Assembly (NCBI RefSeq): GCF_000758165.1
Contig: NZ_JNUP01000029.1
Location: 1 to 64,000 of the forward strand
DNA length: 64,000 nt
Reading direction: 5' to 3'
DNA from: Spirochaeta lutea
GTDB taxonomy: Bacteria > Spirochaetota > Spirochaetia > DSM-27196 > Salinispiraceae
Below are positions 1-64,000 of this stretch, one piece after another. Numbering within the stretch: the first letter of the stretch is position 1; the number at the start of each line of letters is the position of its first letter. A program made the translations under genes and the position numbers. The notes below the pieces were generated by a model, which searched no databases, was not told the origin of the DNA, and saw only the letters and a program-made list of their open reading frames with translations.

Positions 1-230
1 GTTGATTTCTTTTCCTCAGGGTACTTAGATGGTTCACTTCCCCTGGTTTCGCTCTGACAACCTATGAATTCAGTTGCCAGTGACAGAACATAACTCCTGC
101 CGGGTTACCCCATTCGGTCATCTGCGGATCTTAGGATGTGTGCTCCTCCCCGCAGCTTTTCGCAGCTTACCACGACCTTCTTCGCCGGATAGTCCCAAGG
201 CATCCACCGTAAACTCTTATTCGCTTGACC
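1..230 (-). rRNA. 23S ribosomal RNA, 5' portion (cut by window edge)
   Basis: The minus strand from 230 downward reads as the start of a bacterial 23S rRNA: GGTCAAGCGAATAAG, then ACGGTGGATGCCTTGG, a hallmark of the 23S 5' domain. Only the first ~230 nt are present. Upstream there is no 16S 3' end (no anti-Shine-Dalgarno tail) and no tRNA before the TPR gene at 669, so this 23S is not part of a classic 16S-23S operon. It has its own promoter near 514-542 and a boxA near 346-358. Confidence 0.95.
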
Positions 231-345
231 ATATTTACCGCTGGTGTCATTCCTAACCCCAGCCGCTCATACAGTACTACTATCGTCTTTCTTCTAAAAC
301 GCGCAGGTTTTCTTTCTTACCTTTGCTTGCTTTCCATTCTCTTAA

Positions 346-358
346 CTGTTAAAGATCA
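346..358 (-). promoter_or_regulatory. boxA-like antitermination element in the 23S leader
   Basis: The minus strand reads TGATCTTTAACAG, near-identical to bacterial rRNA boxA (TGCTCTTTAACA), which recruits NusB/S10. It sits in the precursor leader about 115 nt before mature 23S, as expected for rRNA antitermination. A short hairpin (CAGACA-AA-TGTCTG, 475-488) lies further upstream in the leader. Confidence 0.65.
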
Positions 359-513
359 AACCGGTTTTCGGACCGGGGGCAATAGAATCACCCTTAAAAA
401 GGCCGCAGACACACCACACCCCAGATGTAAGGCCACAGACGTATTCACTGTAGTGGAATATGGCGTGCGCGCGGCAGACAAATGTCTGTGCGCTATTGCG
501 GCGACTGGATGGG

Positions 514-542
514 ACTATACAAGAAAGGCCGGTATGGGTCAA
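514..542 (-). promoter_or_regulatory. 23S rRNA promoter
   Basis: On the minus strand, TTGACC (537-542) is followed after exactly 17 nt by TATAGT (514-519). A start near 507 would give a precursor with a ~277-nt leader before mature 23S. The core and start region closely match the pyk promoter at 3677-3705. Confidence 0.75.
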
Positions 543-668
543 GGGAAATCATTATTAGCGTGCACCCCCGTGGAAGGCTCCTATGGGCGGCCCTTACGCG
601 GCGTAGTTTACAGCCTTCCTCCCCTGTCCACAGTCTGGCCCCATAGGGTGACAATCCCCGGATATCGT

Positions 669-1598
669 CTATGCCTCGTTCTCAAGGTATTCAAGAGCAT
701 AGCCGAAGGGACCGCGGAGGTCGATTTGAACCGGTCGTTTAGGCTCAACCAGCTGGTAGGCAGCGTACCAGTAACAGGTAAGATGCTCCCGGGGAACAGT
801 ACTTTCCAGGCTATGGAGGGTCACCGATTCATGAAACCCCTCCGATCCGGACAAGGCCAGCACCTCACACTCCCGCCCGACCGCAAGAATACGTTCCGGA
901 TCAAGGTTCATAAATACCCGCAGTACATGCACCATGGCCATGGCTGAGTCAAAGGAAAAGCCGTGATGCAGGCGGAAGGACTGACGCATACGCTGAGACC
1001 GGTAATCGATAATGGCCTCCAGGTCCGTGGTAGATTTATCGGCTTCCCCGGAGGGGCGTCCGAACACCTGGTGGGAAGCACCGATCTGCCGACGTAACCC
1101 GCTTCGCTGTTTTAGGGTTTGAAGCATCCGGTGTGACCTGGAATAGAACCAGCACTGTTCATATTCCTCTGCAAGGTCAAGGCCGATTCCATCATTGGGA
1201 TACAGGGCCCAGGCGAGTTCGAACCATAGGGCCGACTCATGGTGGTTTCCACGGTGGGCGTGAAGGCAGGCGAGTCCGAGCATGGCCTCTAAGCTCGCGG
1301 CATCCATACTCAGGGCAATCAGGTAATGAAGTTCAGCCATTCGGTGATCCGAGAGCAGACCGTAGACCCTGGCAAGCTCAAGATGGGCGGTAAAATGCTC
1401 AGGCTCTAGGGTAATGCACTGTTCCAGGGTTTGTCGTGCGTCGAAAATACGCTGTTCCCGAAGAAAACAGGAACCCAACAGGGTCAAGGCTTCCACATTA
1501 CCGGGATCTTCGTGGAGCAAATCCTCTATTACGGCCTCAGCCGCAGGAAAATCACGCCGATGAAAATAATCCTGAGCCAGTGCAACTGAAACCTTCAC
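669..1598 (-). CDS. TPR-repeat protein of unknown function
   Basis: The 309-residue protein begins with tetratricopeptide-type helical repeats (about residues 1-150; e.g. the stretch around NVEALTLLGSCFLREQRIFDA), usually a protein-protein interaction scaffold. The C-terminal half shows no family I recognise. There is no signal peptide or membrane segment, so it is probably cytoplasmic. The start is GTG, chosen because AGGAGG lies just upstream (revcomp of 1604-1612). It is read in the same direction as the 23S gene but lies upstream of that gene's promoter. Confidence 0.8.
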   Translation of the reverse strand: MKVSVALAQDYFHRRDFPAAEAVIEDLLHEDPGNVEALTLLGSCFLREQRIFDARQTLEQCITLEPEHFTAHLELARVYGLLSDHRMAELHYLIALSMDAASLEAMLGLACLHAHRGNHHESALWFELAWALYPNDGIGLDLAEEYEQCWFYSRSHRMLQTLKQRSGLRRQIGASHQVFGRPSGEADKSTTDLEAIIDYRSQRMRQSFRLHHGFSFDSAMAMVHVLRVFMNLDPERILAVGRECEVLALSGSEGFHESVTLHSLESTVPREHLTCYWYAAYQLVEPKRPVQIDLRGPFGYALEYLENEA

Positions 1599-2011
1599 GA
1601 GATCCTCCTTCTGTACTAAATATAACAGGGTGTATCGGCTAATTCAGGAAAGGACCTCACCGGAGTACCGATATACTACAAAAAGCCTCAAGATCCCGAG
1701 CTGCAGACTCTGGCAGCCTTGGCGTCGGGCTACCAGTTGCCCGAACGATACCACTGGAGGTGTCCACTTCCCAGGGAAGGCGCCCTGCAGGCTCGGAGCT
1801 ACCTTTTACGATACAACCGCTCATGCTGGGATTTACGAAGGCGCCCTGCAGGCTCGGAGCTACCAGTGCGTAGGCTCCACGCTCAGCCCCGCAAGAGTAT
1901 GCCTCCTGCCAGCCCCCAAAATGCCTACGCTTTGCCTGCCCGGAGCTACCAGTGCATAGTCCCCACGCTCAGCCCTCAAGAGAGGGTGCCTTTCCGTGGC
2001 CTACAGAACTG
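1599..2011. repeat. Intergenic block of imperfect direct repeats
   Basis: No convincing gene is present. A 28-nt block containing GGCGCCCTGCAGGCTCGGAG occurs at 1776-1803 and again at 1837-1864. A second block containing CGGAGCTACCAGTGC, then CCACGCTCAGCC, occurs near 1855-1890 and 1941-1976. The repeats look like duplicated or decayed non-coding DNA next to a MITE-like element. Open frames across the region have no family resemblance. Confidence 0.6.
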
Positions 2012-2116
2012 TAGTGCGCAAAAGGTTGTAAACTACGCCAGAGATAGCGGAACCGTCCGATTTTTTATCCACGGGTTGTGTTGCCAAGGCGAGAAGTTAC
2101 AACCGTTTGCACACTA
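2012..2116 (+). mobile_element. MITE-like element, copy A (105 bp)
   Basis: It is bounded by TA and by inverted termini: left GTGCGCAAAAGGTTGTAA, right (reverse complement) GTGTGCAAACGGTTGTAA. The length is identical to copies B and D. The internal segment carries AGATAGCGGA, as in copy B. There is no coding capacity. A solo fragment of the terminus (CAACCTTTTGCGTA, 2119-2132) abuts the right end, suggesting nested or repeated insertion. Confidence 0.8.
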
Positions 2117-2137
2117 TCCAACCTTTTGCGTAGCATC

Positions 2138-2168
2138 AAAAAAAAGCGCCGGGCTGGTAACCCGGCGC
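2138..2168 (-). terminator. Rho-independent terminator of pyk
   Basis: The minus strand has an 8-bp perfect GC stem (GCGCCGGG / CCCGGCGC, 2146-2168) with a 7-nt loop, followed by eight T residues (2138-2145). It lies about 45 nt past the pyk stop codon in the correct orientation. Confidence 0.9.
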
Positions 2169-2214
2169 AATGATTAAACAATGGACACTCTTGCAGTACG
2201 GAGAATTAGGGCAT

Positions 2215-3645
2215 TCAGCCGTTCAGCAGATTCTCAATGGTGGAAATCTCGATGAATGAGGCGCCGGTGGAGGGACCGAAGTTTCCAGCCAAAATCAGAA
2301 CGGTGTCTTCGGCGTTCAGCTGTTCCTCCTTCACCAGGTGATTCAGGGACCGGGCAACAAAGTCATCGTGACCGCTGGCGTCAACGGTCATGAGATTAGC
2401 ATGAACGCCATAGGTCAGGGCCAGGCGCCGCATTACCTGTTCGTTGTAGCATTCCACAAAAATAGGGATGTTTCCCCGGAAGGCGGAGAGGTAGCGGGCG
2501 GTCCGGCCAGTGGAGGTGTCGATTACGATCCCTTTAAGGGGAAGACGGTTCTCAGCGCTGACCGCAGCTTCGGCCAGAAAGGCGGGAATGGCTTTGCTGG
2601 AGGGGTGTACCGTCAGGTCAACCATGGCAGGGGTTTGTTCCTCGGTGTAGCGGGCGACCCGGGCCATGGTTTTTACCGCCTCTACCGGATAATCACCGTA
2701 GGCGGTTTCCCCGGACAACATGAGACAGTCCGTTCCGTCGTATACCGCATTAGCGATGTCGCTTACCTCAGCACGGGTGGGCCGGGGTTTCTTGATCATG
2801 GTGTGGAGCATTTGGGTGGCGGTAATAACCGGTTTGCATTTTTCCCGGCATTTGCGGATGATCATCTTTTGGATTGCAGGAATCTTTTCTGCGGGGATTT
2901 CAATGCCCAGGTCGCCCCGGGCAACCATAACCCCGTACACATGATCCAGAATCTCATCAATATTATCGACACCTTCCTGGTTCTCGATCTTTGCAATAAT
3001 CTGGCACTCCGAATTTGACTCATCCAAGATCTTTTGAATGGCCAGAACGTCCTCTTTATTCCGGACAAAGGAGTGGGCGATGAAATCGATCTCGTGCTGA
3101 ATAGCGAATTTAATGTAATCGTAATCCTTCTGACTGATAGCAGGAAGGCTGATGTGGACTCCGGGAGTGTTAACCGATTTTTTAGAACCGATCTCGCCGT
3201 CGTTTTCCACCCGGCAGATGAGGTACTCATCGTCTTTCTCGATCACCGTAAGTCCCACATCGCCATCGTCGATGAGCAGGGTTTTTCCAACCGGCACATC
3301 CCGGACGAAGCCTTCGTAGCTGAGGTAGATTACCTCTTTTGTAGATAGGCCGTTGGGATCACCCTTTACCTTGATGATATCGCCGGTTTGCACGAAGATA
3401 TCCTCGTCCTTCTTCTTCATGGTACGTACTTCCGGGCCTTTGGTGTCCAGGACCAAGGGAATCTTGTTGGAAACCTTTCGTACGTTATCTACTACCCGAA
3501 GGGTATCTTCGGCGGTCTGGTGGGCCGTATTGAGCCTGACTGCTGTCATACCCTCGTTGTAGAGGGTGCGGATAAAATCGGGGTCACACTTCAGGTCAGA
3601 TATGGTAGCCAATATCTTTGTTTGCTTTTGCACAGTATTCTCCAA
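2215..3645 (-). CDS. pyk: Pyruvate kinase
   Basis: Catalyses phosphoenolpyruvate + ADP to pyruvate + ATP, the last step of glycolysis. The 476 residues match the usual length. Visible motifs: TKGPEVR (68-74), VMVARGDLGIEIP, and the signature ITATQMLHTMIKKPRPTRAE followed by DGTDCLMLSGETA. The usual N-terminal RxNxSH motif reads RLNTAH, with Ala for Ser. The start codon is TTG; no ATG fits better and no clear Shine-Dalgarno is seen. A strong promoter lies ~30 nt upstream and a terminator follows, so the gene is probably monocistronic. Confidence 0.96.
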   Translation of the reverse strand: MENTVQKQTKILATISDLKCDPDFIRTLYNEGMTAVRLNTAHQTAEDTLRVVDNVRKVSNKIPLVLDTKGPEVRTMKKKDEDIFVQTGDIIKVKGDPNGLSTKEVIYLSYEGFVRDVPVGKTLLIDDGDVGLTVIEKDDEYLICRVENDGEIGSKKSVNTPGVHISLPAISQKDYDYIKFAIQHEIDFIAHSFVRNKEDVLAIQKILDESNSECQIIAKIENQEGVDNIDEILDHVYGVMVARGDLGIEIPAEKIPAIQKMIIRKCREKCKPVITATQMLHTMIKKPRPTRAEVSDIANAVYDGTDCLMLSGETAYGDYPVEAVKTMARVARYTEEQTPAMVDLTVHPSSKAIPAFLAEAAVSAENRLPLKGIVIDTSTGRTARYLSAFRGNIPIFVECYNEQVMRRLALTYGVHANLMTVDASGHDDFVARSLNHLVKEEQLNAEDTVLILAGNFGPSTGASFIEISTIENLLNG

Positions 3646-3676
3646 ATTGTTAGGGATTGGGTTTGTTTTGGATGGA

Positions 3677-3705
3677 AGTATAGAAGAAAGGACCTATGTG
3701 GTCAA
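3677..3705 (-). promoter_or_regulatory. pyk promoter
   Basis: On the minus strand TTGACC (3700-3705), 17 nt, TATACT (3677-3682), then TCCATCCA across the expected start site. Its spacer end, -10 and start region share 20 of 23 positions with the 23S promoter. Confidence 0.75.
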
Positions 3706-3910
3706 TCAACGCCAAGCGAGGCCGGTCTCTCCGGCGACCCGACGTGGCAGGAAGTAGTATTAGTCCGGCGCATGACTCATTCGATCCAGCGCTATGAAGG
3801 AACAGCAGGCATTTTGGGTTTAGGGTGATTCAAATGCCCGGGCAACAATCATCTGCAGTTTTTACCACCAGATGTACCCCTCTACCCGGAGCTGGCAGAT
3901 CCGCCGATCG

Positions 3911-4294
3911 TTATAAGGCCCGGCGAAACAATCGCCCATTTACCAAGGCCACCATGATTCCGAGGAAACCAAGTCCGCCTCCCAGGAATAGAGCCAGATC
4001 CCCAGCCATACCGGCAAAGGTTTGCAGAGAAAACGCCTCCCCAGCCCGGACGATTAGCCCCAGGGTAAAGGTGATACCGCCAATCCAGAACAGAACCATG
4101 CCTAAAATCCGGCGGCGTTTAGAGCGTTTTTCAAAATCATCCTGGGTAAATGTAACCCAACGGAAGGCCTGGCGTTTATCCATGGAGAAATGGGCTGAGA
4201 TAATTTGGGAAATCTGCAGCTCATCAATTCCACTGCGGAGGAGGGTAATGATTTCTCTTCTGGCTTTGCGATACTGTTCTACCTGTTTCATCAA
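3911..4294 (-). CDS. Small membrane protein of unknown function
   Basis: 127 residues. The N-terminal ~60 are charged and helical, followed by a basic stretch (KRSKRRR), then two hydrophobic membrane-spanning segments (about 65-82 and 93-117). I recognise no family. The basic cluster before the first segment suggests a cytoplasmic N-terminus. It stands alone between pyk and a small AraC-linked membrane gene. Confidence 0.6.
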   Translation of the reverse strand: MMKQVEQYRKARREIITLLRSGIDELQISQIISAHFSMDKRQAFRWVTFTQDDFEKRSKRRRILGMVLFWIGGITFTLGLIVRAGEAFSLQTFAGMAGDLALFLGGGLGFLGIMVALVNGRLFRRAL

Positions 4295-4586
4295 TTACAT
4301 AATACAAATTCAGAGGGCAAAAGTCAAAGGATTTCCTTCATATACCCATCTTTCTTAATATCTCTATTACCATGGTGGATACCTCTAGCAACCTCTTGTT
4401 GCTGTAGATGCACTGAATTCAATCCATGAACGTCCGAATCACATCGAAGCTCCACCATAGGCTTCAATCCGGAGAGATCAACAGTATGAGATAGGTGCTC
4501 TGGACTGATCGGGGGTATGTCAATTTCCAGGCTCGGACCCGCTCCCATCGACCCGATGGGAGCAGGGATCCAGTATCATTCTAAGG

Positions 4587-5015
4587 CTAAGATTTGTTGA
4601 TAGTATCTGCCCTCTTTCGTTGTAAGAACGTAAAGGATAGATACAGAACTATGCCGCCAAGACCCTGCTCGACTATATGATAAAGGGTGTTCAGAACCTC
4701 ATATGAAACCGAACTGCCTTGGGCCGCGGCAATGGCCAGTCCATGGGGAAAAACCCAAAGAATCCCGATAATCACCCCGGTCTCAATCCCTGCAATAATC
4801 CCCCTGCGGTGTTGCTGCAACAGGAGAAACAGATAGACCATGAAACCGGCCAACACAACATACGATATTAGCATGAGAAGCAATCCCTCATGATGGGCCT
4901 CGGCCTCAACCGAGATGAGGGGCAGGATGAGGTTATGCCATAATCCGCCGATCACCCACATACTGAATCCCGTAATACAACTGATTACACCATATTTAAG
5001 TCCTCGTATGATCAT
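4587..5015 (-). CDS. Four-helix membrane protein of unknown function
   Basis: About 142 residues with four predicted transmembrane helices and conserved-looking small and aromatic residues (GLWHNLILP, HGLLL-like). ATG at 5013-5015 is chosen because AGGAGG lies 6 nt upstream; a GTG two codons earlier would sit directly on that site. It lies just downstream of, and co-directional with, an AraC regulator, which probably controls it (inference). Confidence 0.7.
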   Translation of the reverse strand: MIIRGLKYGVISCITGFSMWVIGGLWHNLILPLISVEAEAHHEGLLLMLISYVVLAGFMVYLFLLLQQHRRGIIAGIETGVIIGILWVFPHGLAIAAAQGSSVSYEVLNTLYHIVEQGLGGIVLYLSFTFLQRKRADTINKS

Positions 5016-5081
5016 AATCACCCTCCTAAAAATTTTAGTTAAGGGTACCCGGAATACAAACTGGCTACTTGTACATTTCAG

Positions 5082-5828
5082 CTATTCTCTAGTGTGGGAG
5101 GGATTTATTCCGAAACAGTGCTTAAACACCTTGCTGAAATGGGGTTGATCGGCGAATCCGCCGGAGAATGAGGCCTCGGTCAGAGATCTATTCCCATGCA
5201 TGGAGGCAATGGAGTCTCGCAGTTTAATATGGCGAGCATATTCCCGGTATGTACAGCCAACCTCCTCCTTGAAGAGATGAGAGAACCGGCTTGGTGAGAT
5301 ATGGACGTATTCGGCAATTTTCGCCAAGGAGAGAGGCGGCGAGCCTGCTCGGGCGACAATATCCATAGCTTTGCGTATTCGTGGATCTAACTCGGGGTGA
5401 GCAAAAGTTCCTTTTCCGGATTGATTCAGAAGACTGAGCAGAATTCCCTGAACCGCTGCCTGGTCCTTGTGCTGGGAATTCTGCCAACTCCGAATGTGTG
5501 CGACGGTTTGAGCGAGAGTTGTTCTATCCAACGGAGCAAAACCTTGATGAGCAGCCTGCAGTCTCAACCCGATAACCGAATAGGGATCGATATGAATGAA
5601 GACCGTATAGTCTCGGGTTGTGGTTTGGATCCTGAACTCGGTTCTCCCAGGTATATACACCGCCTCGTAGTTCTTCTGGTTACTGTTTCGCGGGGTTATG
5701 GAAAATTCACCTTCTAGGGCCAAGATAACACTAATATACTGGTGCTTGTGAATCTTCGCATCAATGTTTTTCCCGAGGAAAATTCCTCCAGCATGACAGA
5801 ATCCCAGAATCATGGTTTTAGTACCCAT
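5082..5828 (-). CDS. AraC-family transcriptional regulator
   Basis: 248 residues. The N-terminal ~100 look like a cupin-type effector domain; the C-terminal ~100 hold two helix-turn-helix motifs of the AraC/XylS type (LAKIAEYVHISPSRFSHLFK and the region ending FSGGFADQPHFSKVFKHCFG). It probably activates or represses its own unit, including the membrane gene 67 nt downstream. A candidate promoter TTACAA-N17-TAGTCT lies just before the start codon on the minus strand. Confidence 0.88.
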   Translation of the reverse strand: MGTKTMILGFCHAGGIFLGKNIDAKIHKHQYISVILALEGEFSITPRNSNQKNYEAVYIPGRTEFRIQTTTRDYTVFIHIDPYSVIGLRLQAAHQGFAPLDRTTLAQTVAHIRSWQNSQHKDQAAVQGILLSLLNQSGKGTFAHPELDPRIRKAMDIVARAGSPPLSLAKIAEYVHISPSRFSHLFKEEVGCTYREYARHIKLRDSIASMHGNRSLTEASFSGGFADQPHFSKVFKHCFGINPSHTRE

Positions 5829-5996
5829 ATCGAAATCAGACTACCCCAGGAGAGTGATTTTTGTAAGCACCGGGAGTGCGCAATAATTTTGACTATGTAT
5901 TAATTGGCAATAGGAGTGCAAAAGCTGCCCATCAAGTACCCTGGGATCGATCTTCTCTTTCCCCCGGGTATGATTTTTTGTATCTTACTAGGGAAT

Positions 5997-6641
5997 ATGA
6001 AACGTCAAACCCGCTTACCCCTGTTCCCCCTGGGACTGGTTCTGCTGCCGACCATGAAACTTCCCCTGCACATCTTTGAGGAACGCTACCGTGAACTGGT
6101 AAACACCTGTATCCGGGAAAACCGCGAGTTCGGTATCGTGTATTACAACGGATCCACCCTGCGGAAATCCGGTTCCAGTGCCTCTATAGAACAAATAATA
6201 CAAACCTATGATGATGGCCGCATTGATATACTGACCCAGGGAAGAAAGCGATTTCATATCGATCGGCTCTTCGAGGATAAACCATATATAGAAGCCGAGG
6301 TAACCTACTATCAAGATGAACCGGACCTGTATAACCGCCCCCTGGACGAACTGGTAACCGAGGCATTGGACCGCATTAAAAAGATTACCGAGCTATCCGG
6401 CAAGAGCTTCAGCCCCGAAGATTTTATCGGTATTCCTGCCAAGGACCTCAGTTTCCTGCTCTCTGCCACGGATGTACTGAGTATTGAGGAAAAACAGGAG
6501 AACCTTGAATCGGTATCGGTACGCTGCCGTTTTGAACGTATTATAACCGCTGCCGAACGTCACATCGAACGGATAGAGAGCACCCAGCGGATTCAAAAGA
6601 TGCTGGGGGAGGATGATGATATTTCCCACATGTTCAACTAA
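5997..6641 (+). CDS. Lon protease N-terminal (substrate-binding) domain protein
   Basis: About 214 residues from ATG 5997. LPLFPLGLVLLPTMKLPLHI followed by FEERY is the diagnostic beginning of the Lon-N (PUA-like) domain, and the C-terminal half is helical. No AAA+ ATPase or protease domain is present, so it is a stand-alone Lon-N protein of uncertain role, not Lon protease. The in-frame upstream extension lacks family similarity and is excluded. Confidence 0.88.
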   Translation: MKRQTRLPLFPLGLVLLPTMKLPLHIFEERYRELVNTCIRENREFGIVYYNGSTLRKSGSSASIEQIIQTYDDGRIDILTQGRKRFHIDRLFEDKPYIEAEVTYYQDEPDLYNRPLDELVTEALDRIKKITELSGKSFSPEDFIGIPAKDLSFLLSATDVLSIEEKQENLESVSVRCRFERIITAAERHIERIESTQRIQKMLGEDDDISHMFN

Positions 6642-6713
6642 TACTCATTATTCCAATATATCGACCGATAGTGTATACATAGGTGTAGAATCACAGAAAG
6701 GCGGCAGCGGTCA

Positions 6714-7796
6714 ATGCTAGGACGAAGCAAAATTAAACGGCTTCAGAAAGAAATGGAAGAACTCACCAATTCGTATGAGAAGCAGATTTTTGATCTTAAG
6801 CAGCTCATAGAGATTTCTAAGAGCCTGAACTCTACTCTGGATTTCAACGCCTTGATTCAATCGATTCTCTACATCTGTATGGGACAGTTAAAGGTACTGA
6901 AAGCGGGCATCTTTGTCCGCAAGGACATCGCCCGGCAACACCTGGTGCTGCACCGCAACCAGGTAGGGTTCGACATTGACCACTCCATTTCCTACATGGT
7001 GCCCGAAGACCACCCCCTGCTCCACTATTTCCAGGATCATTTTGAGTGTCATACCCTGCCGGAGCTTGAGGCTGCGGTGCCGGAAATACGATCCCTAGAG
7101 GCTCTTACCCAGCTGGAACCCTGTCTGATCATTCCCCTGCGTGCCAAGAACATCGTAAACGGTATACTGGTTCTGGGAGATCCCATTACCGAGACCCTTT
7201 TTTCCCCGGAGGAACGGGATTACGCCCTGAATATTTCCATCCTGGCTGGGATTGCGGTTCACAACGCATTTCTGTACGAGGTAACCACCACCGACATGAT
7301 GACCCGGCTCCGGTTGCGACACTACTTCCTGGATGTCCTCAGCACCAGCATGGCCGACGCTCGACGGAAGAAGCATACCCTCAGTCTGGTGATGATTGAC
7401 ATCGATAATTTTAAGCGACTGAACGACACCCACGGCCACATCTACGGCGACCAGGTGATTAAACGGGTCGCGGAGTTGATGCTGGACAATATCCGGCAGA
7501 CCGATTTAGCAGCCCGCTACGGCGGGGAAGAGTTTGTTCTGGTTCTCCACGACGCCGACACCGACACCGCATCGGCGATTGCCGAGCGGATTAGGATTGC
7601 CATAGAGGAATCAGAGGTGGAATACGAGGGTACGATTCTCAGCGTTACCGTGAGTATGGGAATTGCCCAGTTCAACGCCCGGCTGGATACCTCGCCCCGG
7701 GCCTTTATCGACCGGGCGGATAAGGCACTGTACCAGGCGAAGGAGGGAGGCAAGAATCAGATACGGGTTGCAGCCCCTCCGGTAACCTCGGTGTAA
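6714..7796 (+). CDS. GAF-GGDEF diguanylate cyclase
   Basis: 360 residues: an N-terminal coiled coil (1-35), a GAF-like sensory domain (~40-185) and a GGDEF domain (~190-355). The catalytic motif is GGEEF (270-274). Metal-binding MIDIDNFKRLND (~227-238) is intact, and an RxxD inhibitory site (RQTD, 261-264) sits five residues before GGEEF, predicting c-di-GMP synthesis with product inhibition. There is no membrane segment, so it is cytoplasmic. It is probably its own transcription unit. Confidence 0.95.
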   Translation: MLGRSKIKRLQKEMEELTNSYEKQIFDLKQLIEISKSLNSTLDFNALIQSILYICMGQLKVLKAGIFVRKDIARQHLVLHRNQVGFDIDHSISYMVPEDHPLLHYFQDHFECHTLPELEAAVPEIRSLEALTQLEPCLIIPLRAKNIVNGILVLGDPITETLFSPEERDYALNISILAGIAVHNAFLYEVTTTDMMTRLRLRHYFLDVLSTSMADARRKKHTLSLVMIDIDNFKRLNDTHGHIYGDQVIKRVAELMLDNIRQTDLAARYGGEEFVLVLHDADTDTASAIAERIRIAIEESEVEYEGTILSVTVSMGIAQFNARLDTSPRAFIDRADKALYQAKEGGKNQIRVAAPPVTSV

Positions 7797-7970
7797 CCAT
7801 TTTCGGGAACCGCCCCGGGGTTCCCCCGGGCTGGAGTGGCCTTTCACGGGGAGCTACTCCTCGGGGCAGGGCTATGAGCTGCCTCCCCGGACCTGGGTAG
7901 ACCCAGCCCGCAACCTGGCGCGGACATTCGAATCACCCTCAATGAACAACTACCCCAACCCAAACCTAGA

Positions 7971-7999
7971 TTTACTTTTTAGCGGGATTTTCGTAGAGT
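7971..7999 (+). promoter_or_regulatory. nadA promoter, candidate leaderless
   Basis: TTTACT, 17-nt spacer, TAGAGT (7994-7999), then only six nt to the nadA ATG at 8006, with no Shine-Dalgarno. Transcription would begin at or next to the A of the start codon. Confidence 0.55.
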
Positions 8000-8005
8000 A
8001 TACCC

Positions 8006-8983
8006 ATGATTATTCAGAATGATTTAAAGGATTTGCGCGCCCAGTTGGAGCGGTCCATGATGCCCCACGAGATTGACATGGCTATGGAGCTCATCGCCAA
8101 GATCCGGGACCTGAAGAAGCAGATGAATGTGGTGGTCTTGGGGCATAACTATATGACACCGGATGTGTTCTACGGGGTGTCCGATTTTATCGGGGACAGC
8201 CTGGGACTTGCCCGGAAGGCCGCGGAAACCGAAGCCGATATAATTCTTTTTAACGGGGTTCATTTTATGGCCGAAACAGCCAAGGTTCTGAATCCCCACA
8301 AGACCGTACTGATCGCCGATCCCGATGCAGGGTGCAGCCTGGCGGAGAGTATCACCGCCGAGGATGTCCGGGGGTTGAAGGCACAGTATCCCGGAGCGCC
8401 GGTGGTGACCTATGTGAACTGTACCGCCGCGGTGAAGGCCGAGACGGACATTTGCTGCACCAGCGCCAACGCCCTGAAGGTGGTGGAGAGCCTGGATAGT
8501 GATGAGATAATCTTTCTGCCCGACGCCTACCTGGCTAAAAATGTTGCCCAAAAGACCAATAAAAAGATTATTTCCTGGGAACGGGGTAAGTGCATGGTCC
8601 ACGAACAGTTTACCCCCCGGGATATCCAAGCTGCCAGACGGCAGTACGGAGATCTGTTGGTGGTAAGCCATCCCGAGTGCGATACCCCGGTAACGGCGGA
8701 GAGCGATTTTGCCGGTTCTACCAGCCAGATGGAGGATGTGATCCGGGATAGCTCTCGAAAAAATGTTATGCTGATTACTGAGTGCAGTATGGCTGATAAT
8801 CTACGGGCGGTATTCCCCGAAAAGAACTTTGTTTCCACCTGCCAGACCTGCCCGCATATGAAGAAGATCACCCTGCCCAAGGTGTATGAGGCCCTGTTGA
8901 ATATGCAATATGAGGTGACTGTGCCGGATGATATTATCGCCCGGGCCCGGAAGGCCGTGGAACGGATGATTGCCATAGGATAG
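8006..8983 (+). CDS. nadA: Quinolinate synthase A
   Basis: Condenses iminoaspartate with dihydroxyacetone phosphate to quinolinate in de novo NAD synthesis, using a [4Fe-4S] cluster. 325 residues. [20 protein letters not shown] (45-64) and [10 protein letters not shown] are family signatures. Candidate cluster cysteines lie in TYVNC (Cys139), HPEC and CQTC. nadB and nadC are not in the window. The gene stands alone and appears to be transcribed from a leaderless promoter. Confidence 0.96.
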
Positions 8984-9060
8984 CAGAAGACGGCTGCCGG
9001 GCGGGGTATTCCCTGCCCGCCCACTCCCTGGGTAATTGTGTACCTCGGGGAACCCATTCC

Positions 9061-9167
9061 AAGTGCGCAACCGGTTGTACCATTCGGTGCTGATGTCCCT
9101 ACCCGGGGCGTGGTGTCTGAATGGGTAGCCTATACCTGGCACCCGTTCTATTCTTTTGCCCATCATC
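9061..9167 (-). mobile_element. MITE-like element, copy G (diverged)
   Basis: One end reads GTGCGCAACCGGTTGTAC (from 9063); the other, reverse-complemented, reads GGGCAAAAGAATAG and then GTGCCAGGTATAGG, resembling the left half of copy B. The element is therefore in reverse orientation. It lies between the convergent genes nadA and yaaA. Confidence 0.55.
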
Positions 9168-9203
9168 CATGGGTTTCGCCACTGAACCCACGCCGAACCG
9201 GTT

Positions 9204-10373
9204 TTATACTTCTTCCTGAATAAACACGAGAGAACCCTCCCTTCCCGGCTGAAGCCCCTGTAGAAGCTCGGCTTTGAGGCGGCTTAGGGCATCTGTCCGG
9301 GGGCCGGCGGGGATAGAATTGTCTGCTACCCTGCTTCGAGGCCGAGGCCCCCCTGTCCGGGAGCTATCCTGGCCAGTGGTTCCAGGCCGGTTTTGGTTGC
9401 CGGAGGTACAGGCCAGTGAGCTTGGGCAGCTCTGTTCGGGTTGATGGGTTGGATGAGTCTGCTGCCCCGGGAGGCTTCGGACTTCAAGAGGCTGGTAGCC
9501 GGTCTCCCGGAAGGCGAGGATAAGGTCGAGGATCTCCGGCAGCCCTTGGGGTACTGGCGCAATAGGAGCATCCCGGGTCTCTGATAGACATGGCGCAATA
9601 CGAGCATCCCGGGTCCCGCCGGGCCGGGTGGGGGTATGCGTGGTTTGGGGAATGGCCGGTTCGGTGCCGGAATCGCCTGCCTGCTGCAAATACCACCGGG
9701 CGAAGAGACCCCGGGCCTGTTTTGCCCGGGCGCTTATCTTTCTGCCTCCGGCCTGAAGAAAATCAATCTGTAATAGAGGAACAGACAGCCCCTGGGGATT
9801 TATCAGGGAGTGGAACTCCTGGCTCGCCAGGGAGATAACCAGGGGGCTTCGGGTCTGCACTACCAGATCGTTAAGGTGTTGGGTAATCCGGGGCTGCCAG
9901 AAGCTGCGCAGGCTCTGGGATTGCTTCTCCAGGGAACTTCCCGGGGGAGGAGGAAGGGTCAGGTCTAACCGGTAGGGTAGAATCCTATCCGTGGGACCGA
10001 GGTATCCGTAGAGGGCTGAGAGGATCCCCAGGTTCTGACTCGCGAGACGGGCAGCCCCGGGGGAGAGGGTCGGCAAATCCAGGGTTTTAAAGGCTTCTCC
10101 GGCGTAGAGGGTCCAGGCGGGAAGGGGTTGCTCTTGGGCAAGGTTGGCCCTGACCGTTTCCGCCAGGCTTTGGGAAATATGGAAGTACTCCATTAGGGCG
10201 CCGGGGGAAAGCGAGGCAAGGGAGGTGCGGAGGGCATGGGAATCACCCTGAAAAAACGGGGGCTTGCCCTGGAGAGTTGCCCAGGGACTATCGGGCCGAG
10301 AGGTTAGGTGTGAAGCCTGGACCGGGCTCCGGAGGGTTTTACTGGGTGAGAGGATGATAATGGGGCTGGGCAT
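9204..10373 (-). CDS. yaaA: YaaA/DUF328 family protein with low-complexity insertion
   Basis: YaaA-family proteins limit iron-driven oxidative damage. The N-terminus ILSPSKT, the YGYLGPTDRILPYRLDL region and SLASQEF match the family. Typical members are ~250 residues; this one has 389. The excess is Pro/Thr/Arg-rich, roughly 225-260 and 300-350, and includes a 36-bp near-duplication (9555-9590 and 9591-9615 onward) giving TRDARIAP and TRDAPIAP. It starts 3 nt after the upstream 84-residue gene with no visible Shine-Dalgarno, suggesting translational coupling in the lipA operon. Confidence 0.88.
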   Translation of the reverse strand: MPSPIIILSPSKTLRSPVQASHLTSRPDSPWATLQGKPPFFQGDSHALRTSLASLSPGALMEYFHISQSLAETVRANLAQEQPLPAWTLYAGEAFKTLDLPTLSPGAARLASQNLGILSALYGYLGPTDRILPYRLDLTLPPPPGSSLEKQSQSLRSFWQPRITQHLNDLVVQTRSPLVISLASQEFHSLINPQGLSVPLLQIDFLQAGGRKISARAKQARGLFARWYLQQAGDSGTEPAIPQTTHTPTRPGGTRDARIAPCLSETRDAPIAPVPQGLPEILDLILAFRETGYQPLEVRSLPGQQTHPTHQPEQSCPSSLACTSGNQNRPGTTGQDSSRTGGPRPRSRVADNSIPAGPRTDALSRLKAELLQGLQPGREGSLVFIQEEV

Positions 10374-10376
10374 GGA

Positions 10377-10631
10377 TCAGTATTGGGGGTTATCGATTCC
10401 GGCGAAGGTCCAGTACTCCGAAGAATACCAGCCAAGGTGGCCCTGGTTATCCGGGATGTGGTAGAAGGTTGTTTTTTTGAGGTTCTCCTGGCGGTACTCC
10501 ACCGAGAGGACGGGATACCCCCAGCCGGGGGTGAAGTTTTCTTGGAGGTATTCAATGCGTCCCTTCAGGGCCTTGCCCTGTTCTCCGGGGTTTAGGTCGT
10601 CTTTTAAATACACGTAAAATACTGCTGCCAT
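10377..10631 (-). CDS. 84-residue protein of unknown function
   Basis: Small, soluble, aromatic-rich protein (many Tyr/Trp; TFYHIPDNQGHLGWYSSEYW). It has a good Shine-Dalgarno (AAGGAG, 7 nt before ATG). It lies between lipA (24 nt upstream) and yaaA (3 nt downstream), all on the minus strand, so it is almost certainly a real operon member. No family recognised. Confidence 0.7.
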   Translation of the reverse strand: MAAVFYVYLKDDLNPGEQGKALKGRIEYLQENFTPGWGYPVLSVEYRQENLKKTTFYHIPDNQGHLGWYSSEYWTFAGIDNPQY

Positions 10632-10655
10632 GGTGCTGCTCCTTATCGAATGGGG

Positions 10656-11561
10656 TTATGCGTTTTCGGCTTGTTCCTGGTAGAGGGGATGAATGCTGCG
10701 GCGGTAGGTTTCGTACTGCTGCCCAGCGTGGTAGCTCGAACGAACCAGGGGAGCTGCTTCGCAGGCAGCAAACCCCTTTTCAAGGGCGCGTTCCTTGAGC
10801 TCGGTGAATTCCTCGGGGGTCCAGTAGCGCTGGACCGGCAGGTGGTTCCGGCTGGGTTGGAGATACTGGCCGAGGTTGAGCATGGAAACGCCGACGGCCA
10901 GCAGATCGTCCATGGATTCCAGAATCTCCTCCCGGGTTTCACCCAAGCCGAGCATCATACTGGATTTGGTGGTGCCCTGGGGGTCCAGGTCCTTTGCGAG
11001 ACGAAGGAACTCCAGTGAACGGTCGTAGTCGGACCGGGACCGTACCGAGGGGGTCAGGCGGCGGACGGTTTCGATGTTATGGCTAGTTATCTCGGGTTTG
11101 CTTTCCAGGAGGATTTGAATGCTTTCCCGTCGGCCCATGAGATCCGAGGACAGGACCTCCACCGAACACTCCGGCGCCTGGTGGCGGATGGCACGGACGG
11201 TGTTGGCCATCATGAGGGCACCCCCGTCTTTGAGATCATCCCGGTTAACCATGGTAATAACCACGTGTTTCAGGCCCATCTGAGCCACCGATTGGGCAAC
11301 CCGCTTCGGTTCGCCCAGGTCGACCCCCGAGGGAAGTCCGGTTTTTACGGCGCAAAAGCGGCAGCGCCGGGTACAGGTATCCCCGAGTATCATGAAGGTC
11401 GCGGTTTTATGGGTGCCCCAGCATTCATGGATGTTCGGGCACCGGGCCTCCTCACAAACGGTGTGAAGCCGCTCTTCCTTCATTAGTTTTTTTACTTCTT
11501 TATAGCTTCCCGTGGTGTTTAGCTGAACTTTGAGCCAGTCGGGTTTACGGGTTACTTCCAT
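10656..11561 (-). CDS. lipA: Lipoyl synthase
   Basis: Radical-SAM enzyme inserting two sulfurs into octanoyl groups on lipoyl domains. The ATG at 11561 has AGGAGG 7 nt upstream and gives a ~301-residue protein of normal length. The auxiliary cluster motif [12 protein letters not shown] and the radical-SAM motif CTRRCRFC are both intact. A longer in-frame start exists but its extra 46 residues are Pro/Arg-rich and unlike the family. First gene of a three-gene minus-strand unit. Confidence 0.96.
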
Positions 11562-11798
11562 GGGTTGTCCTCCTTCAGGGAACTCTAGGCATACTAAGAT
11601 ACATCCTTTAGCGTCCCGGGGACAACCCGGCCGTTTATCGGGGGCTTGATCGCCGGGCTGGAAGCGGCTGGGGGCAGAAGTTCTTGGTACATCAGGCATA
11701 GACTTCCCGGGACGGTGATTTGCACCACCCGGGGGTTTCGTGTATAGTGTACTCCTTTGGTAAGAAATCTAACGGCGATGCCGGCTGTATAAGATTCT

Positions 11799-11904
11799 TA
11801 GAGTGCAAACGCTTGTAACGTATGTTAACCATAGCGGTACAATCCGGATTTTGAACCCAAGGGGGGTGTCGCCGGGATGAACCGTTACAACCTTTTGCGC
11901 ACTT
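11799..11904 (+). mobile_element. MITE-like element, copy E (106 bp)
   Basis: Left end TA + GAGTGCAAACGCTTGTAA, right end TTACAACCTTTTGCGCAC. The internal segment has CATAGCGG near the left and GGTGTCGCCGGGATG near the right, as in copies B and D. It lies between the divergent lipA and ferredoxin reductase genes. Confidence 0.75.
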
Positions 11905-11941
11905 GGTAAGGGATTATTGCTTCGGCTGCTCTGGAGAAAAC

Positions 11942-12634
11942 ATGGAACATGGTTCTGCCGGCCGGGTGTATCGGAAAATTCTGGCTATTAGGCATCTGAG
12001 CGATACAACCTTCGTGCTGCGGTTTGAGAGGTTAGGTCTGGATTTTGAGCCGGGTCAGTACCTCAGCGTAGGATTGAAGAACGACATCAATATGCGGGAA
12101 TACTCAGTATACAGCCCCATTGCTGCGGACTACCTGGAGATACTTGTCAAAGAGGTTGAGTCCGGATATGTTAGCCCCCGGTTAAAACGCCTTAAGCCCG
12201 GAGACCTCATATATGCCGAGGGACCCTTTGGTTTTTTTACCATCTCGCCGGAGCAGCGCCGCATGCCGCTCTATTTTATTGCCACCGGAACGGGAATATC
12301 ACCCTTCCACTGTTTTACCGGCAGCGACCCGAGGCTAAACTACACCCTGCTGCACGGGATTCGGGACCGTGGAGAGGCGTACGAGCACCAGTGGTACGAT
12401 GCCAACCGGTTGGTTGCCTGCCTGAGCCGGGATCCCCAGGGGGTGTCCGGGGAACACCGGACCTGGAGTGGCAGGGTTACCTCCAAGCTCCTATCCATGG
12501 CGAGTGACGGTGGGCTCTCCCCAGAAGGGCAGTATTACCTCTGCGGCAACTGCGATATGATCTATGAAGCATACGATATCATCACCCAGGCCGGGGTAGA
12601 AGCGAACCAGATTTTCGCAGAGGTATACTTCTAA
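11942..12634 (+). CDS. Ferredoxin/flavodoxin-NADP+ reductase family protein
   Basis: About 230 residues with an N-terminal FAD-binding barrel (MREYSVYSP, the RxYS/T-type FAD motif) and a C-terminal NAD(P)-binding fold (FIATGTGISPFH, LLHGIRDRGEAYEH). The ending FAEVYF, with a C-terminal aromatic, is typical of bacterial FPR-type reductases. ATG 11942 is chosen with GGAG 9 nt upstream; the 13 in-frame codons before it run into MITE copy E. Confidence 0.9.
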   Translation: MEHGSAGRVYRKILAIRHLSDTTFVLRFERLGLDFEPGQYLSVGLKNDINMREYSVYSPIAADYLEILVKEVESGYVSPRLKRLKPGDLIYAEGPFGFFTISPEQRRMPLYFIATGTGISPFHCFTGSDPRLNYTLLHGIRDRGEAYEHQWYDANRLVACLSRDPQGVSGEHRTWSGRVTSKLLSMASDGGLSPEGQYYLCGNCDMIYEAYDIITQAGVEANQIFAEVYF

Positions 12635-12744
12635 CAGCAGGATAGCGTACCCCGGCGTATCCGCCCGGCCTTACCTACACAGTACCGTTTAGGTTGAGCG
12701 GAGCATAGATGTTTTATATATATATTTAATAGAGGGATTCACCA

Positions 12745-14364
12745 ATGAAATACCATCTCATTCACCTGGGATGTCAGATGAACCAAAGCGATGCCGAGCG
12801 CATAACCTCGGTCCTCCATGCCATGGGGTACAGCCCCACGGACAGCGAAGAAGACGCCAATCTCCTGGGCATCGTGGCCTGTTCAGTACGTCAGAAGGCC
12901 ATAGATAAGGTGTACTCCAAAATTCAAAAATGGAACACCTGGAAGAACCGGAAGAACCTGCTGACCTTCGTTTCGGGATGTATTCTGCCCTCCGACCGGG
13001 AAAAATTCTTAGAACGCTTTGACCTGCTCTTCAGCATCAAAGAACTGCCCGAGCTCCCGCAGATGATCAGTCAGTACGGGGTGGTTACCCCCGGGGCGTT
13101 GGATCCCCAACGGATGCAGAAGGCCCAGGAGATCGCTCAGCACAACGCGAACCAAAGCCCAGCCTCTCCCCCGAGACCCGTGGGCCCCATGTGGCTCAAG
13201 GACCCCAAACCGGCGGGCCTGGCCTTTACGGAAAATCCCCTGCCGGTAACCATTAAACAAAAGACCCCGGAACATACCGAAGCAGTACGGAAAAGCACCC
13301 TGCACTCCATTCGGGCCCTGCAGGATGAGCTTAAAAGCCTGGGAGGTGCGGAATCCATCCGCAGGACCCTTATCCAGAAGAATCCCCAGGAGGATCCCAT
13401 GGGAGGGTTCTGGTTTATCGAGCCATCCTACTCTTCGGACTTCGAAGCCTTCATCCCCATTCAAAACGGTTGTGATAAATTCTGCAGCTTCTGCGCCGTT
13501 CCCTATACCCGGGGCCGGGAGGTGAGCCGTCCGAGCCGGGAGATTCTATCCGAGGTCCAGACCCTGGTAGACCGGGGGTATAAGAGCATCACCCTTTTGG
13601 GCCAGAACGTGAATAGCTACGGCCTGGATAAGCCGGGGCAGGAACTGAGCTTCCCCCAACTCATGGAGGAAATCGGCAAGATCGGCGACCGGGCCAGCCA
13701 GGAGGGCCGAGAATTCTGGACCTACTTCACCAGCCCCCACCCCCGGGACATGACCGATGAACTTCTTCACGTCATTGCGAAGTACCCGTGTTTAGCTAAG
13801 CAGATTCACCTGCCTCTGCAAAGCGGAGACGACAAGGTGCTGTTTAAGATGAACCGCAACCACAGCATGGCCCGCTACCGGAGCATCGTCACCAATATCC
13901 GGGAGATTCTACCCGAGGCCACCATCTTTACGGACATCATCGTCGGCTTTACCAGCGAAACCAACCAACAATTCGAGAATACCCGGCAGGCTGTTCGGGA
14001 ATTCAAATACAATATGGCCTTCATTGCCATGTACAGCCCCCGTCCCGGTGCTGCCTCCAGCCGATGGGATGATGATATTAGCCAGGACGAGAAAAAACGC
14101 CGACTGCACCTCCTGAGTCAAGACCTGCAAGAGGTATCCCTGGAATACAACCGTCAATTGGTAGGTAAAACCCTGCGGGTACTGGTAGAAAAGTCCGACC
14201 GGAAGTCCGGCTACCTCTCGGGCCGAACCGAGGGGAAAATTGGGGTCCGTTTCCCCAGCTCCGATTCGGAACTGATCGGGCAATTCGTAGACCTTACCAT
14301 CACCTCCTGCCAAGCCCTTAGCCTGGAAGGCCAGCTCACCGATGCGAGGGTTACCGCCTTATGA
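12745..14364 (+). CDS. miaB: tRNA-2-methylthio-N6-isopentenyladenosine synthase MiaB
   Basis: Radical-SAM methylthiotransferase acting on i6A37 of tRNAs. N-terminal cluster cysteines at 10, 46 and 79; radical-SAM CDKFCSFC at 243-250; C-terminal TRAM domain. The family usually has ~150 residues before CxxxCxxC; here there are ~240, so about 85-90 extra Pro/Gln/Arg-rich residues (about 115-225) separate the two domains. The stop overlaps the mtaB start by 4 nt (ATGA), implying coupled translation. GAGGG upstream is the ribosome site. Confidence 0.95.
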   Translation: MKYHLIHLGCQMNQSDAERITSVLHAMGYSPTDSEEDANLLGIVACSVRQKAIDKVYSKIQKWNTWKNRKNLLTFVSGCILPSDREKFLERFDLLFSIKELPELPQMISQYGVVTPGALDPQRMQKAQEIAQHNANQSPASPPRPVGPMWLKDPKPAGLAFTENPLPVTIKQKTPEHTEAVRKSTLHSIRALQDELKSLGGAESIRRTLIQKNPQEDPMGGFWFIEPSYSSDFEAFIPIQNGCDKFCSFCAVPYTRGREVSRPSREILSEVQTLVDRGYKSITLLGQNVNSYGLDKPGQELSFPQLMEEIGKIGDRASQEGREFWTYFTSPHPRDMTDELLHVIAKYPCLAKQIHLPLQSGDDKVLFKMNRNHSMARYRSIVTNIREILPEATIFTDIIVGFTSETNQQFENTRQAVREFKYNMAFIAMYSPRPGAASSRWDDDISQDEKKRRLHLLSQDLQEVSLEYNRQLVGKTLRVLVEKSDRKSGYLSGRTEGKIGVRFPSSDSELIGQFVDLTITSCQALSLEGQLTDARVTAL

Positions 14365-16250
14365 TCCAAGGAGATTCTAACGCCGGGGCATCAATCCAAC
14401 CCCTGACCCAAGAACCGATGGAATCCGCACCCCTTGCCGGGGAAATCCGGGAAGCCTCGGGGTCAACCCGGAATTCCAAACTCCCTCGGGCCGGCTCCCA
14501 CCCTGGGCCAACCCTGGCCGCCACCCCCGCCCATCCTCCGAGGAGGGTGGCATTCCAGACCCTGGGCTGCAAATTGAACCAATACGAAACCGACAGCATC
14601 GCCGCGGAATTTGAACGCCAGGGCTACCGCCTAGTCGGATTTAACGAGCCTGCGGATGTGTACGTTATAAACACCTGCACGGTAACCAATAAGGCAGACC
14701 GTAAAAGCCGGAACACCATCAATCAGGCTCTGCGCCGGGCAAGGAGCCTGAAGCCCCTAAAGGTTCAACAGCCCCAGGGCACCGAATCCCACGACTCGGC
14801 GTTACAACTCCGAACCCCCGAACCCAACCTTGCCGAGAACCTGGCAGGTTCGATACCGGCCCGGATAAGTCCGGCCCCACCTCCCCCGGTCCCCAGGGCC
14901 GCTGCAGACCTGACGACCCCGGCCCCCACGGACCAACAGCACCTCACGACTGAGCAGCACCCCACGGACCAACAGCACCTCACGACTGAGCACCACCCCA
15001 CGAACCAACACCACCCCACGACCGGGCAGCAAGAACCCAGCTCCGTACGGCCTGCCGAGGCCGCGCCGGAAAGCCTGGTGGTGGTCACCGGCTGTTTTGT
15101 GAACAGTCAGCGGGGCGGCATGGAGAGCGACGGCCGCACCTACCTGGTGGATAACCAGCGCAAAAGCTACATTGTTCCCCTGGTGGAGGCCCACTTCCGG
15201 GGCGAACTGGTGGATATTCAGTCCCTGCCCAAGGATCTCTTCCGCTTCACTCCCCAAAACCAAAACCTGCACACCCGGGGACTGCTAAAAATCCAGGACG
15301 GCTGCGATAACTTCTGCAGCTTCTGCATCATCCCCTTTGTTCGCGGTCGAGCCGTCAGCCGCCCCCTGCCCGATATTCTGACCGAAGCCCGGCGCCTGCT
15401 GGATCAGGGCTACCGGGAACTGGTCCTCACCGGGGTCAATATGAGCCGGTACCAATGGCAGGAACTGGAATTCACCGATGTGGTGGAAGCCGTACTCAAT
15501 CTTGAGAATCGTTCTCAAGGTGATTCTGATGCCTCCGGCTGTCCGGATTTCCGGGTGCGCATCTCCAGCATAGAACCCGACCAGATCTCCCCCCGGTTCT
15601 ACCAGCTCCTGGATCATCCCCGGATGACACCCCACCTTCACCTCTGCCTGCAGAGCGGCAGCGAACGGATACTCCTGGCGATGCGCCGGCAGTACAGCTA
15701 CGCGGAATACCTGGGCATCGTCCAGGATCTCCGGAGCCGTATACCCGATTTTAACATTACTACCGACCTCATCCTGGGCTTTCCCGGTGAGGGCCCGGAG
15801 GAATTCCAGGAAAGCCTGGATGCCGCCCGGAAGATCGGCTTCGGCCACATCCATACCTTCCCCTACTCCCGCCGCCAGGGAACCCGGGCGGACCGTATGC
15901 CCGGACAGGTCTCCGGACCAGAGAAACAGCACCGCGCCGAGGCCGTCCGCCGGATCAGCGAAGAATCGAAGGCTGCCTACCGCCGCGGCTTTATCGGTAA
16001 AACCCAGGAGGTGCTGGTAGAGAAGGTGGTACATCACCGGGGACAACTCATCGCCCAGGGCCTCGGCCAGCACTACATCCCTGTACAGTTTCCCCTACCC
16101 CCGGGGCCGGCGTCGGATCCAGGGGCGTCCGCTTCCCAATCCGGCCCCGATGAAGCCCAGATCCAGGGGGCCAAAAACCGGTTCTTTAGGGTGAATATTA
16201 CCGCCATAGAAGACGGCGAGGATCCGGTGTTGCTGGGAACGGCCCTGTAG
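14361..16250 (+). CDS. mtaB: tRNA t6A37 methylthiotransferase MtaB with repeat-rich insertion
   Basis: Converts t6A37 to ms2t6A37. FQTLGCKLNQYETD (65-78), INTCTVTN, VVTGCF and CDNFCSFC are MtaB hallmarks. The protein has 629 residues against ~430-450 normally. A 60-residue N-terminal extension and an insertion at ~131-235 account for the excess. The insertion contains three 36-bp units (14928-15035) encoding DQQHLTTEQHPT-like repeats. The N-terminal GDSNA and a later GDSDA match the peptide encoded by the dispersed GGTGATTC motif. Confidence 0.94.
   Translation: MIQGDSNAGASIQPLTQEPMESAPLAGEIREASGSTRNSKLPRAGSHPGPTLAATPAHPPRRVAFQTLGCKLNQYETDSIAAEFERQGYRLVGFNEPADVYVINTCTVTNKADRKSRNTINQALRRARSLKPLKVQQPQGTESHDSALQLRTPEPNLAENLAGSIPARISPAPPPPVPRAAADLTTPAPTDQQHLTTEQHPTDQQHLTTEHHPTNQHHPTTGQQEPSSVRPAEAAPESLVVVTGCFVNSQRGGMESDGRTYLVDNQRKSYIVPLVEAHFRGELVDIQSLPKDLFRFTPQNQNLHTRGLLKIQDGCDNFCSFCIIPFVRGRAVSRPLPDILTEARRLLDQGYRELVLTGVNMSRYQWQELEFTDVVEAVLNLENRSQGDSDASGCPDFRVRISSIEPDQISPRFYQLLDHPRMTPHLHLCLQSGSERILLAMRRQYSYAEYLGIVQDLRSRIPDFNITTDLILGFPGEGPEEFQESLDAARKIGFGHIHTFPYSRRQGTRADRMPGQVSGPEKQHRAEAVRRISEESKAAYRRGFIGKTQEVLVEKVVHHRGQLIAQGLGQHYIPVQFPLPPGPASDPGASASQSGPDEAQIQGAKNRFFRVNITAIEDGEDPVLLGTAL
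14928..15035 (+). repeat. 36-bp tandem repeat inside mtaB (3 units)
   Basis: Units begin at 14928, 14964 and 15000. The first two are nearly identical and the third is diverged. The period is a multiple of three, so copy-number change keeps the frame. It encodes a Gln/His/Thr-rich linker between the N-terminal and radical-SAM domains. Confidence 0.9.
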
Positions 16251-16581
16251 ATAGGCAAGGCCTGCCCCCCGTCTGCTTTCAGCTTTCAGCTTTCAGCCGG
16301 CGACTCAGCCCGGAGCAAACGGGCTGTCCAGCCCTGCCCCTCCTTACTGTCTAACGGGATGAAAAAATACACCGGAAATAGGGGCGCCCACGGCAATACC
16401 TCCCAGGGGTCGTCATGCCCGTGGCGAATGGTACAACCCTTCACGCACTATCAATCTGTTGCACCCACACTACATCGTTCCTGGTTACCCCATGGGTCGA
16501 AACCCGATAAAACCGTGCAGAAAAACCATGCCCTGAAGCGCGGCATCCGGTATATCCTTTCTCTCGACGAAGGAGGACGGA
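16251..16581. other. Intergenic gap with degenerate MITE and AGCTTTC triplet
   Basis: No gene. It holds three tandem copies of a 7-mer (GCTTTCA-type, ~16275-16297) just after mtaB and a degenerate MITE-like copy at 16345-16450. An AGGAGGACGG ribosome site for the AraC gene ends it. Confidence 0.5.
16345..16450 (+). mobile_element. MITE-like element, copy F (degenerate)
   Basis: The right end GTACAACCCTTCACGCACTA is clearly related to the family terminus. The left end is badly eroded but falls at a TA exactly ~105 bp upstream, and the internal ACCGGAAATAGGGG matches copy D's ACCGGATAGAGGGG. Confidence 0.45.
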
Positions 16582-17460
16582 ATGGATTTCAGAGAACGGA
16601 TGAATGCAGCCCTTACCTATATTGAGGAGAACCTGACCGGGGAGATCGACTACGCCCAAGCGGCGAAACAGGCCGGCTGTTCGGAGTACCACTTTTCCCG
16701 GATGTTCGCCTTTCTTGCCGGCCAGAGCCTTAGCGGGTACATCCGCCGACGTCGGCTGAGTCTGGCTGCCTTGAGGCTGAGAGATTATCATTCATCCCTC
16801 CTGGACCTGGCGGTACTGTACGGGTATTCATCGGTGGATGCCTTCACCCGGGCCTTTAAGGAACTCCACGGGCTACCGCCAAGCCAGGTACAAAACATCC
16901 CTGAAGCCGTAAAACTCTATCCTCGAATCACCTTCAACCTAACCGTACAAGGAGGTCAAGAAATGACGTACCGCATTATCGAGAAGCAGGCCTTTCGGAT
17001 TATCGGCATTAAAAAAACCGTCGGGCTCGTATATCAGGGCCCCAACCCGGAGATTGATGCCATGTGGCAATCCTTAACCCAGGAGCAGATCCACCGCTGG
17101 AAGGGATTATCCGACCAAGAACCCCGGGGCATTATCAGTGCATCCACAAACTTCTCGGAGGACCGGATGGAGGGCTCGGGCTCCCTGGATCAGTACATCG
17201 GAGTTGCCACCACGGCTTTCACGGCTCCGGGGGACGCCGTTCTGGAGGTTCCGGAGAGCAAGTGGGCTATCTTTGAATCCATCGGACCCTTCCCCGAGAC
17301 CCTGCAAACCATCTGGGGGCGTATCTACTCAGAATGGTTCTCCAGCGTTCCCTACGAGCTGGCTCCCGGCCCTGAAATCCTCTGGAACGAACAACCGGAT
17401 ACCACCATGCCCCAGTTCCGGAGCGAAATTTGGATTCCTGTCCGGGAATCGGTGGAATAA
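16582..17460 (+). CDS. AraC-family regulator with GyrI-like effector domain
   Basis: 292 residues. The N-terminal ~105 hold two AraC helix-turn-helix motifs (IDYAQAAKQAGCSEYHFSRM; LAVLYGYSSVDAFTRAFKEL). The C-terminal ~155 resemble the GyrI/SoxS-Rob effector fold (MTYRIIEKQAFRIIGIKKTV; ending in PDTTMPQFRSEIWIPV). Such proteins bind small hydrophobic ligands to regulate efflux or stress genes. AGGAGGACGGA lies upstream of ATG. The next gene is a second AraC regulator. Confidence 0.9.
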   Translation: MDFRERMNAALTYIEENLTGEIDYAQAAKQAGCSEYHFSRMFAFLAGQSLSGYIRRRRLSLAALRLRDYHSSLLDLAVLYGYSSVDAFTRAFKELHGLPPSQVQNIPEAVKLYPRITFNLTVQGGQEMTYRIIEKQAFRIIGIKKTVGLVYQGPNPEIDAMWQSLTQEQIHRWKGLSDQEPRGIISASTNFSEDRMEGSGSLDQYIGVATTAFTAPGDAVLEVPESKWAIFESIGPFPETLQTIWGRIYSEWFSSVPYELAPGPEILWNEQPDTTMPQFRSEIWIPVRESVE

Positions 17461-17530
17461 TGGCACCCCAGGGAGCAGACTCATACCCCTGTGTCCTCCC
17501 TTCTTTATCCCCGGATCAACCTAGGGTACC

Positions 17531-18415
17531 ATGGGATGCATGGGTTCAAAACCAATGGATTTTAAACCGCGGCAGTACATGTACGGCGATTTTCTCGAGA
17601 ACGGGCTGGTGTACCGGGAGTATGCGCCGGCTCCTGGGTTGGCTGACCTGGTGGCCTGTTACTGGGAGCTGTTCGCTCCCGGTACGATTCCGCCAACCTG
17701 GCATCGGGTGGTGCCGGATGGCTGCGTAGATCTGTTAGTGGATCTCCAGGAGGAACGGCTAATCGTCACCGGACCGATGGTTCGATCCATGGGATTCTAT
17801 CTTCATGGGGGCGTCCGCACCCTGGGAATACGAATAATGCCCCGGGCCGTTCGGTTGGTTTTTCCCGAGCCCCATGTCTTTCAGGGGACTACCGGTGCTG
17901 TGGAGGATGTACTGGAATCCTCGGATGTGTTGAGAACGGCCCTGAGGGACCGGGGCGGCTCAGGGGGAGTGATTGAGCTGTTCTCCGGGTGGTCTGGGGT
18001 CCAGGAGAGGCCGGGGAAGGAGGACCGAGGCAGTGGAATCACCCTAAAGACCGAATTGGATGCCCTGATGACGGAAATCCTCCTGAAGGGTGTACCCAGG
18101 GTTGATGACCGGGCTGGTCGAATTATTGGACATATACTGGGAAATCCGACGGCATTGAGGGTTTCGGATGTGGCTGACTACCATGGAATATCGGAAAAAC
18201 AGGTCGGCCGGTATGTACGGAGTGCCACGGGGATGGGTACGAAGTCCTTTTTACAGGTTGTGCGGTTTCAGGGGCTCCTGGCAGAGCTGGACCGGCAAAA
18301 ACGCAGGGGGCAGTCGGCGCCAGGGGTAGAGACGGCCCTGGAGCTCGGATACTACGATCAGTCCCATATGGTGAATGATCTGCGGAGGTTTTTATCACCT
18401 CCATATCCGGGGTAG
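17531..18415 (+). CDS. AraC-family regulator with DUF6597-type N-terminus
   Basis: 294 residues. The N-terminal half (YREYAPAPGLADLVACYWEL, HRVVPDGCVDLLVDL) is typical of the DUF6597 domain found in AraC regulators; the C-terminal half carries an AraC helix-turn-helix (LRVSDVADYHGISEKQVGRY; ELGYYDQSHMVNDLRRF). Several in-frame ATGs (17531, 17540, 17555) are possible and none has a strong Shine-Dalgarno. It probably controls the VOC gene downstream or an unlinked target. Confidence 0.85.
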   Translation: MGCMGSKPMDFKPRQYMYGDFLENGLVYREYAPAPGLADLVACYWELFAPGTIPPTWHRVVPDGCVDLLVDLQEERLIVTGPMVRSMGFYLHGGVRTLGIRIMPRAVRLVFPEPHVFQGTTGAVEDVLESSDVLRTALRDRGGSGGVIELFSGWSGVQERPGKEDRGSGITLKTELDALMTEILLKGVPRVDDRAGRIIGHILGNPTALRVSDVADYHGISEKQVGRYVRSATGMGTKSFLQVVRFQGLLAELDRQKRRGQSAPGVETALELGYYDQSHMVNDLRRFLSPPYPG

Positions 18416-18562
18416 GTTTCCCCCCTTGGTGCTCGGCGATAAGGAAGTCCTTACCGAACGATTCTCATGTCCGGTTTTTACAATTCAACGGGTTAAGTGA
18501 CGGGGTATGATGCCCCTAAGGGTGGGAAATCACCGAACAGTGAATCAGGAGGAGGACTACAG

Positions 18563-18940
18563 ATGAACCTTGGATATGTGATTATCTATGTGAAGGATGT
18601 GGCTGCGGCCAGGGATTTTTACGCGAGGGCGTTCGGCCTGGAGAAGGGGTTTATAGACGAATCGGAAACCTTCGGGGAGATGAAGACCGGCCAGACGGCC
18701 CTGGCCTTTGCCCAGGAGGAGCTCCTAACCAAAGGAGTAGGCCTGACCCCGCCCAAAGAGCCCAACCGCCGGATCGAAATTGCCCTGACCACCCCGGATG
18801 TACCCGCCGCCTTTTCCCGGGCATTGGACGCCGGGGCAGGCAGCTTGGTAGAGCCCGAGGAGAAGCCCTGGGGGCAGGTGGTGGCCTATGTTGAGGATCC
18901 CTTCGGCACCCTGGTGGAGATTTGCACCCCCATGGGTTAG
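18563..18940 (+). CDS. VOC-superfamily (glyoxalase/bleomycin-resistance fold) protein
   Basis: About 125 residues with the paired beta-alpha-beta-beta-beta pattern of the VOC fold: GYVIIYVKDVAAARDFYARA at the start and VAYVEDPFGTLVEICTP at the end, where the Glu is the usual metal ligand. AGGAGGAGGA lies just before ATG 18563, which decides the start. Substrate unknown. It follows two AraC regulators, so stress or xenobiotic response is plausible. Confidence 0.88.
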   Translation: MNLGYVIIYVKDVAAARDFYARAFGLEKGFIDESETFGEMKTGQTALAFAQEELLTKGVGLTPPKEPNRRIEIALTTPDVPAAFSRALDAGAGSLVEPEEKPWGQVVAYVEDPFGTLVEICTPMG

Positions 18941-19081
18941 GGATTTTGGCTGTTGCAGGTCTGGGGATACCGATACCTGCCGCTTCCCTGCGGGGCCCGG
19001 CCTGGAGCGGTGCCCAGGGTGCTTTTCCTCCCTTTGGCCCACCGAGTTGCCCTTTTTGCCCATGACCAGTAGGTTGAAGGT

Positions 19082-20050
19082 ATGACCTACACCAGCCAGA
19101 GTTTTTCAGTCGAACAGAATCACGGTAATTTGGCCCGGGGATTCCTGGACGGGTTAGTCCTGGAGGATGGCCATCCGGGGATAACCAGTCTGGATGTGGA
19201 GCATTGGCTCTACGGGGGACGTATGCCCAGACCGGCCCGGGGGCAGGGATTTTTCCGGGCCCACGGCGCATTGTTTTTTCCCGGGAGCGAGGTAGAGCCG
19301 GATAGCCGACCCGACGGCATGATCCTAGCGCCGGGTCCCGGGAATGAGATCCGTATGGTGGCCCGGGAGGCGGCGGAGAATTTGTATGCCGTTCAGCTGG
19401 GGCTCATAGAGGGAGAATGGTCCCGGGGTAAGGCGAGTCTACGGATTCCGGTCATGGAGGGCCGGGAGGATCTGGAAAGCTTTTTAGCATCCCGGGGGTA
19501 TAGCCAGGGAGAGCCGGTCCGGTTGATCCGGGAGGTAGAGCCCCGGGAGCTTGTCCGGGGTCTGGGACAGGAGGCCCGGGAGATTCTAAAAGGGTTTTCT
19601 GAGGATGGTACGAGTCTGGCGAGCTACGGGGAACAAAGCGATACCCCCCGGCATGTTTTGGCCTTGGGGCGGAACCTGGGGTATGAGGGTATCAATGGAA
19701 CCTGGTTTGAGGCCAAGCGCCGGATGCCGGGCTATCGGCCGGAGCTGGATCTGTTCATAATAGCGCCCGATGGCAGGGAGGTCGGCAATATCCTGGGGGT
19801 CTTTAATCCCCATACCCGGCGGGGTGAGATTTCCTACCTGGGCTCCGGGGATCTTGGGGGCTCCGGAGCCGAGCAGGCGAAGGAGCGCTGCATGTGTCTG
19901 GCGGCGGAGCTGGGTTCCCGGATGGAAGGGATTGGTGCCCAGCGCATTGAAATCCCCTGCCCCCCCGAACCGGATGCCTATAACCGGCTCTTCGACGGTA
20001 TTGAGGGCCAAGGGGTGACCCGGGAGCTGGTGTGGGAGAAGGTTTTTTAG
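19082..20050 (+). CDS. Probable GNAT-type acetyltransferase of unknown substrate
   Basis: 322 residues with no signal peptide or membrane segment. The segment DLFIIAPDGREVGNILGVF followed by a GEISYLG strand resembles the core strands of GNAT N-acetyltransferases, and the length would fit a tandem-GNAT protein. The acetyl-CoA motif (Q/RxxGxG/A) is not clear, so this is tentative. GAAGGT precedes ATG. Located 78 nt upstream of glpK but probably a separate unit. Confidence 0.55.
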   Translation: MTYTSQSFSVEQNHGNLARGFLDGLVLEDGHPGITSLDVEHWLYGGRMPRPARGQGFFRAHGALFFPGSEVEPDSRPDGMILAPGPGNEIRMVAREAAENLYAVQLGLIEGEWSRGKASLRIPVMEGREDLESFLASRGYSQGEPVRLIREVEPRELVRGLGQEAREILKGFSEDGTSLASYGEQSDTPRHVLALGRNLGYEGINGTWFEAKRRMPGYRPELDLFIIAPDGREVGNILGVFNPHTRRGEISYLGSGDLGGSGAEQAKERCMCLAAELGSRMEGIGAQRIEIPCPPEPDAYNRLFDGIEGQGVTRELVWEKVF

Positions 20051-20093
20051 GTTTTTCCAGGGTGATTTTAACCCGGACCGGTACAAAAATACG

Positions 20094-20122
20094 TTGTTGC
20101 CCCGGGAAACTGGGGTTAGCAT
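20094..20122 (+). promoter_or_regulatory. glpK promoter, candidate leaderless
   Basis: TTGTTG (20094-20099), 17 nt, TAGCAT (20117-20122), six nt, then the glpK ATG at 20129; no Shine-Dalgarno. The spacing from -10 to ATG is the same as for nadA, ppiC and the gene at 34638. Confidence 0.45.
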
Positions 20123-20128
20123 GGTGAC

Positions 20129-21634
20129 ATGACACAGAAACAATTCATACTGGCCTTTGATGCGGGCACCACAAGTTCCCGGGCCATCCTCTTTGATCAT
20201 AACGGTGAGATGGCGGGCACGGCCCAACAGGAATTTCCCCAGATTTATCCCAAACCCGGCTGGGTGGAACACGATCCCATGGAGATTTGGGCGACCCAGA
20301 GCGGGGTTGCCCGGCAGGTGCTGGAGCGCTTCGGGGTGAGCCCGGATCAGGTGGCCGCCATCGGTATTACCAACCAGCGGGAGACCGCGGTGGTGTGGGA
20401 CCGGAATACCGGGAAGCCGGTGTACAATGCCATTGTATGGCAGGATAAGCGTACCGCTCCCCTCTGCGAGGAATTGCAGACCCGGGGGTTGGGTGATTAT
20501 ATCCGGCAGAGCACCGGCCTGGTGATTGATTCCTATTTTTCGGCTACCAAGATTGCCTGGATTCTGGATCATGTGGAGGGTGCCCGGGGGAAGGCCGAGG
20601 CCGGAGAGCTGGCGTTCGGGACCGTGGACAGCTGGCTGATCTGGAATCTTACCCGGGGCAAGGTTCACCGTACCGACTACAGCAACGCCAGCCGTACCAT
20701 GCTCTACAATATTCACAACCTGGACTGGGACCAGAGGCTGCTGGATGAGCTCGGGATTCCCCGGGCCATGATGCCCGAGGTTGGTCCCTCCAGCGGAGTG
20801 GCAGGCCGGACTGACCAGCGTAGTTTCGGCGGAGCCGGTATTCCCATTGCAGGGATCGCCGGGGACCAGCAGGCGGCGCTCTTCGGACAGGGTTGTTTTG
20901 AGAGCGGTATGGCAAAAAACACCTACGGGACAGGTAGTTTCATACTCATGAATACCGGCTCCCAGGCCATTTCGAGCAGGAACGGGCTCCTGACAACCAT
21001 TGCCTGGGGCATCGGGGATCGGGTGGAATACGCCTTGGAGGGGTCCATTTTTATTACCGGTGCGGCGGTACAGTGGCTCCGGGATGAGATGAAGGTGATT
21101 CATGATGCGTCGGACAGTGAGTACTTTGCTAACAAGGTGGAGGATTCCGGCGGGGTATATGTGATTCCCGCCTTTGCAGGCTTGGGGGCGCCCTACTGGG
21201 ATATGTACGCCCGGGGAACCATAATCGGCATTACCCGGGGCACTACCATGAACCATATTATCCGGGCGACCCTGGAGAGTTTGGCCTACCAGGTTAGGGA
21301 TGTGGCGGATTGTATGGCCGCGGACAGCGGAGTAGCTATGAAGGAGCTGAAGGTGGACGGCGGGGCAAGCGCCAATAACTTTATTATGCAGTTCCAGGCC
21401 GATATTCTGGGGGTGCCGGTGGTTCGCCCCAAGGTAATTGAGACCACCGCCCGGGGTGCGGCCTTTCTCGCCGGTTTGGCCGTAGAATTCTGGAAGGACC
21501 GGAGAGATATTGTGAACCACGCGGAGATCGACAGGCAGTTTGAGCCCACCCTGTCCGCCGAGGACCGGGAAGCCCGCTACCAGGGATGGCAGCGGGCTGT
21601 CCAACGCAGCCGGGGTTGGGTTGAGAAAGACTAA
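20129..21634 (+). CDS. glpK: Glycerol kinase
   Basis: Phosphorylates glycerol to sn-glycerol-3-phosphate with ATP. The 501 residues match the family. [16 protein letters not shown] at the start is the FGGY phosphate-binding loop; [19 protein letters not shown] and [20 protein letters not shown] are conserved. The product would feed the GlpA-like/NAD(FAD)-oxidoreductase/DUF1667 operon starting at 24112. The 3' end overlaps the convergent ABC-F gene by 4 nt. Confidence 0.97.
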
Positions 21635-23268
21635 TCATGATAGAGCTCACCCCATTGATCGAACCAGGAGGAGAATCCCCCGGGATGATCGATTAATTCA
21701 TCCCCATAGAAGGCCAGAATCCGGCTGACGACTCCGTCTAGAAAATAGCGGTCGTGGCTCACCGTAACCAGGGTGCCGGTAAAGCCGTCCAAGGCTGCCT
21801 CGATGGATTCTCTACTGGGGATGTCCATGTGGTTGGTGGGTTCATCCAAGATGAGCAGGTTGGCGCCGCTGTACATCAGTCGGGCAAACTGGAGGCGGTT
21901 CTGCTCCCCCCCGGAGAGCACCCCCAGGGGCTTATCCATGTCCCGGTAGCTGAAGAGGAAGGGTTTGGCAAGGTCAAAGGCCTGATCCATGGTTAAGGGG
22001 CCCCAAGACCTGATTTCATCCATGATGGTTCCCTGTGGCCGATTAAACACTGGGATCTGACTGAGGTAGCCCAGGGTCATACTCGGTCCGATCCGCAGTA
22101 CGGGGTTATCCCAGCTGCCCTGTTCCATAATCTTGGTGAGCAGGGTGGTTTTCCCGCATCCGTTGGGCCCGACAATGCCTACCCGTTCCCCGCTGGAAAT
22201 CAGAAAGTTCGCATCCCGAAGCAGCATGAGGCCGGCAATCTCCAGGTCAAGATTAGTTCCTTGAATTGCAATATCCGCCCGACTGGTTTGGTGCGCCTTG
22301 AGCTCGAGGCCGAGGCCGTGATCCTGAACCGGCCGGGTTCCCCGGGTCTCCTGGGCTTGGGAGAGTTTCCGTTTAGCCGCGGAAAGTTTCGCCAGAACCT
22401 GGGCGGGAGGATTGTATTGGCTGGAGGCGACGGAACGGAGCTGCTTTACCCGCTGCTCGAGATCCCGGGCGCGCCGGTCCTGGATTCGGAATTCATGCTC
22501 CCTGTCGGCCCGCTGTCTGGCGAGGTCGGCCCGGAAGGCGGTGTAGCTGCCGGTGAAAGCAGCGAATTCGCCCCCTTGGAGATGCCAGATCCTGGTGCAG
22601 ACCGAGTCCAGAAGGTACCGGTTATGGCTCACCATGAGCACAGCGCCGGGGTAATTGGTCAAAAAGCCCTCCAACCAGGAAAGACCCCGGAAGTCCAGGT
22701 GGTTTCCCGGTTCGTCCAGGATAAGCAGATGCGGTTTGTGAATGACCGCCGCAGCGATCCCCAGGAGGCTGAGCTGGCCTCCCGAGAGGCTGTCCAGGCG
22801 CCGGTGGGGCGGGAGTCTGCAGCCCAGGCGGTCCAGGGCGGCCAGGCCGGCGTCCAGGGCATGGTAGCCGCCGGCTTGTTCGAATCTATCCATAGCCTCC
22901 TGATACCGGGCCAGGAGGGCGTCCATCCGGTCCGGATCTCCCTCGGCCAGGGTATGTTCGGCTTCCGCCAAACGATGTTGGAAGGGGCGCAGTTCCCGGA
23001 GGATGAGATCTTCCACTGTGGCGAGTCCGGAGGTGTCCGGAATTTGAGGGGCATATCCTAAACGCAGCCCGGGCATGGTAGTGAGGCTGCCCTGGGTCGG
23101 TGCAAGCCCATCGGTGCGGGTAAGCAGTTTTAATAAGCTGGTTTTTCCTGCACCGTTGGGGCCGACTAGGCCGATCCGGTCCTGAGCCAGAATGCGCAGG
23201 GAGGCCCGGTTCAATAAGGGTTCGGCGCCGAAATCCAGTGAAATGCCGTTTGCAGTTATAAGTTCCAT
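21631..23268 (-). CDS. ABC-F family ATPase (ribosome-associated)
   Basis: 545 residues, two ABC domains without membrane segments. Walker [10 protein letters not shown] and GPNGCGKTT; signatures LSGGQ and [19 protein letters not shown] and [12 protein letters not shown]. The linker between the domains is basic and helical (the P-site-probing arm in ABC-F proteins). Such proteins act on the ribosome in translation (EttA/Uup type) or antibiotic protection (Vga/Msr type); the exact subgroup cannot be told here. A ~430-nt leader with a small upstream ORF precedes it. Confidence 0.92.
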
Positions 23269-23635
23269 GGTGTTCCTCGAAGGGTCGGTTGGATTCCCAA
23301 CCGGGGTTTGGTCCCGCGGTTCCGGGAAGGGAGCCGCATCAGGGACAGTACACAGGGGCCTGGGCCCGATTCTGCACCGCAGGGATCAGGGCTCAGCCTC
23401 GAGGGCCTTCGGGGATCTGGGAGGTTTTTGGATGAGGATTTCCCCGGCACCGGGAATCCCGGGCGGGGGCGTTGCGGGGGCGAAGGGCCCCCGCAGAGGG
23501 GGTAGCGGAGAAGCATGGGCCCGGGGGCGGCTGAAACCCTAGCCGTTTAGGCGGGGTACGGGCTCCGGCGGCCGGTCCGGGCGCATCTTCGCAGCGAGGG
23601 GGAGACCTCCCCCCTTAGAATACCAAGAATTCCTC

Positions 23636-23698
23636 CTAGGTCCGAAAGCCTTGCAGGTTCTTTCCTCCGGATCGTTTATAGAGAATGGTGGTGTTCAT
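23636..23698 (-). CDS. Candidate 20-residue leader peptide upstream of the ABC-F gene
   Basis: ATG at 23696-23698 is preceded by GGAG at a 7-nt distance; the ORF encodes MNTTILYKRSGG then KNLQGFRT and stops at 23636. TATACT lies ~30 nt upstream. A second ribosome-site-like AGGAGG overlaps the stop. Ribosome-stalling leader peptides are known upstream of several antibiotic-responsive ABC-F genes, which makes this suggestive, but coding here rests on the start signals alone. Confidence 0.4.
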   Translation of the reverse strand: MNTTILYKRSGGKNLQGFRT

Positions 23699-23865
23699 TT
23701 CTTGGCTCCTTCGTTCGGTGTGGTATCAGTATAGCCCATGGCGGCGGGTTTCGAGAAGTCCGATTTTTAATTCCCGGGGAGGGCCGGCTCCAATGGGACG
23801 GAATTTTAGCGCTGTGCAAAGCCTTGTTCCCTGTACTGGGGGTCTTGGAGTGTAAACCGGTCCCC

Positions 23866-23955
23866 GGTCGAGGCACCGGCATCGGTCGAGGCACCGGCAT
23901 CGGTCGAGGCACCGGCATCGGTCGAGGCACCGGCATCGGTCGAGGCACCGGCCCC
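23866..23955 (+). repeat. 18-bp tandem repeat, five units
   Basis: Unit GGTCGAGGCACCGGCATC begins at 23866, 23884, 23902, 23920 and 23938; the last unit ends in CCC. It would encode Arg-Gly-Thr-Gly-Ile-Gly if translated, but no gene is evident. Units are essentially identical, suggesting recent slippage. Confidence 0.95.
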
Positions 23956-24111
23956 GGCACGGGCTCGGGTGTAGTGTCACCGACATGGAGGTATGCGGGC
24001 ATGAATTGTGACGACCCTGTACATACCCTAGGAGTTAGTAGGTACGGTACATTTATACCTTGCGCGGGGTTGGGGGCGGGGTTAGCATGGGTGTAGGTGA
24101 TTGGAGGGTGC

Positions 24112-25980
24112 ATGGTTGATGTTGCGATAATCGGTGCAGGGGTGAGCGGGGCTGCTGTGGCGCGGGTACTGTCGGCCTACGACCTGCGGGTGGTGCTCCT
24201 GGAGAAGGAGGCGGATGTCTGCTTCGGTACCAGTAAGGCGAATAGCGGGATTGTTCACGGGGGGTTCCATCACAGCGGCCGATATTTAAAGACGCAGCTG
24301 GAGATCCGGGGGAACTTAATGTTCGACCGTCTGCACCGTGAGTTGGATTTTCCCTTTGAGCGCCGGGGGATTCTGGTGGCGGCCATGCACGAGGATGAGC
24401 TGAAGAGTCTGGAGTACCTGTATCAGCAGGGGGTGGATAACGGGGCTATCGGGATTGAGATGTGCAGCCGCAGCCGGATGCTGGAGCTGGAACCGAAGCT
24501 CCACTCTGATGTGGTGGGCGGTTTGTATGCTCCCGGCGGGGGGATTGTGGAGCCCTACCGCTACGGCTTTGCCTTGGTGGAATCGGCCTGTAAGAACGGG
24601 GTGGAGCTGATGACGGGGTTCGAGGTGGTCCGGGCCGATCAGGTCGGAGACGGATCCGGCCTCGGCAATTCTGCGGTCGGATCCGAAGGTTCGATGTCCG
24701 GGGCGGATGCCGTACTGGGTGGCGGGGCCGGCACCGGAACCTCTATCGGGGCCGGCACCGGCGCCGAGCCCGGTGGAGATGCCGGGGCGGATGCCGTACT
24801 GGGTGTGACGCCCCGGGACGGAACTTCGGGAGAGTTGCGGTTCACCCGCTTAGTAGCCCGGGACGGACGGAAGATCGAGGCCCGGTGGGTGGTGAACGCC
24901 GGGGGGCTCTACGCCGATGAGATTTCGAGGATCCTGGGAGCAGAGGAGTTCACCATCACCCCCCGGAAGGGGGAGTACTACCTCCTGGACAAGCTGACCG
25001 CCGGGGCTCCCCGCCGGGTGGTGTTCCCGGTACCCAGCCGGATTAGTAAGGGTATGCTGGTGATTCCCACGGTGGAGGGCACGGTGTTGGTGGGGCCGAC
25101 CGCGGATGATGTAGAGGACAAGGAAGATACGGCTACCAGCGGCGAGAAGCTGGACACCATTTTCGACAGCGCCCGGCGGCTGGTGCCGTCCATTGCAGTG
25201 AGTGATGTGATTACCAGTTTTGCGGGGCTGCGGCCCGCCATGGAGGACGGGGATTTTTACATCGCCGTGTCGGAGCGGCAGCCCAACCTGGTACAGGTCG
25301 CGGGCATTCAGAGCCCCGGGCTCACCGCCAGCCCCGCAATCGGGGAGTATGTGAAGGAACTCTTGAAAGGGGCCGGGTGCAGCATGACCGAGAAACGGCA
25401 TTTTGATCCCTACCTGGAGAGGATTCCCCACCTCCGGGATAAAAACAGCTACGAGGCGGATCGCTTGGGAAGCGATGATCCGGGATACTGCCGAATTGTC
25501 TGCCGCTGCGAGACGGTAAGCGAGGCCGAGATCAGGGCAGCTATCCGGGTGGGACACCACACCCTGGACGGGGTGAAGTTCGCGTCCCGGGCCGGCGCAG
25601 GCCGCTGTCAGGGCGGCTTCTGCACCCACCGGATCATCCAGTTAATCCAGGAAGAAACGGGCATTCCTTATACCAGGGTGAGTAAACACGGTCCGGGTAG
25701 CGAGCTCTTCCTGGGCCGCATCGGGCCCCCGGCCATGCCGGTACCCACCCAAGCCTCGCCAGGGCAGCCGGGGATCTCCCAGGGCAGTCCTGAATCCGGG
25801 CAAAGGCAGGAGCAGGGGCCGGCACGGAAACCCGAAGCCTCCCCTAACACCGGGGCCGAGCCCCCAAAGAGGGCTACCCTGGATTCTACGGAAGAACCCG
25901 GGGCCGGTACTGCCAAGTCCGGTACTGCCAAGGCGACCTCTAGCGAAGTAACCGGAGAAACGGGAGGCTCCCATGCGTGA
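24112..25980 (+). CDS. GlpA-like FAD-dependent glycerol-3-phosphate dehydrogenase with BFD [2Fe-2S] domain
   Basis: Predicted to oxidise sn-glycerol-3-phosphate to dihydroxyacetone phosphate. VDVAIIGAGVSGAAVARVL is the FAD-binding motif; KANSGIVHGGFHH and IQSPGLTASPAIGEYV are DAO-family signatures. The C-terminal RIVCRCETVSEAEI ... GRCQGGFCTHRI is a BFD-like [2Fe-2S] domain. ATG 24112 follows GGAGGG. Residues ~180-240 and the last ~90 are Gly/Ala/Pro-rich additions; the first contains an 84-bp-spaced duplication (24698-24721, 24782-24805). The 3' end overlaps the next gene by 8 nt. Confidence 0.9.
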   Translation: MVDVAIIGAGVSGAAVARVLSAYDLRVVLLEKEADVCFGTSKANSGIVHGGFHHSGRYLKTQLEIRGNLMFDRLHRELDFPFERRGILVAAMHEDELKSLEYLYQQGVDNGAIGIEMCSRSRMLELEPKLHSDVVGGLYAPGGGIVEPYRYGFALVESACKNGVELMTGFEVVRADQVGDGSGLGNSAVGSEGSMSGADAVLGGGAGTGTSIGAGTGAEPGGDAGADAVLGVTPRDGTSGELRFTRLVARDGRKIEARWVVNAGGLYADEISRILGAEEFTITPRKGEYYLLDKLTAGAPRRVVFPVPSRISKGMLVIPTVEGTVLVGPTADDVEDKEDTATSGEKLDTIFDSARRLVPSIAVSDVITSFAGLRPAMEDGDFYIAVSERQPNLVQVAGIQSPGLTASPAIGEYVKELLKGAGCSMTEKRHFDPYLERIPHLRDKNSYEADRLGSDDPGYCRIVCRCETVSEAEIRAAIRVGHHTLDGVKFASRAGAGRCQGGFCTHRIIQLIQEETGIPYTRVSKHGPGSELFLGRIGPPAMPVPTQASPGQPGISQGSPESGQRQEQGPARKPEASPNTGAEPPKRATLDSTEEPGAGTAKSGTAKATSSEVTGETGGSHA

Positions 25981-27298
25981 ATTAACCTTTGACGCCGCGG
26001 TAATCGGCGGCGGGGCTGCGGGCATGAGCGCGGCAAAGAGTCTGGTGGACCGGGGATTTTCCACTGCCATCATCGAACGGGATCGCCAGCTGGGGGGAAT
26101 TCTCCTGCAGTGCATCCATAACGGCTTCGGCCTCCAGGAGTTTAAGGAAGAGCTCACCGGTCCGGAGTACGCCGAACGCTGGGAGCGTCAGTTGCCTCCC
26201 CGGGGCGGCAGGGGTCTACAGGTATTGTTGGATACCACTGTCATGGAATTGATCCCCGATTCTTCCGGGGGGGATGGGGATGAATCTAGGGGTGATTCCC
26301 ATGCCCGGGCCTCGATGGATGGCGGGGGGTTTACCCTGGTCTGCGTCAGCCCCCCCCAGGGCTACCTGCATCTCCGGGCCCGGGCGGTCGTGCTGGCCAC
26401 GGGCTGCAGGGAGCGGAACCGGGGAAACATCCGGATTCCCGGAACCAGACCCGCCGGAGTGTACACTGCGGGCCTGGCCCAGCGCATGGTAAATATGGAA
26501 GGCTACCTTCCGGGGAAGGATGCAGTCATTGTAGGTTCGGGAGACATCGGGTTGATTATGGCCCGGCGGCTGACCTGGTCGGGCTGCCGGGTTCACGGCG
26601 CGGTGGAGATACAACCCTACCCCTCGGGTCTCACCCGAAATATTGTTCAATGCCTGAACGATTTTAAGATTCCCCTGTATCTGAGCCACGTGGTAAGCCG
26701 CATCCATGGGAAACACCGGGTGGAGGCCGTGGATATTACCCCCCTGGAAGAGGGGCGTCCGAATCCCCATAAAACCATGACCCAGGAATGCGATACCCTG
26801 CTGCTCTCCGTGGGACTGATCCCCTCGGCCGAGCTTGCCCGGGAGGCGGGTGCCAAACTGAATCCCCTGACCGGCGGCCCCGGGGTGGACAGCAGACTCA
26901 TGACCTCCCTGCCGGGGCTGTTCAGCGCCGGGAATGTGCTGCATGTTCACGACCTGGTGGACTATGTGTCCGCTGAGGCCCGCAGAGCCGGAGCCAGCGC
27001 CGCCGATTACCTGGAAGGCCGACGCCCCGCAAGGCAGCTGCGATTAAAAGCAGGGAGCAATGTCCGCTACCTGGTTCCCGGCAGCCTGGATCCCGATGCC
27101 CCGGGGCCGGTCTTTTTCCGTCCCATGATCGTAAAAAACGGCGCAACGGTGGAATTCATCCTAGACGGAGAGGTCCTAAAAACCGTGAAAAAAACCCATA
27201 TTCAGCCTTCGGAGATGATCCAGATTCCCACCGTCGGGTTGGATCTATCGAGCCGGACCATGACCCCCGATTCAGTGCTGGAGGTACGATTACAATGA
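25973..27298 (+). CDS. NAD(FAD)-dependent oxidoreductase, GlpB-like partner
   Basis: 441 residues with an N-terminal FAD motif (DAAVIGGGAAGMSAAKSL) and a second nucleotide-binding motif (AVIVGSGDIGLIMARRL); the two-dinucleotide-fold arrangement resembles pyridine-nucleotide-disulfide oxidoreductases. In this gene order it is the known partner of GlpA-like and DUF1667 proteins. GGGAGG lies before ATG. A short Gly/Asp-rich insertion (~100-118) contains GDSHA, encoded by the dispersed GGGTGATTC motif. The stop overlaps the next start (ATGA). Confidence 0.9.
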   Translation: MRELTFDAAVIGGGAAGMSAAKSLVDRGFSTAIIERDRQLGGILLQCIHNGFGLQEFKEELTGPEYAERWERQLPPRGGRGLQVLLDTTVMELIPDSSGGDGDESRGDSHARASMDGGGFTLVCVSPPQGYLHLRARAVVLATGCRERNRGNIRIPGTRPAGVYTAGLAQRMVNMEGYLPGKDAVIVGSGDIGLIMARRLTWSGCRVHGAVEIQPYPSGLTRNIVQCLNDFKIPLYLSHVVSRIHGKHRVEAVDITPLEEGRPNPHKTMTQECDTLLLSVGLIPSAELAREAGAKLNPLTGGPGVDSRLMTSLPGLFSAGNVLHVHDLVDYVSAEARRAGASAADYLEGRRPARQLRLKAGSNVRYLVPGSLDPDAPGPVFFRPMIVKNGATVEFILDGEVLKTVKKTHIQPSEMIQIPTVGLDLSSRTMTPDSVLEVRLQ

Positions 27299-27999
27299 CA
27301 CGCTTCAACCAGAAACCTGAACACCGCAGCCTGATCTGTATCGCCTGCCCCGTGGGCTGTCACCTGGAGGTGGACATCTCGCCACCGGGATCCCCCGGAC
27401 CGGCAACACCCCCGAGCAACCTTGAGAATGCACCCAGGGCCTCCCGTCCCGCCGAAACCCCGGATCAGCCCGAAACCCCGGATCAGCCCGAAACCCCGGA
27501 TCAGCCCGAAATCCGGGTAGAGGGTAACCGCTGTCCCCGGGGTGCCGTCTATGCCCGGGAAGAGGTTCTGGCGCCCACCAGGCTGGTTACCACCACCTGC
27601 GCCCTTGCCCCGCCGGTTCTATCCGAAGATGGGGCTGTCAGGGGTGATTCCACCTCTAGGCCTACTGCTTCGGGGCCGGGCGCTTCGGCGGCGGTCAGGC
27701 GGGTTGGTTCCCTTGGAGGCCCCGGTGGTTCCCAGTCACCAAGCCCTGCTTCGGCGGTTTCCAAGAATAGCGGATCAGCCGGAGGTCCCGACGGTCCCCA
27801 GGCCTTTGGGTGGGATTTCCAGGGTCCGAACCGCGTACCGGTCAGAAGCAGCAAGCCTGTTCCAGTGGAACTGATTCCCGGACTCCTGGCCTACCTCCAC
27901 GGCCTGGAAATTCCCCGGCCGGTTGCCATGGGACAGGTTCTGGTGTCGGACTATCTGGGCAAGGGTATAACCGTTATTGCAAGCCACAGCGCTGGGTAG
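27295..27999 (+). CDS. DUF1667 (iron-sulfur) protein of the glycerol-3-phosphate module
   Basis: 234 residues; family members are ~120. CIACPVGCHLEV, then NRCPRGAVYAREEVLAPTRL and the C-terminal VPVELIPGLLAYLHGLEI are the DUF1667 core; the Cys pairs suggest an Fe-S site. Two insertions expand it: three 18-bp units (27454-27507, Pro-Glu-Thr-Pro-Asp-Gln) and an ~80-residue Ser/Gly-rich segment containing GDS. Probably an electron-transfer subunit with the two upstream flavoproteins. Confidence 0.88.
   Translation: MTRFNQKPEHRSLICIACPVGCHLEVDISPPGSPGPATPPSNLENAPRASRPAETPDQPETPDQPETPDQPEIRVEGNRCPRGAVYAREEVLAPTRLVTTTCALAPPVLSEDGAVRGDSTSRPTASGPGASAAVRRVGSLGGPGGSQSPSPASAVSKNSGSAGGPDGPQAFGWDFQGPNRVPVRSSKPVPVELIPGLLAYLHGLEIPRPVAMGQVLVSDYLGKGITVIASHSAG
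27454..27507 (+). repeat. 18-bp tandem repeat in DUF1667 gene (3 units)
   Basis: GAAACCCCGGATCAGCCC repeated at 27454, 27472 and 27490 without mismatch. In frame, it encodes a Pro/Glu/Asp/Gln-rich linker splitting the first Cys cluster from the second. Confidence 0.95.
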
Positions 28000-28087
28000 A
28001 GAGGGGATTATCCGGCCTTGCGGGAGCCTGGGGGGCCAAAGAGCAGGACCATGTTGGGTGCGCAAAAGACTGCAGATCGGGCCGCTT

Positions 28088-28591
28088 CTACCTTGATCCA
28101 GCGATTTGAGCAAGAAGGGGTCCGAGGGATGCTCGGTTCATAGCATCCACATCCTCCATCATCTTGGCTTTGGCAACCGGATCCTTCTCCATCATTTGAC
28201 CCAGCTTCATAAAAAACCTGCTCAGCCCATCCAACTCGGCCACCACCATTCTTCCCCCCAGGGGAAAATACTTGAGAATCCGCCGATGATGGTCGGGGAA
28301 ACTGGCCTGGTACCATTCCTTGAGGTCCGGAGAATCCGCCGGCGCCCCGCTGGTGGTAAACAGGATGGGGTTTTTGTCCTTGATCTGATCCCAGTGCTTG
28401 AGAATCCAACGGGTTAAGGCCGGAGATTTTGCCATAATCGGACTCCCGATAACTACTTGTTCAGCTGAGCGGAGATCCGCCTTCGGAAGCTTCTTGATGT
28501 CAACGGCTTTGAATCCGGTTTCCTCAGCGATCCAACGGGCATAGGTTCTTGTCGACCCGAATTTCGACTGGTAGATAATAATTCCCTTCAT
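28088..28591 (-). CDS. Flavodoxin-domain protein (HemG/flavodoxin-like)
   Basis: 167 residues beginning GIIIYQSKFGSTRTYARWIA, the FMN phosphate-binding loop, followed by VVIGSPIMAKSP and ILFTTSGAP. It resembles menaquinone-dependent protoporphyrinogen oxidase (HemG) and related flavodoxins; the function is not assigned further. AAGGAG lies 5 nt before ATG. A dyad element (28610-28637) lies just upstream. Confidence 0.85.
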   Translation of the reverse strand: MKGIIIYQSKFGSTRTYARWIAEETGFKAVDIKKLPKADLRSAEQVVIGSPIMAKSPALTRWILKHWDQIKDKNPILFTTSGAPADSPDLKEWYQASFPDHHRRILKYFPLGGRMVVAELDGLSRFFMKLGQMMEKDPVAKAKMMEDVDAMNRASLGPLLAQIAGSR

Positions 28592-28609
28592 AGGTACTCC
28601 TTATGGGGC

Positions 28610-28637
28610 CTCTCGATAATCATACGTATGTTGAGAG
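28610..28637. promoter_or_regulatory. Palindromic element upstream of the flavodoxin gene
   Basis: A perfect 10-bp palindrome CATACGTATG (28621-28630) lies within outer arms CTCTC (28610-28614) and GAGAG (28633-28637), about 20 nt before the flavodoxin ATG. Operator or RNA hairpin; no regulator is assigned. Confidence 0.35.
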
Positions 28638-28750
28638 ACCTGGTTGGTTTACCTGTTTAGATCCCAAGGAACAGAAAAAGTTATGGGCTGGACCGAAAAA
28701 TGACCCTTGCGGAGGTTTTTTTTCATTTGCCCCTACTATTAACGGTCTCC

Positions 28751-29524
28751 TCAACCGTACTTCCGCATCAAATCCTCAGGAAAGGGAAGATCCGGGATAT
28801 TGCTGTAAGCCTCTTCCAGTGAACCGTAGCGATTCTTTAAGAGCTGACCTACCATCCGATAGTAATCCGGATTCTCCGCCTTCTTCCGAACCTCATGGAG
28901 CATCATGGGGTATTTTGTGATCACATACCCCAACTTCCCCTTGCATCGGCAGGGATTCCCGGGGTCGTGGAGGGAGCACTTCTCATTGTAGTGCTTGCCC
29001 AGATTGGTTCTAGCGCGGTTGAGCCGTGTTTTTACCACATTCTCGGTGACATCAAGAATGGCGGCAATATCCTGGTACTTGAGACCCAGCACATCCCGGA
29101 GGATGAAGACGATTCTCTGTTCGGGCGTTAATCGGAAGGTCATAAAAAAATGGCATTTTTCCTGGATCTCATAGGTAAGTTCATCCAGGAGAACCTTTCG
29201 CTCCTGGGGACTGAGATTCGGCTCGAATTCGGTGGGTTCTGAATCCATGGCCCAAAAATCAAGGGTTTCCGGGGCATACTGCGCAACCTTCTCCATCCGG
29301 CCTTTCATTTTTAAGCAGTGGTTCACAGCAATCCGGTAGATCCAGGTGTACAGGGTGCTTTCTCCCCGAAAATCCCCCAGCTTCTCATGAACCTTGATGA
29401 GAATATCCTGGGTAGCATCCTCGGCATCCTGGGGATGGCCGAGAATACGGTAGGCCAGGTTATATAGCCGCCGCCCATATTCTCGGACGATATCCGAAAC
29501 GCTCAGTTCAGGTATTTGGGACAT
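28751..29524 (-). CDS. ECF-type RNA polymerase sigma factor with Cys-containing C-terminal extension
   Basis: 257 residues. Sigma region 2 (YNLAYRILGHPQDAEDATQD, FRGESTLYTWIYRIAVNHC) and region 4 (LTPEQRIVFILRDVLGLKYQ then DIAAILDVTENVVKTRLNRA) are clear. About 80 residues follow region 4, including CSLHDPGNPCRCKG, possibly a metal or redox sensor controlling activity. No anti-sigma gene is adjacent. AGGAGG precedes ATG. Confidence 0.92.
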   Translation of the reverse strand: MSQIPELSVSDIVREYGRRLYNLAYRILGHPQDAEDATQDILIKVHEKLGDFRGESTLYTWIYRIAVNHCLKMKGRMEKVAQYAPETLDFWAMDSEPTEFEPNLSPQERKVLLDELTYEIQEKCHFFMTFRLTPEQRIVFILRDVLGLKYQDIAAILDVTENVVKTRLNRARTNLGKHYNEKCSLHDPGNPCRCKGKLGYVITKYPMMLHEVRKKAENPDYYRMVGQLLKNRYGSLEEAYSNIPDLPFPEDLMRKYG

Positions 29525-29726
29525 ATATCCTCCTTTGTAATGGGCGGTGGTGCTACCGGGTTACCGGTTAGGACCATCCAGGTATCCGGTTTGTCGATTA
29601 TCCTGCACCTTCCCTGGTACGGGCAGGTGCTATCCGGCCAGATTACCAGATTCAGTATCTGGCCTTGTACCGCCGGGGGCTTCATCACAGAATCCGCCCG
29701 GCGTCACAAATCCTCGGGCAGGGCTT

Positions 29727-31025
29727 CTACCGCCCCAGGTATTCCCGAACAGCCTGGGCAACCCGGCGGAAGGTGGCCTGCCGGAGGGCGTCATCACTCT
29801 CCAAGAGGGTCATGCGGAATCCCTGGCGGCTGGTACAGAAGCCGGAAAGGGGCACAACGCAGATTCCCCTAGCACCCAGCAGGTAGTATACGAACCGCTT
29901 ATCGGGCTGCTTGCCCCGGGATGCCTGCTCCACCAGCTCCGCGACCCGGGCATCCTCGATGTCGAGCCGCCCATCCTCAGGAAGCACACCGTCCTGGAAG
30001 GCCAGGGTCAGGAAGAACCCGCCCTTGGGAGGGTGTACCATGATGCCGGGAATCCCCTGGAAGGCCTGCACTGCTTCATGGGCCCGGGCAGCATACATAG
30101 CGTTCCGGGAGGATAGGTGGTCTGCATAACGCTCATCCCCCATTATAGAGGGTATGGAACGCTGAGGCAGGGTGGTGGAACAAACCTCCAGGCGTTTTGC
30201 ACTGATGATACTGGCGATGTACCGGGCGAAATCCGGGTCTGCCTGGCGGTTATACACCTCGGCCCAGCCGCACCGCCCGCCGGGCCAGGGAAATTCCTTG
30301 GAAATGCTGCGTAGAGCCATACCGGGCACCCCGTCGATAACCTCGCTCAGATAGTGGGTCCGTGCGCCGTCGAATACGATATTGGCATAGGTCTCGTCGC
30401 AGACCAGGAAGAGGTTATGCTCCTTGGCAATGCGTACGAACTCCAGGAGAACCTCGGGACTGTAGACCACCCCGGTGGGGTTGTCGGGATTAATAAGCAG
30501 AATCCCAGCGATGGAGGGGTTATAGGTGACCTTGTTTTCCAGATCCTCCAGATCGGGCTGCCAGCCCCGGTTCGGATCCAGGGTGTAGGTTAGATGCTCG
30601 TAGCCGGAGTGGGCCGCTTCTGCGCTGCTGTGGGTGGAATAGGCGGGGCTGGGGCCGATAACCCGGGCTTCGCGCTTCAGAAAGCCGAAAATCTTCGCCA
30701 CCGCATCCCCCAGTCCGTTGAAAAAAACGATATCATCCGGGGTTACCTGGCAGCCTCCCCGGCGGTTCACCATATCCGCAAGAAATTCCCGGGTAGCCGG
30801 TTCACCCTGGGTATCCGAATAGGCGTAGGATGCATCCTCCAGGACCAGCTCGCTGATGATCTTTTTCATCCACGGGGCAAGCTGCTCCCCCTTGCGGACC
30901 GGATCGCCGATGTTCTCCCAGGTGATGGGTACGCCCAGAGCCTGTACCTGATGGGCGAACTGTACAATTTCCCGGATCTCGTAGGTAAGTTGCCGGGCGC
31001 CGTCGTGTTCGATGGTGCGTCGCAT
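29727..31025 (-). CDS. PLP-dependent class I/II aminotransferase behind a candidate Ala attenuator
   Basis: About 432 residues. NPDNPTGVVY and DETYANIVFDG are fold-type I landmarks; SISKEFPWPGGRCGW contains the PLP lysine. ATG 31025 has AAAGGAG 4-5 nt upstream. The family includes aspartate and alanine aminotransferases; the alanine-rich leader peptide and terminator upstream point to alanine as product or signal (inference). Monocistronic: the sigma gene downstream has its own start region. Confidence 0.9.
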   Translation of the reverse strand: MRRTIEHDGARQLTYEIREIVQFAHQVQALGVPITWENIGDPVRKGEQLAPWMKKIISELVLEDASYAYSDTQGEPATREFLADMVNRRGGCQVTPDDIVFFNGLGDAVAKIFGFLKREARVIGPSPAYSTHSSAEAAHSGYEHLTYTLDPNRGWQPDLEDLENKVTYNPSIAGILLINPDNPTGVVYSPEVLLEFVRIAKEHNLFLVCDETYANIVFDGARTHYLSEVIDGVPGMALRSISKEFPWPGGRCGWAEVYNRQADPDFARYIASIISAKRLEVCSTTLPQRSIPSIMGDERYADHLSSRNAMYAARAHEAVQAFQGIPGIMVHPPKGGFFLTLAFQDGVLPEDGRLDIEDARVAELVEQASRGKQPDKRFVYYLLGARGICVVPLSGFCTSRQGFRMTLLESDDALRQATFRRVAQAVREYLGR

Positions 31026-31101
31026 AGGACTCCTTTCGTTCCAGAACCCGAGATTTCCCGGCGGCCGGGTCTGTACCCCTCGGGGCCTTTGCCCCGGGTA
31101 C

Positions 31102-31131
31102 AAAAAAACCGCGGTCCGTCGGGACCGCGGT
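31102..31131 (-). terminator. Attenuator terminator before the aminotransferase
   Basis: The minus strand has a perfect 10-bp stem ACCGCGGTCC / GGACCGCGGT (31108-31131, loop CGAC) followed by seven T (31102-31108). It lies between the leader-peptide stop and the structural gene, so without antitermination it would block the gene. A second hairpin, GTACCC... / ...GGGTAC, sits at 31073-31101. Confidence 0.88.
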
Positions 31132-31161
31132 CTGGATGGTTGTGGGTATTCCCTCCCCTTC

Positions 31162-31245
31162 CTACAGCGGACCGACCATGGTTGCGGCGGCGGCTGCAGC
31201 GGCTGCGAGGTGCAGGTGCTGACTGGAAAGGTTGGTGTGTTTCAT
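31162..31245 (-). CDS. Alanine-rich leader peptide (27 residues)
   Basis: ATG 31243-31245 to TAG 31162-31164. The peptide is MKHTNLSSQHLHL, then eight consecutive Ala (codons GCA GCC GCT GCA GCC GCC GCC GCA), then TMVGPL. It lies between a good promoter and the terminator. The segment CGGTCCG in its last codons (31168-31174) is exactly complementary to CGGACCG in the terminator (31112-31118), as needed for ribosome-controlled antitermination. Confidence 0.7.
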   Translation of the reverse strand: MKHTNLSSQHLHLAAAAAAAATMVGPL

Positions 31246-31251
31246 GGATGA

Positions 31252-31283
31252 AACTCTAATCCCCTGGGGCATGAATTGTCAAG
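31252..31283 (-). promoter_or_regulatory. Promoter of the aminotransferase leader
   Basis: The minus strand reads TTGACA, 18-nt spacer, TAGAGT, then TTCATCC and the leader-peptide ATG, i.e. seven nt from -10 to ATG. The leader transcript may itself be leaderless; there is no clear Shine-Dalgarno. Confidence 0.7.
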
Positions 31284-31505
31284 GAGAATGATGCATTCCC
31301 GGCCCGGGTAATCCGGAGTTGGCGGGTATCAAGGCCGACAAGGAACTACCTGGGGCATGGGAATCACCCTAAACCCGCAAACAATACCCAGGAACCTACC
31401 CGGTGAGCGGCTGTCTTCCTGGCAAGAACCGTGGATGGGCCCTGTACCCCCGACGCCAGATCGGGGTCCCCGGGTAGGACAGAGGGCTGGGGAAAAACCA
31501 ACGCG

Positions 31506-31535
31506 TGGACAGGACCGAGGAATTCGGCGTATCCT
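31506..31535 (+). promoter_or_regulatory. Promoter of the polyprenol-kinase-like gene, candidate leaderless
   Basis: TGGACA (31506-31511), 18 nt, TATCCT (31530-31535), seven nt, ATG at 31543. It supports that ATG over the upstream in-frame start. Confidence 0.45.
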
Positions 31536-31542
31536 CCAGGCT

Positions 31543-32487
31543 ATGACTGATTTGATGGGACTTGGGATATCCTACGGATTTATTGCCGGGGTAATCGGTG
31601 TTGCCAGCCGGCTGGTGGCTTCGGGAAGAATGGGAGCCAAGGCGGGGCGGAAGGTGATTCATGTGCTGGTGGGGCATTGGTGGTTCTTAGCCATGGCTCT
31701 GATCCGCCAACCCTGGGTTGCACTCATCGGCCCGGGGAGTTTTGTGATAATAAACGCCCTGATTATCCGTCTCAAGCTCTTGCCGGCCCTCTCGGGCAGG
31801 GATAAAAACTACGGTACGGTCTACTATCCCCTTTCCCTCCTGGTGCTGGTGGTGCTGGTTTGGTACGGGGATTTGAATGCCTGGATAGGCGCCCTGGGCA
31901 TGATGATCATGTGCTGGGGTGATGCAGCAGCAGCCCTGGTTGGCGAGGCGTGGACCGCCCGGAGAGCCAATCAGGTCCACGGCCCGGGTTCTGGGGGTTC
32001 AACTAGGGCCGGCCCAGACCGGCCTTCCCCCACACCCCCTCCCCCCGGTACCCTTTCGTCCCCGGCTGCCCTGCGCCCAGAACCGGACAGCGGCACCCCC
32101 GGCGGGAACGGCGAGGCTCCCGGCACAGGCCTTCCTTCCAACTCCCACGCCCCAGACCGACCCGGGGACTCCCACAGCCCAGACCGGCCTGGGGGCTCCC
32201 ACACTCCAGACCGGGCGGGGGACTGCCACAGCCCAACAGCTCCCCGTTCATCCTCCCCGGGGAAGAAGACCCTGGCAGGCAGCCTTGCCATGGGGGTGGT
32301 GAGTTTTATCGTGGCCCTGCCCCTGGTAGCCCTGGCACTTCCCGAGGCAGGCCCGGGCACAGTGTTGGCAGCCTCTGCTACCGCCGCTCTGACCGGTTCC
32401 GTTCTGGAATACCTGACACCCCTGGGGCTGGATAATATCAGCGTGCCCCTGGGTACGGCAGGAATACTGTGGATTCTCTTCCTATGA
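31543..32487 (+). CDS. Membrane prenol kinase / CTP-transferase-like protein (VTE5/SEC59 family)
   Basis: About 314 residues with six or more hydrophobic helices. VIHVLVGHWWFLAMAL, NYGTVYYPL and MIMCWGDAAAALVGE resemble dolichol kinase/phytol kinase (VTE5) and CdsA-like enzymes, which phosphorylate polyprenols with CTP. A ~105-residue Pro/Ser/Gly-rich insertion (nt ~31,960-32,265) splits the last cytoplasmic segment and contains three ~30-bp units encoding DRPGDSHSP-like repeats. It is translationally coupled (ATGA) to a DUF92 gene. Confidence 0.8.
   Translation: MTDLMGLGISYGFIAGVIGVASRLVASGRMGAKAGRKVIHVLVGHWWFLAMALIRQPWVALIGPGSFVIINALIIRLKLLPALSGRDKNYGTVYYPLSLLVLVVLVWYGDLNAWIGALGMMIMCWGDAAAALVGEAWTARRANQVHGPGSGGSTRAGPDRPSPTPPPPGTLSSPAALRPEPDSGTPGGNGEAPGTGLPSNSHAPDRPGDSHSPDRPGGSHTPDRAGDCHSPTAPRSSSPGKKTLAGSLAMGVVSFIVALPLVALALPEAGPGTVLAASATAALTGSVLEYLTPLGLDNISVPLGTAGILWILFL
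32140..32240 (+). repeat. 30-bp tandem repeat in the prenol-kinase-like gene (~3 units)
   Basis: Three imperfect 30-bp units encode Ser-His-x-Pro-Asp-Arg-(Pro/Ala)-Gly-(Asp/Gly)-type repeats. In frame, within the low-complexity insertion. Confidence 0.8.
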
Positions 32488-33575
32488 AGGGCGGTTGGTC
32501 CGGGGGCGATTTAACTATGGAGGGCAGTTGGTCCGGGGGCGATTTAACCTCGGGAACCTGGGGTGCCGGGGGTTTCGGAGGTGACGCCCCAAGGGTTTCT
32601 TCCCAAGCCCAGGAAGTTCTATCTGGAGCAATGGGGGAAGCCGCGCCGGGAAGCCTCGTTTTTCATGGAGCCGGTACCGGTGAGGCCGGGTTCTGGATCT
32701 GGGGACTGGCCCTGGGGGTGATCCTGAATCTTACTCTGGCCATAGCCGCCCGGCGCCGCAGGGCGGTGAGTCCCGATGGTGCGGTTATGGGGTTTATCCT
32801 GGGCCTGGTGATCTATGCGGGCCTGGGGCCCGGGGGATGGGGTTGCCTGGTCCTCTTTTTTGTATCCAGCTCGCTGCTATCCCGGACCGGGAAGGAGCGC
32901 AAGGCACGCCTGGACCTGGCATCCCTGCACGAGAAGTCGGATCAGCGGGATTGGCTCCAGGCATTGGCCAACGCCGGTCCGGGAGCCCTCTGCGCCCTGG
33001 GGTTCTTGGTGACGGGGGAATCCCTGTGGATTTTGGGGACGGTAATCAGCTTGGGGGCGGCCAACGGCGATACCTGGGCCAGCGAGCTCGGGGTGCTCAG
33101 CCCCGGGCCGCCGCGATCCATCCTCACCGGGAAGCCCCTGGCACCGGGAACCAGCGGCGGGATCAGCCCCCTGGGGCTTGGGGGCAGTCTTGCCGGGGGC
33201 CTTTGTATCGGCTTGGGCGCAGCGGGTATGCACCTGTGGGGTGCCTTCGGCATGTTGGGGCTTGGGGTATTGGGCTGGGAACAATCTTGGCAAACCAGTG
33301 TTCAGGGAGGGGCAGCCCTTGAACCGGCGGCTCTTATCCTGGCCGGAGCCGCTGGGGGTTTCATGGGCAGCCTGATCGATAGCCTTCTCGGAGCATCGAT
33401 CCAGGCCAGGTACCGCACCTCCCGGGGCCGGCTTACCGAACGCCCCCGGGACCAGGCCGGCACCCCCCACCTCCTGGCCGGGGGTTTACCGTGGATAGGG
33501 AACGACGCGGTCAACCTGCTGGCCAACAGCGCCGTTACCATCCTCGGCATGGCCGTGGCAGCCTACATCAGCTGA
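32484..33575 (+). CDS. DUF92 membrane protein (VTE6/TMEM19-like)
   Basis: About 363 residues. The DUF92 core is visible: RRRRAVSPDGAVMGFILGL, GANGDTWASELG-type NGDTWASELGVLSP, TSGGISPLGLGGSLAGG and GNDAVNLLANS. Plant VTE6, of this family, phosphorylates phytyl phosphate. ATG 32484 overlaps the upstream stop (ATGA); an in-frame GAT-containing extension upstream is unlikely. The first 22 residues are a 33-bp direct duplication (32484-32516, 32517-32549; WSGGDLT twice). Confidence 0.82.
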   Translation: MKGGWSGGDLTMEGSWSGGDLTSGTWGAGGFGGDAPRVSSQAQEVLSGAMGEAAPGSLVFHGAGTGEAGFWIWGLALGVILNLTLAIAARRRRAVSPDGAVMGFILGLVIYAGLGPGGWGCLVLFFVSSSLLSRTGKERKARLDLASLHEKSDQRDWLQALANAGPGALCALGFLVTGESLWILGTVISLGAANGDTWASELGVLSPGPPRSILTGKPLAPGTSGGISPLGLGGSLAGGLCIGLGAAGMHLWGAFGMLGLGVLGWEQSWQTSVQGGAALEPAALILAGAAGGFMGSLIDSLLGASIQARYRTSRGRLTERPRDQAGTPHLLAGGLPWIGNDAVNLLANSAVTILGMAVAAYIS

Positions 33576-34585
33576 ATACCCCGGGCCGCCAGGCTCTTGA
33601 CCGTTTCGGATGGCCAAACCGCTGCCTGCACCTGGCCGATATGGGCCTTACGGAGCAAGAACATGCAGAGCCGGCTCTGACCGATGCCTCCGCCGATGGT
33701 CTGGGGAAAGTCCCCGGCCAGAAGCCGGGAATGCCAGTACAGCTCCTGGCGCTTCATGGTTCCGGTGATCTCCAGCTGGCGCAGCAGGGCCGGGGCGTCA
33801 ACCCGGATCCCCATGGAAGAAAGCTCCAAACTCGTGCCGCGGACCGGATCCCAGACAATAATATCACCATTCAAACCCCGGTAATCCTCCTTGCCAGCGG
33901 GGCTGGACCAATCATCGTAGTCCGGAGCCCGTCCGCCGTGTACCGCTCCATCGGAAAGGGCTCCTCCGATCCCCTGGATGAAGACGGCCCGATACTCCCG
34001 GGCAAGCTCCGCCTCCCGTTCCTCGGGGCTCAGCTCCGGATAGCGGTCCAGGGCATCCTGGGCGTGGATGATGGTTATTTCTTCGGGAAGTACAGGTTCA
34101 ATCTGGGGATACTGCTCATGGACCACGAACTCCGTGCGCTTCAGGGCCTGGAAAATCCTGCGGACCACCTGGTGTAGGAACTCGCTGTTCCGCTCCCGGG
34201 GCGTCATTACCCGCTCCCAATCCCACTGGTCCACATAAATGGAGTGGATGGCATCCATCTCATCATCGGGGCGCAGGGCGTTCATATCCGTATAGATACC
34301 CGTACCCTCCCCGTATCCGTAGTCGGCCAGGGCCATCCGCTTCCACTTTGCCAGAGACTGGACGATTTCCATTTCCTGGTCGCCCAACCGGGCAACGGGA
34401 AAGCGTACCGGACGCTCAATCCCGTTCAAATCATCATTAATACCCGAACCGGCAGGAACAAAAAGCGGGCTGGTAACCCGAAAAAGCCGCAGCTCAGCTG
34501 ACAGGCTTCGCTCAAAATAGTCCTTCACCAACTTGATGGCAGTTTCCGTCTGTTTAATGTCCAATAAATCTTGATATGCGTGCAT
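33563..34585 (-). CDS. asnA: Aspartate-ammonia ligase
   Basis: Makes asparagine from aspartate, ammonia and ATP; class II aaRS-like fold. 340 residues, normal length. RVTSPLFVPAGSGINDDLNG and PQTIGGGIGQSRLCMFLLRK are signature regions. The stop overlaps the convergent DUF92 gene by 13 nt. On the minus strand TATACT lies only 7 nt before ATG with no Shine-Dalgarno, suggesting a leaderless mRNA, though the -35 is weak. Confidence 0.95.
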   Translation of the reverse strand: MHAYQDLLDIKQTETAIKLVKDYFERSLSAELRLFRVTSPLFVPAGSGINDDLNGIERPVRFPVARLGDQEMEIVQSLAKWKRMALADYGYGEGTGIYTDMNALRPDDEMDAIHSIYVDQWDWERVMTPRERNSEFLHQVVRRIFQALKRTEFVVHEQYPQIEPVLPEEITIIHAQDALDRYPELSPEEREAELAREYRAVFIQGIGGALSDGAVHGGRAPDYDDWSSPAGKEDYRGLNGDIIVWDPVRGTSLELSSMGIRVDAPALLRQLEITGTMKRQELYWHSRLLAGDFPQTIGGGIGQSRLCMFLLRKAHIGQVQAAVWPSETVKSLAARGIQLM

Positions 34586-34602
34586 GGCCCCCAGTATACC
34601 CC

Positions 34603-34631
34603 TTGCCCGGGCGTCCGGCTATGTCTATCTT
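34603..34631 (+). promoter_or_regulatory. Promoter of the gene at 34638, candidate leaderless
   Basis: TTGCCC (34603-34608), 17 nt, TATCTT (34626-34631), TGAATC, ATG. The -10 to ATG distance is six nt, with no Shine-Dalgarno. Confidence 0.5.
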
Positions 34632-34637
34632 TGAATC

Positions 34638-35264
34638 ATGAAGCGATTCGGGTTATATTCCAGGGCCGCAGCCACGCTGCTTTTCGCCGGGGCGCTCCTA
34701 ACGCCGGTCTTCAGCCAAGCATCGGGAACTCTACCGAGCTCTCTTGTTACCCAGGGTGATGGTAATGCCCCACCCTCCCCAGGCTCATCCCCGGTTTCGT
34801 CCCTAATTCCCCTTTCTGACCAATCCCCCGAGGCGGCCCCGGAATCACCATCCGACGCAGATCCTGAAGGAGACAAAGGTTCAGATTCCCCAGACCAGGT
34901 CTATACACCAACCCTGAGAGACTGGATCATCTCCACCAACCTGCATAAAATTACCGGCTATGCAACCCTCGGACTGCTGACAGCCACGGCCATCGCCGGC
35001 CCCCTGGGTCTGGAGGTCCATCCCTACCTGGGCTATACGACCCTTGGCACCGCGGTAACCAACTCCCTGCTCGGGGTAATCGCCTACGGGAACCTCATAG
35101 AGTACGTCTGGCCCCACCTGCTCTTCAACGGTCTTGGGGAGATCGGACTCTTCCTGAACGCCTTTGTCTGGGAACCCGGCAGCCCCCAGCACGTTGCCAC
35201 GGGCATCGCCTCAGCAGTCAGCTTCGCGGCGGGATACCTTTCGATCATGCTGCTGATGCGCTGA
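34638..35264 (+). CDS. Membrane protein with signal peptide and His-xxx-Gly helices, possibly heme-binding
   Basis: 208 residues: signal peptide (1-28, ending VFSQA), a Pro/Ser/Asp-rich exported linker (~30-92), then about four transmembrane helices. Histidines recur as HKITGY, HPYLGY and HVATGI, each four residues before Gly, at or near membrane edges. Such a pattern recalls b-type cytochrome membrane domains (b561/DUF4405-like), but no family is firmly recognised; function inferred only from the pattern. Confidence 0.6.
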   Translation: MKRFGLYSRAAATLLFAGALLTPVFSQASGTLPSSLVTQGDGNAPPSPGSSPVSSLIPLSDQSPEAAPESPSDADPEGDKGSDSPDQVYTPTLRDWIISTNLHKITGYATLGLLTATAIAGPLGLEVHPYLGYTTLGTAVTNSLLGVIAYGNLIEYVWPHLLFNGLGEIGLFLNAFVWEPGSPQHVATGIASAVSFAAGYLSIMLLMR

Positions 35265-35300
35265 GATCCCGGGGGTTTTGGCTCCCCATGATCCACTATG

Positions 35301-35405
35301 TAGCGCGCAAGAGCGTTGTAAACGACACCGGATAGAGGGGAGCAACCTACATGTCTACCAATGGGTGGTGTCGCCGGGATGTACTGGTACAACCTTTGCG
35401 CACTA
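35301..35405 (+). mobile_element. MITE-like element, copy D (105 bp)
   Basis: TA + GCGCGCAAGAGCGTTGTAA at left, TACAACCTTTGCGCAC + TA at right; internal GGTGGTGTCGCCGGGATG as in copies B and E. The right-hand CTA supplies the TAG stop codon of the neighbouring minus-strand gene (35403-35405). Confidence 0.78.
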
Positions 35406-36905
35406 TAGATCCAAGAGATCTACCTTCCCCACCCGGGTTATTCCGCTATGCTCTACGTCTTCCCCGGGGGGAACCTCAATTCCCGTACAGCGTTCTATCA
35501 CCTCGGCTACCCGGGATCTGCAGAAGCTTCCCTGGCACCAGCCCATCCCGGCCCGGGTTCGGCGTTTAACCCCGTCGGTGGTCAACACAGGAAGCCCCCG
35601 GGACAGGGCATCCACAATCTCAGCTTCGGTAACCTGTTCGCACCGGCAGACAATCCGCCGGGGATTCCCGGGCTCCAGTTTCGTCAGGTCCATGGCCTGC
35701 TTCATGGTGAGATTCTTGGGTTGGATAATGCCCCGGCGCCGGGGCTCGAAATCGGGATTCATATCCCCTGGCCGGGCCGCCGGTCCCACCGCCAGTCCCT
35801 GATCCGCCAGAATCTCCAGGATCAGCCGGGTAATAGCCGGGCTGGCGGTCAGGCCCGGACTCTGAATACCTGCGGCGTGGACAAGACCCGGGTGGATCCG
35901 GCTCGGCCGGATAATAAAGTCGCCCGTGGAGGCTACAGCCCGGATGCCCGAGAAGGTGCGGATGAACTGCTTGGTGTTGAATGCCCGGGTGGTCAACCTG
36001 GCTCGTTCCAGAATGTCCCGGATGCTCCGGGTGTCTGTGGCGGTGTCTCCGGGGCCTGCCGCCTCCTGGGCATCCGGTCCGATCATCAGGTTCCCGTGGT
36101 AGGTGCTGGTCACCAAGACGCCCTTTCCCCGGGGGCCGGGCATCTGGAATAAGACATGGCGTATAGCCTTGCCGGTATCCTTGGCGAAGAGTATGTACTG
36201 CCCCTTCCGGCCGGTCAGCTGTACTTCCCCGTCCCCGGCCATGAGGGCTATCTCCTGGGCCCCTAGACCTGCGGCATTCACCACAAAGCGGCTGCGAATC
36301 CGGCGGGTTCGCCCTGGGGTGTTCACGGTAAGGGTCATGAGCCCCCGGGTATCCTGGGGAAGCTCCAGGGCGGTTACCTCGGAATTGAGGAGGATTTCAA
36401 CGCCATTGGCCCGGGCATTTTCTCCCAGGGCTATGGCAAGTTCGTAGGGACTCGCCACCCCCGCCCCGGCACAGTACAAGGCCCCGGCCACCTGGGGATT
36501 AACTTCGGGTTCCCGGGACAACACCTGCTCCCGGGTGAGAATCTCCAGATCCGTCAGGCCGTTTTCCCTACCCTGACGCGCCAGGTCCTCGAGGCCCGGC
36601 AGGTCATCCCGGCTCAAGGCCAAGACCAGACTGCCGGTTCGGCGGTACCCGAACTGCAGTTCATCCTCCAGATCCGGAAAGGCCTTCCTGCCGGGATAAC
36701 AAAGCCGGCCCCGCAGGCTTCCCGGAGCCTCGGCGTACCCCCCGTGAATAATCCCGCTGTTCGCCTTGCTCGCTCCCATGGACAGATCATTCTGGGCCTC
36801 GGTAAGCAGAACCCGGCACCGGTAGCGGGAGAGCTCCCGGGCAACCATGGTTCCCACCACTCCCCCGCCGATAATTACCACATCGTAGTCGTTCTTGCTG
36901 CTCAT
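35403..36905 (-). CDS. Second GlpA-like FAD-dependent oxidoreductase with BFD [2Fe-2S] domain
   Basis: About 500 residues, paralogous to the protein at 24112. FAD motif YDVVIIGGGVVGTMVAREL; SKANSGIIHGGYAE; IQSPGLTASPAI; C-terminal RIVCRCEQVTEAEI ... GWCQGSFCRSRV. It lacks partner NAD(FAD)-oxidoreductase and DUF1667 genes, so it may be a stand-alone glycerol-3-phosphate or hydroxyacid dehydrogenase. ATG 36905 is preferred; the 12 in-frame residues upstream are unlike the family. Its TAG stop lies exactly in the end of MITE copy D. Confidence 0.88.
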   Translation of the reverse strand: MSSKNDYDVVIIGGGVVGTMVARELSRYRCRVLLTEAQNDLSMGASKANSGIIHGGYAEAPGSLRGRLCYPGRKAFPDLEDELQFGYRRTGSLVLALSRDDLPGLEDLARQGRENGLTDLEILTREQVLSREPEVNPQVAGALYCAGAGVASPYELAIALGENARANGVEILLNSEVTALELPQDTRGLMTLTVNTPGRTRRIRSRFVVNAAGLGAQEIALMAGDGEVQLTGRKGQYILFAKDTGKAIRHVLFQMPGPRGKGVLVTSTYHGNLMIGPDAQEAAGPGDTATDTRSIRDILERARLTTRAFNTKQFIRTFSGIRAVASTGDFIIRPSRIHPGLVHAAGIQSPGLTASPAITRLILEILADQGLAVGPAARPGDMNPDFEPRRRGIIQPKNLTMKQAMDLTKLEPGNPRRIVCRCEQVTEAEIVDALSRGLPVLTTDGVKRRTRAGMGWCQGSFCRSRVAEVIERCTGIEVPPGEDVEHSGITRVGKVDLLDL

Positions 36906-36987
36906 CCCCAGCAGTGTAGCCCCGCCGGCCCGGCCGAACAAGGTACTAAAATACCGGAAACCGAGAATACCCGGATAAACCGGTCCG

Positions 36988-37344
36988 TCAGTGGTCTTCG
37001 GCTAGGGTGCCGTGGTTCCGGTCATCCACCAGGACCACCGCCGGCCGGTGGTTCCTGGCCTGTTCGGCTCCCATGGTACAGTAGGCTGCAATAATCACCT
37101 GGTCTCCCGGCTGAGCTAGGCGCGCGGCCGCGCCGTTCAAGCATATTTCACCCCGGCCGCCCTTGATGATGTAGGTGGAAAACCGCTGGCCGTTGGTAAG
37201 GTTGTATACATCCACCCGTTCCCAGGGTAGCAGCCCCGAGATATCCAGCAATTCAGGGCAGATAGAAATAGATCCCTGGTACTCTAAATTCGCATCCGTC
37301 ACCCGGGCACGGTGAATCTTGGCCCGGAGCAAAGTTAACTCCAT
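36988..37344 (-). CDS. panD: Aspartate 1-decarboxylase
   Basis: Makes beta-alanine for pantothenate. 118 residues. It is a pyruvoyl enzyme: self-cleavage between Gly24 and Ser25 is expected within [28 protein letters not shown] and GQ(D)VII-type C-terminus are conserved. GGGAG lies before ATG. It follows the panB-panC-coaBC-coaX run on the same strand but is separated from it by MITE copy B. Confidence 0.96.
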
Positions 37345-37371
37345 ACTATGTTCTCCCTTGTAAACCGTTGA

Positions 37372-37476
37372 TAGTGCGCAAAAGGTTGTAAACTACACCA
37401 GGTATAGCGGAGCAACCAATAATTCCATCCATGGGTGGTGTCGCCGGGGTGCAAAGTTACAACCTTTTGCGCACTA
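37372..37476 (+). mobile_element. MITE-like element, copy B (105 bp, best preserved)
   Basis: TA + GTGCGCAAAAGGTTGTAA at left; TTACAACCTTTTGCGCAC + TA at right: an 18-bp perfect inverted terminus with TA at both sides. The internal region carries ACACCAGGTATAGCGGAGC and GGTGGTGTCGCCGGGGTG, which can partly pair. No coding capacity. It lies between coaX and panD. Confidence 0.88.
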
Positions 37477-37493
37477 TATAACTGTCGGATTTA

Positions 37494-38300
37494 TTACCCC
37501 TGGTTCAGCTGCCAGGCTGCGAAGAGCCCGGCGAGCACCAGGTCCGGCTCGATGGCATCAAAAAAACCTTCCCCGGCAAAGAGGTGACTGAATCCCCCGG
37601 TGGCCAGGATGATGGGCGGCTCGGCTGTGGGGTCAAACACCTCCCCTCGAATCCGCTCAACCAGTTCCCGGACCATCCCCAACTGCCCGTAATAGAGTCC
37701 GGCCTGAATACTCTCTACCGTCGATTTCCCGCAGACTGCATCGGGCCGCAGGATTTCCACGCTGGGCAGCCGGGCGGTTTTTTGCTCCAGCACCTCCATA
37801 CTCACCCGCAGCCCCGGGGCGATAGCACCCCCCAGGTAGCGTTTATCCCCGGACACAACATCCAGGGTTGTGGCAGTCCCGAAATCCGCTACTATCCCGT
37901 TCCGCCCGGGGTAGAGCCGGCTCAGGGCAATGGCGTTGGCGATCCGGTCGGCCCCCACCTCCAGGGGATTCCGATAGGCAATCTGAAGACCCGTCTTTAC
38001 CCCTGCCTGGAGTATGAAGGGCTCCACATCGAAGTACTTCTGGCATGCCCGGCGCAGACTGTACACCCCCTGGGGAACCACCGAGGCCATGGCGATACCC
38101 CTTACCTTCTCAGGGTCGATTCCGTTTTCCCGCAAAACCCCCCGGAGAAACACCCCGTACTCATCGGCGCTGGCTTGGCCGCCGGAGGTTCGACGGAATC
38201 GCAGGGTTAGTTCTCCCCGGGGGGTATACAGTCCGGCGTACACCTGGGTGTTTCCCACATCCAGGCATAGAATATGCTCATTCCTTCGTTCTTGACTCAT
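37494..38300 (-). CDS. coaX: Type III pantothenate kinase
   Basis: Phosphorylates pantothenate, the first step of CoA synthesis. About 268 residues from ATG 38300 (GGAG 6 nt upstream). [15 protein letters not shown] is the ATP-binding phosphate-1 motif; [12 protein letters not shown] and [11 protein letters not shown] are type III signatures. Overlaps the coaBC 3' end by 23 nt, implying coupling. Confidence 0.95.
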
Positions 38301-39786
38301 GGTCTGCTCCTTGAATTTCTCTTGATTTGACGGACCTCTCCTCCAGCAGGCGGGCAAGATCCCGGGCGAGCTGGGCAGTGGTGGTACCCTGGAGGACGGG
38401 CTGGTGCCGGGGGGCGTTGGAATCACCCAGAAAAATACCATACCCATGACCCCGGCTCTCCGGCTTCCCTCCCGTCACCGGGCTGTCCAGATTCCCGGCA
38501 TCGTTCCAGACGACAAGATCTGCCCCGTTTTCCAGCATGGAAGCTGCACGGGCGGCACCCTGGGCGATATCCTCCCCCTGGGTCAGCTTGAACCCCACCA
38601 CCCCAGGCAGGGGCTCATGGGGATGGGCCCGATGAGCCATGGCCTTAATTCGGGGAAGGATCTTCTCGGTGGGTTGTAAAACCAGGTGCCGGGGCTGTCC
38701 GCTCTCCCATTTCCCCCCTGTTGAATCCGGATCCTCTAGGTGATAATCCGCCACTGCAGCTGCCTGGATAATCCAGTCATAGCTCCGGCGGTCCAGCATG
38801 GCCTCCAGTTCCCGGCGGAAGTCCTGGTAGTCGGCGTAACTCCGAGTCTGACCAGAAATCCCCGGGGACAGGTCCATCCGGTCGTAATGCAGCAGATCCA
38901 CCTGCCAACCCCTGCTTTCCAGCTCCCGGGTTATGGTAAGGGCGGTCTGTCCCGAGGAGGTGTTTTCCACCCAGCGGACAGCATCCAGGGGCTGGCGCAT
39001 GGCCCCTCCGGTTACCAGTACCCTGCCAAGCTGCGGTCTGCCGGTTCGGTCAGCCCCCGGCGCCGATCTCGGAGGTGGGCTACTGAGGCCGGTTGTTCCT
39101 ACACTCTGGTGAACCAACCCCGGGCCGGCCCAGGTCTTTTCCGGCGCCGGGCCTCTACCCGCACCCGGGGTTCCTTCACCTTGCCGGGTCAAAGCGTCGG
39201 AGGGCTCATTTTCCCGGGAATTTTCCGGTCCCGTCCCGCCCTCCGGAAGGTCTTCTCCGCGGAACAACCGGGATACCAACCGGGCTGTAGTCTCCGGAGA
39301 CAGGAGCCGCCCGCCCCCCTCATCTCCGCAGGCGAGTCTGCCGCTCTCCCAGGGCAGAATCCGGCATCCCCAGGTTTCCAGGCGCGCCAGGGACTGCCGG
39401 GTGGCCGGATGGTTCAACATGGCGCTATTCATTGCCGGGGCTATCCAAAAGGGTTTGGTCTGATTATTTGCCAGAAACAGGGCGCCCAATAGATCCGGGG
39501 CCAGGCCCGCTGCCAGCTGGTTGATCCGATTCGCCGTGGCCGGGTAGAGCAGAAACAGGTCGCTCCACCGGCGCAGCTCGATATGCTCCATGCTGTCCCG
39601 GGCGGCAAAAAGATCATGCAAGACCGGCCTGCCCGATAGTGCCTCCAGGCTCGTGGCCCCGACAAAACGCAGCGCCCCGGGGGTAGCGACGGTCTGGACG
39701 GTATGCCCCTGTTTTACCAGCAGACTGAGGAGGGCGCAGGCCTTATAGGCGGCTATGGATCCGGTGAGAATTAGGGTGATGTTCAT
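38278..39786 (-). CDS. coaBC: Bifunctional phosphopantothenoylcysteine decarboxylase/synthetase
   Basis: 502 residues. N-terminal CoaC flavoprotein ([18 protein letters not shown]; the catalytic region [12 protein letters not shown]) and C-terminal CoaB ([26 protein letters not shown]). The linker (~178-250) is expanded by ~60 Pro/Gly/Glu-rich residues. Residues encoded near 38420 (GDSNA) match the peptide of the dispersed GGGTGATTC motif. Start overlaps the panC stop (ATGA). Confidence 0.94.
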
Positions 39787-40976
39787 GCCCCTTCCTCCAG
39801 GACCAGATTATCGATGAGCCGGATCCCCTCCAGTACCACCGCGGCGAACCGCCGGGCCGGCTCACCCGGGCCGAGATCCCGGCGGTCTACCAGGTAGTCA
39901 ACCTGGAACCCCAACTGTTCCAGTTCCCTGACGGCCCGGGGGGCATCCTTTGACCCGCGAAGAATGGGGTACAGTTCCCGGGCACGCTCCAGGCCCCGGG
40001 GACTCAGGAGGCGGTTTCGGGAACTCATGGCGAGCCCCGAGGTCTCCCGAACCACCGGACAGGGTACAATCTCCGTGGGAAGGAAAAAGTCTTCCGCCAT
40101 CCGGCAAATCAAGAGATACTGCTGATAATCCTTTTCTCCAAAATACGCCCGGCTCGGCGCGGTTAATACCAGCAGCTTCAGCACCACCGTCAATACCCCC
40201 TCAAAGTGGCCCGGCCGGGAAGCCCCGCAGAGCTGGGTGCTAAACCGGGATCCCTCGGGTTCTTCCAACCGGAGCGGCCCCTGATTATCCGGGCCAGCAA
40301 GACCTCCACCCTGCCGGCTGGACGCCGGGGTTTCGGGTGCAGCCTGCGCCTCTCCCTGATCCCCTGTACCGGTTCGTCTTCGGCCCGCAGGAGAATCCCC
40401 GGGAAGTTCCGAATCATCCCCCGCCCGGAGAATTCCTGCCTCCCGCACCTCGAATCGGAAATCCCGGCTGTACATCTGCTCCGCCCGGGGTAGAAACACT
40501 GCATCCACCCCCAAAGACTCCAGAAGCGCCCGGTCGGCATCCCAGGTCCGGGGATAGTCATGCAGATCCTTGGGATCGTTAAACTGAGTGGGGTTCACGA
40601 ATATGCTGACCAGGGTAACCTCGTTCTCCGCCAAACTCCGCCGAATCAAACTGGCGTGCCCGGGATGCAACGCCCCCATGGTCGGAACAAAGCCGACGGA
40701 CGGAAGGCCCCGGAGTGCCGGCGAGGATGATCCGGACCCGGAAACCCCGGCCCTCAATGGATGGGGATTGTGCCCTCCCGGCGCAACCGGCGTCGGTTCG
40801 ATCGAGCTGCCCGGCTCAGGTCCTATCGAGCTGCCCGGCCCCGGTTCCATTGAACTCCCAGGCCCCGGGGCGGCAATGTTCCCCCCGGTCCGCCAGGAAG
40901 CCGAATGTCCCCTTCCCAGGCTGATACAATACTCCTGCCATTCCCTGGGATCCGTAATTACCTTCAGCTCAGCCAT
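39783..40976 (-). CDS. panC: Pantothenate synthetase with two low-complexity insertions
   Basis: Joins pantoate and beta-alanine. VGFVPTMGALHPGHASLI, VSIFVNPTQFNDPKDL and YFGEKDYQQ are PanC signatures. About 397 residues against ~280 usually. Insertion one (~25-75) contains three 24-bp units (40795-40866) encoding GPGSSxEP-type repeats; insertion two (~165-220) is Gly/Pro/Glu-rich. ATG 40976 lies inside the panB 3' end (8-nt overlap); the longer open frame is a shadow of panB. Confidence 0.94.
   Translation of the reverse strand: MAELKVITDPREWQEYCISLGRGHSASWRTGGNIAAPGPGSSMEPGPGSSIGPEPGSSIEPTPVAPGGHNPHPLRAGVSGSGSSSPALRGLPSVGFVPTMGALHPGHASLIRRSLAENEVTLVSIFVNPTQFNDPKDLHDYPRTWDADRALLESLGVDAVFLPRAEQMYSRDFRFEVREAGILRAGDDSELPGDSPAGRRRTGTGDQGEAQAAPETPASSRQGGGLAGPDNQGPLRLEEPEGSRFSTQLCGASRPGHFEGVLTVVLKLLVLTAPSRAYFGEKDYQQYLLICRMAEDFFLPTEIVPCPVVRETSGLAMSSRNRLLSPRGLERARELYPILRGSKDAPRAVRELEQLGFQVDYLVDRRDLGPGEPARRFAAVVLEGIRLIDNLVLEEGA
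40795..40866 (-). repeat. 24-bp tandem repeat in panC (3 units)
   Basis: Units begin on the plus strand at 40795, 40819 and 40843, each like GGTTCGATCGAGCTGCCCGG plus four bases. In frame with panC; imperfect. Confidence 0.88.
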
Positions 40977-41901
40977 ATACGGCCCCCTGCTCCTCCGCCC
41001 AGGCCGGATCCTGCCTGCGGTCCTGGGGACGATTCTGGGGCTGGTCTTTGGCTTGCTTGGGGGCGCGGTCATGGGCACCGGCCTTGGACTCGGGATTGCC
41101 GCCGTAGCTTTCCCGGGCTGAGGGGAAATCCCCGGAGCGCACATCCCGGACAAACTCATCCACCGCCTGGCGAACCAGCCGGCCCCCCGGCAGGTATTGG
41201 CGTACAAACCGGGGCAACCGGCCCTCCTCCGCCCCCGGAGTAAGTCCGAGCATATCCTGGAGCACCAGAACCTGGCCGTCCACATCCGGCCCAGCCCCAA
41301 TACCGATAACCGGTATCCCTAAGGTCCCGGCCAGCTCCCGCCCCAGATCCGAGGGAATACCCTCAGCCACCAGGGCAAAACACCCCAGCTCCTCCAGCTG
41401 CCGGGCCCGATCCACCATCCGACGACGGGCCTCGGCATCCCTGCCCTGGACCCGGTACCCCCCCAAGGTATGTACAGCCTGGGGAGTCAGCCCCAAATGC
41501 CCCATAACGGGAATACCGCTGGCAATCAAATGGGGAATAAGCTCCACGTGACCCTCAAGCCCCTCGATCTTCACCCCGTCCGCCCCGGCCCGCATCAGGT
41601 CCCCGGCATTCCGCGTCGCCAGGTCTAACCCGCAGCGGGTGGATAGAAAGGGCATATCGGCGATAATCGTCAGTCCCGGTCCGCCCCGGCGCACCGCCCG
41701 TACATGGGCAGTCATCAGCTCCATATCCGCCGTCAGGGTGGAATCTCCGCCGTACATCACCATAGCCAGACTATCCCCCACCAGGACAGCATCCAATCCG
41801 CTATCCTGCAGCAGGGCCGCCGACCAGGCGTCATAACATGTTAAAACACTAAGGATTTCCCCCCGGGCCTTCGCCTGGGGAAACTGGGTGAGTTTTCTCA
41901 T
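40969..41901 (-). CDS. panB: 3-methyl-2-oxobutanoate hydroxymethyltransferase
   Basis: First committed step to pantoate. About 310 residues from ATG 41901 (GGAG 5 nt upstream). VLTCYDAWSAALLQDSG, VLVGDSLAMVMYG, GVKIEGLEG and GIGAGPDVDGQVLVLQDMLG are signatures. The last ~45 residues are Gln/Lys/Arg/Asp-rich, beyond the usual end. First gene of the panB-panC-coaBC-coaX unit. Confidence 0.96.
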   Translation of the reverse strand: MRKLTQFPQAKARGEILSVLTCYDAWSAALLQDSGLDAVLVGDSLAMVMYGGDSTLTADMELMTAHVRAVRRGGPGLTIIADMPFLSTRCGLDLATRNAGDLMRAGADGVKIEGLEGHVELIPHLIASGIPVMGHLGLTPQAVHTLGGYRVQGRDAEARRRMVDRARQLEELGCFALVAEGIPSDLGRELAGTLGIPVIGIGAGPDVDGQVLVLQDMLGLTPGAEEGRLPRFVRQYLPGGRLVRQAVDEFVRDVRSGDFPSARESYGGNPESKAGAHDRAPKQAKDQPQNRPQDRRQDPAWAEEQGAVYG

Positions 41902-42166
41902 AGGGTCTCCTCTTCCCAGAAAGGGGTGGAGGTTCGCCATTGTCTAGGGTGATTCCCATGCCTCTGTCTCGCCGAAGTCCGGCAGAGTACAAGAAATGCC
42001 CGGCGGTCCATCCATTACCGGTACCCGTCGCTCAGGATCGAGTCCTTTCTGGAGACACTAGGGTTGTCGATACTCACGGCAGACCGCTCCGGACCCCGCC
42101 GAACCCTACCGCCCTTCCGGTGCAATGGGTTGCAGTCTCCACCGATCCGCCATGGTTGAATCGAGC

Positions 42167-43459
42167 CTACCCGGGGAAATCCGGTCTGTCAATACAACCG
42201 AAGCCCACCCGGACCACCCCGCCGTCCTCATTGGATAGGGTCATCTCCCCGGAATGCTGGAGACTCAGGGATTGAATAACCCGCAATCCGAAGTCATAAC
42301 CCTGCCCCTGAATCAGATCCTGGGAAAACCCGGCCCCGTTATCCCGCACCTCGAGGTTCACCCCCGGGTCCGAGGACCGCAAGGCAATCTGGACCCGGAG
42401 CTCCTCCCCGGACATTCCCGCGTACTTCACCGCATTGGTTACCAGCTCGTTCACCGCAATCCCAATACCGATGGACACCTTGGTAGGCACCCGGATATCC
42501 TCCATATCTACCGTTACCGAATTCATGGAAATCACCCCCAAATCCACCAAATCAACCACCATCTGCTCTACCAGGGGCTTGACCGACACCTCAAGGAAAT
42601 TACGCTCGGTATACAGCCGGCTGTAGATCTGGGAGATAACCCCGACCCGACGGCCTGCCTCGACGATCTGCTCCCGAGCCCGGGGCTGATCGACCTGTTC
42701 AGACTGGAGGTACAAAAGGGAATAAATGAAACTCAAATCGTTTTTCATCCGGTGGTGAATCTCCGCAATCCGGAGTTCCCGCTGGTGCATATCCTCGGAT
42801 AGATTGTGGCGCATCAGGTTAATGGCTCGGAGCAGATCCCCCAGCTCGTCATCGTAAGCCCGTCTCCGGCGGATATCCAGGGGGGCTTCCAGATGCTCCC
42901 GGTCATCCTGCTTCAGCAAGACCGCCAGGCGTGTAAGATACTTCCCCACCTGGTGGTGGAACAGCAGGGCAATCCACAACCCGGTGGTCAGCAGAATCAG
43001 CATATGTCCGCCCAGAGACACCGCAACCCGTCCCAAAACCGCCCCTTCCACCAATCCCGGGTCCTGATAGATCCGGAGCATTCCCACCGGAAAGCCCTGC
43101 TCCCGATGAAAATAGGTCAGCTCCTCGGACAACACTGAAAATTCGGGCTGAACCGGTGCTCCCGCGGAAAAAACCTCGCCCTGATCGTTTTCCACCTCCA
43201 CCCGGCTAATGGACGGAAACCGTTCGATTGCCTGGGCCTGCTGCTGGACCAGTATCCAGTCGGTCAACCAGAGACTTGATACCAGGGAGGGCAGATGGCT
43301 CTGCTGCACCTGGAAGATTTCCTGATCCACCCGCCGACGTTCCTGGTCGTAGAGCAGAACCCCCTCCAACACGGATACAAAAATACCTACCCCCACAATG
43401 ATCAGGGATGTCATGAGAATAAACCGTAACCCTAGGGATCTATTCCAGCCAAATGCCAT
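42167..43459 (-). CDS. Membrane sensor histidine kinase (HisKA_2 type)
   Basis: 430 residues: two transmembrane helices (~11-36 and ~146-168) flank a periplasmic sensor domain; a HAMP-like region follows; EIHHRMKNDLSFIYSLLYLQ contains the phospho-acceptor His of the HisKA_2 class; the HATPase has NELVTNAVKYA and DNGAGF. Located 9 nt downstream of a periplasmic binding protein gene, which probably delivers the signal. No response regulator is in the window. Confidence 0.92.
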   Translation of the reverse strand: MAFGWNRSLGLRFILMTSLIIVGVGIFVSVLEGVLLYDQERRRVDQEIFQVQQSHLPSLVSSLWLTDWILVQQQAQAIERFPSISRVEVENDQGEVFSAGAPVQPEFSVLSEELTYFHREQGFPVGMLRIYQDPGLVEGAVLGRVAVSLGGHMLILLTTGLWIALLFHHQVGKYLTRLAVLLKQDDREHLEAPLDIRRRRAYDDELGDLLRAINLMRHNLSEDMHQRELRIAEIHHRMKNDLSFIYSLLYLQSEQVDQPRAREQIVEAGRRVGVISQIYSRLYTERNFLEVSVKPLVEQMVVDLVDLGVISMNSVTVDMEDIRVPTKVSIGIGIAVNELVTNAVKYAGMSGEELRVQIALRSSDPGVNLEVRDNGAGFSQDLIQGQGYDFGLRVIQSLSLQHSGEMTLSNEDGGVVRVGFGCIDRPDFPG

Positions 43460-43468
43460 ACAAACCTC

Positions 43469-44290
43469 CTAGTTTCTGGGGGGAATACCGGCCTGGGAAT
43501 ATCCCCGGGACACCATCTCTTGGTAGGTGCCATCGGCCTTCATAGCCCGGAGGGCATCGGCCAGGGGCTGAACCAATTCCCGGTAATCCCGGTGCAGGTA
43601 CAGGTACATGGGCCTGGTGGCCAAGGGCGGCTCCAGATGCCGTATCCCCTGGTAGCCCAGGTCGGCCAGGACGGTGTACCCCGTGGCGTAATCGTAGAGG
43701 GCCACATCAATCCTCCCCTTATCCAGCATGGTAAACAACTCAACCTGGGTCGGTACCAGGATGACCCAGGGAAAATCCGCCGTCTGCTCCTCCAAGATCT
43801 TCCATCCTCGGACAATGCCGATGCTCAGCTCCCGCAAGTCTTCCCAGCTCCGAATCTGCAGAGCCTGCCGGCTGAAGGCAACAAAATCCATAACCATATT
43901 TGCCTCGGGCACCCGGACCAGGTTGGGAAAATCCTTCTCCATCCCCGCCACCCGGTTCAGCTCACCCTGAAAAATCCCCGCATTTACATCGTACAGGGCC
44001 TGTTCCGTGGGGTTATAGACGACCTTCGCCCTACCCCCAACCCGCCGGAATGCCTCCAGAATTATCTCATCGAGCATCCCCGTTCCCTGGCAGTTGGATA
44101 AAAAGTTCTGATAACTGGTACTGATAATAACCGGCTCCTCCGCCTCCAGCCTGCTCTGCCGGGGTGATTCAGCCAAGCCGGCCAGGGGCAGGCAAACCCA
44201 CACCAGGGCCGCCAGAGCAGCCAAGCCTGACCCGCGCCGGGAATACCATCCTCCGGGAGCCCTTCTCTGCCGCCGGGTGCTGTACGCCAT
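43469..44290 (-). CDS. Periplasmic solute-binding (SBP_bac_3-like) protein
   Basis: 273 residues with an N-terminal basic stretch and signal peptide (LAALAALVWVCLPLAGLAES). Body resembles family 3 binding proteins (LDEIILEAFRRVGG; DVALYDYATGYTVLADLG). With no transporter genes nearby and a kinase 9 nt downstream, it is more likely a ligand sensor than a transport subunit. CAGGAGG precedes ATG. The promoter appears to borrow its -35 from MITE copy C. Confidence 0.85.
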   Translation of the reverse strand: MAYSTRRQRRAPGGWYSRRGSGLAALAALVWVCLPLAGLAESPRQSRLEAEEPVIISTSYQNFLSNCQGTGMLDEIILEAFRRVGGRAKVVYNPTEQALYDVNAGIFQGELNRVAGMEKDFPNLVRVPEANMVMDFVAFSRQALQIRSWEDLRELSIGIVRGWKILEEQTADFPWVILVPTQVELFTMLDKGRIDVALYDYATGYTVLADLGYQGIRHLEPPLATRPMYLYLHRDYRELVQPLADALRAMKADGTYQEMVSRGYSQAGIPPRN

Positions 44291-44313
44291 GGTTCACCTC
44301 CTGCCACCATTTA

Positions 44314-44342
44314 AGTATAGGATAGTGCGCAAAAGCTTGTAA
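44314..44342 (-). promoter_or_regulatory. Hybrid promoter: -35 in MITE, -10 outside
   Basis: On the minus strand TTACAA (44337-44342, in the MITE terminus), 17 nt, TATACT (44314-44319, flanking DNA), leading to the binding-protein gene starting at 44290. Confidence 0.6.
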
Positions 44343-44428
44343 CGTTTCCCTTTAGCGGCGCTGTCCCTGGGGCAGGCCACCAGGCGTCACCGCTATATCT
44401 GGTGTAGGTTACAATCTTTTGCGCACTC
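44323..44428 (-). mobile_element. MITE-like element, copy C (106 bp, reverse orientation)
   Basis: TA + GTGCGCAAAAGCTTGTAA at left; TTACAATCTTTTGCGCAC at right. Reverse-complemented, the right half reads CTACACCAGATATAGCGGTG, matching the left half of copy B, so the element is inverted relative to it. Lies between divergent genes. Confidence 0.8.
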
Positions 44429-44588
44429 AGTAAGTATAGGGTACCCGGAGGATATTGGTTGATCAAAATCCATGGCGAACCGGTTGTCTCTGGTTTCGGT
44501 CGCTCCAGCCTCGATTGTCCCGGGCTGGGCCGATCTCCGGTTATCCCAGCCTTGGCGGTTTTAGCGGTCATTTTTCAACACGGCTGTC

Positions 44589-44608
44589 CATACCCCCACG
44601 GGTATGGT
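44589..44608. other. Perfect hairpin just before the YgiQ start
   Basis: CCATACCC-CCAC-GGGTATGG, an 8-bp perfect stem ending 12 nt before ATG 44621. Could be an operator or an mRNA hairpin controlling access to the AGGGG ribosome site. Confidence 0.35.
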
Positions 44609-44620
44609 AAGCTAGGGGTG

Positions 44621-46657
44621 ATGCAGCAACTACACGATTACCAGGCTCCGCGGTCCGCCTTCCTGCCGGTGTGCAAGGAGGATCTATCCCCGGGTTCCGA
44701 ACTTGATATTATTTTTGTTACCGGGGATGCCTATGTGGACCATCCCAGCTTCGGAACCGCCCTCTTGGCACGGATTCTGGAGAACCAGGGGTACCGGGTG
44801 GGAATAATCGCCCAGCCGGATTGGCGCAGCACCCGGGATTTCACTCGCCTCGGTCGGCCCCGCCTCGCATTCTTCGTAACCGCTGGCAATATGGATTCCA
44901 TGGTTGCCAATTACACTGTGGCAGGAAAACCCCGGAAGGACGATGCCTACTCCCCGGGCGGTTTGGGGGGCCGGCGCCCGGACCGGGCGACCCTGGTGTA
45001 CTGTACCCGCATTCGAGAGGCATTTAAGCAGACAGACATTGTCATAGGAGGCATTGAGGCCAGTCTACGGCGCTTTGCCCACTACGATTATTGGTCGAAT
45101 TCCCTACGCCGATCCATGCTCATCGACTCTAAAGCCGACCTGCTGGTCTACGGTATGGCCGAACGCAGCGTCGTGGAGATTGCCCGCCAGCTTTCCGCAG
45201 GCCGGCGGGCCGGAGAACTGCAGCATATTCCCGGAACCCTCTGGCGCTGCAGGGCTGAGGATGCCCAGAGTATCCAGGTCATAGCAGACACCTGGCCATC
45301 CCTCATCCAGGACGACGCCGCCGGGCTGCCCGAAGCACGGCTGTTACCCCGGAAGATCCAGAATCTGCCCGGCTGGGAAGACCTCAAGGATCCCCGGCTC
45401 GGCAAAAACCACTACAGCCAAAGCTTTCTTGCCCAGCACCGGAACACCGATGCCCTCAACGCCGATATCCTAACCGAGGCCTACGGCCCCTGGCTGGTGG
45501 TGCAAAATCCCCCGGCACTTCCCCTCTCCGCCTCGGAATTCGATGCACTCTACACCCTGCCCTTCACCCGCACCTTCCATCCCGATTACCTGGAGGCCGG
45601 GGGGGTCCCCGCCATAGAGGAGGTCCGCTTCTCCCTGGTTTCCAGCCGGGGTTGCTTCGGGGGCTGTAGCTTCTGTGCCCTGACCTTCCACCAGGGTCGG
45701 CGCATCCAGGCACGAAGCGGCGATTCCCTGGTCCGAGAAGCGGAGCTACTAACCCGGCTTCCGGGATTCAAGGGCTACATCCACGATGTGGGGGGCCCCA
45801 CGGCGAACTTCCGGCGGCCTGCCTGCGAGAAACAACGCAGGGTTGGGGTCTGCAAGGACCGTCAATGCCTGCATCCCCGGTTATGCAATCAGCTGGTGGT
45901 GGATCATCAGGATTACCTGGGAGTTCTACGCCGGCTGCGCAGCCTGGAGGGTATAAAAAAGGTCTTCATCCGATCGGGAATTCGCTTTGACTATCTATTA
46001 GGTGATTCCAATGGAGAGTTCCTGACTGAATTATGCGCCCACCATGTGTCGGGAAAACTCAAGGTAGCCCCGGAGCATATCAGCCCCCGGGCCTTGGCGG
46101 CCATGGGTAAACCCCGTCCCGAGGTATTCCAACAATTCGCCCACGCCTTCAAGAACACCAACCAACGCCTGGGCAAGAATCAGTTTATGGTTCCCTATTT
46201 CATATCAAGCCATCCCGGTACCACCCTGGCGGACGCTCTGGAGCTGGCGCTGTATTTCCGGGATCAGGGCGGAACCCCCGAACAGGTCCAGGACTTCTAC
46301 CCCACCCCGGGAACCTTGGCTACCTGTATGTACTATACGGGAATCGACCCCCGGACCGGTAGGGAGATCTACGTATCCCGATCCTACCAGGAAAAGGCCA
46401 TGCAGCGGGCGCTGCTTCAATTCAGGGATCCCAAGAACCATGGGAAGGTCCGCCAGGCCCTGGAGACCCTGGGAAGAACCGACCTAATCGGGCAGGGGAA
46501 GCAGTGTTTGGTGCCGGGAGCATTCAAATCCCCCCCGGGAAAACCCGGCGCCGATCAAAAACGGCATCAGAATCCCAAAAGCCGCCACCGCAGTTCCGAG
46601 AACAGAAGGAATACCCCGGGTGGTAGGGGACGGTCGAACCACCGTACCTCGAAATGA
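44621..46657 (+). CDS. YgiQ-family radical SAM protein
   Basis: About 678 residues. FVTGDAYVDHPSFGTALLAR near the start, VYCTRIREAFKQTDIVIGGI, and the radical-SAM motif CFGGCSFCAL, plus APEHISPRALAAMGKP, are UPF0313/YgiQ signatures. Enzymatic role unknown. ATG 44621 (AGGGG just upstream) is preferred over 44459, whose 54 extra residues are unlike the family. The Arg/Pro-rich C-terminal tail overlaps the convergent M23 peptidase gene by ~90 nt. Confidence 0.92.
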   Translation: MQQLHDYQAPRSAFLPVCKEDLSPGSELDIIFVTGDAYVDHPSFGTALLARILENQGYRVGIIAQPDWRSTRDFTRLGRPRLAFFVTAGNMDSMVANYTVAGKPRKDDAYSPGGLGGRRPDRATLVYCTRIREAFKQTDIVIGGIEASLRRFAHYDYWSNSLRRSMLIDSKADLLVYGMAERSVVEIARQLSAGRRAGELQHIPGTLWRCRAEDAQSIQVIADTWPSLIQDDAAGLPEARLLPRKIQNLPGWEDLKDPRLGKNHYSQSFLAQHRNTDALNADILTEAYGPWLVVQNPPALPLSASEFDALYTLPFTRTFHPDYLEAGGVPAIEEVRFSLVSSRGCFGGCSFCALTFHQGRRIQARSGDSLVREAELLTRLPGFKGYIHDVGGPTANFRRPACEKQRRVGVCKDRQCLHPRLCNQLVVDHQDYLGVLRRLRSLEGIKKVFIRSGIRFDYLLGDSNGEFLTELCAHHVSGKLKVAPEHISPRALAAMGKPRPEVFQQFAHAFKNTNQRLGKNQFMVPYFISSHPGTTLADALELALYFRDQGGTPEQVQDFYPTPGTLATCMYYTGIDPRTGREIYVSRSYQEKAMQRALLQFRDPKNHGKVRQALETLGRTDLIGQGKQCLVPGAFKSPPGKPGADQKRHQNPKSRHRSSENRRNTPGGRGRSNHRTSK

Positions 46658-47439
46658 AGGTGGTTGCCCGTAGAGCGGCCGGTGCTGCCTACCCTGCCTA
46701 TCCCGGATAAGCCCTTAAAGACCCAGTCCCCGGCCTCGACGGAGAGGCTCTCCATGTGGCCGTAGCGGGTGGAAAACCCCAGCCAATGGTCTACCTGTAC
46801 CCAGTTCCCCAGGGTATCGCTCCAGCCGGCATGCCGTACCACCCCGGATTTCGCCGCCCGGACAGCCGTTCCTCCCGGAGCGGCGATATCTATGCCCTCG
46901 TGGATTTCCAGAGAGAGGGCCAAGGAAGATTCAGGACGACCGCGGAGGAAAAAACCCGAGGTCACCGGTCCCCGCAGGGGATGGAGAAAGGGGGGAATGA
47001 GGAGCCACAGCAGCACCAGGATTGCCCCTGCCCCGGCCATCCAGCGGTACCATCTGCGGCGACGCTGGCCGGTGGTCTGGAAGCGGGCCAAGTGGCGCCG
47101 TTCTTTTTTTATTTCCCGGCGCAGCTCCCGGTTCGCCCGGCGTTGTTCCCGGTTCACCCTGCGCTGGGTCTGGTTCGCCCGGCGTTGTTCCCGGTTTACC
47201 CTGCGCTGGGTCTGGTTTGATCGGCGTTGTTCCCGGTTCGCGTGACTACGGTTTCGGTTCTTGTTATGTTGGTTTCGGTTCGCCCGGGGCTGTGCCGGGT
47301 TTGAACGGTTCTGTGACTTGTACACCCGGGGCTGTTTCCGGTTTTCCCAAGATGGTGCCGGGTCTGAACGGTGGCCTTCCCGGGGAAGCCCGGACTGCTC
47401 AGGAATTATGGTGGACTGATTCCTGCCTTGCTGCTCCAC
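46567..47439 (-). CDS. M23-family metallopeptidase, membrane-anchored, with repetitive basic N-terminus
   Basis: 290 residues: a long cytoplasmic Arg/Gln/Asn-rich N-terminus (1-130), one transmembrane helix (~134-152), then a periplasmic LytM/M23 domain (EIHEGIDIAAPGGTAV; GNHLHFEVR) that likely cuts peptidoglycan cross-bridges or activates amidases. Zinc ligands His and Asp of HxxxD and the HLH motif are present. The N-terminus contains 42-bp units (47134-47217 plus a partial) encoding NREQRRANQTQRRV-like repeats. Confidence 0.85.
   Translation of the reverse strand: MEQQGRNQSTIIPEQSGLPREGHRSDPAPSWENRKQPRVYKSQNRSNPAQPRANRNQHNKNRNRSHANREQRRSNQTQRRVNREQRRANQTQRRVNREQRRANRELRREIKKERRHLARFQTTGQRRRRWYRWMAGAGAILVLLWLLIPPFLHPLRGPVTSGFFLRGRPESSLALSLEIHEGIDIAAPGGTAVRAAKSGVVRHAGWSDTLGNWVQVDHWLGFSTRYGHMESLSVEAGDWVFKGLSGIGRVGSTGRSTGNHLHFEVRWFDRPLPPGVFLLFSELRWRLLGF
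47134..47240 (-). repeat. 42-bp tandem repeat in the M23 peptidase gene (~2.5 units)
   Basis: Units at 47134-47175 and 47176-47217, then a partial copy. In frame; encodes a basic 14-residue repeat. Confidence 0.9.
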
Positions 47440-47448
47440 TTCGGCCCC

Positions 47449-47757
47449 CTAGAGCCCTTCTTCCACAGCAAATGCCAGGAGGTCCCGGACCCGGGCATGG
47501 CTTTCCAAGGGATGGCGGAGGTGACCCTCCAGATTAATGGTGTACCGGTTGCGACGGCCTTGTTTCTCCTTGGTTATTACCCCCGCAGCCTCCAGGTCCT
47601 GAAGGATTCTTTGTACCGCCCGTTCAGTAATCTGTACCCGGGCGGCAATATCCCGGATGCGGGCATGGGGATTCTGTACCAGGCAAATGAGTACGTGGCT
47701 ATGATTAGAGAGGTAATTCCAGCCAGGTTGTCGTCCCGGTTGATTCAATTCGGTCAT
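47449..47757 (-). CDS. Winged-helix transcriptional regulator (small)
   Basis: About 103 residues from ATG 47757 (an upstream in-frame start at 47835 is possible). IRDIAARVQITERAVQRILQ then DLEAAGVITKEKQGRRNRYT is a winged helix-turn-helix with a basic wing, of MarR/ArsR-like character. Only 9 nt from the M23 gene on the same strand. Target unknown. Confidence 0.78.
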   Translation of the reverse strand: MTELNQPGRQPGWNYLSNHSHVLICLVQNPHARIRDIAARVQITERAVQRILQDLEAAGVITKEKQGRRNRYTINLEGHLRHPLESHARVRDLLAFAVEEGL

Positions 47758-47877
47758 GGGTGTAACTATATCCTTTTCCTGGCTCTTTGTCGCCGTTCGC
47801 CGCCACTTCGTATACCCGAGGTCAGAGAGCCCCACCTCCTAAGATGGACACAATCACGTATCCCGGTCAGGAGCCCC

Positions 47878-47906
47878 TTGACCATTCCAGAGGCCAGGAA
47901 TATTCT
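47878..47906 (+). promoter_or_regulatory. Promoter of the RimK-like/GCS2 operon
   Basis: TTGACC (47878-47883), 17 nt, TATTCT (47901-47906), 11 nt, ATG. The transcript leader would be only ~5 nt. Confidence 0.65.
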
Positions 47907-47917
47907 AGCAATTAGAG

Positions 47918-49390
47918 ATGCAAAACCTCATAGTTGTCAGCCGACTGGAAGATTTACCCGGACCTATCGAAGGGGCGGATGTTGTTACTGCACGGTCCTA
48001 CCTGACCGATCCGGACTATACCCGGGTAAAGGACCTCAGGGTCTATAACCTGTGCCGGAGCTACCGGTATCAATCCGCGGGATACTATGTTTCCCTCCTG
48101 GCTGAAGCCCGGGGGCACAGCATACTGCCCGGGGTTGCGACCCTCCAGGACTTCCGTTCCATCAGCGTAATTAAATCCATGAGCGAGGACCTGGAGTACC
48201 TTATTCAAAAGGGGCTCAAGCGTCTCCAGGGTGATGAGTTCACCCTAAGCATCTACTTCGGCCAGAATCTGGCGAAGCAGTATGAGGCCCTGGCCCGGGC
48301 CATCTACGGCCTCTTTGAGGCTCCCCTGCTCCGGGTTCATTTTACCCGGACGAAACGGGGCTGGGAAATCCAGAGTGTGGGGCCGGTTTCCCTGAAGGAA
48401 ATCCCAGAAAACCACCGGGACAGTCTATTGGCCTTCGCCCAGGCGTTCTTCAAACGTCGGGCGGTGGTCCGCCGGAGCAAAAAACAGCCCAAATACAGCC
48501 TGGCCATTCTCGTCGATCCCGATGAACCCGCACCGCCCAGCGATCCGAAGGCAATTAAGCGCTTTGTCCGGGCCGCTGAATCCCTGGGACTGGAACCCGA
48601 GGTCATTACCCGGAGCGACTATTCCTACCTACCCGAGTACGACGGGCTGTTCATCCGCGCCACCACCAGTGTAACCAATATGACCTACCGGTTCGCCCGG
48701 AAGGCCTGGGCCGACGGACTGGTGGTCATCGACGATCCCCAATCTATTCTGCGCTGCACCAATAAGGTCTATCTCGCCGAGCTCCTGGAGCGCCATAAAA
48801 TCCCCACCCCCCAAAGCATCGTCATTCATAAGGACAACTGGGAACGAATCCCTTCGGAATTGGGGTTCCCGGTGATTCTCAAACAGCCCGACTCGAGCTT
48901 CAGTATGGGTGTTGTCAAGGTCAGCGATTCCGGCAGTCTTAAAACAACCCTGGAAGAATTCTTAAACGGCTCAGACTTCGTAGTGGCTCAGCGGTACACC
49001 CCTACCGACTATGACTGGCGCATCGGCATTCTGAACCAGAAACCCCTCTTTGCCTGTAAGTACTTCATGGCCCGGGGGCACTGGCAGATCTACAATTGGC
49101 AGGCGCCATCGGGTCACCGCTCGGGCAAATGGGAAACCCTTGCCCTGGAAAACACTCCCCCAGAGATCGTAAAAATCGCCCTGAAGGCAGCGAACCTGAT
49201 CGGCGACGGCTTCTACGGAGTGGATCTCAAGATGACCGAGAACGGGCCTATGATCATAGAGATAAACGATAATCCCAGCATCGAAAGCGATGTTGAGGAC
49301 CTGGTCCTTAAAGATCAGCTCTACGCCCAAATCATGGGCTACTTCGCCTGGAGAATTCAATTGAAAAAAGGAAGCGTCAATGGCATCTAG
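47918..49390 (+). CDS. RimK-like ATP-grasp ligase with RLAN N-terminal domain
   Basis: 490 residues. The N-terminal ~200 match the RimK-like ATP-grasp N-terminal domain (YQSAGYYVSLLAEARGHSIL); the C-terminal ~290 are ATP-grasp (FPVILKQPDSSFSMGVVKV; DGFYGVDLKMTENG then IIEINDNPSIESDVED for Mg-ATP). Such enzymes form amide bonds between amino acids. It overlaps the downstream GCS2 ligase gene by 11 nt, indicating a joint pathway for a small peptide or amino-acid conjugate (inference). Confidence 0.88.
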   Translation: MQNLIVVSRLEDLPGPIEGADVVTARSYLTDPDYTRVKDLRVYNLCRSYRYQSAGYYVSLLAEARGHSILPGVATLQDFRSISVIKSMSEDLEYLIQKGLKRLQGDEFTLSIYFGQNLAKQYEALARAIYGLFEAPLLRVHFTRTKRGWEIQSVGPVSLKEIPENHRDSLLAFAQAFFKRRAVVRRSKKQPKYSLAILVDPDEPAPPSDPKAIKRFVRAAESLGLEPEVITRSDYSYLPEYDGLFIRATTSVTNMTYRFARKAWADGLVVIDDPQSILRCTNKVYLAELLERHKIPTPQSIVIHKDNWERIPSELGFPVILKQPDSSFSMGVVKVSDSGSLKTTLEEFLNGSDFVVAQRYTPTDYDWRIGILNQKPLFACKYFMARGHWQIYNWQAPSGHRSGKWETLALENTPPEIVKIALKAANLIGDGFYGVDLKMTENGPMIIEINDNPSIESDVEDLVLKDQLYAQIMGYFAWRIQLKKGSVNGI

Positions 49391-50777
49391 CCCTTCGGAT
49401 CAAGCCCGCACCCCGGAGGCGTCCCCCTCGGGGAACCGCCCGCAACAAACCCCCGACTCTTCTCTGCAAGACCCGCACCCGGTTCGATCCGGCGGGGCTT
49501 CCCAGCCCCCGGCCCTCCTGGAGGCTGGGGGAATCGAATTGGAGTATGCCATCGTGAGGGCCGACACCTTGGCTGTTGTTCCCAGGGCGGAGACTCTCCT
49601 GGGCAGCGGGGCCAGCGAGGTGGAACATCCCCCGCTATCCTGGTCCAACGAGCTGGTGATGCATGTTATTGAACTGAAAAACCCACTGCCCGTGACCGAC
49701 CTCACGGAGCTGGAACCCAGTTTCCGGGCCCAGGTAGGGCAGGTAAACAATACCCTCCTCCAGCTTCCCCAGGCCTGCTGCCTGCTGCCCACGGGAGCCC
49801 ATCCCTGGATGGATCCGGCCAAAGAAACCCGGATGTGGCCCCATGAACAAACCGAGATCTACCAGGCATACGACCGGATTTTCTCGACCCGAGGACACGG
49901 TTGGGCGAATCTCCAGAGCTGCCATCTGAACCTGAGTTTTAGAAGCGACGAGGATTTTTTCCGGCTGCACACCGCCATCCGCCTGCTTCTGCCCCTGCTC
50001 CCCGGTCTATGGGCATCCACCCCCTATCTGGGCGGCACCTACGCCGCGGCGATGGACGCCCGTTTGGAAACCTATGCGGGCAACCAGCATCGGATTCCCG
50101 AGATCGCCGGGGACATCATTCCCGAGCAGGTTTCAACCATAGAGGAATACCACCAGCTCGTTCTCCAACCCATGTACCGGGCCATCGCCCCCCAGGATCC
50201 CGAGGGCCTGCTCCAGGAAGAGTGGCTTAACAGCCGCGGAGCCATCCCCAAGTTCAGCCGGAACAGCATGGAAATCCGGATCCTCGATCTTCAAGGCCAC
50301 CCCACCAGGGATCTCCTCTTCAGTCTGGTAACCATTGCCCTGATCCGCCGCCTGGCCTTTGCAGATTCCAAGGAACTCCGGGACCTGTCCAAGACCCCCC
50401 AGGAAATTCTGGTATCCCAGTATCGCCGCTGTGTCAGCCAGGCCAGCGCAGCACCCCTGAGCCTTCCCTACATCCCTCGCATTTTTGCCGATCTTCTCCC
50501 CCGAGGCGGCCAGGCTCCCCGGGTCCGGGATTTTTGGACAGCAGCCCTGCATTGGTTCGCTTCCGACCACGCCCTGCCCCCAGCCCTGGAGGCGGACCTT
50601 CAAGACTGTCTTACCGAGTATCCCCACCGAGGCAGCTTGGCAGAAACCTTGTATCAGGAATTGGGTCCCGCGCCCAGCCGAAGCCAGCTCTTCCAGAGCT
50701 ACCGCCGGTTAGCTGCCGGCCTTCCGGGAGCCGAGTCTCTACCCCCGGCCCCGGGAAAACACCCGGCCGAACAATGA
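49380..50777 (+). CDS. Glutamate-cysteine ligase-like (GCS2 family) amidoligase
   Basis: 465 residues. GIELEYAIV, HVIELKNP, WANLQSCHLNLSF and RNSMEIRILDLQGHPTRDLL resemble the GCS2 carboxylate-amine ligase family. Its first ~48 residues are Pro/Ser-rich and outside the family core. Partner of the overlapping RimK-like ligase. It may activate glutamate or another amino acid; substrates unknown. The stop overlaps the convergent TrkA-C gene by 39 nt. Confidence 0.85.
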   Translation: MASSPSDQARTPEASPSGNRPQQTPDSSLQDPHPVRSGGASQPPALLEAGGIELEYAIVRADTLAVVPRAETLLGSGASEVEHPPLSWSNELVMHVIELKNPLPVTDLTELEPSFRAQVGQVNNTLLQLPQACCLLPTGAHPWMDPAKETRMWPHEQTEIYQAYDRIFSTRGHGWANLQSCHLNLSFRSDEDFFRLHTAIRLLLPLLPGLWASTPYLGGTYAAAMDARLETYAGNQHRIPEIAGDIIPEQVSTIEEYHQLVLQPMYRAIAPQDPEGLLQEEWLNSRGAIPKFSRNSMEIRILDLQGHPTRDLLFSLVTIALIRRLAFADSKELRDLSKTPQEILVSQYRRCVSQASAAPLSLPYIPRIFADLLPRGGQAPRVRDFWTAALHWFASDHALPPALEADLQDCLTEYPHRGSLAETLYQELGPAPSRSQLFQSYRRLAAGLPGAESLPPAPGKHPAEQ

Positions 50778-51545
50778 TCTGGACTTATCCTGCTTCTGCT
50801 TGGGCTTGCCCTCAAATACCCGCTGAACCTCCACCGCCTGGAGATGCTGGGTATCCCCCGCTTCCCCGACCGGCCGATCCGACAGCCCGCGGATAACCTC
50901 TTCCCGGCCGTAGAGAATCACCTCATCACCCTCATAAATTGAAGTACTGCCCCGGGGCACCCCGACATAGTAACCGTCTCCCCGTTGGACACCGATAATC
51001 AGCACTCCCTCATCGGAAAGCTGCAACTCCGCCACAGTCCGCCCGGCAAGCCAGTTTCCTTCCCGAACCGGCAGCTTAACGATCTCGAACTCCCCGCTTA
51101 AAAACAACAGAGAATCGTAATCCTTGGCATACACCCGGGTAAAGCGCCGTAAAAACCGTTCAATTATCCGGCTGAGAACCCTGTCCAACAACCGTGAGCG
51201 GCTGATCAGGTACAACACCAGGAGCCCTCCGACAATGATGGCGACCCGGAGAAGTAAATCTGTATCCGTACTGGGCTGGACAAAGGTAATGATCAGGGAT
51301 GACATAAAGGACACCAGCCCTACATTACCCAGGAGCATCAGATTGAGAATTATCTTCCGTCGCACGGGGTGGTTTACAATAGACTCGGTCTCACGGCTGG
51401 TAAACCCTGTAGTAGTAAAGGCTGAACGTGCCTGAAATTTCGCAATGTCGTCGGACATACCCGTAAGTTTGAGCATTATTGCCGCAACCCGTACTACCAG
51501 AAGGGACACAAGGATGATCACAAAAAATGAAACAATAGACGCCAT
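50739..51545 (-). CDS. Membrane protein with TrkA-C domain
   Basis: 268 residues: three transmembrane helices in the first ~120 residues, then a TrkA-C (RCK-C) domain (ELQLSDEGVLIIGVQRGDGY ... IYEGDEVILYG) at ~155-220 and a basic tail. TrkA-C domains bind ligands such as nucleotides and gate K+ or other transporters. It lacks a channel filter, so it is probably an accessory or regulatory membrane protein. Confidence 0.8.
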   Translation of the reverse strand: MASIVSFFVIILVSLLVVRVAAIMLKLTGMSDDIAKFQARSAFTTTGFTSRETESIVNHPVRRKIILNLMLLGNVGLVSFMSSLIITFVQPSTDTDLLLRVAIIVGGLLVLYLISRSRLLDRVLSRIIERFLRRFTRVYAKDYDSLLFLSGEFEIVKLPVREGNWLAGRTVAELQLSDEGVLIIGVQRGDGYYVGVPRGSTSIYEGDEVILYGREEVIRGLSDRPVGEAGDTQHLQAVEVQRVFEGKPKQKQDKSRSLFGRVFSRGRG

Positions 51546-51617
51546 AGGTATCCCCAGTATAACCGTCGGGCCACAAAAAAGGTATGGCTACCGGGCAATT
51601 CATGGGGATAAACTATC

Positions 51618-51646
51618 TTGACAGCCCGGGTATGCCACGGTAGGGT
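51618..51646 (+). promoter_or_regulatory. Promoter of the IscA-type gene
   Basis: TTGACA (51618-51623), 17 nt, TAGGGT (51641-51646). About 70 nt before the ATG. Confidence 0.6.
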
Positions 51647-51667
51647 TAGAGAAGTACCTGATAAATT

Positions 51668-51688
51668 CACTAATCTTTTAGGTTAGTG
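51668..51688. promoter_or_regulatory. Inverted repeat in the IscA-gene leader
   Basis: CACTAA (51668-51673), 9 nt, TTAGTG (51683-51688): a perfect 6-bp dyad between the promoter and the GAGGAGGA ribosome site. Operator or leader hairpin. Confidence 0.4.
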
Positions 51689-51716
51689 TAGGTGATTCTA
51701 ACGAGGAGGACCATCC

Positions 51717-52058
51717 ATGGCTATTTCACTTACCGATAAGGCTAAGACCCAGCTTCTCAAGCTGGATATCAATCACGATCAATTTCTGCGTGTCTGGGTA
51801 GAGGCAGGGGGCTGCCAAGGCCACCACTACCAGGCCGCCATAGATACCCAGCGTCAGGACGACGATGTAGAGGTCTACAAGGATCAGGACCTCAGCATCA
51901 TCGCCGACCGCTTTTCCACCCCATTCTTCGCCGAGGTAGACATCGACTACTCCGACGACCTCATGAAGGCCGGTTTCAAGTTTACGAACCGCCAGGCTGT
52001 AAGTACCTGCGGCTGCGGCAGCTTCAAAACCGCCGAAACAGCAGGCGCCACGGGTTAA
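51717..52058 (+). CDS. A-type iron-sulfur carrier (IscA/HesB family)
   Basis: 113 residues. Cys in GGCQGHHY and the C-terminal CGCGSF are the three Fe-S ligands of A-type carriers, which pass clusters to apo-enzymes such as the many radical-SAM and NadA proteins in this window. GAGGAGGA precedes ATG. No isc/suf genes are nearby. Confidence 0.93.
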   Translation: MAISLTDKAKTQLLKLDINHDQFLRVWVEAGGCQGHHYQAAIDTQRQDDDVEVYKDQDLSIIADRFSTPFFAEVDIDYSDDLMKAGFKFTNRQAVSTCGCGSFKTAETAGATG

Positions 52059-52143
52059 TCCCGATACTCCTGAAGCCTGGGGAAAAATCATTTGACCTAG
52101 TGCCGATTGCAAAGGCCCTTTGCCGTCGCCACGCGCAATAATG

Positions 52144-52201
52144 AAAAAAACCCGGGAAGGCCGGTGCAAATTTGGTGGAGGAGCGCTGCACCGGCCCCGG
52201 G
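52144..52201 (-). terminator. Terminator hairpin(s) between iscA-type and tdh genes
   Basis: A long near-perfect stem (CCCGGGAAGGCCGGTGCA with TGCACCGGCCCCGGG, 52151-52201) is followed on the minus strand by seven T (52144-52150), terminating tdh. A second GC hairpin (CGGGGCC / GGCCCCG, ~52217-52236) lies beside it. Confidence 0.75.
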
Positions 52202-52299
52202 TGGAAGAATTCATTTTCTATCGGGGCCAGCAGAGGCCCCGGTCTACCGGTACGAGCGACCCCGGAAGAATCAGGCACCTGCCCGCCCCCGATTCCGGG

Positions 52300-53277
52300 T
52301 CAGGCCCCGGGCAAACACCCGAGTCCGGGAGCCTGTTGGAGGATCTGGGATACATGCTTCAGCATATCCTGGGAAACCCGGGATAGATCGTACTCGGGAT
52401 GCCATCCCCAGTCCTGCCGGGCCGGGCTGTCATCCACAGATCGCGGCCAGGAATCGGCAATGTCCTGGCGGAAATCCGGCTTGAAGCTCACAGCAAAATC
52501 ACCATAGACCCTTCTAATTTCCCGGATAAAATCCCCGGGATCGGCGGAAAACCCGGAAATATTGTAGCAACGCCGGGTTAACAGCTCGGCCGGGGCATCC
52601 ATCAGGGCGTCCACAGCCCGAATAACATCCTTCATATACATAAAGGGCAGTCGGGTACCCTCGGTCAGAAAACAGCGGTACCTCCGGCCCTGGACCGCAT
52701 GCACGAAAATATCCACAGCGTAGTCGGTAGTCCCACCCCCAGGCTCGGTTTTATAGCTGATAATTCCGGGAAAGCGCAGGGACCGCACATCCAGCCCGTA
52801 CCGCTGGACGTAGTATTCCAGGAGCAGCTCCCCGGCAACCTTGGTAATCCCATACATACTCCCCGGCCGGAGCACCGTTTCGTTGGGAGTCATATCCCTG
52901 GGGGAATCCTGGCCGAAAACCGCAATAGAAGAGGGAAGAAACAATCGGCCGACACCGTGTTTCCGGGCTGCCTCCAACACATTCATGGTCCCTGTCATAT
53001 TCACATGGTAGGCCGCCTGGGGGTTCTCCTCCCCCTTGCCGGACAGGATGGCAGCAAGATGGTAGATCGTCTCGAAGCGGTGTTCAGTTAAAAGGGATTC
53101 CAATGCCCGGGCATCGGTTACATCAAGATGAACCCAGGGCTGCCCTGCGGCTGGACTGCCTGCCCGGGGGGGACGGATATCGGCTGCCATTACCTGGTCG
53201 GAACCGTGCATAGCCCGGAGATGCTCTGTTAGCTCTGTGCCGATCTGACCAAAAGCGCCGGTTACCAGTACCCTCAT
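52300..53277 (-). CDS. SDR-type L-threonine 3-dehydrogenase-like protein
   Basis: About 325 residues. VLVTGAFGQIGTELTEHL is the NAD-binding glycine motif and YGITK the catalytic YxxxK; PSSIAVFG and the C-terminal DWGWHPEYDL resemble SDR threonine dehydrogenases (threonine to 2-amino-3-ketobutyrate) rather than sugar epimerases. GGGAGG precedes ATG 53277. Divergent to an XRE-cupin regulator with three palindromic operator-like sites between. No glycine C-acetyltransferase gene is adjacent. Confidence 0.88.
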   Translation of the reverse strand: MRVLVTGAFGQIGTELTEHLRAMHGSDQVMAADIRPPRAGSPAAGQPWVHLDVTDARALESLLTEHRFETIYHLAAILSGKGEENPQAAYHVNMTGTMNVLEAARKHGVGRLFLPSSIAVFGQDSPRDMTPNETVLRPGSMYGITKVAGELLLEYYVQRYGLDVRSLRFPGIISYKTEPGGGTTDYAVDIFVHAVQGRRYRCFLTEGTRLPFMYMKDVIRAVDALMDAPAELLTRRCYNISGFSADPGDFIREIRRVYGDFAVSFKPDFRQDIADSWPRSVDDSPARQDWGWHPEYDLSRVSQDMLKHVSQILQQAPGLGCLPGA

Positions 53278-53299
53278 CCTTGCCTCCCTCTTCAATGTG

Positions 53300-53315
53300 G
53301 TTTAATATATTGAAC
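53300..53315. promoter_or_regulatory. Operator-like site 1 (XRE-cupin/tdh intergenic)
   Basis: GTTTAATATATTGAAC, one mismatch from the palindrome GTTCAATATATTGAAC. Confidence 0.6.
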
Positions 53316-53322
53316 AACCTTT

Positions 53323-53338
53323 GTTCAATATATTGGAC
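53323..53338. promoter_or_regulatory. Operator-like site 2
   Basis: GTTCAATATATTGGAC; the exact reverse complement of site 3. Sites 1 and 2 together form an AATATATTGAACAA-CCT-TTGTTCAATATATT inverted repeat. Confidence 0.65.
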
Positions 53339-53362
53339 TCAGACGGACTTGTCAATATTTTT

Positions 53363-53378
53363 GTCCAATATATTGAAC
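53363..53378. promoter_or_regulatory. Operator-like site 3
   Basis: GTCCAATATATTGAAC, exact reverse complement of site 2, centred 40 bp from it. All three sites lie between the divergent genes, the natural place for XRE-cupin autoregulation. Confidence 0.65.
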
Positions 53379-53447
53379 GAAACACGAGGGCTCCGGGGAT
53401 TCTCCCTGGATCGCTTGTACGGTGAATAGAATGGAGGAGCATAACCC

Positions 53448-54176
53448 ATGGACTCTCAGAGCACCAATATCCCCGAGGTGGGGCCCACAATCCGCACCCT
53501 GCGTACCCGGCAGAACCTGAGTCTCGCCGAACTGGCGGCGCGCTGCGGAGTCTCTAAATCCATGATAAGCCAGATTGAGTCGGGGAAGACTAACCCTACC
53601 CTTGCGATGATTTGGAAGATAGCCCGGGGGCTGGGTGCCGATATCCAGATGCTCCTGAACCTTCCCGGAACCTACCCAGGCGCGGATGAACAAACCTCGA
53701 AAACCGCCCGGCAGGATCCGCCCCCCCCGGGGGAAGACCTGCCCAAGCGGTTTATGCACTTTCAATCCGACGGTTTCACCCAGCTTCAAGCCGATAAGCC
53801 CGGGATCCACTTCTCCGTTCTAACCCCCCTGGAGCAGGCTGAAGACCTAGAAATCTACATGATCACCCTCCAACCCGGTTCCCGTCTACAATCCCATCCC
53901 CACCTCCCGGGGACAGAAGAGTATCTCACCCTCCTGGAGGGCCAGCTGGAGGTGGGAACCCCGGAGCGCTCAGCCCGGCTGAAATCCGGTGACTTCATCC
54001 TGTACCAGGCCGACGGCCCCCACTTCATGCATAATACCGCCCAAAGCCCGGCGGTGGTGCATCTGGTAGTCCGGTTTCGGTCCGCCAAACCCCGGCACCG
54101 CCGAAAACCCGCTGACCCCATCGGCTCGGCTAATCCTGACCGAGAGCATCCAAAAGCTGCTGTTTACGGCGGGTAA
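53448..54176 (+). CDS. XRE-family regulator with C-terminal cupin domain
   Basis: 242 residues. Helix-turn-helix at ~20-65 (LSLAELAARCGVSKSMISQI), cupin at ~115-205 (LQPGSRLQSHPHLPGTEEYL; ADGPHFMHN). Such regulators sense small metabolites, often amino-acid or polyamine related. GGAGG precedes ATG. Divergent from the threonine-dehydrogenase gene and probably its regulator through the ATATATT palindromes. The 3' end overlaps the thiZ-like gene by 47 nt. Confidence 0.9.
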   Translation: MDSQSTNIPEVGPTIRTLRTRQNLSLAELAARCGVSKSMISQIESGKTNPTLAMIWKIARGLGADIQMLLNLPGTYPGADEQTSKTARQDPPPPGEDLPKRFMHFQSDGFTQLQADKPGIHFSVLTPLEQAEDLEIYMITLQPGSRLQSHPHLPGTEEYLTLLEGQLEVGTPERSARLKSGDFILYQADGPHFMHNTAQSPAVVHLVVRFRSAKPRHRRKPADPIGSANPDREHPKAAVYGG

Positions 54177-54927
54177 AATCCGGTTTTGTAAGGCCATGGA
54201 GGCTCCGTCCCTCCCGGTCCGGCACATCCATCTCCCGTACAACCCGGGCAGGCCGGGCGGAGAGCACGATTATCCGGTCCGATAGGTAGAGGGCCTCATC
54301 AATATCGTGGGTCACAATAAGCAGACTTGTCCCCAGACGGTGCACCAAATCCAAGAACCACTGGTGCAGGCTCGCCCGGGTTAACGCATCCAGCCGAGCG
54401 AAGGGTTCATCCAGAAGCATCAAGCGGCTGCTGGCCATGTAACTACGCATCAACGCCGCCCGTTGACGCATGCCCCCGGAGAGCTGAAAGGGGTAGGCCC
54501 GGGCAAAGCCCTCCAGCCCGAAGGCGGGGAGCAGCTCCTCCACCGCCTGATGGGCCTGGGCCCGACTCATCCCCCCCAGGGTCAGGGGCAGGGCAATATT
54601 CCCCCCCACCCGGCGCCAGGGCAGGAGCAGATCCTCCTGCTGCATGTAACTCACCCCGCCGGGCTTGCCGGTGCAATCCCTGCCGTCCAGAAAGACCCGG
54701 CCCCGGGGAGGGGCATCCAGCCCGGCGGCCACCGACAGCAGGGTGCTCTTTCCGCAGCCCGAGGGCCCGAGAATGGAAACCACCTCTCCCCGCCGGACCG
54801 ACAGACTCACATCCTCCAAAACCGGTAACCCGGGATAGGAAAAACTGATGCCCTCCAGGGCCAGGATAGGATCTCCTTGGGGAGCCCCCTCCCGGCTGTT
54901 TTCATCCCTACCGGGGAAGGAATTCAT
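54130..54927 (-). CDS. thiZ: ABC transporter ATPase, thiamine-precursor type
   Basis: About 265 residues. Walker [10 protein letters not shown], signature [14 protein letters not shown], Walker [13 protein letters not shown]. Of the nitrate/sulfonate/thiamine-pyrimidine importer group. ATG 54927 lies 20 nt inside the upstream thiY-like gene; the longer open frame is its shadow. Last gene of the riboswitch-controlled unit. Confidence 0.9.
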
Positions 54928-55921
54928 TGGTATACGCCTGGTCAACGTCAAGCTGCTGCTCCAGGAACCCCTCGCCGTAGAGCCACCCGGCATAGCGGCT
55001 CCAAACCTCCCGGCGTTGGTGTCCCCACACCGGAGCCTCGGCCTGGTACTGATCCGCCAAGAATGCCTGACTCTCCCGGGCAAGCTCCAAGGGAATCTCC
55101 GGAACCGCCTCGACGAGAATAGCCGCTGCAGCATCGGCCTGGGTCATGGCGAACTCGTAGCCCTTCGTCAGAGCCGCTAGGAACCGGGAAATCAGCCCTG
55201 GTTCTTCCTCTATGAGGGATTCTGAAGTGATTATAACGGGGGTGTAATAGTCAAATACCGGGTTAACCTTCCCCAGATCCACATAGTCCAGCTCTACGCC
55301 GCGGATCTGAGCCTCAATTCCCGTCCAGGCCCAAAAGATCCAGGCAAAATCTATATCCCGCTGGATGGATTGGAAAAAATCCGCAGACCCGATGTTCAGA
55401 AACTCCACCGTTGATGGGTCTGCCCCGGCCTGTTCCATTAATGCATGGATGGTAGCCTCCTCCACCGCACTACCCCAGCCGCCGTAGCGCTTGCCCTCGA
55501 AATCTGCCGGCCCTTCCAGGTTCCGGGATGCCGGCCCTGCGAAGCCGGAGGTGTTATGCTGGATAACCGCTGCTATGGAAACCACCGGCACCGGGTTCTG
55601 GGCCGTCCTGGCAAAGGTTACCCCCTCCTGGTAGCTGAACCCGAATTCGGCCCGGCCGGCAGCCACCATGGCGTCCGCCCCGATCTCCGAAGGCTGGACA
55701 ATCTCCACATCCAGCCCCTCCTGGGCGAAAAACCCCTCGGCTTGGGCGACATAGGCACCGGTATGGTTGGTATTGGGTACCCAGTCCAGCACCAGGGTAA
55801 TCTTTTCCAGGGGCTGATCCCCAGGGACATCGGTTCCCTCAGCTGCTCCGCCTCCGAAGCCCAGGGCCGCTGGGCCCGCCAACAATACAATCATCAAAAA
55901 CACAATATGGTTAATTCTCAT
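54908..55921 (-). CDS. thiY: ABC transporter substrate-binding protein, THI5/NMT1-like
   Basis: About 337 residues with a signal peptide (1-21 of the ATG 55921 start; GGAG 5 nt upstream). LDWVPNTNHTGAYVAQ and GFSYQEGVTFAR are typical of ThiY proteins binding formylaminopyrimidine or HMP. Gly/Ala-rich start of the mature part. Delivers a pyrimidine thiamine precursor to ThiX/ThiZ. Confidence 0.9.
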   Translation of the reverse strand: MRINHIVFLMIVLLAGPAALGFGGGAAEGTDVPGDQPLEKITLVLDWVPNTNHTGAYVAQAEGFFAQEGLDVEIVQPSEIGADAMVAAGRAEFGFSYQEGVTFARTAQNPVPVVSIAAVIQHNTSGFAGPASRNLEGPADFEGKRYGGWGSAVEEATIHALMEQAGADPSTVEFLNIGSADFFQSIQRDIDFAWIFWAWTGIEAQIRGVELDYVDLGKVNPVFDYYTPVIITSESLIEEEPGLISRFLAALTKGYEFAMTQADAAAAILVEAVPEIPLELARESQAFLADQYQAEAPVWGHQRREVWSRYAGWLYGEGFLEQQLDVDQAYTNEFLPR

Positions 55922-56006
55922 GCTATCTCCTTTTATTTGTTCATAAACCAACGTCATGCGCCAGATTCTTCGTCGGGGCTGTACCCGAGGTGCATGAACC
56001 TTCATC

Positions 56007-56867
56007 CTATTCATCATTCGTACCCATCCAGGGCATAACCATCCGCTGAATCAGGGCGGTGAGGCCGTAGAGAACCATGGACAGTACGATGATGACCCCA
56101 ATGGCCGCAAAGACCCGCTCCACCGCAAAGGATTTCTGGCTTCGGATCAGGTAAACCCCCAATCCCTTGGACCCCCCTAACCACTCTCCGATGACCGCCC
56201 CCATGACACTGTAGGTTACGGCGATCTTCATGCCCGCAAACAAGCTGATCAGAGCCCCGGGCAGCTTCACCACCCAGAAAATCTGGAGCTTCCCAGCCCC
56301 CATGGATTGCAGCAGACGTATCCGGTTCTGGCCCACCCCCCGGAACCCCTGAAGCAGACTCAGAAGCACGGGAAAAAAACAGACCAGCACCACAACGATG
56401 ATCCTGGGGGCCATGCCGAACCCGAACCAGAGGATGAATAAGGGAGCCAAGGCGATGAGGGGCACCATCTGGCTTCCCAGCACCAGGGGGTAGAGGCTGT
56501 CTCGGACCAGGGGCAATGCGTCCATGATCATGGACAGGACCAAGGCCAGACTAACCGACAGTACCAGGCCCCCCGCCGCAACCCCCAGGGTGGTCAGGGC
56601 GTGGCGGCTGAGCACATCCCGCTGGGTCCAGAGGGTATCCAGGATCTGGAGAGGCCCGGGCAGAATGAAGGCTGGCACCCAGCCGCTGCGGCTCACCAGA
56701 TGCCAGAGCACCACCAGCCCGGTTAGAATCCCCACCGCTCCCAGACGGGGTGAGTACCCCCGACCTGCCGCCCTCACCGTGGAACGCCGTCCCTTCCGGG
56801 GGGGCTTTCCGGGATTCCGCGTCGGAGGAGTCGTGTGCCCTGTTTTATCTTCACCGGGGATCTCCAT
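56007..56867 (-). CDS. thiX: ABC transporter permease, thiamine-precursor type
   Basis: 286 residues, about six transmembrane helices, with the EAA-like loop IRLLQSMGAGKLQIFWVVKL followed by LPGALIS. Nitrate/sulfonate/taurine-type permease family; assigned to thiamine precursors from its operon and TPP riboswitch. The first ~38 residues are basic and Pro-rich. Begins 7 nt after the thiamine-binding gene. Confidence 0.9.
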   Translation of the reverse strand: MEIPGEDKTGHTTPPTRNPGKPPRKGRRSTVRAAGRGYSPRLGAVGILTGLVVLWHLVSRSGWVPAFILPGPLQILDTLWTQRDVLSRHALTTLGVAAGGLVLSVSLALVLSMIMDALPLVRDSLYPLVLGSQMVPLIALAPLFILWFGFGMAPRIIVVVLVCFFPVLLSLLQGFRGVGQNRIRLLQSMGAGKLQIFWVVKLPGALISLFAGMKIAVTYSVMGAVIGEWLGGSKGLGVYLIRSQKSFAVERVFAAIGVIIVLSMVLYGLTALIQRMVMPWMGTNDE

Positions 56868-56873
56868 GGCCGC

Positions 56874-57158
56874 TCACCGGTACTTATGCAGTTTTTCGTC
56901 GAAGGTCACCCCACGGGTGCTGTAGTCAATCTTCACCATGGACAGTACCCGCTCCGCCCCCCGGGAGGTGCAAATCTCCTGGGCCTTGGCGACAATTCCG
57001 AGCAGCTCATCCAGTTCGCCCTCCATGGTGGTCTCCATGGGCCCCACAATATAGGGTACCCCGGTAGATGCAATGTACTCGATGACCGCATCCACTACCT
57101 CGTATACCCGACCGGATTCAACCTTGGGTATGATTTGCAAACTCACATGAATGGCCAT
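56874..57158 (-). CDS. Thiamine-binding protein (MTH1187/YkoF-like family)
   Basis: 94 residues. HVSLQIIPKVESGRVYEVVD and PYIVGPMETTMEGELDELL match the MTH1187/YqgV thiamine-binding superfamily (ACT-like fold). Cytoplasmic. First gene after the TPP riboswitch; GGAGG precedes ATG. May bind thiamine or its pyrimidine precursor inside the cell. Confidence 0.9.
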   Translation of the reverse strand: MAIHVSLQIIPKVESGRVYEVVDAVIEYIASTGVPYIVGPMETTMEGELDELLGIVAKAQEICTSRGAERVLSMVKIDYSTRGVTFDEKLHKYR

Positions 57159-57187
57159 GCCTTCCTCCTTGAGTCGTTAGGTGTCCC

Positions 57188-57291
57188 TAGTGTGCAAAAG
57201 AATCTACGGTACGCCGGTTAGAGGGGGTGATCCCTGAGCCACCTTGGTGGCACTCTTCTCGGCCTGCCGCTACGCAAGGTTCTGAGCACTA
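57188..57291 (+). mobile_element. MITE-like element, copy H (104 bp, diverged)
   Basis: TA + GTGTGCAAAAGAATCTAC at left, CTACGCAAGGTTCTGAGCAC + TA at right; internal ACGCCGGTTAGAGGGGG as in copy D. Inserted between the TPP riboswitch terminator and the first gene it controls. Confidence 0.55.
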
Positions 57292-57351
57292 GGTCTCGAC
57301 TATTTAGGGTGATTTGAACGCGCGCCCCCGGAACAACTGGCTCCGGGGTTC

Positions 57352-57389
57352 AAAAAAACCCTATTCAGCCGATAACAGCTGCATAGGGT
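57352..57389 (-). terminator. Riboswitch-controlled terminator
   Basis: The minus strand reads ACCCTATGCAGC, loop, GGCTGAATAGGGT, then seven T (57352-57358). An upstream copy of the same arm, AAACCCTAT (~57409-57417), can pair with the same ATAGGGTTT, giving mutually exclusive structures. Confidence 0.75.
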
Positions 57390-57450
57390 CCGGGATGTCT
57401 GCGGGATAGGGTTTGTTGTTTGAAAAACGGATCACGCCGCTTTTCAAAGC

Positions 57451-57538
57451 GCTTCCTACGCTGGCATTACCCAGATCAGGTCTAAGGGTCGAAGCACCAC
57501 ACTTCCTCTCAGCCGGCTTACCAGCTCCCCTATGCATT
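57451..57538 (-). ncRNA. TPP riboswitch
   Basis: Minus strand: AGGGGAGC (5' helix), GGCTGAGAGGAAG, GACCCTTAGACCTGATCTGG and GTAATGCCAGCGTAGGAAG in order - the conserved core of the thi-box. It is followed by a terminator (57352-57389), then the thiamine-precursor transport genes on the same strand, so thiamine pyrophosphate should switch the operon off. Confidence 0.96.
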
Positions 57539-57650
57539 CTTTCCTGTACCCTATCCCCTGAACCCCCACATGTCAAGGGCAGAATGGGTGGAGGGCGTTC
57601 CTGGCACCTAGGCTGTTTATAAACACCCAGAATCACCACCCCAGCCGGAC

Positions 57651-57680
57651 TTGATACGTAAAAAGCAAATCCGCTATAGT
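57651..57680 (+). promoter_or_regulatory. ppiC promoter, leaderless
   Basis: TTGATA (57651-57656), 18 nt, TATAGT (57675-57680), six nt, ATG 57687. No Shine-Dalgarno; transcript starts at the ATG. Confidence 0.65.
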
Positions 57681-57686
57681 CAAATC

Positions 57687-57962
57687 ATGGAATTTAGAGC
57701 AAGTCATATTCTCGTTAAGGACAAGGCCCTGGCGGAGCGCCTTTTAAAGCAGATCAAGGGCGGCGCCCGGCTGGAAGAACTGGCCAAGGATTTTTCCACC
57801 TGTCCGTCGAAGAGCAAGGGCGGCGATCTGGGATGGTTCGGTCCGGGAAAAATGGTCAAAGAGTTCGAGGCTGCCTGTGCCAAACTCAGTCCCGGACGGA
57901 TAAGCCCGGTGGTACGGACCCAGTTCGGCTACCATATTATCAAGCTCACAGGCCGTAGATAA
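57687..57962 (+). CDS. Parvulin-type peptidyl-prolyl isomerase
   Basis: 91 residues, a single parvulin domain without a signal peptide, so cytoplasmic. RASHILVKD, then GDLGWFGPGKMVKEFEAAC and FGYHIIKLTGRR are diagnostic. Catalyses cis-trans isomerisation of Xaa-Pro bonds. Resembles E. coli PpiC in size. The -10 box lies six nt before the ATG, which decides this start over an in-frame upstream TTG. Confidence 0.93.
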   Translation: MEFRASHILVKDKALAERLLKQIKGGARLEELAKDFSTCPSKSKGGDLGWFGPGKMVKEFEAACAKLSPGRISPVVRTQFGYHIIKLTGRR

Positions 57963-57974
57963 CCCCGGGTTTAA

Positions 57975-58033
57975 TGTAACGTTTTCATTATATTACATTG
58001 CAGATACACTCCTTTTGTAATACTATTGTTACA
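57975..58033. promoter_or_regulatory. hipBA operator region
   Basis: TGTAA-N13-TTACA (57975-57997) and TGTAA-N8-TTACA (58016-58033) precede hipB. The second has the 5-8-5 geometry of E. coli HipB operators (TATCC-N8-GGATA) with different arms. Confidence 0.55.
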
Positions 58034-58047
58034 TAAGGACCCTTTCT

Positions 58048-58401
58048 ATGAAGTACAGCCTAATGAACGACCAGGATATCATGGAGGATCTGGCTCGGCG
58101 GATTGATTCCCTCAGGATCCAAAAACACCTAAAGGACAGTGATATCGAGTCACTAGGGGGCATTTCCCGCCAGCTTCTTTCAGATTTTCGCCGGGGAAAA
58201 CGGGGCATCAGTCTGAAAAGCTTTATCCGGATTCTCCGGGGGTTGGGCGAGATAGATCGTCTGGACCGTATGCTGCCCCGGGAGCGGGAATTCCGCCCCC
58301 ACCCGGACAGCCGGACCCTCCCAGTACGGGATGATCAGAGCAGACGGGTGCGGGATACTGGCCGCCCCCGGCGGGAGTTTACCTGGGGAGATGAAGAATG
58401 A
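58048..58401 (+). CDS. hipB: HipB-like antitoxin (XRE helix-turn-helix)
   Basis: 117 residues. Helix-turn-helix at ~35-65 (DIESLGGISRQLLSDFRRGK). The Arg/Asp-rich tail is longer than in most HipB and probably contacts the toxin. AAGGA precedes the ATG. It overlaps the hipA-like start by 4 nt. Expected to repress the operon at the TGTAA/TTACA repeats and to neutralise HipA. Confidence 0.85.
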   Translation: MKYSLMNDQDIMEDLARRIDSLRIQKHLKDSDIESLGGISRQLLSDFRRGKRGISLKSFIRILRGLGEIDRLDRMLPREREFRPHPDSRTLPVRDDQSRRVRDTGRPRREFTWGDEE

Positions 58402-59708
58402 GGGACTCGGTGCGGGTGAGCCTCTGGGGAACCACCATCGGCTACCTCGGCTACCCTCCCGGGGGAGGCCGGGTCGCAACCTTCGAGTACGACCCGGAGT
58501 TTATGAACTCCGGAATACAGGTTTCTCCCATCCACCTTCAGTATCCTCCGGGGCTGTTCCGGTTCCCGGACCTATCCGAACCTACCTTCAAGGGGGTTCC
58601 CGGGTTTATAGCCGATTCCCTGCCGGACCGCTACGGTACCCAGCTCATCGATATATACATGGCCGAAAAGGGGATTCCCCCGTCCCGGATTACCACCCTG
58701 GACCGGCTTCTGTATGTGGCAAACCGGGGCATGGGGGCCCTGGAATACCACCCCGGTGAAACCCTGCCCCTCCAGAGGACCAGCCTTACCCTTTCCATGC
58801 TGACGGAACTCGCAGATCTTGTTACCCGAAACTCCCGGGACCTCCAGCAACGCCTGCACTCTTCAGCCCATCGGGCAGCCGCCTTGTCCCTTATCCGGGT
58901 GGGATCCAGCGCCGGGGGAGCCCGGTCAAAGGCGCTGGTGGCAATTTCATCCCGGGGCACAATCTTGGACGGAACGGTAAACCACGGACCGGATTACAGC
59001 TACTGGCTGCTGAAATTCGACTCCCCGGAAAATCGGGACCGCGATTCCCCGGATCCCCAGGGACTACCCCGGGTGGAATACATCTACAGCCTGATTGCAT
59101 CAGATGCAGGCATAGCCATGCCCCGAACACGGCTTATAGATGACGGGGAGATAAGCCACTTTCTCATAGAACGCTTCGATCGACGCCAGACCTCCCGGGG
59201 TTTGGATAAGGTTCATTATTGCTCCTGGGCGGGTATAGCCCATGCCGACCGGGACGGGGTGAACTCCTACGAACAGCTAGTCCTTCTATCCCGGCAGCTG
59301 CACCTGGGCCAGGAAGCAGAAACCCAGATCTTCCGCAGGGCGGTCTTTAATATCCTGGGCCGCAATCACGACGACCACACCAAGAACTTCGGCTTTCTTA
59401 TGGATAGGGATGGAACCTGGTCCCTGTCTCCGGCCTTCGATCTAACCTACTCCTACGATCCCCGGGGACGCTGGACAAAACACCACCAAACCTGGCTCCA
59501 GGGAAAAAATGATCAATTCACCCAAGAGGATTTACTCGCCTTCGGGGGGTTTTGCAACCTCAGTTCCGCAAAGTCCCGGGAAATCATTACCCAAACCGCC
59601 GATGCATTCAGCCGGTTTTCCCTCCTGGCTAGTACCTACCGGGTGCCGCCAGCCCTGGCCCGGACAGTAGAATCAAATCTGCGGCTTTTTCTCAGCCCCC
59701 GGGGATAA
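58398..59708 (+). CDS. hipA: HipA-family serine/threonine kinase toxin
   Basis: 436 residues. N-terminal HipA-N domain (TIGYLGYPPGGGRVATFEYD), GSSAGGARSKALV nucleotide-binding loop, and FNILGRNHDDHTKNFGFLMD with the catalytic Asp plus LSPAFDLTYSY (metal-binding). E. coli HipA phosphorylates glutamyl-tRNA synthetase to induce dormancy; other HipA kinases have other targets. Full length and apparently intact. Confidence 0.92.
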   Translation: MRDSVRVSLWGTTIGYLGYPPGGGRVATFEYDPEFMNSGIQVSPIHLQYPPGLFRFPDLSEPTFKGVPGFIADSLPDRYGTQLIDIYMAEKGIPPSRITTLDRLLYVANRGMGALEYHPGETLPLQRTSLTLSMLTELADLVTRNSRDLQQRLHSSAHRAAALSLIRVGSSAGGARSKALVAISSRGTILDGTVNHGPDYSYWLLKFDSPENRDRDSPDPQGLPRVEYIYSLIASDAGIAMPRTRLIDDGEISHFLIERFDRRQTSRGLDKVHYCSWAGIAHADRDGVNSYEQLVLLSRQLHLGQEAETQIFRRAVFNILGRNHDDHTKNFGFLMDRDGTWSLSPAFDLTYSYDPRGRWTKHHQTWLQGKNDQFTQEDLLAFGGFCNLSSAKSREIITQTADAFSRFSLLASTYRVPPALARTVESNLRLFLSPRG

Positions 59709-59832
59709 GCGCTCAGATCCTTCAAAGCACCCACCCTGCCGCCCATCCCCTGCACCCTTCATCCCGCCCCGAATATCCTGGGGCCGCCTGGTTGCAGCCA
59801 CCGGGAGCGCGCCAAGGGTGGGAACCCTCATA

Positions 59833-59872
59833 TAGCGCGTAAACGGTTGTGCCTTTTCACCCCGACGCACTA
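59833..59872. mobile_element. Internally deleted MITE-like element, copy I (40 bp)
   Basis: TA + GCGCGTAAACGGTTGTGC and, 40 bp on, GACGCAC + TA. Both termini of the family with the centre missing. The right-hand CTA is the TAG stop (59870-59872) of the adjacent methyltransferase gene. Confidence 0.5.
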
Positions 59873-61336
59873 TCGGATCCTCAGCCAAAAGGCCCGGATT
59901 TTGCGACCTCCATGGTTGAATATCCCCGGCTCCCCCGCCAGCCAACCCCTGGGAATCCGGGACTCCAGGCGCTGGTAGGGTACCAGTAACAGCCCCGCCC
60001 AACCGGTGAAGCTTCGCCCCAAGTGGGAAATCATCCGGTCAAAGAGCCGTTCCTGATCCTCTTGCAGCCGGATATCGTAGGGAGGATTCAGCAAGATCCA
60101 CCCGAGCACCGGTTCCGTGGTTAGACCGGGGACTGCTGCCGATCCGGGTTCGGGTGTGCCGGGGCTGGGATGAGGGGTTCCGCGGGTTTGGGTCTCGGGC
60201 CGGGGGCTCCAGGTGAAGAAGTCCTGTTCAACCAGGGTGATGTGCTCCCAGGGCCGCCCTGGGCCCCCGGTTCCACTGTCCGAATCCCGGGCATTCGAAT
60301 CACCCAAGCCGGTAACCCCCTCCGCTCCCTCCATGACCCAACCGGCCCTGAGGGCTTCCAGGTTCGTACGCCAGGCCGCTGCCTGGGATTGGTCGAGTTC
60401 AATGCCCAGGAAGCGGATATTCCGGCTCATCCCGCCGCCGAGACCGGTCCGTCGGCTGTAGCGAAAACTCGCCTCCTGGAAATTCGGCCATCCCATACAG
60501 GCAAATGCCCGCCCCGCCCCGGGGCTCAGCCCTTCCAGCAGCAGCAAGGATTCCCACAGGAGGGTTCCTGAACCGCTCATGCCGTCCACCACCCAGCCTC
60601 CCTCCCGGGGCGGCCCAACCCGGTGCTGTAACTCGGCTACCAGCCAGGCAGCAAGATGTTCGGCAATAGGCGCTGCCCCGGGGGCAAGACGATATCCCCG
60701 GCGTCCGAGCTGATCCCCGGTGCTATCCAGGAGCAGCCTGCCCCGGGTGCCCCTATGCCGCAGGAGAATCCGCACCCGGGCTCCTGAGTCACCGGTCCCG
60801 GGTATGTACCCATCCCCCGCCGGAGTCTGGGATGCCTGGGATGCCTGGGATGCCTGGGATGCCTGGGGTGCCTGGGATGCCTGGGATGCCTGGGATGCCT
60901 GGGATGCCTGCCCTCCCCGGCCCTCCCGGGGCAGCTCAGACCAATACCGTCGCACAGCCTCTTCCAGGGTCGCCGCGGCCTTACCCTCGTGCTTCAGGGC
61001 GGAGGCCCGGAGCCTCGCCAGGTATTCTCCCTCCGGCCCGGGTATCCACAGTTCCCAGGGTACAGCCAAACACCGTTTGAATAACTCTTCCCGGGCGCCG
61101 GCCTTTATTTCACCGAGGGAAATCCACACCCTCCGGGCAAAGCGCAGGGAAAGATTCAGCTCATACACCTGCCGCAGTCCCGCGAGGATCCACAAGCCGT
61201 CCTGCTCGGCCTCCTCCACAGCGAACCCCATTTCCTCCAGTTGCCGGAGCAGCCCCGGCATCTGAAAACCGGCGCATTCAAGAAAAACCTGGAACTGCCG
61301 GGACAGAATCTGCCTCTTGATCCGTTTATCAAACAC
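59870..61336 (-). CDS. RlmL/THUMP-type RNA methyltransferase with a 9-bp repeat tract
   Basis: 488 residues: THUMP-like N-terminus (FLECAGFQMPGLLRQLEEMG) and a Rossmann methyltransferase (MSGSGTLLWESLLL; LLNPPYDIRLQ, the NPPY motif) of the 23S guanine-N2 group (RlmL/RlmK or TrmN-like). Residues ~142-170 are a Gln-Ala-Ser tract from nine 9-bp units; another ~50 residues (~355-410) are Gly/Pro/Thr-rich. Its start follows rsmE by one nt. Confidence 0.85.
   Translation of the reverse strand: MFDKRIKRQILSRQFQVFLECAGFQMPGLLRQLEEMGFAVEEAEQDGLWILAGLRQVYELNLSLRFARRVWISLGEIKAGAREELFKRCLAVPWELWIPGPEGEYLARLRASALKHEGKAAATLEEAVRRYWSELPREGRGGQASQASQASQASQAPQASQASQASQASQTPAGDGYIPGTGDSGARVRILLRHRGTRGRLLLDSTGDQLGRRGYRLAPGAAPIAEHLAAWLVAELQHRVGPPREGGWVVDGMSGSGTLLWESLLLLEGLSPGAGRAFACMGWPNFQEASFRYSRRTGLGGGMSRNIRFLGIELDQSQAAAWRTNLEALRAGWVMEGAEGVTGLGDSNARDSDSGTGGPGRPWEHITLVEQDFFTWSPRPETQTRGTPHPSPGTPEPGSAAVPGLTTEPVLGWILLNPPYDIRLQEDQERLFDRMISHLGRSFTGWAGLLLVPYQRLESRIPRGWLAGEPGIFNHGGRKIRAFWLRIR
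60829..60911 (-). repeat. 9-bp tandem repeat, nine units (Gln-Ala-Ser tract)
   Basis: Plus-strand unit GGGATGCCT, one unit with a single mismatch (Pro for Ser). In frame with the methyltransferase gene and almost pure, so length variation by slippage is likely. Confidence 0.95.
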
Positions 61337-61337
61337 C

Positions 61338-62180
61338 TTAGGTACCCTCCCGGTACTGGACGGCTAATGCGGCGGCGTACAAACCCGCCATCTCGGTACG
61401 CCATATCCGCCGGCCCAAACCGGCAGCAGCGAACCCCTTTGCCGAAAAGGCCTGAATCTCCCGTTCCGTCCAGCCCCGCTCCGGCCCCACGGCAATCCGC
61501 AAAACCCCATCAGTCGGATCAGTCCCGGCCATACCCATGCTCAACACCCGATGGAGGGCCGGTATCCCCTCTCCCAGATGCAGTACAAACCGGGAGCCCG
61601 GGGCTGGGTTTGCCCCAGGAACCGGGCCGGTCTCTCGGCTATGCTGCCGGGCCTCCGTACCGTCCAACCAGGCGTCCCCGCCCCGGGGCATCCCGGGTTC
61701 CAAGGAGCCGAGGTAATCACCCACAGACCAAAACCGCCGAACCTCGGGCAGGTCGCAGCCCCCTCCTTGGCTCGCCCCGTCCAACAAATCCTCCCGCCAG
61801 AGCTCCTGGTTCCACACCTTAGAACTGAAGTACGACTTTTCCCCCAAATCGGTTCCGCAGACCGAAATCCTCCCCACCCCCAGGGTAGCCAGATCCCTGC
61901 ACAACCGCCGCAGCACCGGCGGCCGAGGATGGCCCAGAATGAGCTCCACAGCCACCAACCCCGGCCCCGGCTCCAGCTCATCCTTCCCCGGAAAATCGAG
62001 TTCCAGGCTCTGTTTGCTGAGACGGAGCACCCGGGCCGTTCCCAGTCCCCCGCCCACAAGGCCCACCCGTATCTCCTGGCCGGCCTTGAGCCCGAGGATC
62101 TGCCGGCAGTGGATGTATCGCCGGTCTTCTGATTTAATAGGGAATCCCCACTCTTGGGGATGGAAAAGCAGTACATTCAT
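61338..62180 (-). CDS. rsmE: 16S rRNA (uracil1498-N3)-methyltransferase
   Basis: About 281 residues from ATG 62180. FHPQEWGFPIKSEDRRYIHC, then IAVGPERGW (cofactor motif) and LGRRIWRTEMA, the SPOUT knot, are RsmE features. A ~40-residue Pro/Gly/Arg-rich segment lies between the domains. Head-to-head with the gene at 62195; only 14 nt separate the start codons, so each promoter must lie within the other gene. Confidence 0.92.
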   Translation of the reverse strand: MNVLLFHPQEWGFPIKSEDRRYIHCRQILGLKAGQEIRVGLVGGGLGTARVLRLSKQSLELDFPGKDELEPGPGLVAVELILGHPRPPVLRRLCRDLATLGVGRISVCGTDLGEKSYFSSKVWNQELWREDLLDGASQGGGCDLPEVRRFWSVGDYLGSLEPGMPRGGDAWLDGTEARQHSRETGPVPGANPAPGSRFVLHLGEGIPALHRVLSMGMAGTDPTDGVLRIAVGPERGWTEREIQAFSAKGFAAAGLGRRIWRTEMAGLYAAALAVQYREGT

Positions 62181-62194
62181 GGTTGGAGGTATAT

Positions 62195-62896
62195 ATGAAA
62201 AATCACCCGTCATCTACCCGATCCGGCCTGGTCTTCCTCGCCTTTTTAGTCCTCCCAGTCCTTCCCCTCTGGGGCGAGGGTGATTCCAAGACCCCTGGCT
62301 CCGGCGCGTCCTCTGAAATCCCCCCGGAAGGCAGTAGGTTGATTTCAGCCCAGGAGCTGGACCTCCAGGTCCGTTCCATGGCCACCCTGACCCTGGCTGA
62401 AATTCAGGTAGGGGATATACTCACCTACTCCGAAACCCTGGCCCTCTACAATGCCCAGCAGCAGTTTTTGCGCAAAGTCCGGGGCCTCAGCTACATCCTG
62501 CCTGGATTAGGCCATTTCCCCCAGGGTTCGATCCTTGAGGGCAGTTTCTTTTTAGCCGGCGATCTGGCCATTACCGCAGGCATCCTCCTGGTAACCCATG
62601 CCCTGCTGCCTGCCTCGGTACAGTATCCCGCCCTGGATTATTTCCAGTCACCCTACTCCACCGTTAAAACAGCCTGGGAAAACCTAACCTTGGTAAGCAT
62701 ACTGCCGTCGGCAGGCTTCCTTGCCGCGGGATCCATCGCCCAGTGGTTTTACCGGAGTTGGGCAGCGAACCGGGCACAGAGCATCGCCCGGCAGCGGATC
62801 GCTGAGGGAGAACAAACCTTTACCGTCCGCCCCATGGTTGATCTATCCCGGGGCCTTTTCATGGGGCTTTCAGTGCATCATGAGAGCGGGAACTAG
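62195..62896 (+). CDS. Exported/membrane protein of unknown function
   Basis: About 233 residues with a signal peptide (FLAFLVLPVLPLWGEG), a Ser/Pro-rich mature start containing GDS (from the dispersed GGGTGATTC motif), and two or three hydrophobic helices further on (FLAGDLAITAGILLVTHALL; LVSILPSAGFLAAGSIAQW). GGAGG precedes ATG 62195. No family recognised. Confidence 0.65.
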   Translation: MKNHPSSTRSGLVFLAFLVLPVLPLWGEGDSKTPGSGASSEIPPEGSRLISAQELDLQVRSMATLTLAEIQVGDILTYSETLALYNAQQQFLRKVRGLSYILPGLGHFPQGSILEGSFFLAGDLAITAGILLVTHALLPASVQYPALDYFQSPYSTVKTAWENLTLVSILPSAGFLAAGSIAQWFYRSWAANRAQSIARQRIAEGEQTFTVRPMVDLSRGLFMGLSVHHESGN

Positions 62897-63032
62897 GACA
62901 GACATACCAAGGTTTTCCAAAACGGCTGGGTGATTTTGGGATGCGCGGTGGCGGGAACACCCGCCCGCTCCCCCGGGTCGCTTCCCAACCTCGGACAGCT
63001 GGCAGCCATCACTGCGGATACCCGCCGCCTCG

Positions 63033-63641
63033 CTAGACGAGGCCGGACATAAAACTTGCCAACACATCCAGGGCCGCCTTATTATTCCCTCCTTCAGGAA
63101 TAATAAGATCAGCGAAGGCCTTGGTAGGCTCAGTAAACTCGTAGTGACCCGGACGTACCACATCCATGTACTGGGAAATAACCGATTCCATAGTACGGCC
63201 GCGTTCGATCATATCCCGTTGAAGTCGGCGGATAAACCGGATGTCATCCGGGGTATCCACGTAGATTTTTAGGTCCATGAGCTCCCGCACCGCCTTCTCA
63301 AAATAGATCATGATGCCTTCCACCACCACAATCGGTTTCGGTTCAACGGTCACCCGCTCTTCCCTGCGACGGTGGTGAACAAAATCATACATAGGCATCT
63401 GGATTGGCTTACCCTGTTTCAGAGTCTTGAGTTGCTCCACCAGAAGCTCGGTATCAAAGGCGGAGGGATGGTCAAAGTTGAAGGCAGTAATGTTTGTATT
63501 GCTGATATACTCAGCGGAGCGGTAGTAGTTATCCTGGGGAATACATACAAAATCAGGAAGCACCTCGCCGATTTTACGAACAATCGTCGTCTTTCCCGAA
63601 CCCGAGCCGCCGCCGATTCCGATTATTTTTACCTGATCCAT
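63033..63641 (-). CDS. udk: Uridine kinase
   Basis: 202 residues. Walker [37 protein letters not shown] and VVVEGIMIY are uridine kinase signatures; phosphorylates uridine/cytidine with ATP or GTP (salvage). Divergent from an Ate-type gene with both -10 boxes made from one palindrome. Confidence 0.96.
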
Positions 63642-63651
63642 ATGGGAAATC

Positions 63652-63661
63652 AGTATATACT
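63652..63661. promoter_or_regulatory. Bidirectional palindromic -10 (AGTATATACT) for udk and the ate-type gene
   Basis: The 10-bp palindrome gives TATACT on each strand. Distances to the two ATGs are 9 nt (plus) and 10 nt (minus), so both messages would have leaders of only a few nt. Confidence 0.55.
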
Positions 63662-63670
63662 AGGCCATCC

Positions 63671-64000
63671 ATGAATGTACAGATTTTTACCCAACATGCT
63701 GGCACCTGCCCCTACCTTCCCCGCCGGCAGTGGCATATTCATCGATTTGAAGCCCCATCCATCCCCGAAGGCTACTATGAGCAGCTGATCTCCAGAGGTT
63801 GGCGCCGTAACAGCACCATACTGTACCAAAATTGCTGCCCTACCTGTGCCAGATGCATTCCCCTACGGGTGTCCTCCCCGGACTACAGGCCCTCCAAAAG
63901 CCAGCGCCGGGTCATCCGGCGCAACACCGACCTCTCGGTATCCATCCGGCGACCCGAATACCGGGATGAGCACTTTGATCTGTACTGGCGCTACCAGCAA
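63671..64000 (+). CDS. Aminoacyl-tRNA-protein transferase, Ate/Bpt type (5' part, cut by window end)
   Basis: 110 residues are visible, open to the window end. HAGTCPYLPRRQWHIHRF; GWRRNSTILYQNCCPTCARC with IPLRVSSPDYRPSKSQRRVI are the ATE-N/ATE-C boundary features: CPYLP plus the CCxxC-type Cys motif. Such enzymes attach Leu or Arg to protein N-termini for N-degron proteolysis. It reads from the palindromic -10 shared with udk. Confidence 0.9.
   Translation, partial: MNVQIFTQHAGTCPYLPRRQWHIHRFEAPSIPEGYYEQLISRGWRRNSTILYQNCCPTCARCIPLRVSSPDYRPSKSQRRVIRRNTDLSVSIRRPEYRDEHFDLYWRYQQ

Follow-up and report, generated by a model that had tools for sequence, protein, structure and literature searches.

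Organization of the locus

On the minus strand of the window, the whole 64,000-nucleotide stretch of Spirochaeta lutea DNA that was analyzed, a gene encoding a PLP-dependent aminotransferase of 432 aa starts with an ATG at 31025 and ends at 29727 (29727..31025). The protein belongs to NCBIfam NF005334 (PRK06855), with a score of 646 bits where the cut-off is 443. Its closest relative of solved structure is the glutamate-pyruvate aminotransferase AlaA of E. coli (4cvq), and the enzyme is likely an alanine-forming transaminase.

Upstream of the gene, an initial annotation made from this sequence had described a promoter, an alanine-rich ORF and a terminator, and all three were located. The sigma-70 promoter, TTGACA-N18-TAGAGT, lies exactly at 31282-31253 (31253..31282, minus strand; TTGACA 31282-31277, TAGAGT 31258-31253), matches 10 of 12 consensus bases and is the single promoter-like site between 31000 and 31350, where shuffled sequences gave 0.2. 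It is followed on the same strand by a leader ORF of 27 codons (31162..31245) that begins with ATG, encodes MKHTNLSSQHLHLAAAAAAAATMVGPL and terminates with TAG at 31164-31162. Eight consecutive Ala codons within this ORF (GCA GCC GCT GCA GCC GCC GCC GCA; 31183..31206, minus strand) are proposed to serve both as sensing codons and as segment 1 of an attenuator. Segment 2 (GUCGGUCCGCUGU; 31164..31176, minus strand) ends at the leader stop codon and is the predicted antiterminator partner of segment 3 (ACCGCGGUCCCGAC; 31118..31131, minus strand), which consists of the 5' arm and loop of an intrinsic terminator and has segment 2 or segment 4 as alternative partners. The terminator itself (31102..31133, minus strand) comprises a stem-loop at 31133-31106, predicted at -21.2 kcal/mol with a GC-rich core of 10 bp that reaches 12 pairs when the flanking A-U pairs are included, and seven T at 31108-31102; its 3' arm is segment 4.

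The neighboring gene upstream is divergent (31357-32487, plus strand), so that there is no nearby minus-strand upstream gene for the terminator to serve. Another amino-acid gene, asnA (aspartate--ammonia ligase, TIGR00669), is located upstream of the aminotransferase on the same strand (33563-34585, minus strand). A scan of the window at Rfam gathering thresholds gave no riboswitch or T-box match at the leader locus, its two hits, an rRNA fragment and a TPP riboswitch (RF00059; 57436-57541, minus strand, 66.8 bits), lying far away. The 5' end of a 23S rRNA gene, clipped by the window edge, occupies positions 1-230 of the minus strand.

Conservation of the Ala-run leader in Spirochaetia

Orthologues of the aminotransferase were found in 41 genomes of a sample of 395 from the class Spirochaetia, the named examples being Spirochaeta- and Treponema-type assemblies, and 44 non-redundant upstream regions of class orthologues formed the comparison set. 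A short ORF with at least four consecutive Ala codons precedes 30 of these 44 orthologues, with runs of 4 to 8 codons, compared to 0.05 expected from dinucleotide shuffles; runs of at least five are present in 22 of the regions (shuffles, 0) and runs of at least six in 14. Homopolymer runs of four or more are residue-specific in the 44 upstream regions, 30 being formed by Ala, one by Leu and none by any other residue. A 31st Ala leader, in genome G037, is divided between two contigs. Terminators are present in 28 of the 30 Ala-run leaders, and orthologues of the class without Ala leaders mostly have no terminator either. The homologous leaders to which the initial annotation had pointed thus retain both the Ala run and the terminator, and what had been a single candidate should be regarded as a conserved element.

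The Ala codons of the leaders are GCC (54), GCA (53), GCG (40) and GCT (12), a variation among synonymous codons indicating that the amino acid itself is what is kept. Conservation of the leader peptide outside the run is poor. Leaders L137 and L138 carry scattered, non-consecutive Ala codons (NNSAKASVINSLW and TISASAKALHLLW, respectively) within the same promoter and terminator layout.

The element is absent from about a quarter of the class orthologues. Outside the class, 34 orthologues from the same phylum were compared, and none has an Ala-run leader. Upstream regions with neither an Ala leader nor, as far as seen, a good terminator are L112, L120, L122, L124, L127-L129, L003, L006-L008 and L143. 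The near relatives L128/L140 and L112/L083 differ in the leader, so that its loss looks recent. When mapped on a 55-protein tree, the attenuator occurs on every large branch of the class with absences scattered between, and the supported branches require at least six changes of state in its presence. This pattern fits an attenuator that would be old in Spirochaetia and would have been lost repeatedly.

A search of the 395 genomes with a composite pattern containing Ala codons matched 45 genomes, many of which are background since a reversed control pattern matches about 25. Among the matches that were read, a short Ala ORF with a terminator was present only at this aminotransferase gene. Upstream of alaS, Ala runs were found in none of 20 readable regions, and 10 further ones could not be placed. 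Ala runs upstream of L106, L107 and L110, which belong to a set of AlaA-like paralogues (L087-L110), were discarded as out-of-frame readings of the upstream gene, with no terminator seen. 'AAAA' matches in Arthrobacter represent a different conserved small protein and were discarded as well.

Pairing segments and ribosome-dependent folding

The family exhibits the classical four-segment layout. Segment 2 comes after the Ala run and, in most leaders, has its end no more than about 5 nt from the leader stop codon; a spacer then leads to the terminator and the gene. Pairing of segment 2 with the 5' arm and loop of the terminator (2:3) showed a mean z of -2.8 and reached p<0.05 in 18 of 24 leaders, with a combined p of 2e-23; examples are GGAGGAUCGCGGU:GCCGUGAUCCUCC in L126 and ACUGUGGUU:AACCACAGU in the AU-rich L134. 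The predicted 2:3 and 3:4 pairings are mutually exclusive and conserved in the family, as would be expected from the logic of trp, his and leu attenuation invoked in the initial annotation. In one clade, represented by L116, L117, L119 and L123, segments picked by hand allow a six-segment cascade of the his type, in which 2:3 and 4:5 alternate with 3:4 and 5:6. Covariation counted by hand within single clades yielded few two-sided changes (two in 3:4 in one clade, none in 2:3 in another) and was left out of the main evidence.

RNA folding was computed for different ribosome positions, assuming a footprint that extends 14 nt downstream of the A-site codon. When the ribosome was placed on Ala codon 2, the 2:3 antiterminator of the window had a probability of 0.64 in the nascent RNA before segment 4, where it was also the MFE fold, and with the ribosome at the stop codon this probability was 0.03, so that the two states foreseen in the initial annotation are indeed predicted to fold differently. 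The same trend was obtained as a mean of 24 leaders, with 0.84 for the ribosome stalled on Ala codon 2 versus 0.17 at the stop. Without a ribosome, the value for the window was 0.18, because the RNA of the Ala codons (segment 1) pairs with segment 2; in several relatives, the fold without a ribosome still favors 2:3. Equilibrium folding of the full-length leader often preferred the terminator even in the stalled state (0.93 in the window), which means that the switch must depend on the order of synthesis. The trp leader likewise depends on the order of synthesis.

A leader that should start with its own AUG

The position of the promoter would place the start of transcription at the leader AUG, a point missing from the initial annotation. 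Transcription in bacteria usually starts about 7 nt past the -10 box, and 7 nt is the gap between the -10 box and the leader ATG in the window. The leader AUG should thus be the 5' end of the RNA, and promoter spacing indicates that transcription should begin at 31245, give or take 1 nt. In the window, no Shine-Dalgarno sequence lies ahead of the leader AUG. A sigma-70 promoter scoring at least 9 of 12, with its -10 box ending 6-7 nt before the leader AUG, is present in 24 of 32 leaders (shuffles, 0.1), a count somewhat raised by choosing the start codon with the best promoter where several were possible, about half of the leaders having one only. The same test of promoter geometry at the start of the CDS gave 0 of 32. 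Some leaders deviate, such as L134 with a gap of 10 nt and an AGGAG. Leader mRNAs are thus predicted to be leaderless, as should hold for the window and most of the family.

Proposed mechanism and alternative explanations

We are confident, if short of certain, that the conserved anatomy, the alternative pairings and the promoter geometry reflect ribosome-mediated transcription attenuation of the kind seen in trp and his leaders, here specific for alanine and with a leader peptide that would be translated from a 5'-terminal AUG. The tiny gene of Ala codons would very probably act as a sensor of alanine shortage that decides on transcription of the aminotransferase. RNA polymerase would start at the leader AUG, and a ribosome would begin translation of the 27-codon leader. 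With plentiful alanyl-tRNA, the ribosome would reach the stop codon and cover segment 2, allowing 3:4 to pair and transcription to stop before the aminotransferase gene. When alanyl-tRNA is scarce, the ribosome would stall in the Ala run and leave segment 2 free to engage segment 3 while segment 4 has yet to be made, upon which the polymerase would enter the aminotransferase gene and the enzyme made would refill the alanine pool. If no ribosome loads, pairing of the Ala-codon RNA with segment 2 would let the terminator form. The reading of the locus as an alanine attenuator in the initial annotation is supported in kind, with regulation by alanine as a prediction, and should be amended by the 2:3 pairing and the leaderless start.

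A similar architecture could serve as a general sensor of translation stress resembling whiB7, in which any slowing of the leader ribosome, by an antibiotic or by shortage of any amino acid, would cause readthrough and alanine would be one input. We consider this unlikely. The architecture would answer any stall early in the leader, and in mycobacteria the uORF attenuator of whiB7 is triggered by antibiotics as well as by starvation for amino acids, with a link to alanine starvation. The runs upstream of the aminotransferase, however, are formed by Ala, with the one Leu exception, in leader peptides of otherwise poor conservation, and the product of the gene is not a resistance regulator but a metabolic enzyme related to alanine transaminase.

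The initial annotation had assigned a different partner to the end of the leader ORF, which would pair with the 3' arm of the terminator (segment 4) and break it from that side. The complementarity on which this was based is exact, CGGTCCG (31174-31168) being the 7-nt complement of CGGACCG (31118-31112), and the 2:4 duplex of the window (-16.9, z -1.9, p 0.044) is slightly better than 2:3 (-16.5, z -0.3), which in the window alone is no better than shuffled sequence. By itself, the 7-nt match is weak evidence, and it is not shared across the family. However, the arms carry a near-palindromic CCGCGG in the window and in its nearest relatives, L082 and L084, so that the window alone cannot separate 2:3 from 2:4. 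Across the family, the mean z of 2:4 was -0.86, versus -2.8 for 2:3, and p<0.05 was reached in 6 of 24 leaders versus 18. In addition, the 3' arm emerges next to its 5' partner and would pair with it first, and the nascent RNA of the window is predicted to fold as 2:3. Pairing with the 3' arm is therefore quite unlikely to be the operative switch. The proposal that a stalled ribosome frees a segment that breaks the terminator is retained with 2:3 as the predicted antiterminator, the partner being the 5' arm and not the 3' arm.

It is highly improbable that the repeats are GC-rich sequences kept for RNA pairing, or for encoding a small poly-Ala protein, with the Ala codons not being sensed. The Ala codons (GCCGCAGC) do resemble the 5' arm of the terminator and pair with segment 2 in the absence of a ribosome; yet the runs share the reading frame of a suitably placed AUG and a stop, their third positions vary, they persist in the AT-rich leaders L121 and L134, and Ala codons occur scattered in L137 and L138. 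A chance combination of non-coding, GC-rich sequence and a leftover terminator of an upstream gene, conceivable in a GC-rich genome where Ala runs are common in proteins, is practically excluded by the divergent orientation of the upstream neighbor and is already refuted by conservation (30 of 44 regions versus 0.05 in shuffles).

Relation to known attenuators

The alanine attenuator proposed here shares with classical systems (trp, his, leu and ilv of Proteobacteria; trp, leuS and ilv of Actinobacteria, PMC1262725) a leader ORF enriched in codons for the amino acid under regulation and a 2:3 antiterminator opposed to a 3:4 terminator, with 1:2 pairing predicted for the window when no ribosome is present, and the his-type six-segment cascade of those systems also occurs among the alanine leaders of Spirochaetia. 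Unlike the classical attenuators, the Spirochaetota element would sense alanine, its Ala codons would themselves constitute segment 1, and its leader is predicted to be leaderless. The closest precedents, which exist separately, are the poly-Cys leaderless ORFs and whiB7 with its link to alanine starvation. Polycysteine leaderless short ORFs of mycobacteria (Canestrari et al. 2020, doi 10.1111/mmi.14498, as cited in PMC9031893 and PMC13236596) are described in the citing papers as leaderless uORFs in which, as proposed here, a run of a single codon senses an amino acid and controls its biosynthesis genes. These actinobacterial ORFs respond to cysteine through what PMC13236596 presents as translation attenuation, with no obvious conserved terminator according to the account in PMC1262725, whereas the Spirochaetia leader would respond to alanine and combines an intrinsic terminator with an antiterminator. 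The whiB7/wblC attenuator (PMC11550727) also unites a uORF, a terminator and an antiterminator, and has been linked to alanine starvation and to the alanine enzyme AspC (Poulton et al. 2024, as cited in PMC13236596); unlike the element described here, it has a transcription factor as its target and reacts to antibiotics and to starvation in general, with alanine control being indirect. Leader-peptide attenuation outside Proteobacteria and Actinobacteria has a further example in the His leader peptides before hisS and hisZ of bacilli (PMC2965389), which differ from the alanine leader in amino acid, gene and phylum; before that case, no such system was known outside those two groups (Naville and Gautheret 2010, PMC2965389).

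No attenuators in spirochaetes were found described in the open-access literature, nor was an alanine attenuator from any source, although subscription papers lay largely outside the search and a description elsewhere is possible. The element is maintained across most of one class with several apparent losses. For NF005334, an aminotransferase family of unnamed substrate, the putative attenuator points to alanine as the likely product.

Histidine leaders with the same architecture

The same composite pattern with His codons was searched in 248 genomes, as a positive control, and matched 23 of them, versus one match for the reversed control. Of the loci that were read, 14 carry a leader of 13-19 codons, four or five of them for His, together with a T-run hairpin and, downstream, a protein bearing the N-terminal HisG motif; whole proteins encoded downstream of three His leaders were identified as HisG by Pfam. 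The hisG leaders recovered show the same leaderless promoter geometry, suggesting that leaderless leader-peptide attenuation is not confined to alanine in Spirochaetia and may be a general device in these bacteria. It is probable that the class as a whole uses leaderless leader-peptide attenuators, for alanine and, before hisG, for histidine, with ribosomes loading on the 5'-terminal AUG of nascent RNA, and that the one for alanine is the first attenuator dedicated to this amino acid, its sensing codons doubling as the first pairing segment. Under such a leaderless geometry, ribosome-polymerase coupling must begin with initiation at the 5'-terminal AUG, which provides a clear, testable case of leaderless initiation and attenuation working together. 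His-run leaders with terminators before hisG were observed in many Spirochaetia genomes (L242, L243 and L249-L260), one example being MKKTLALHHHHHISES.
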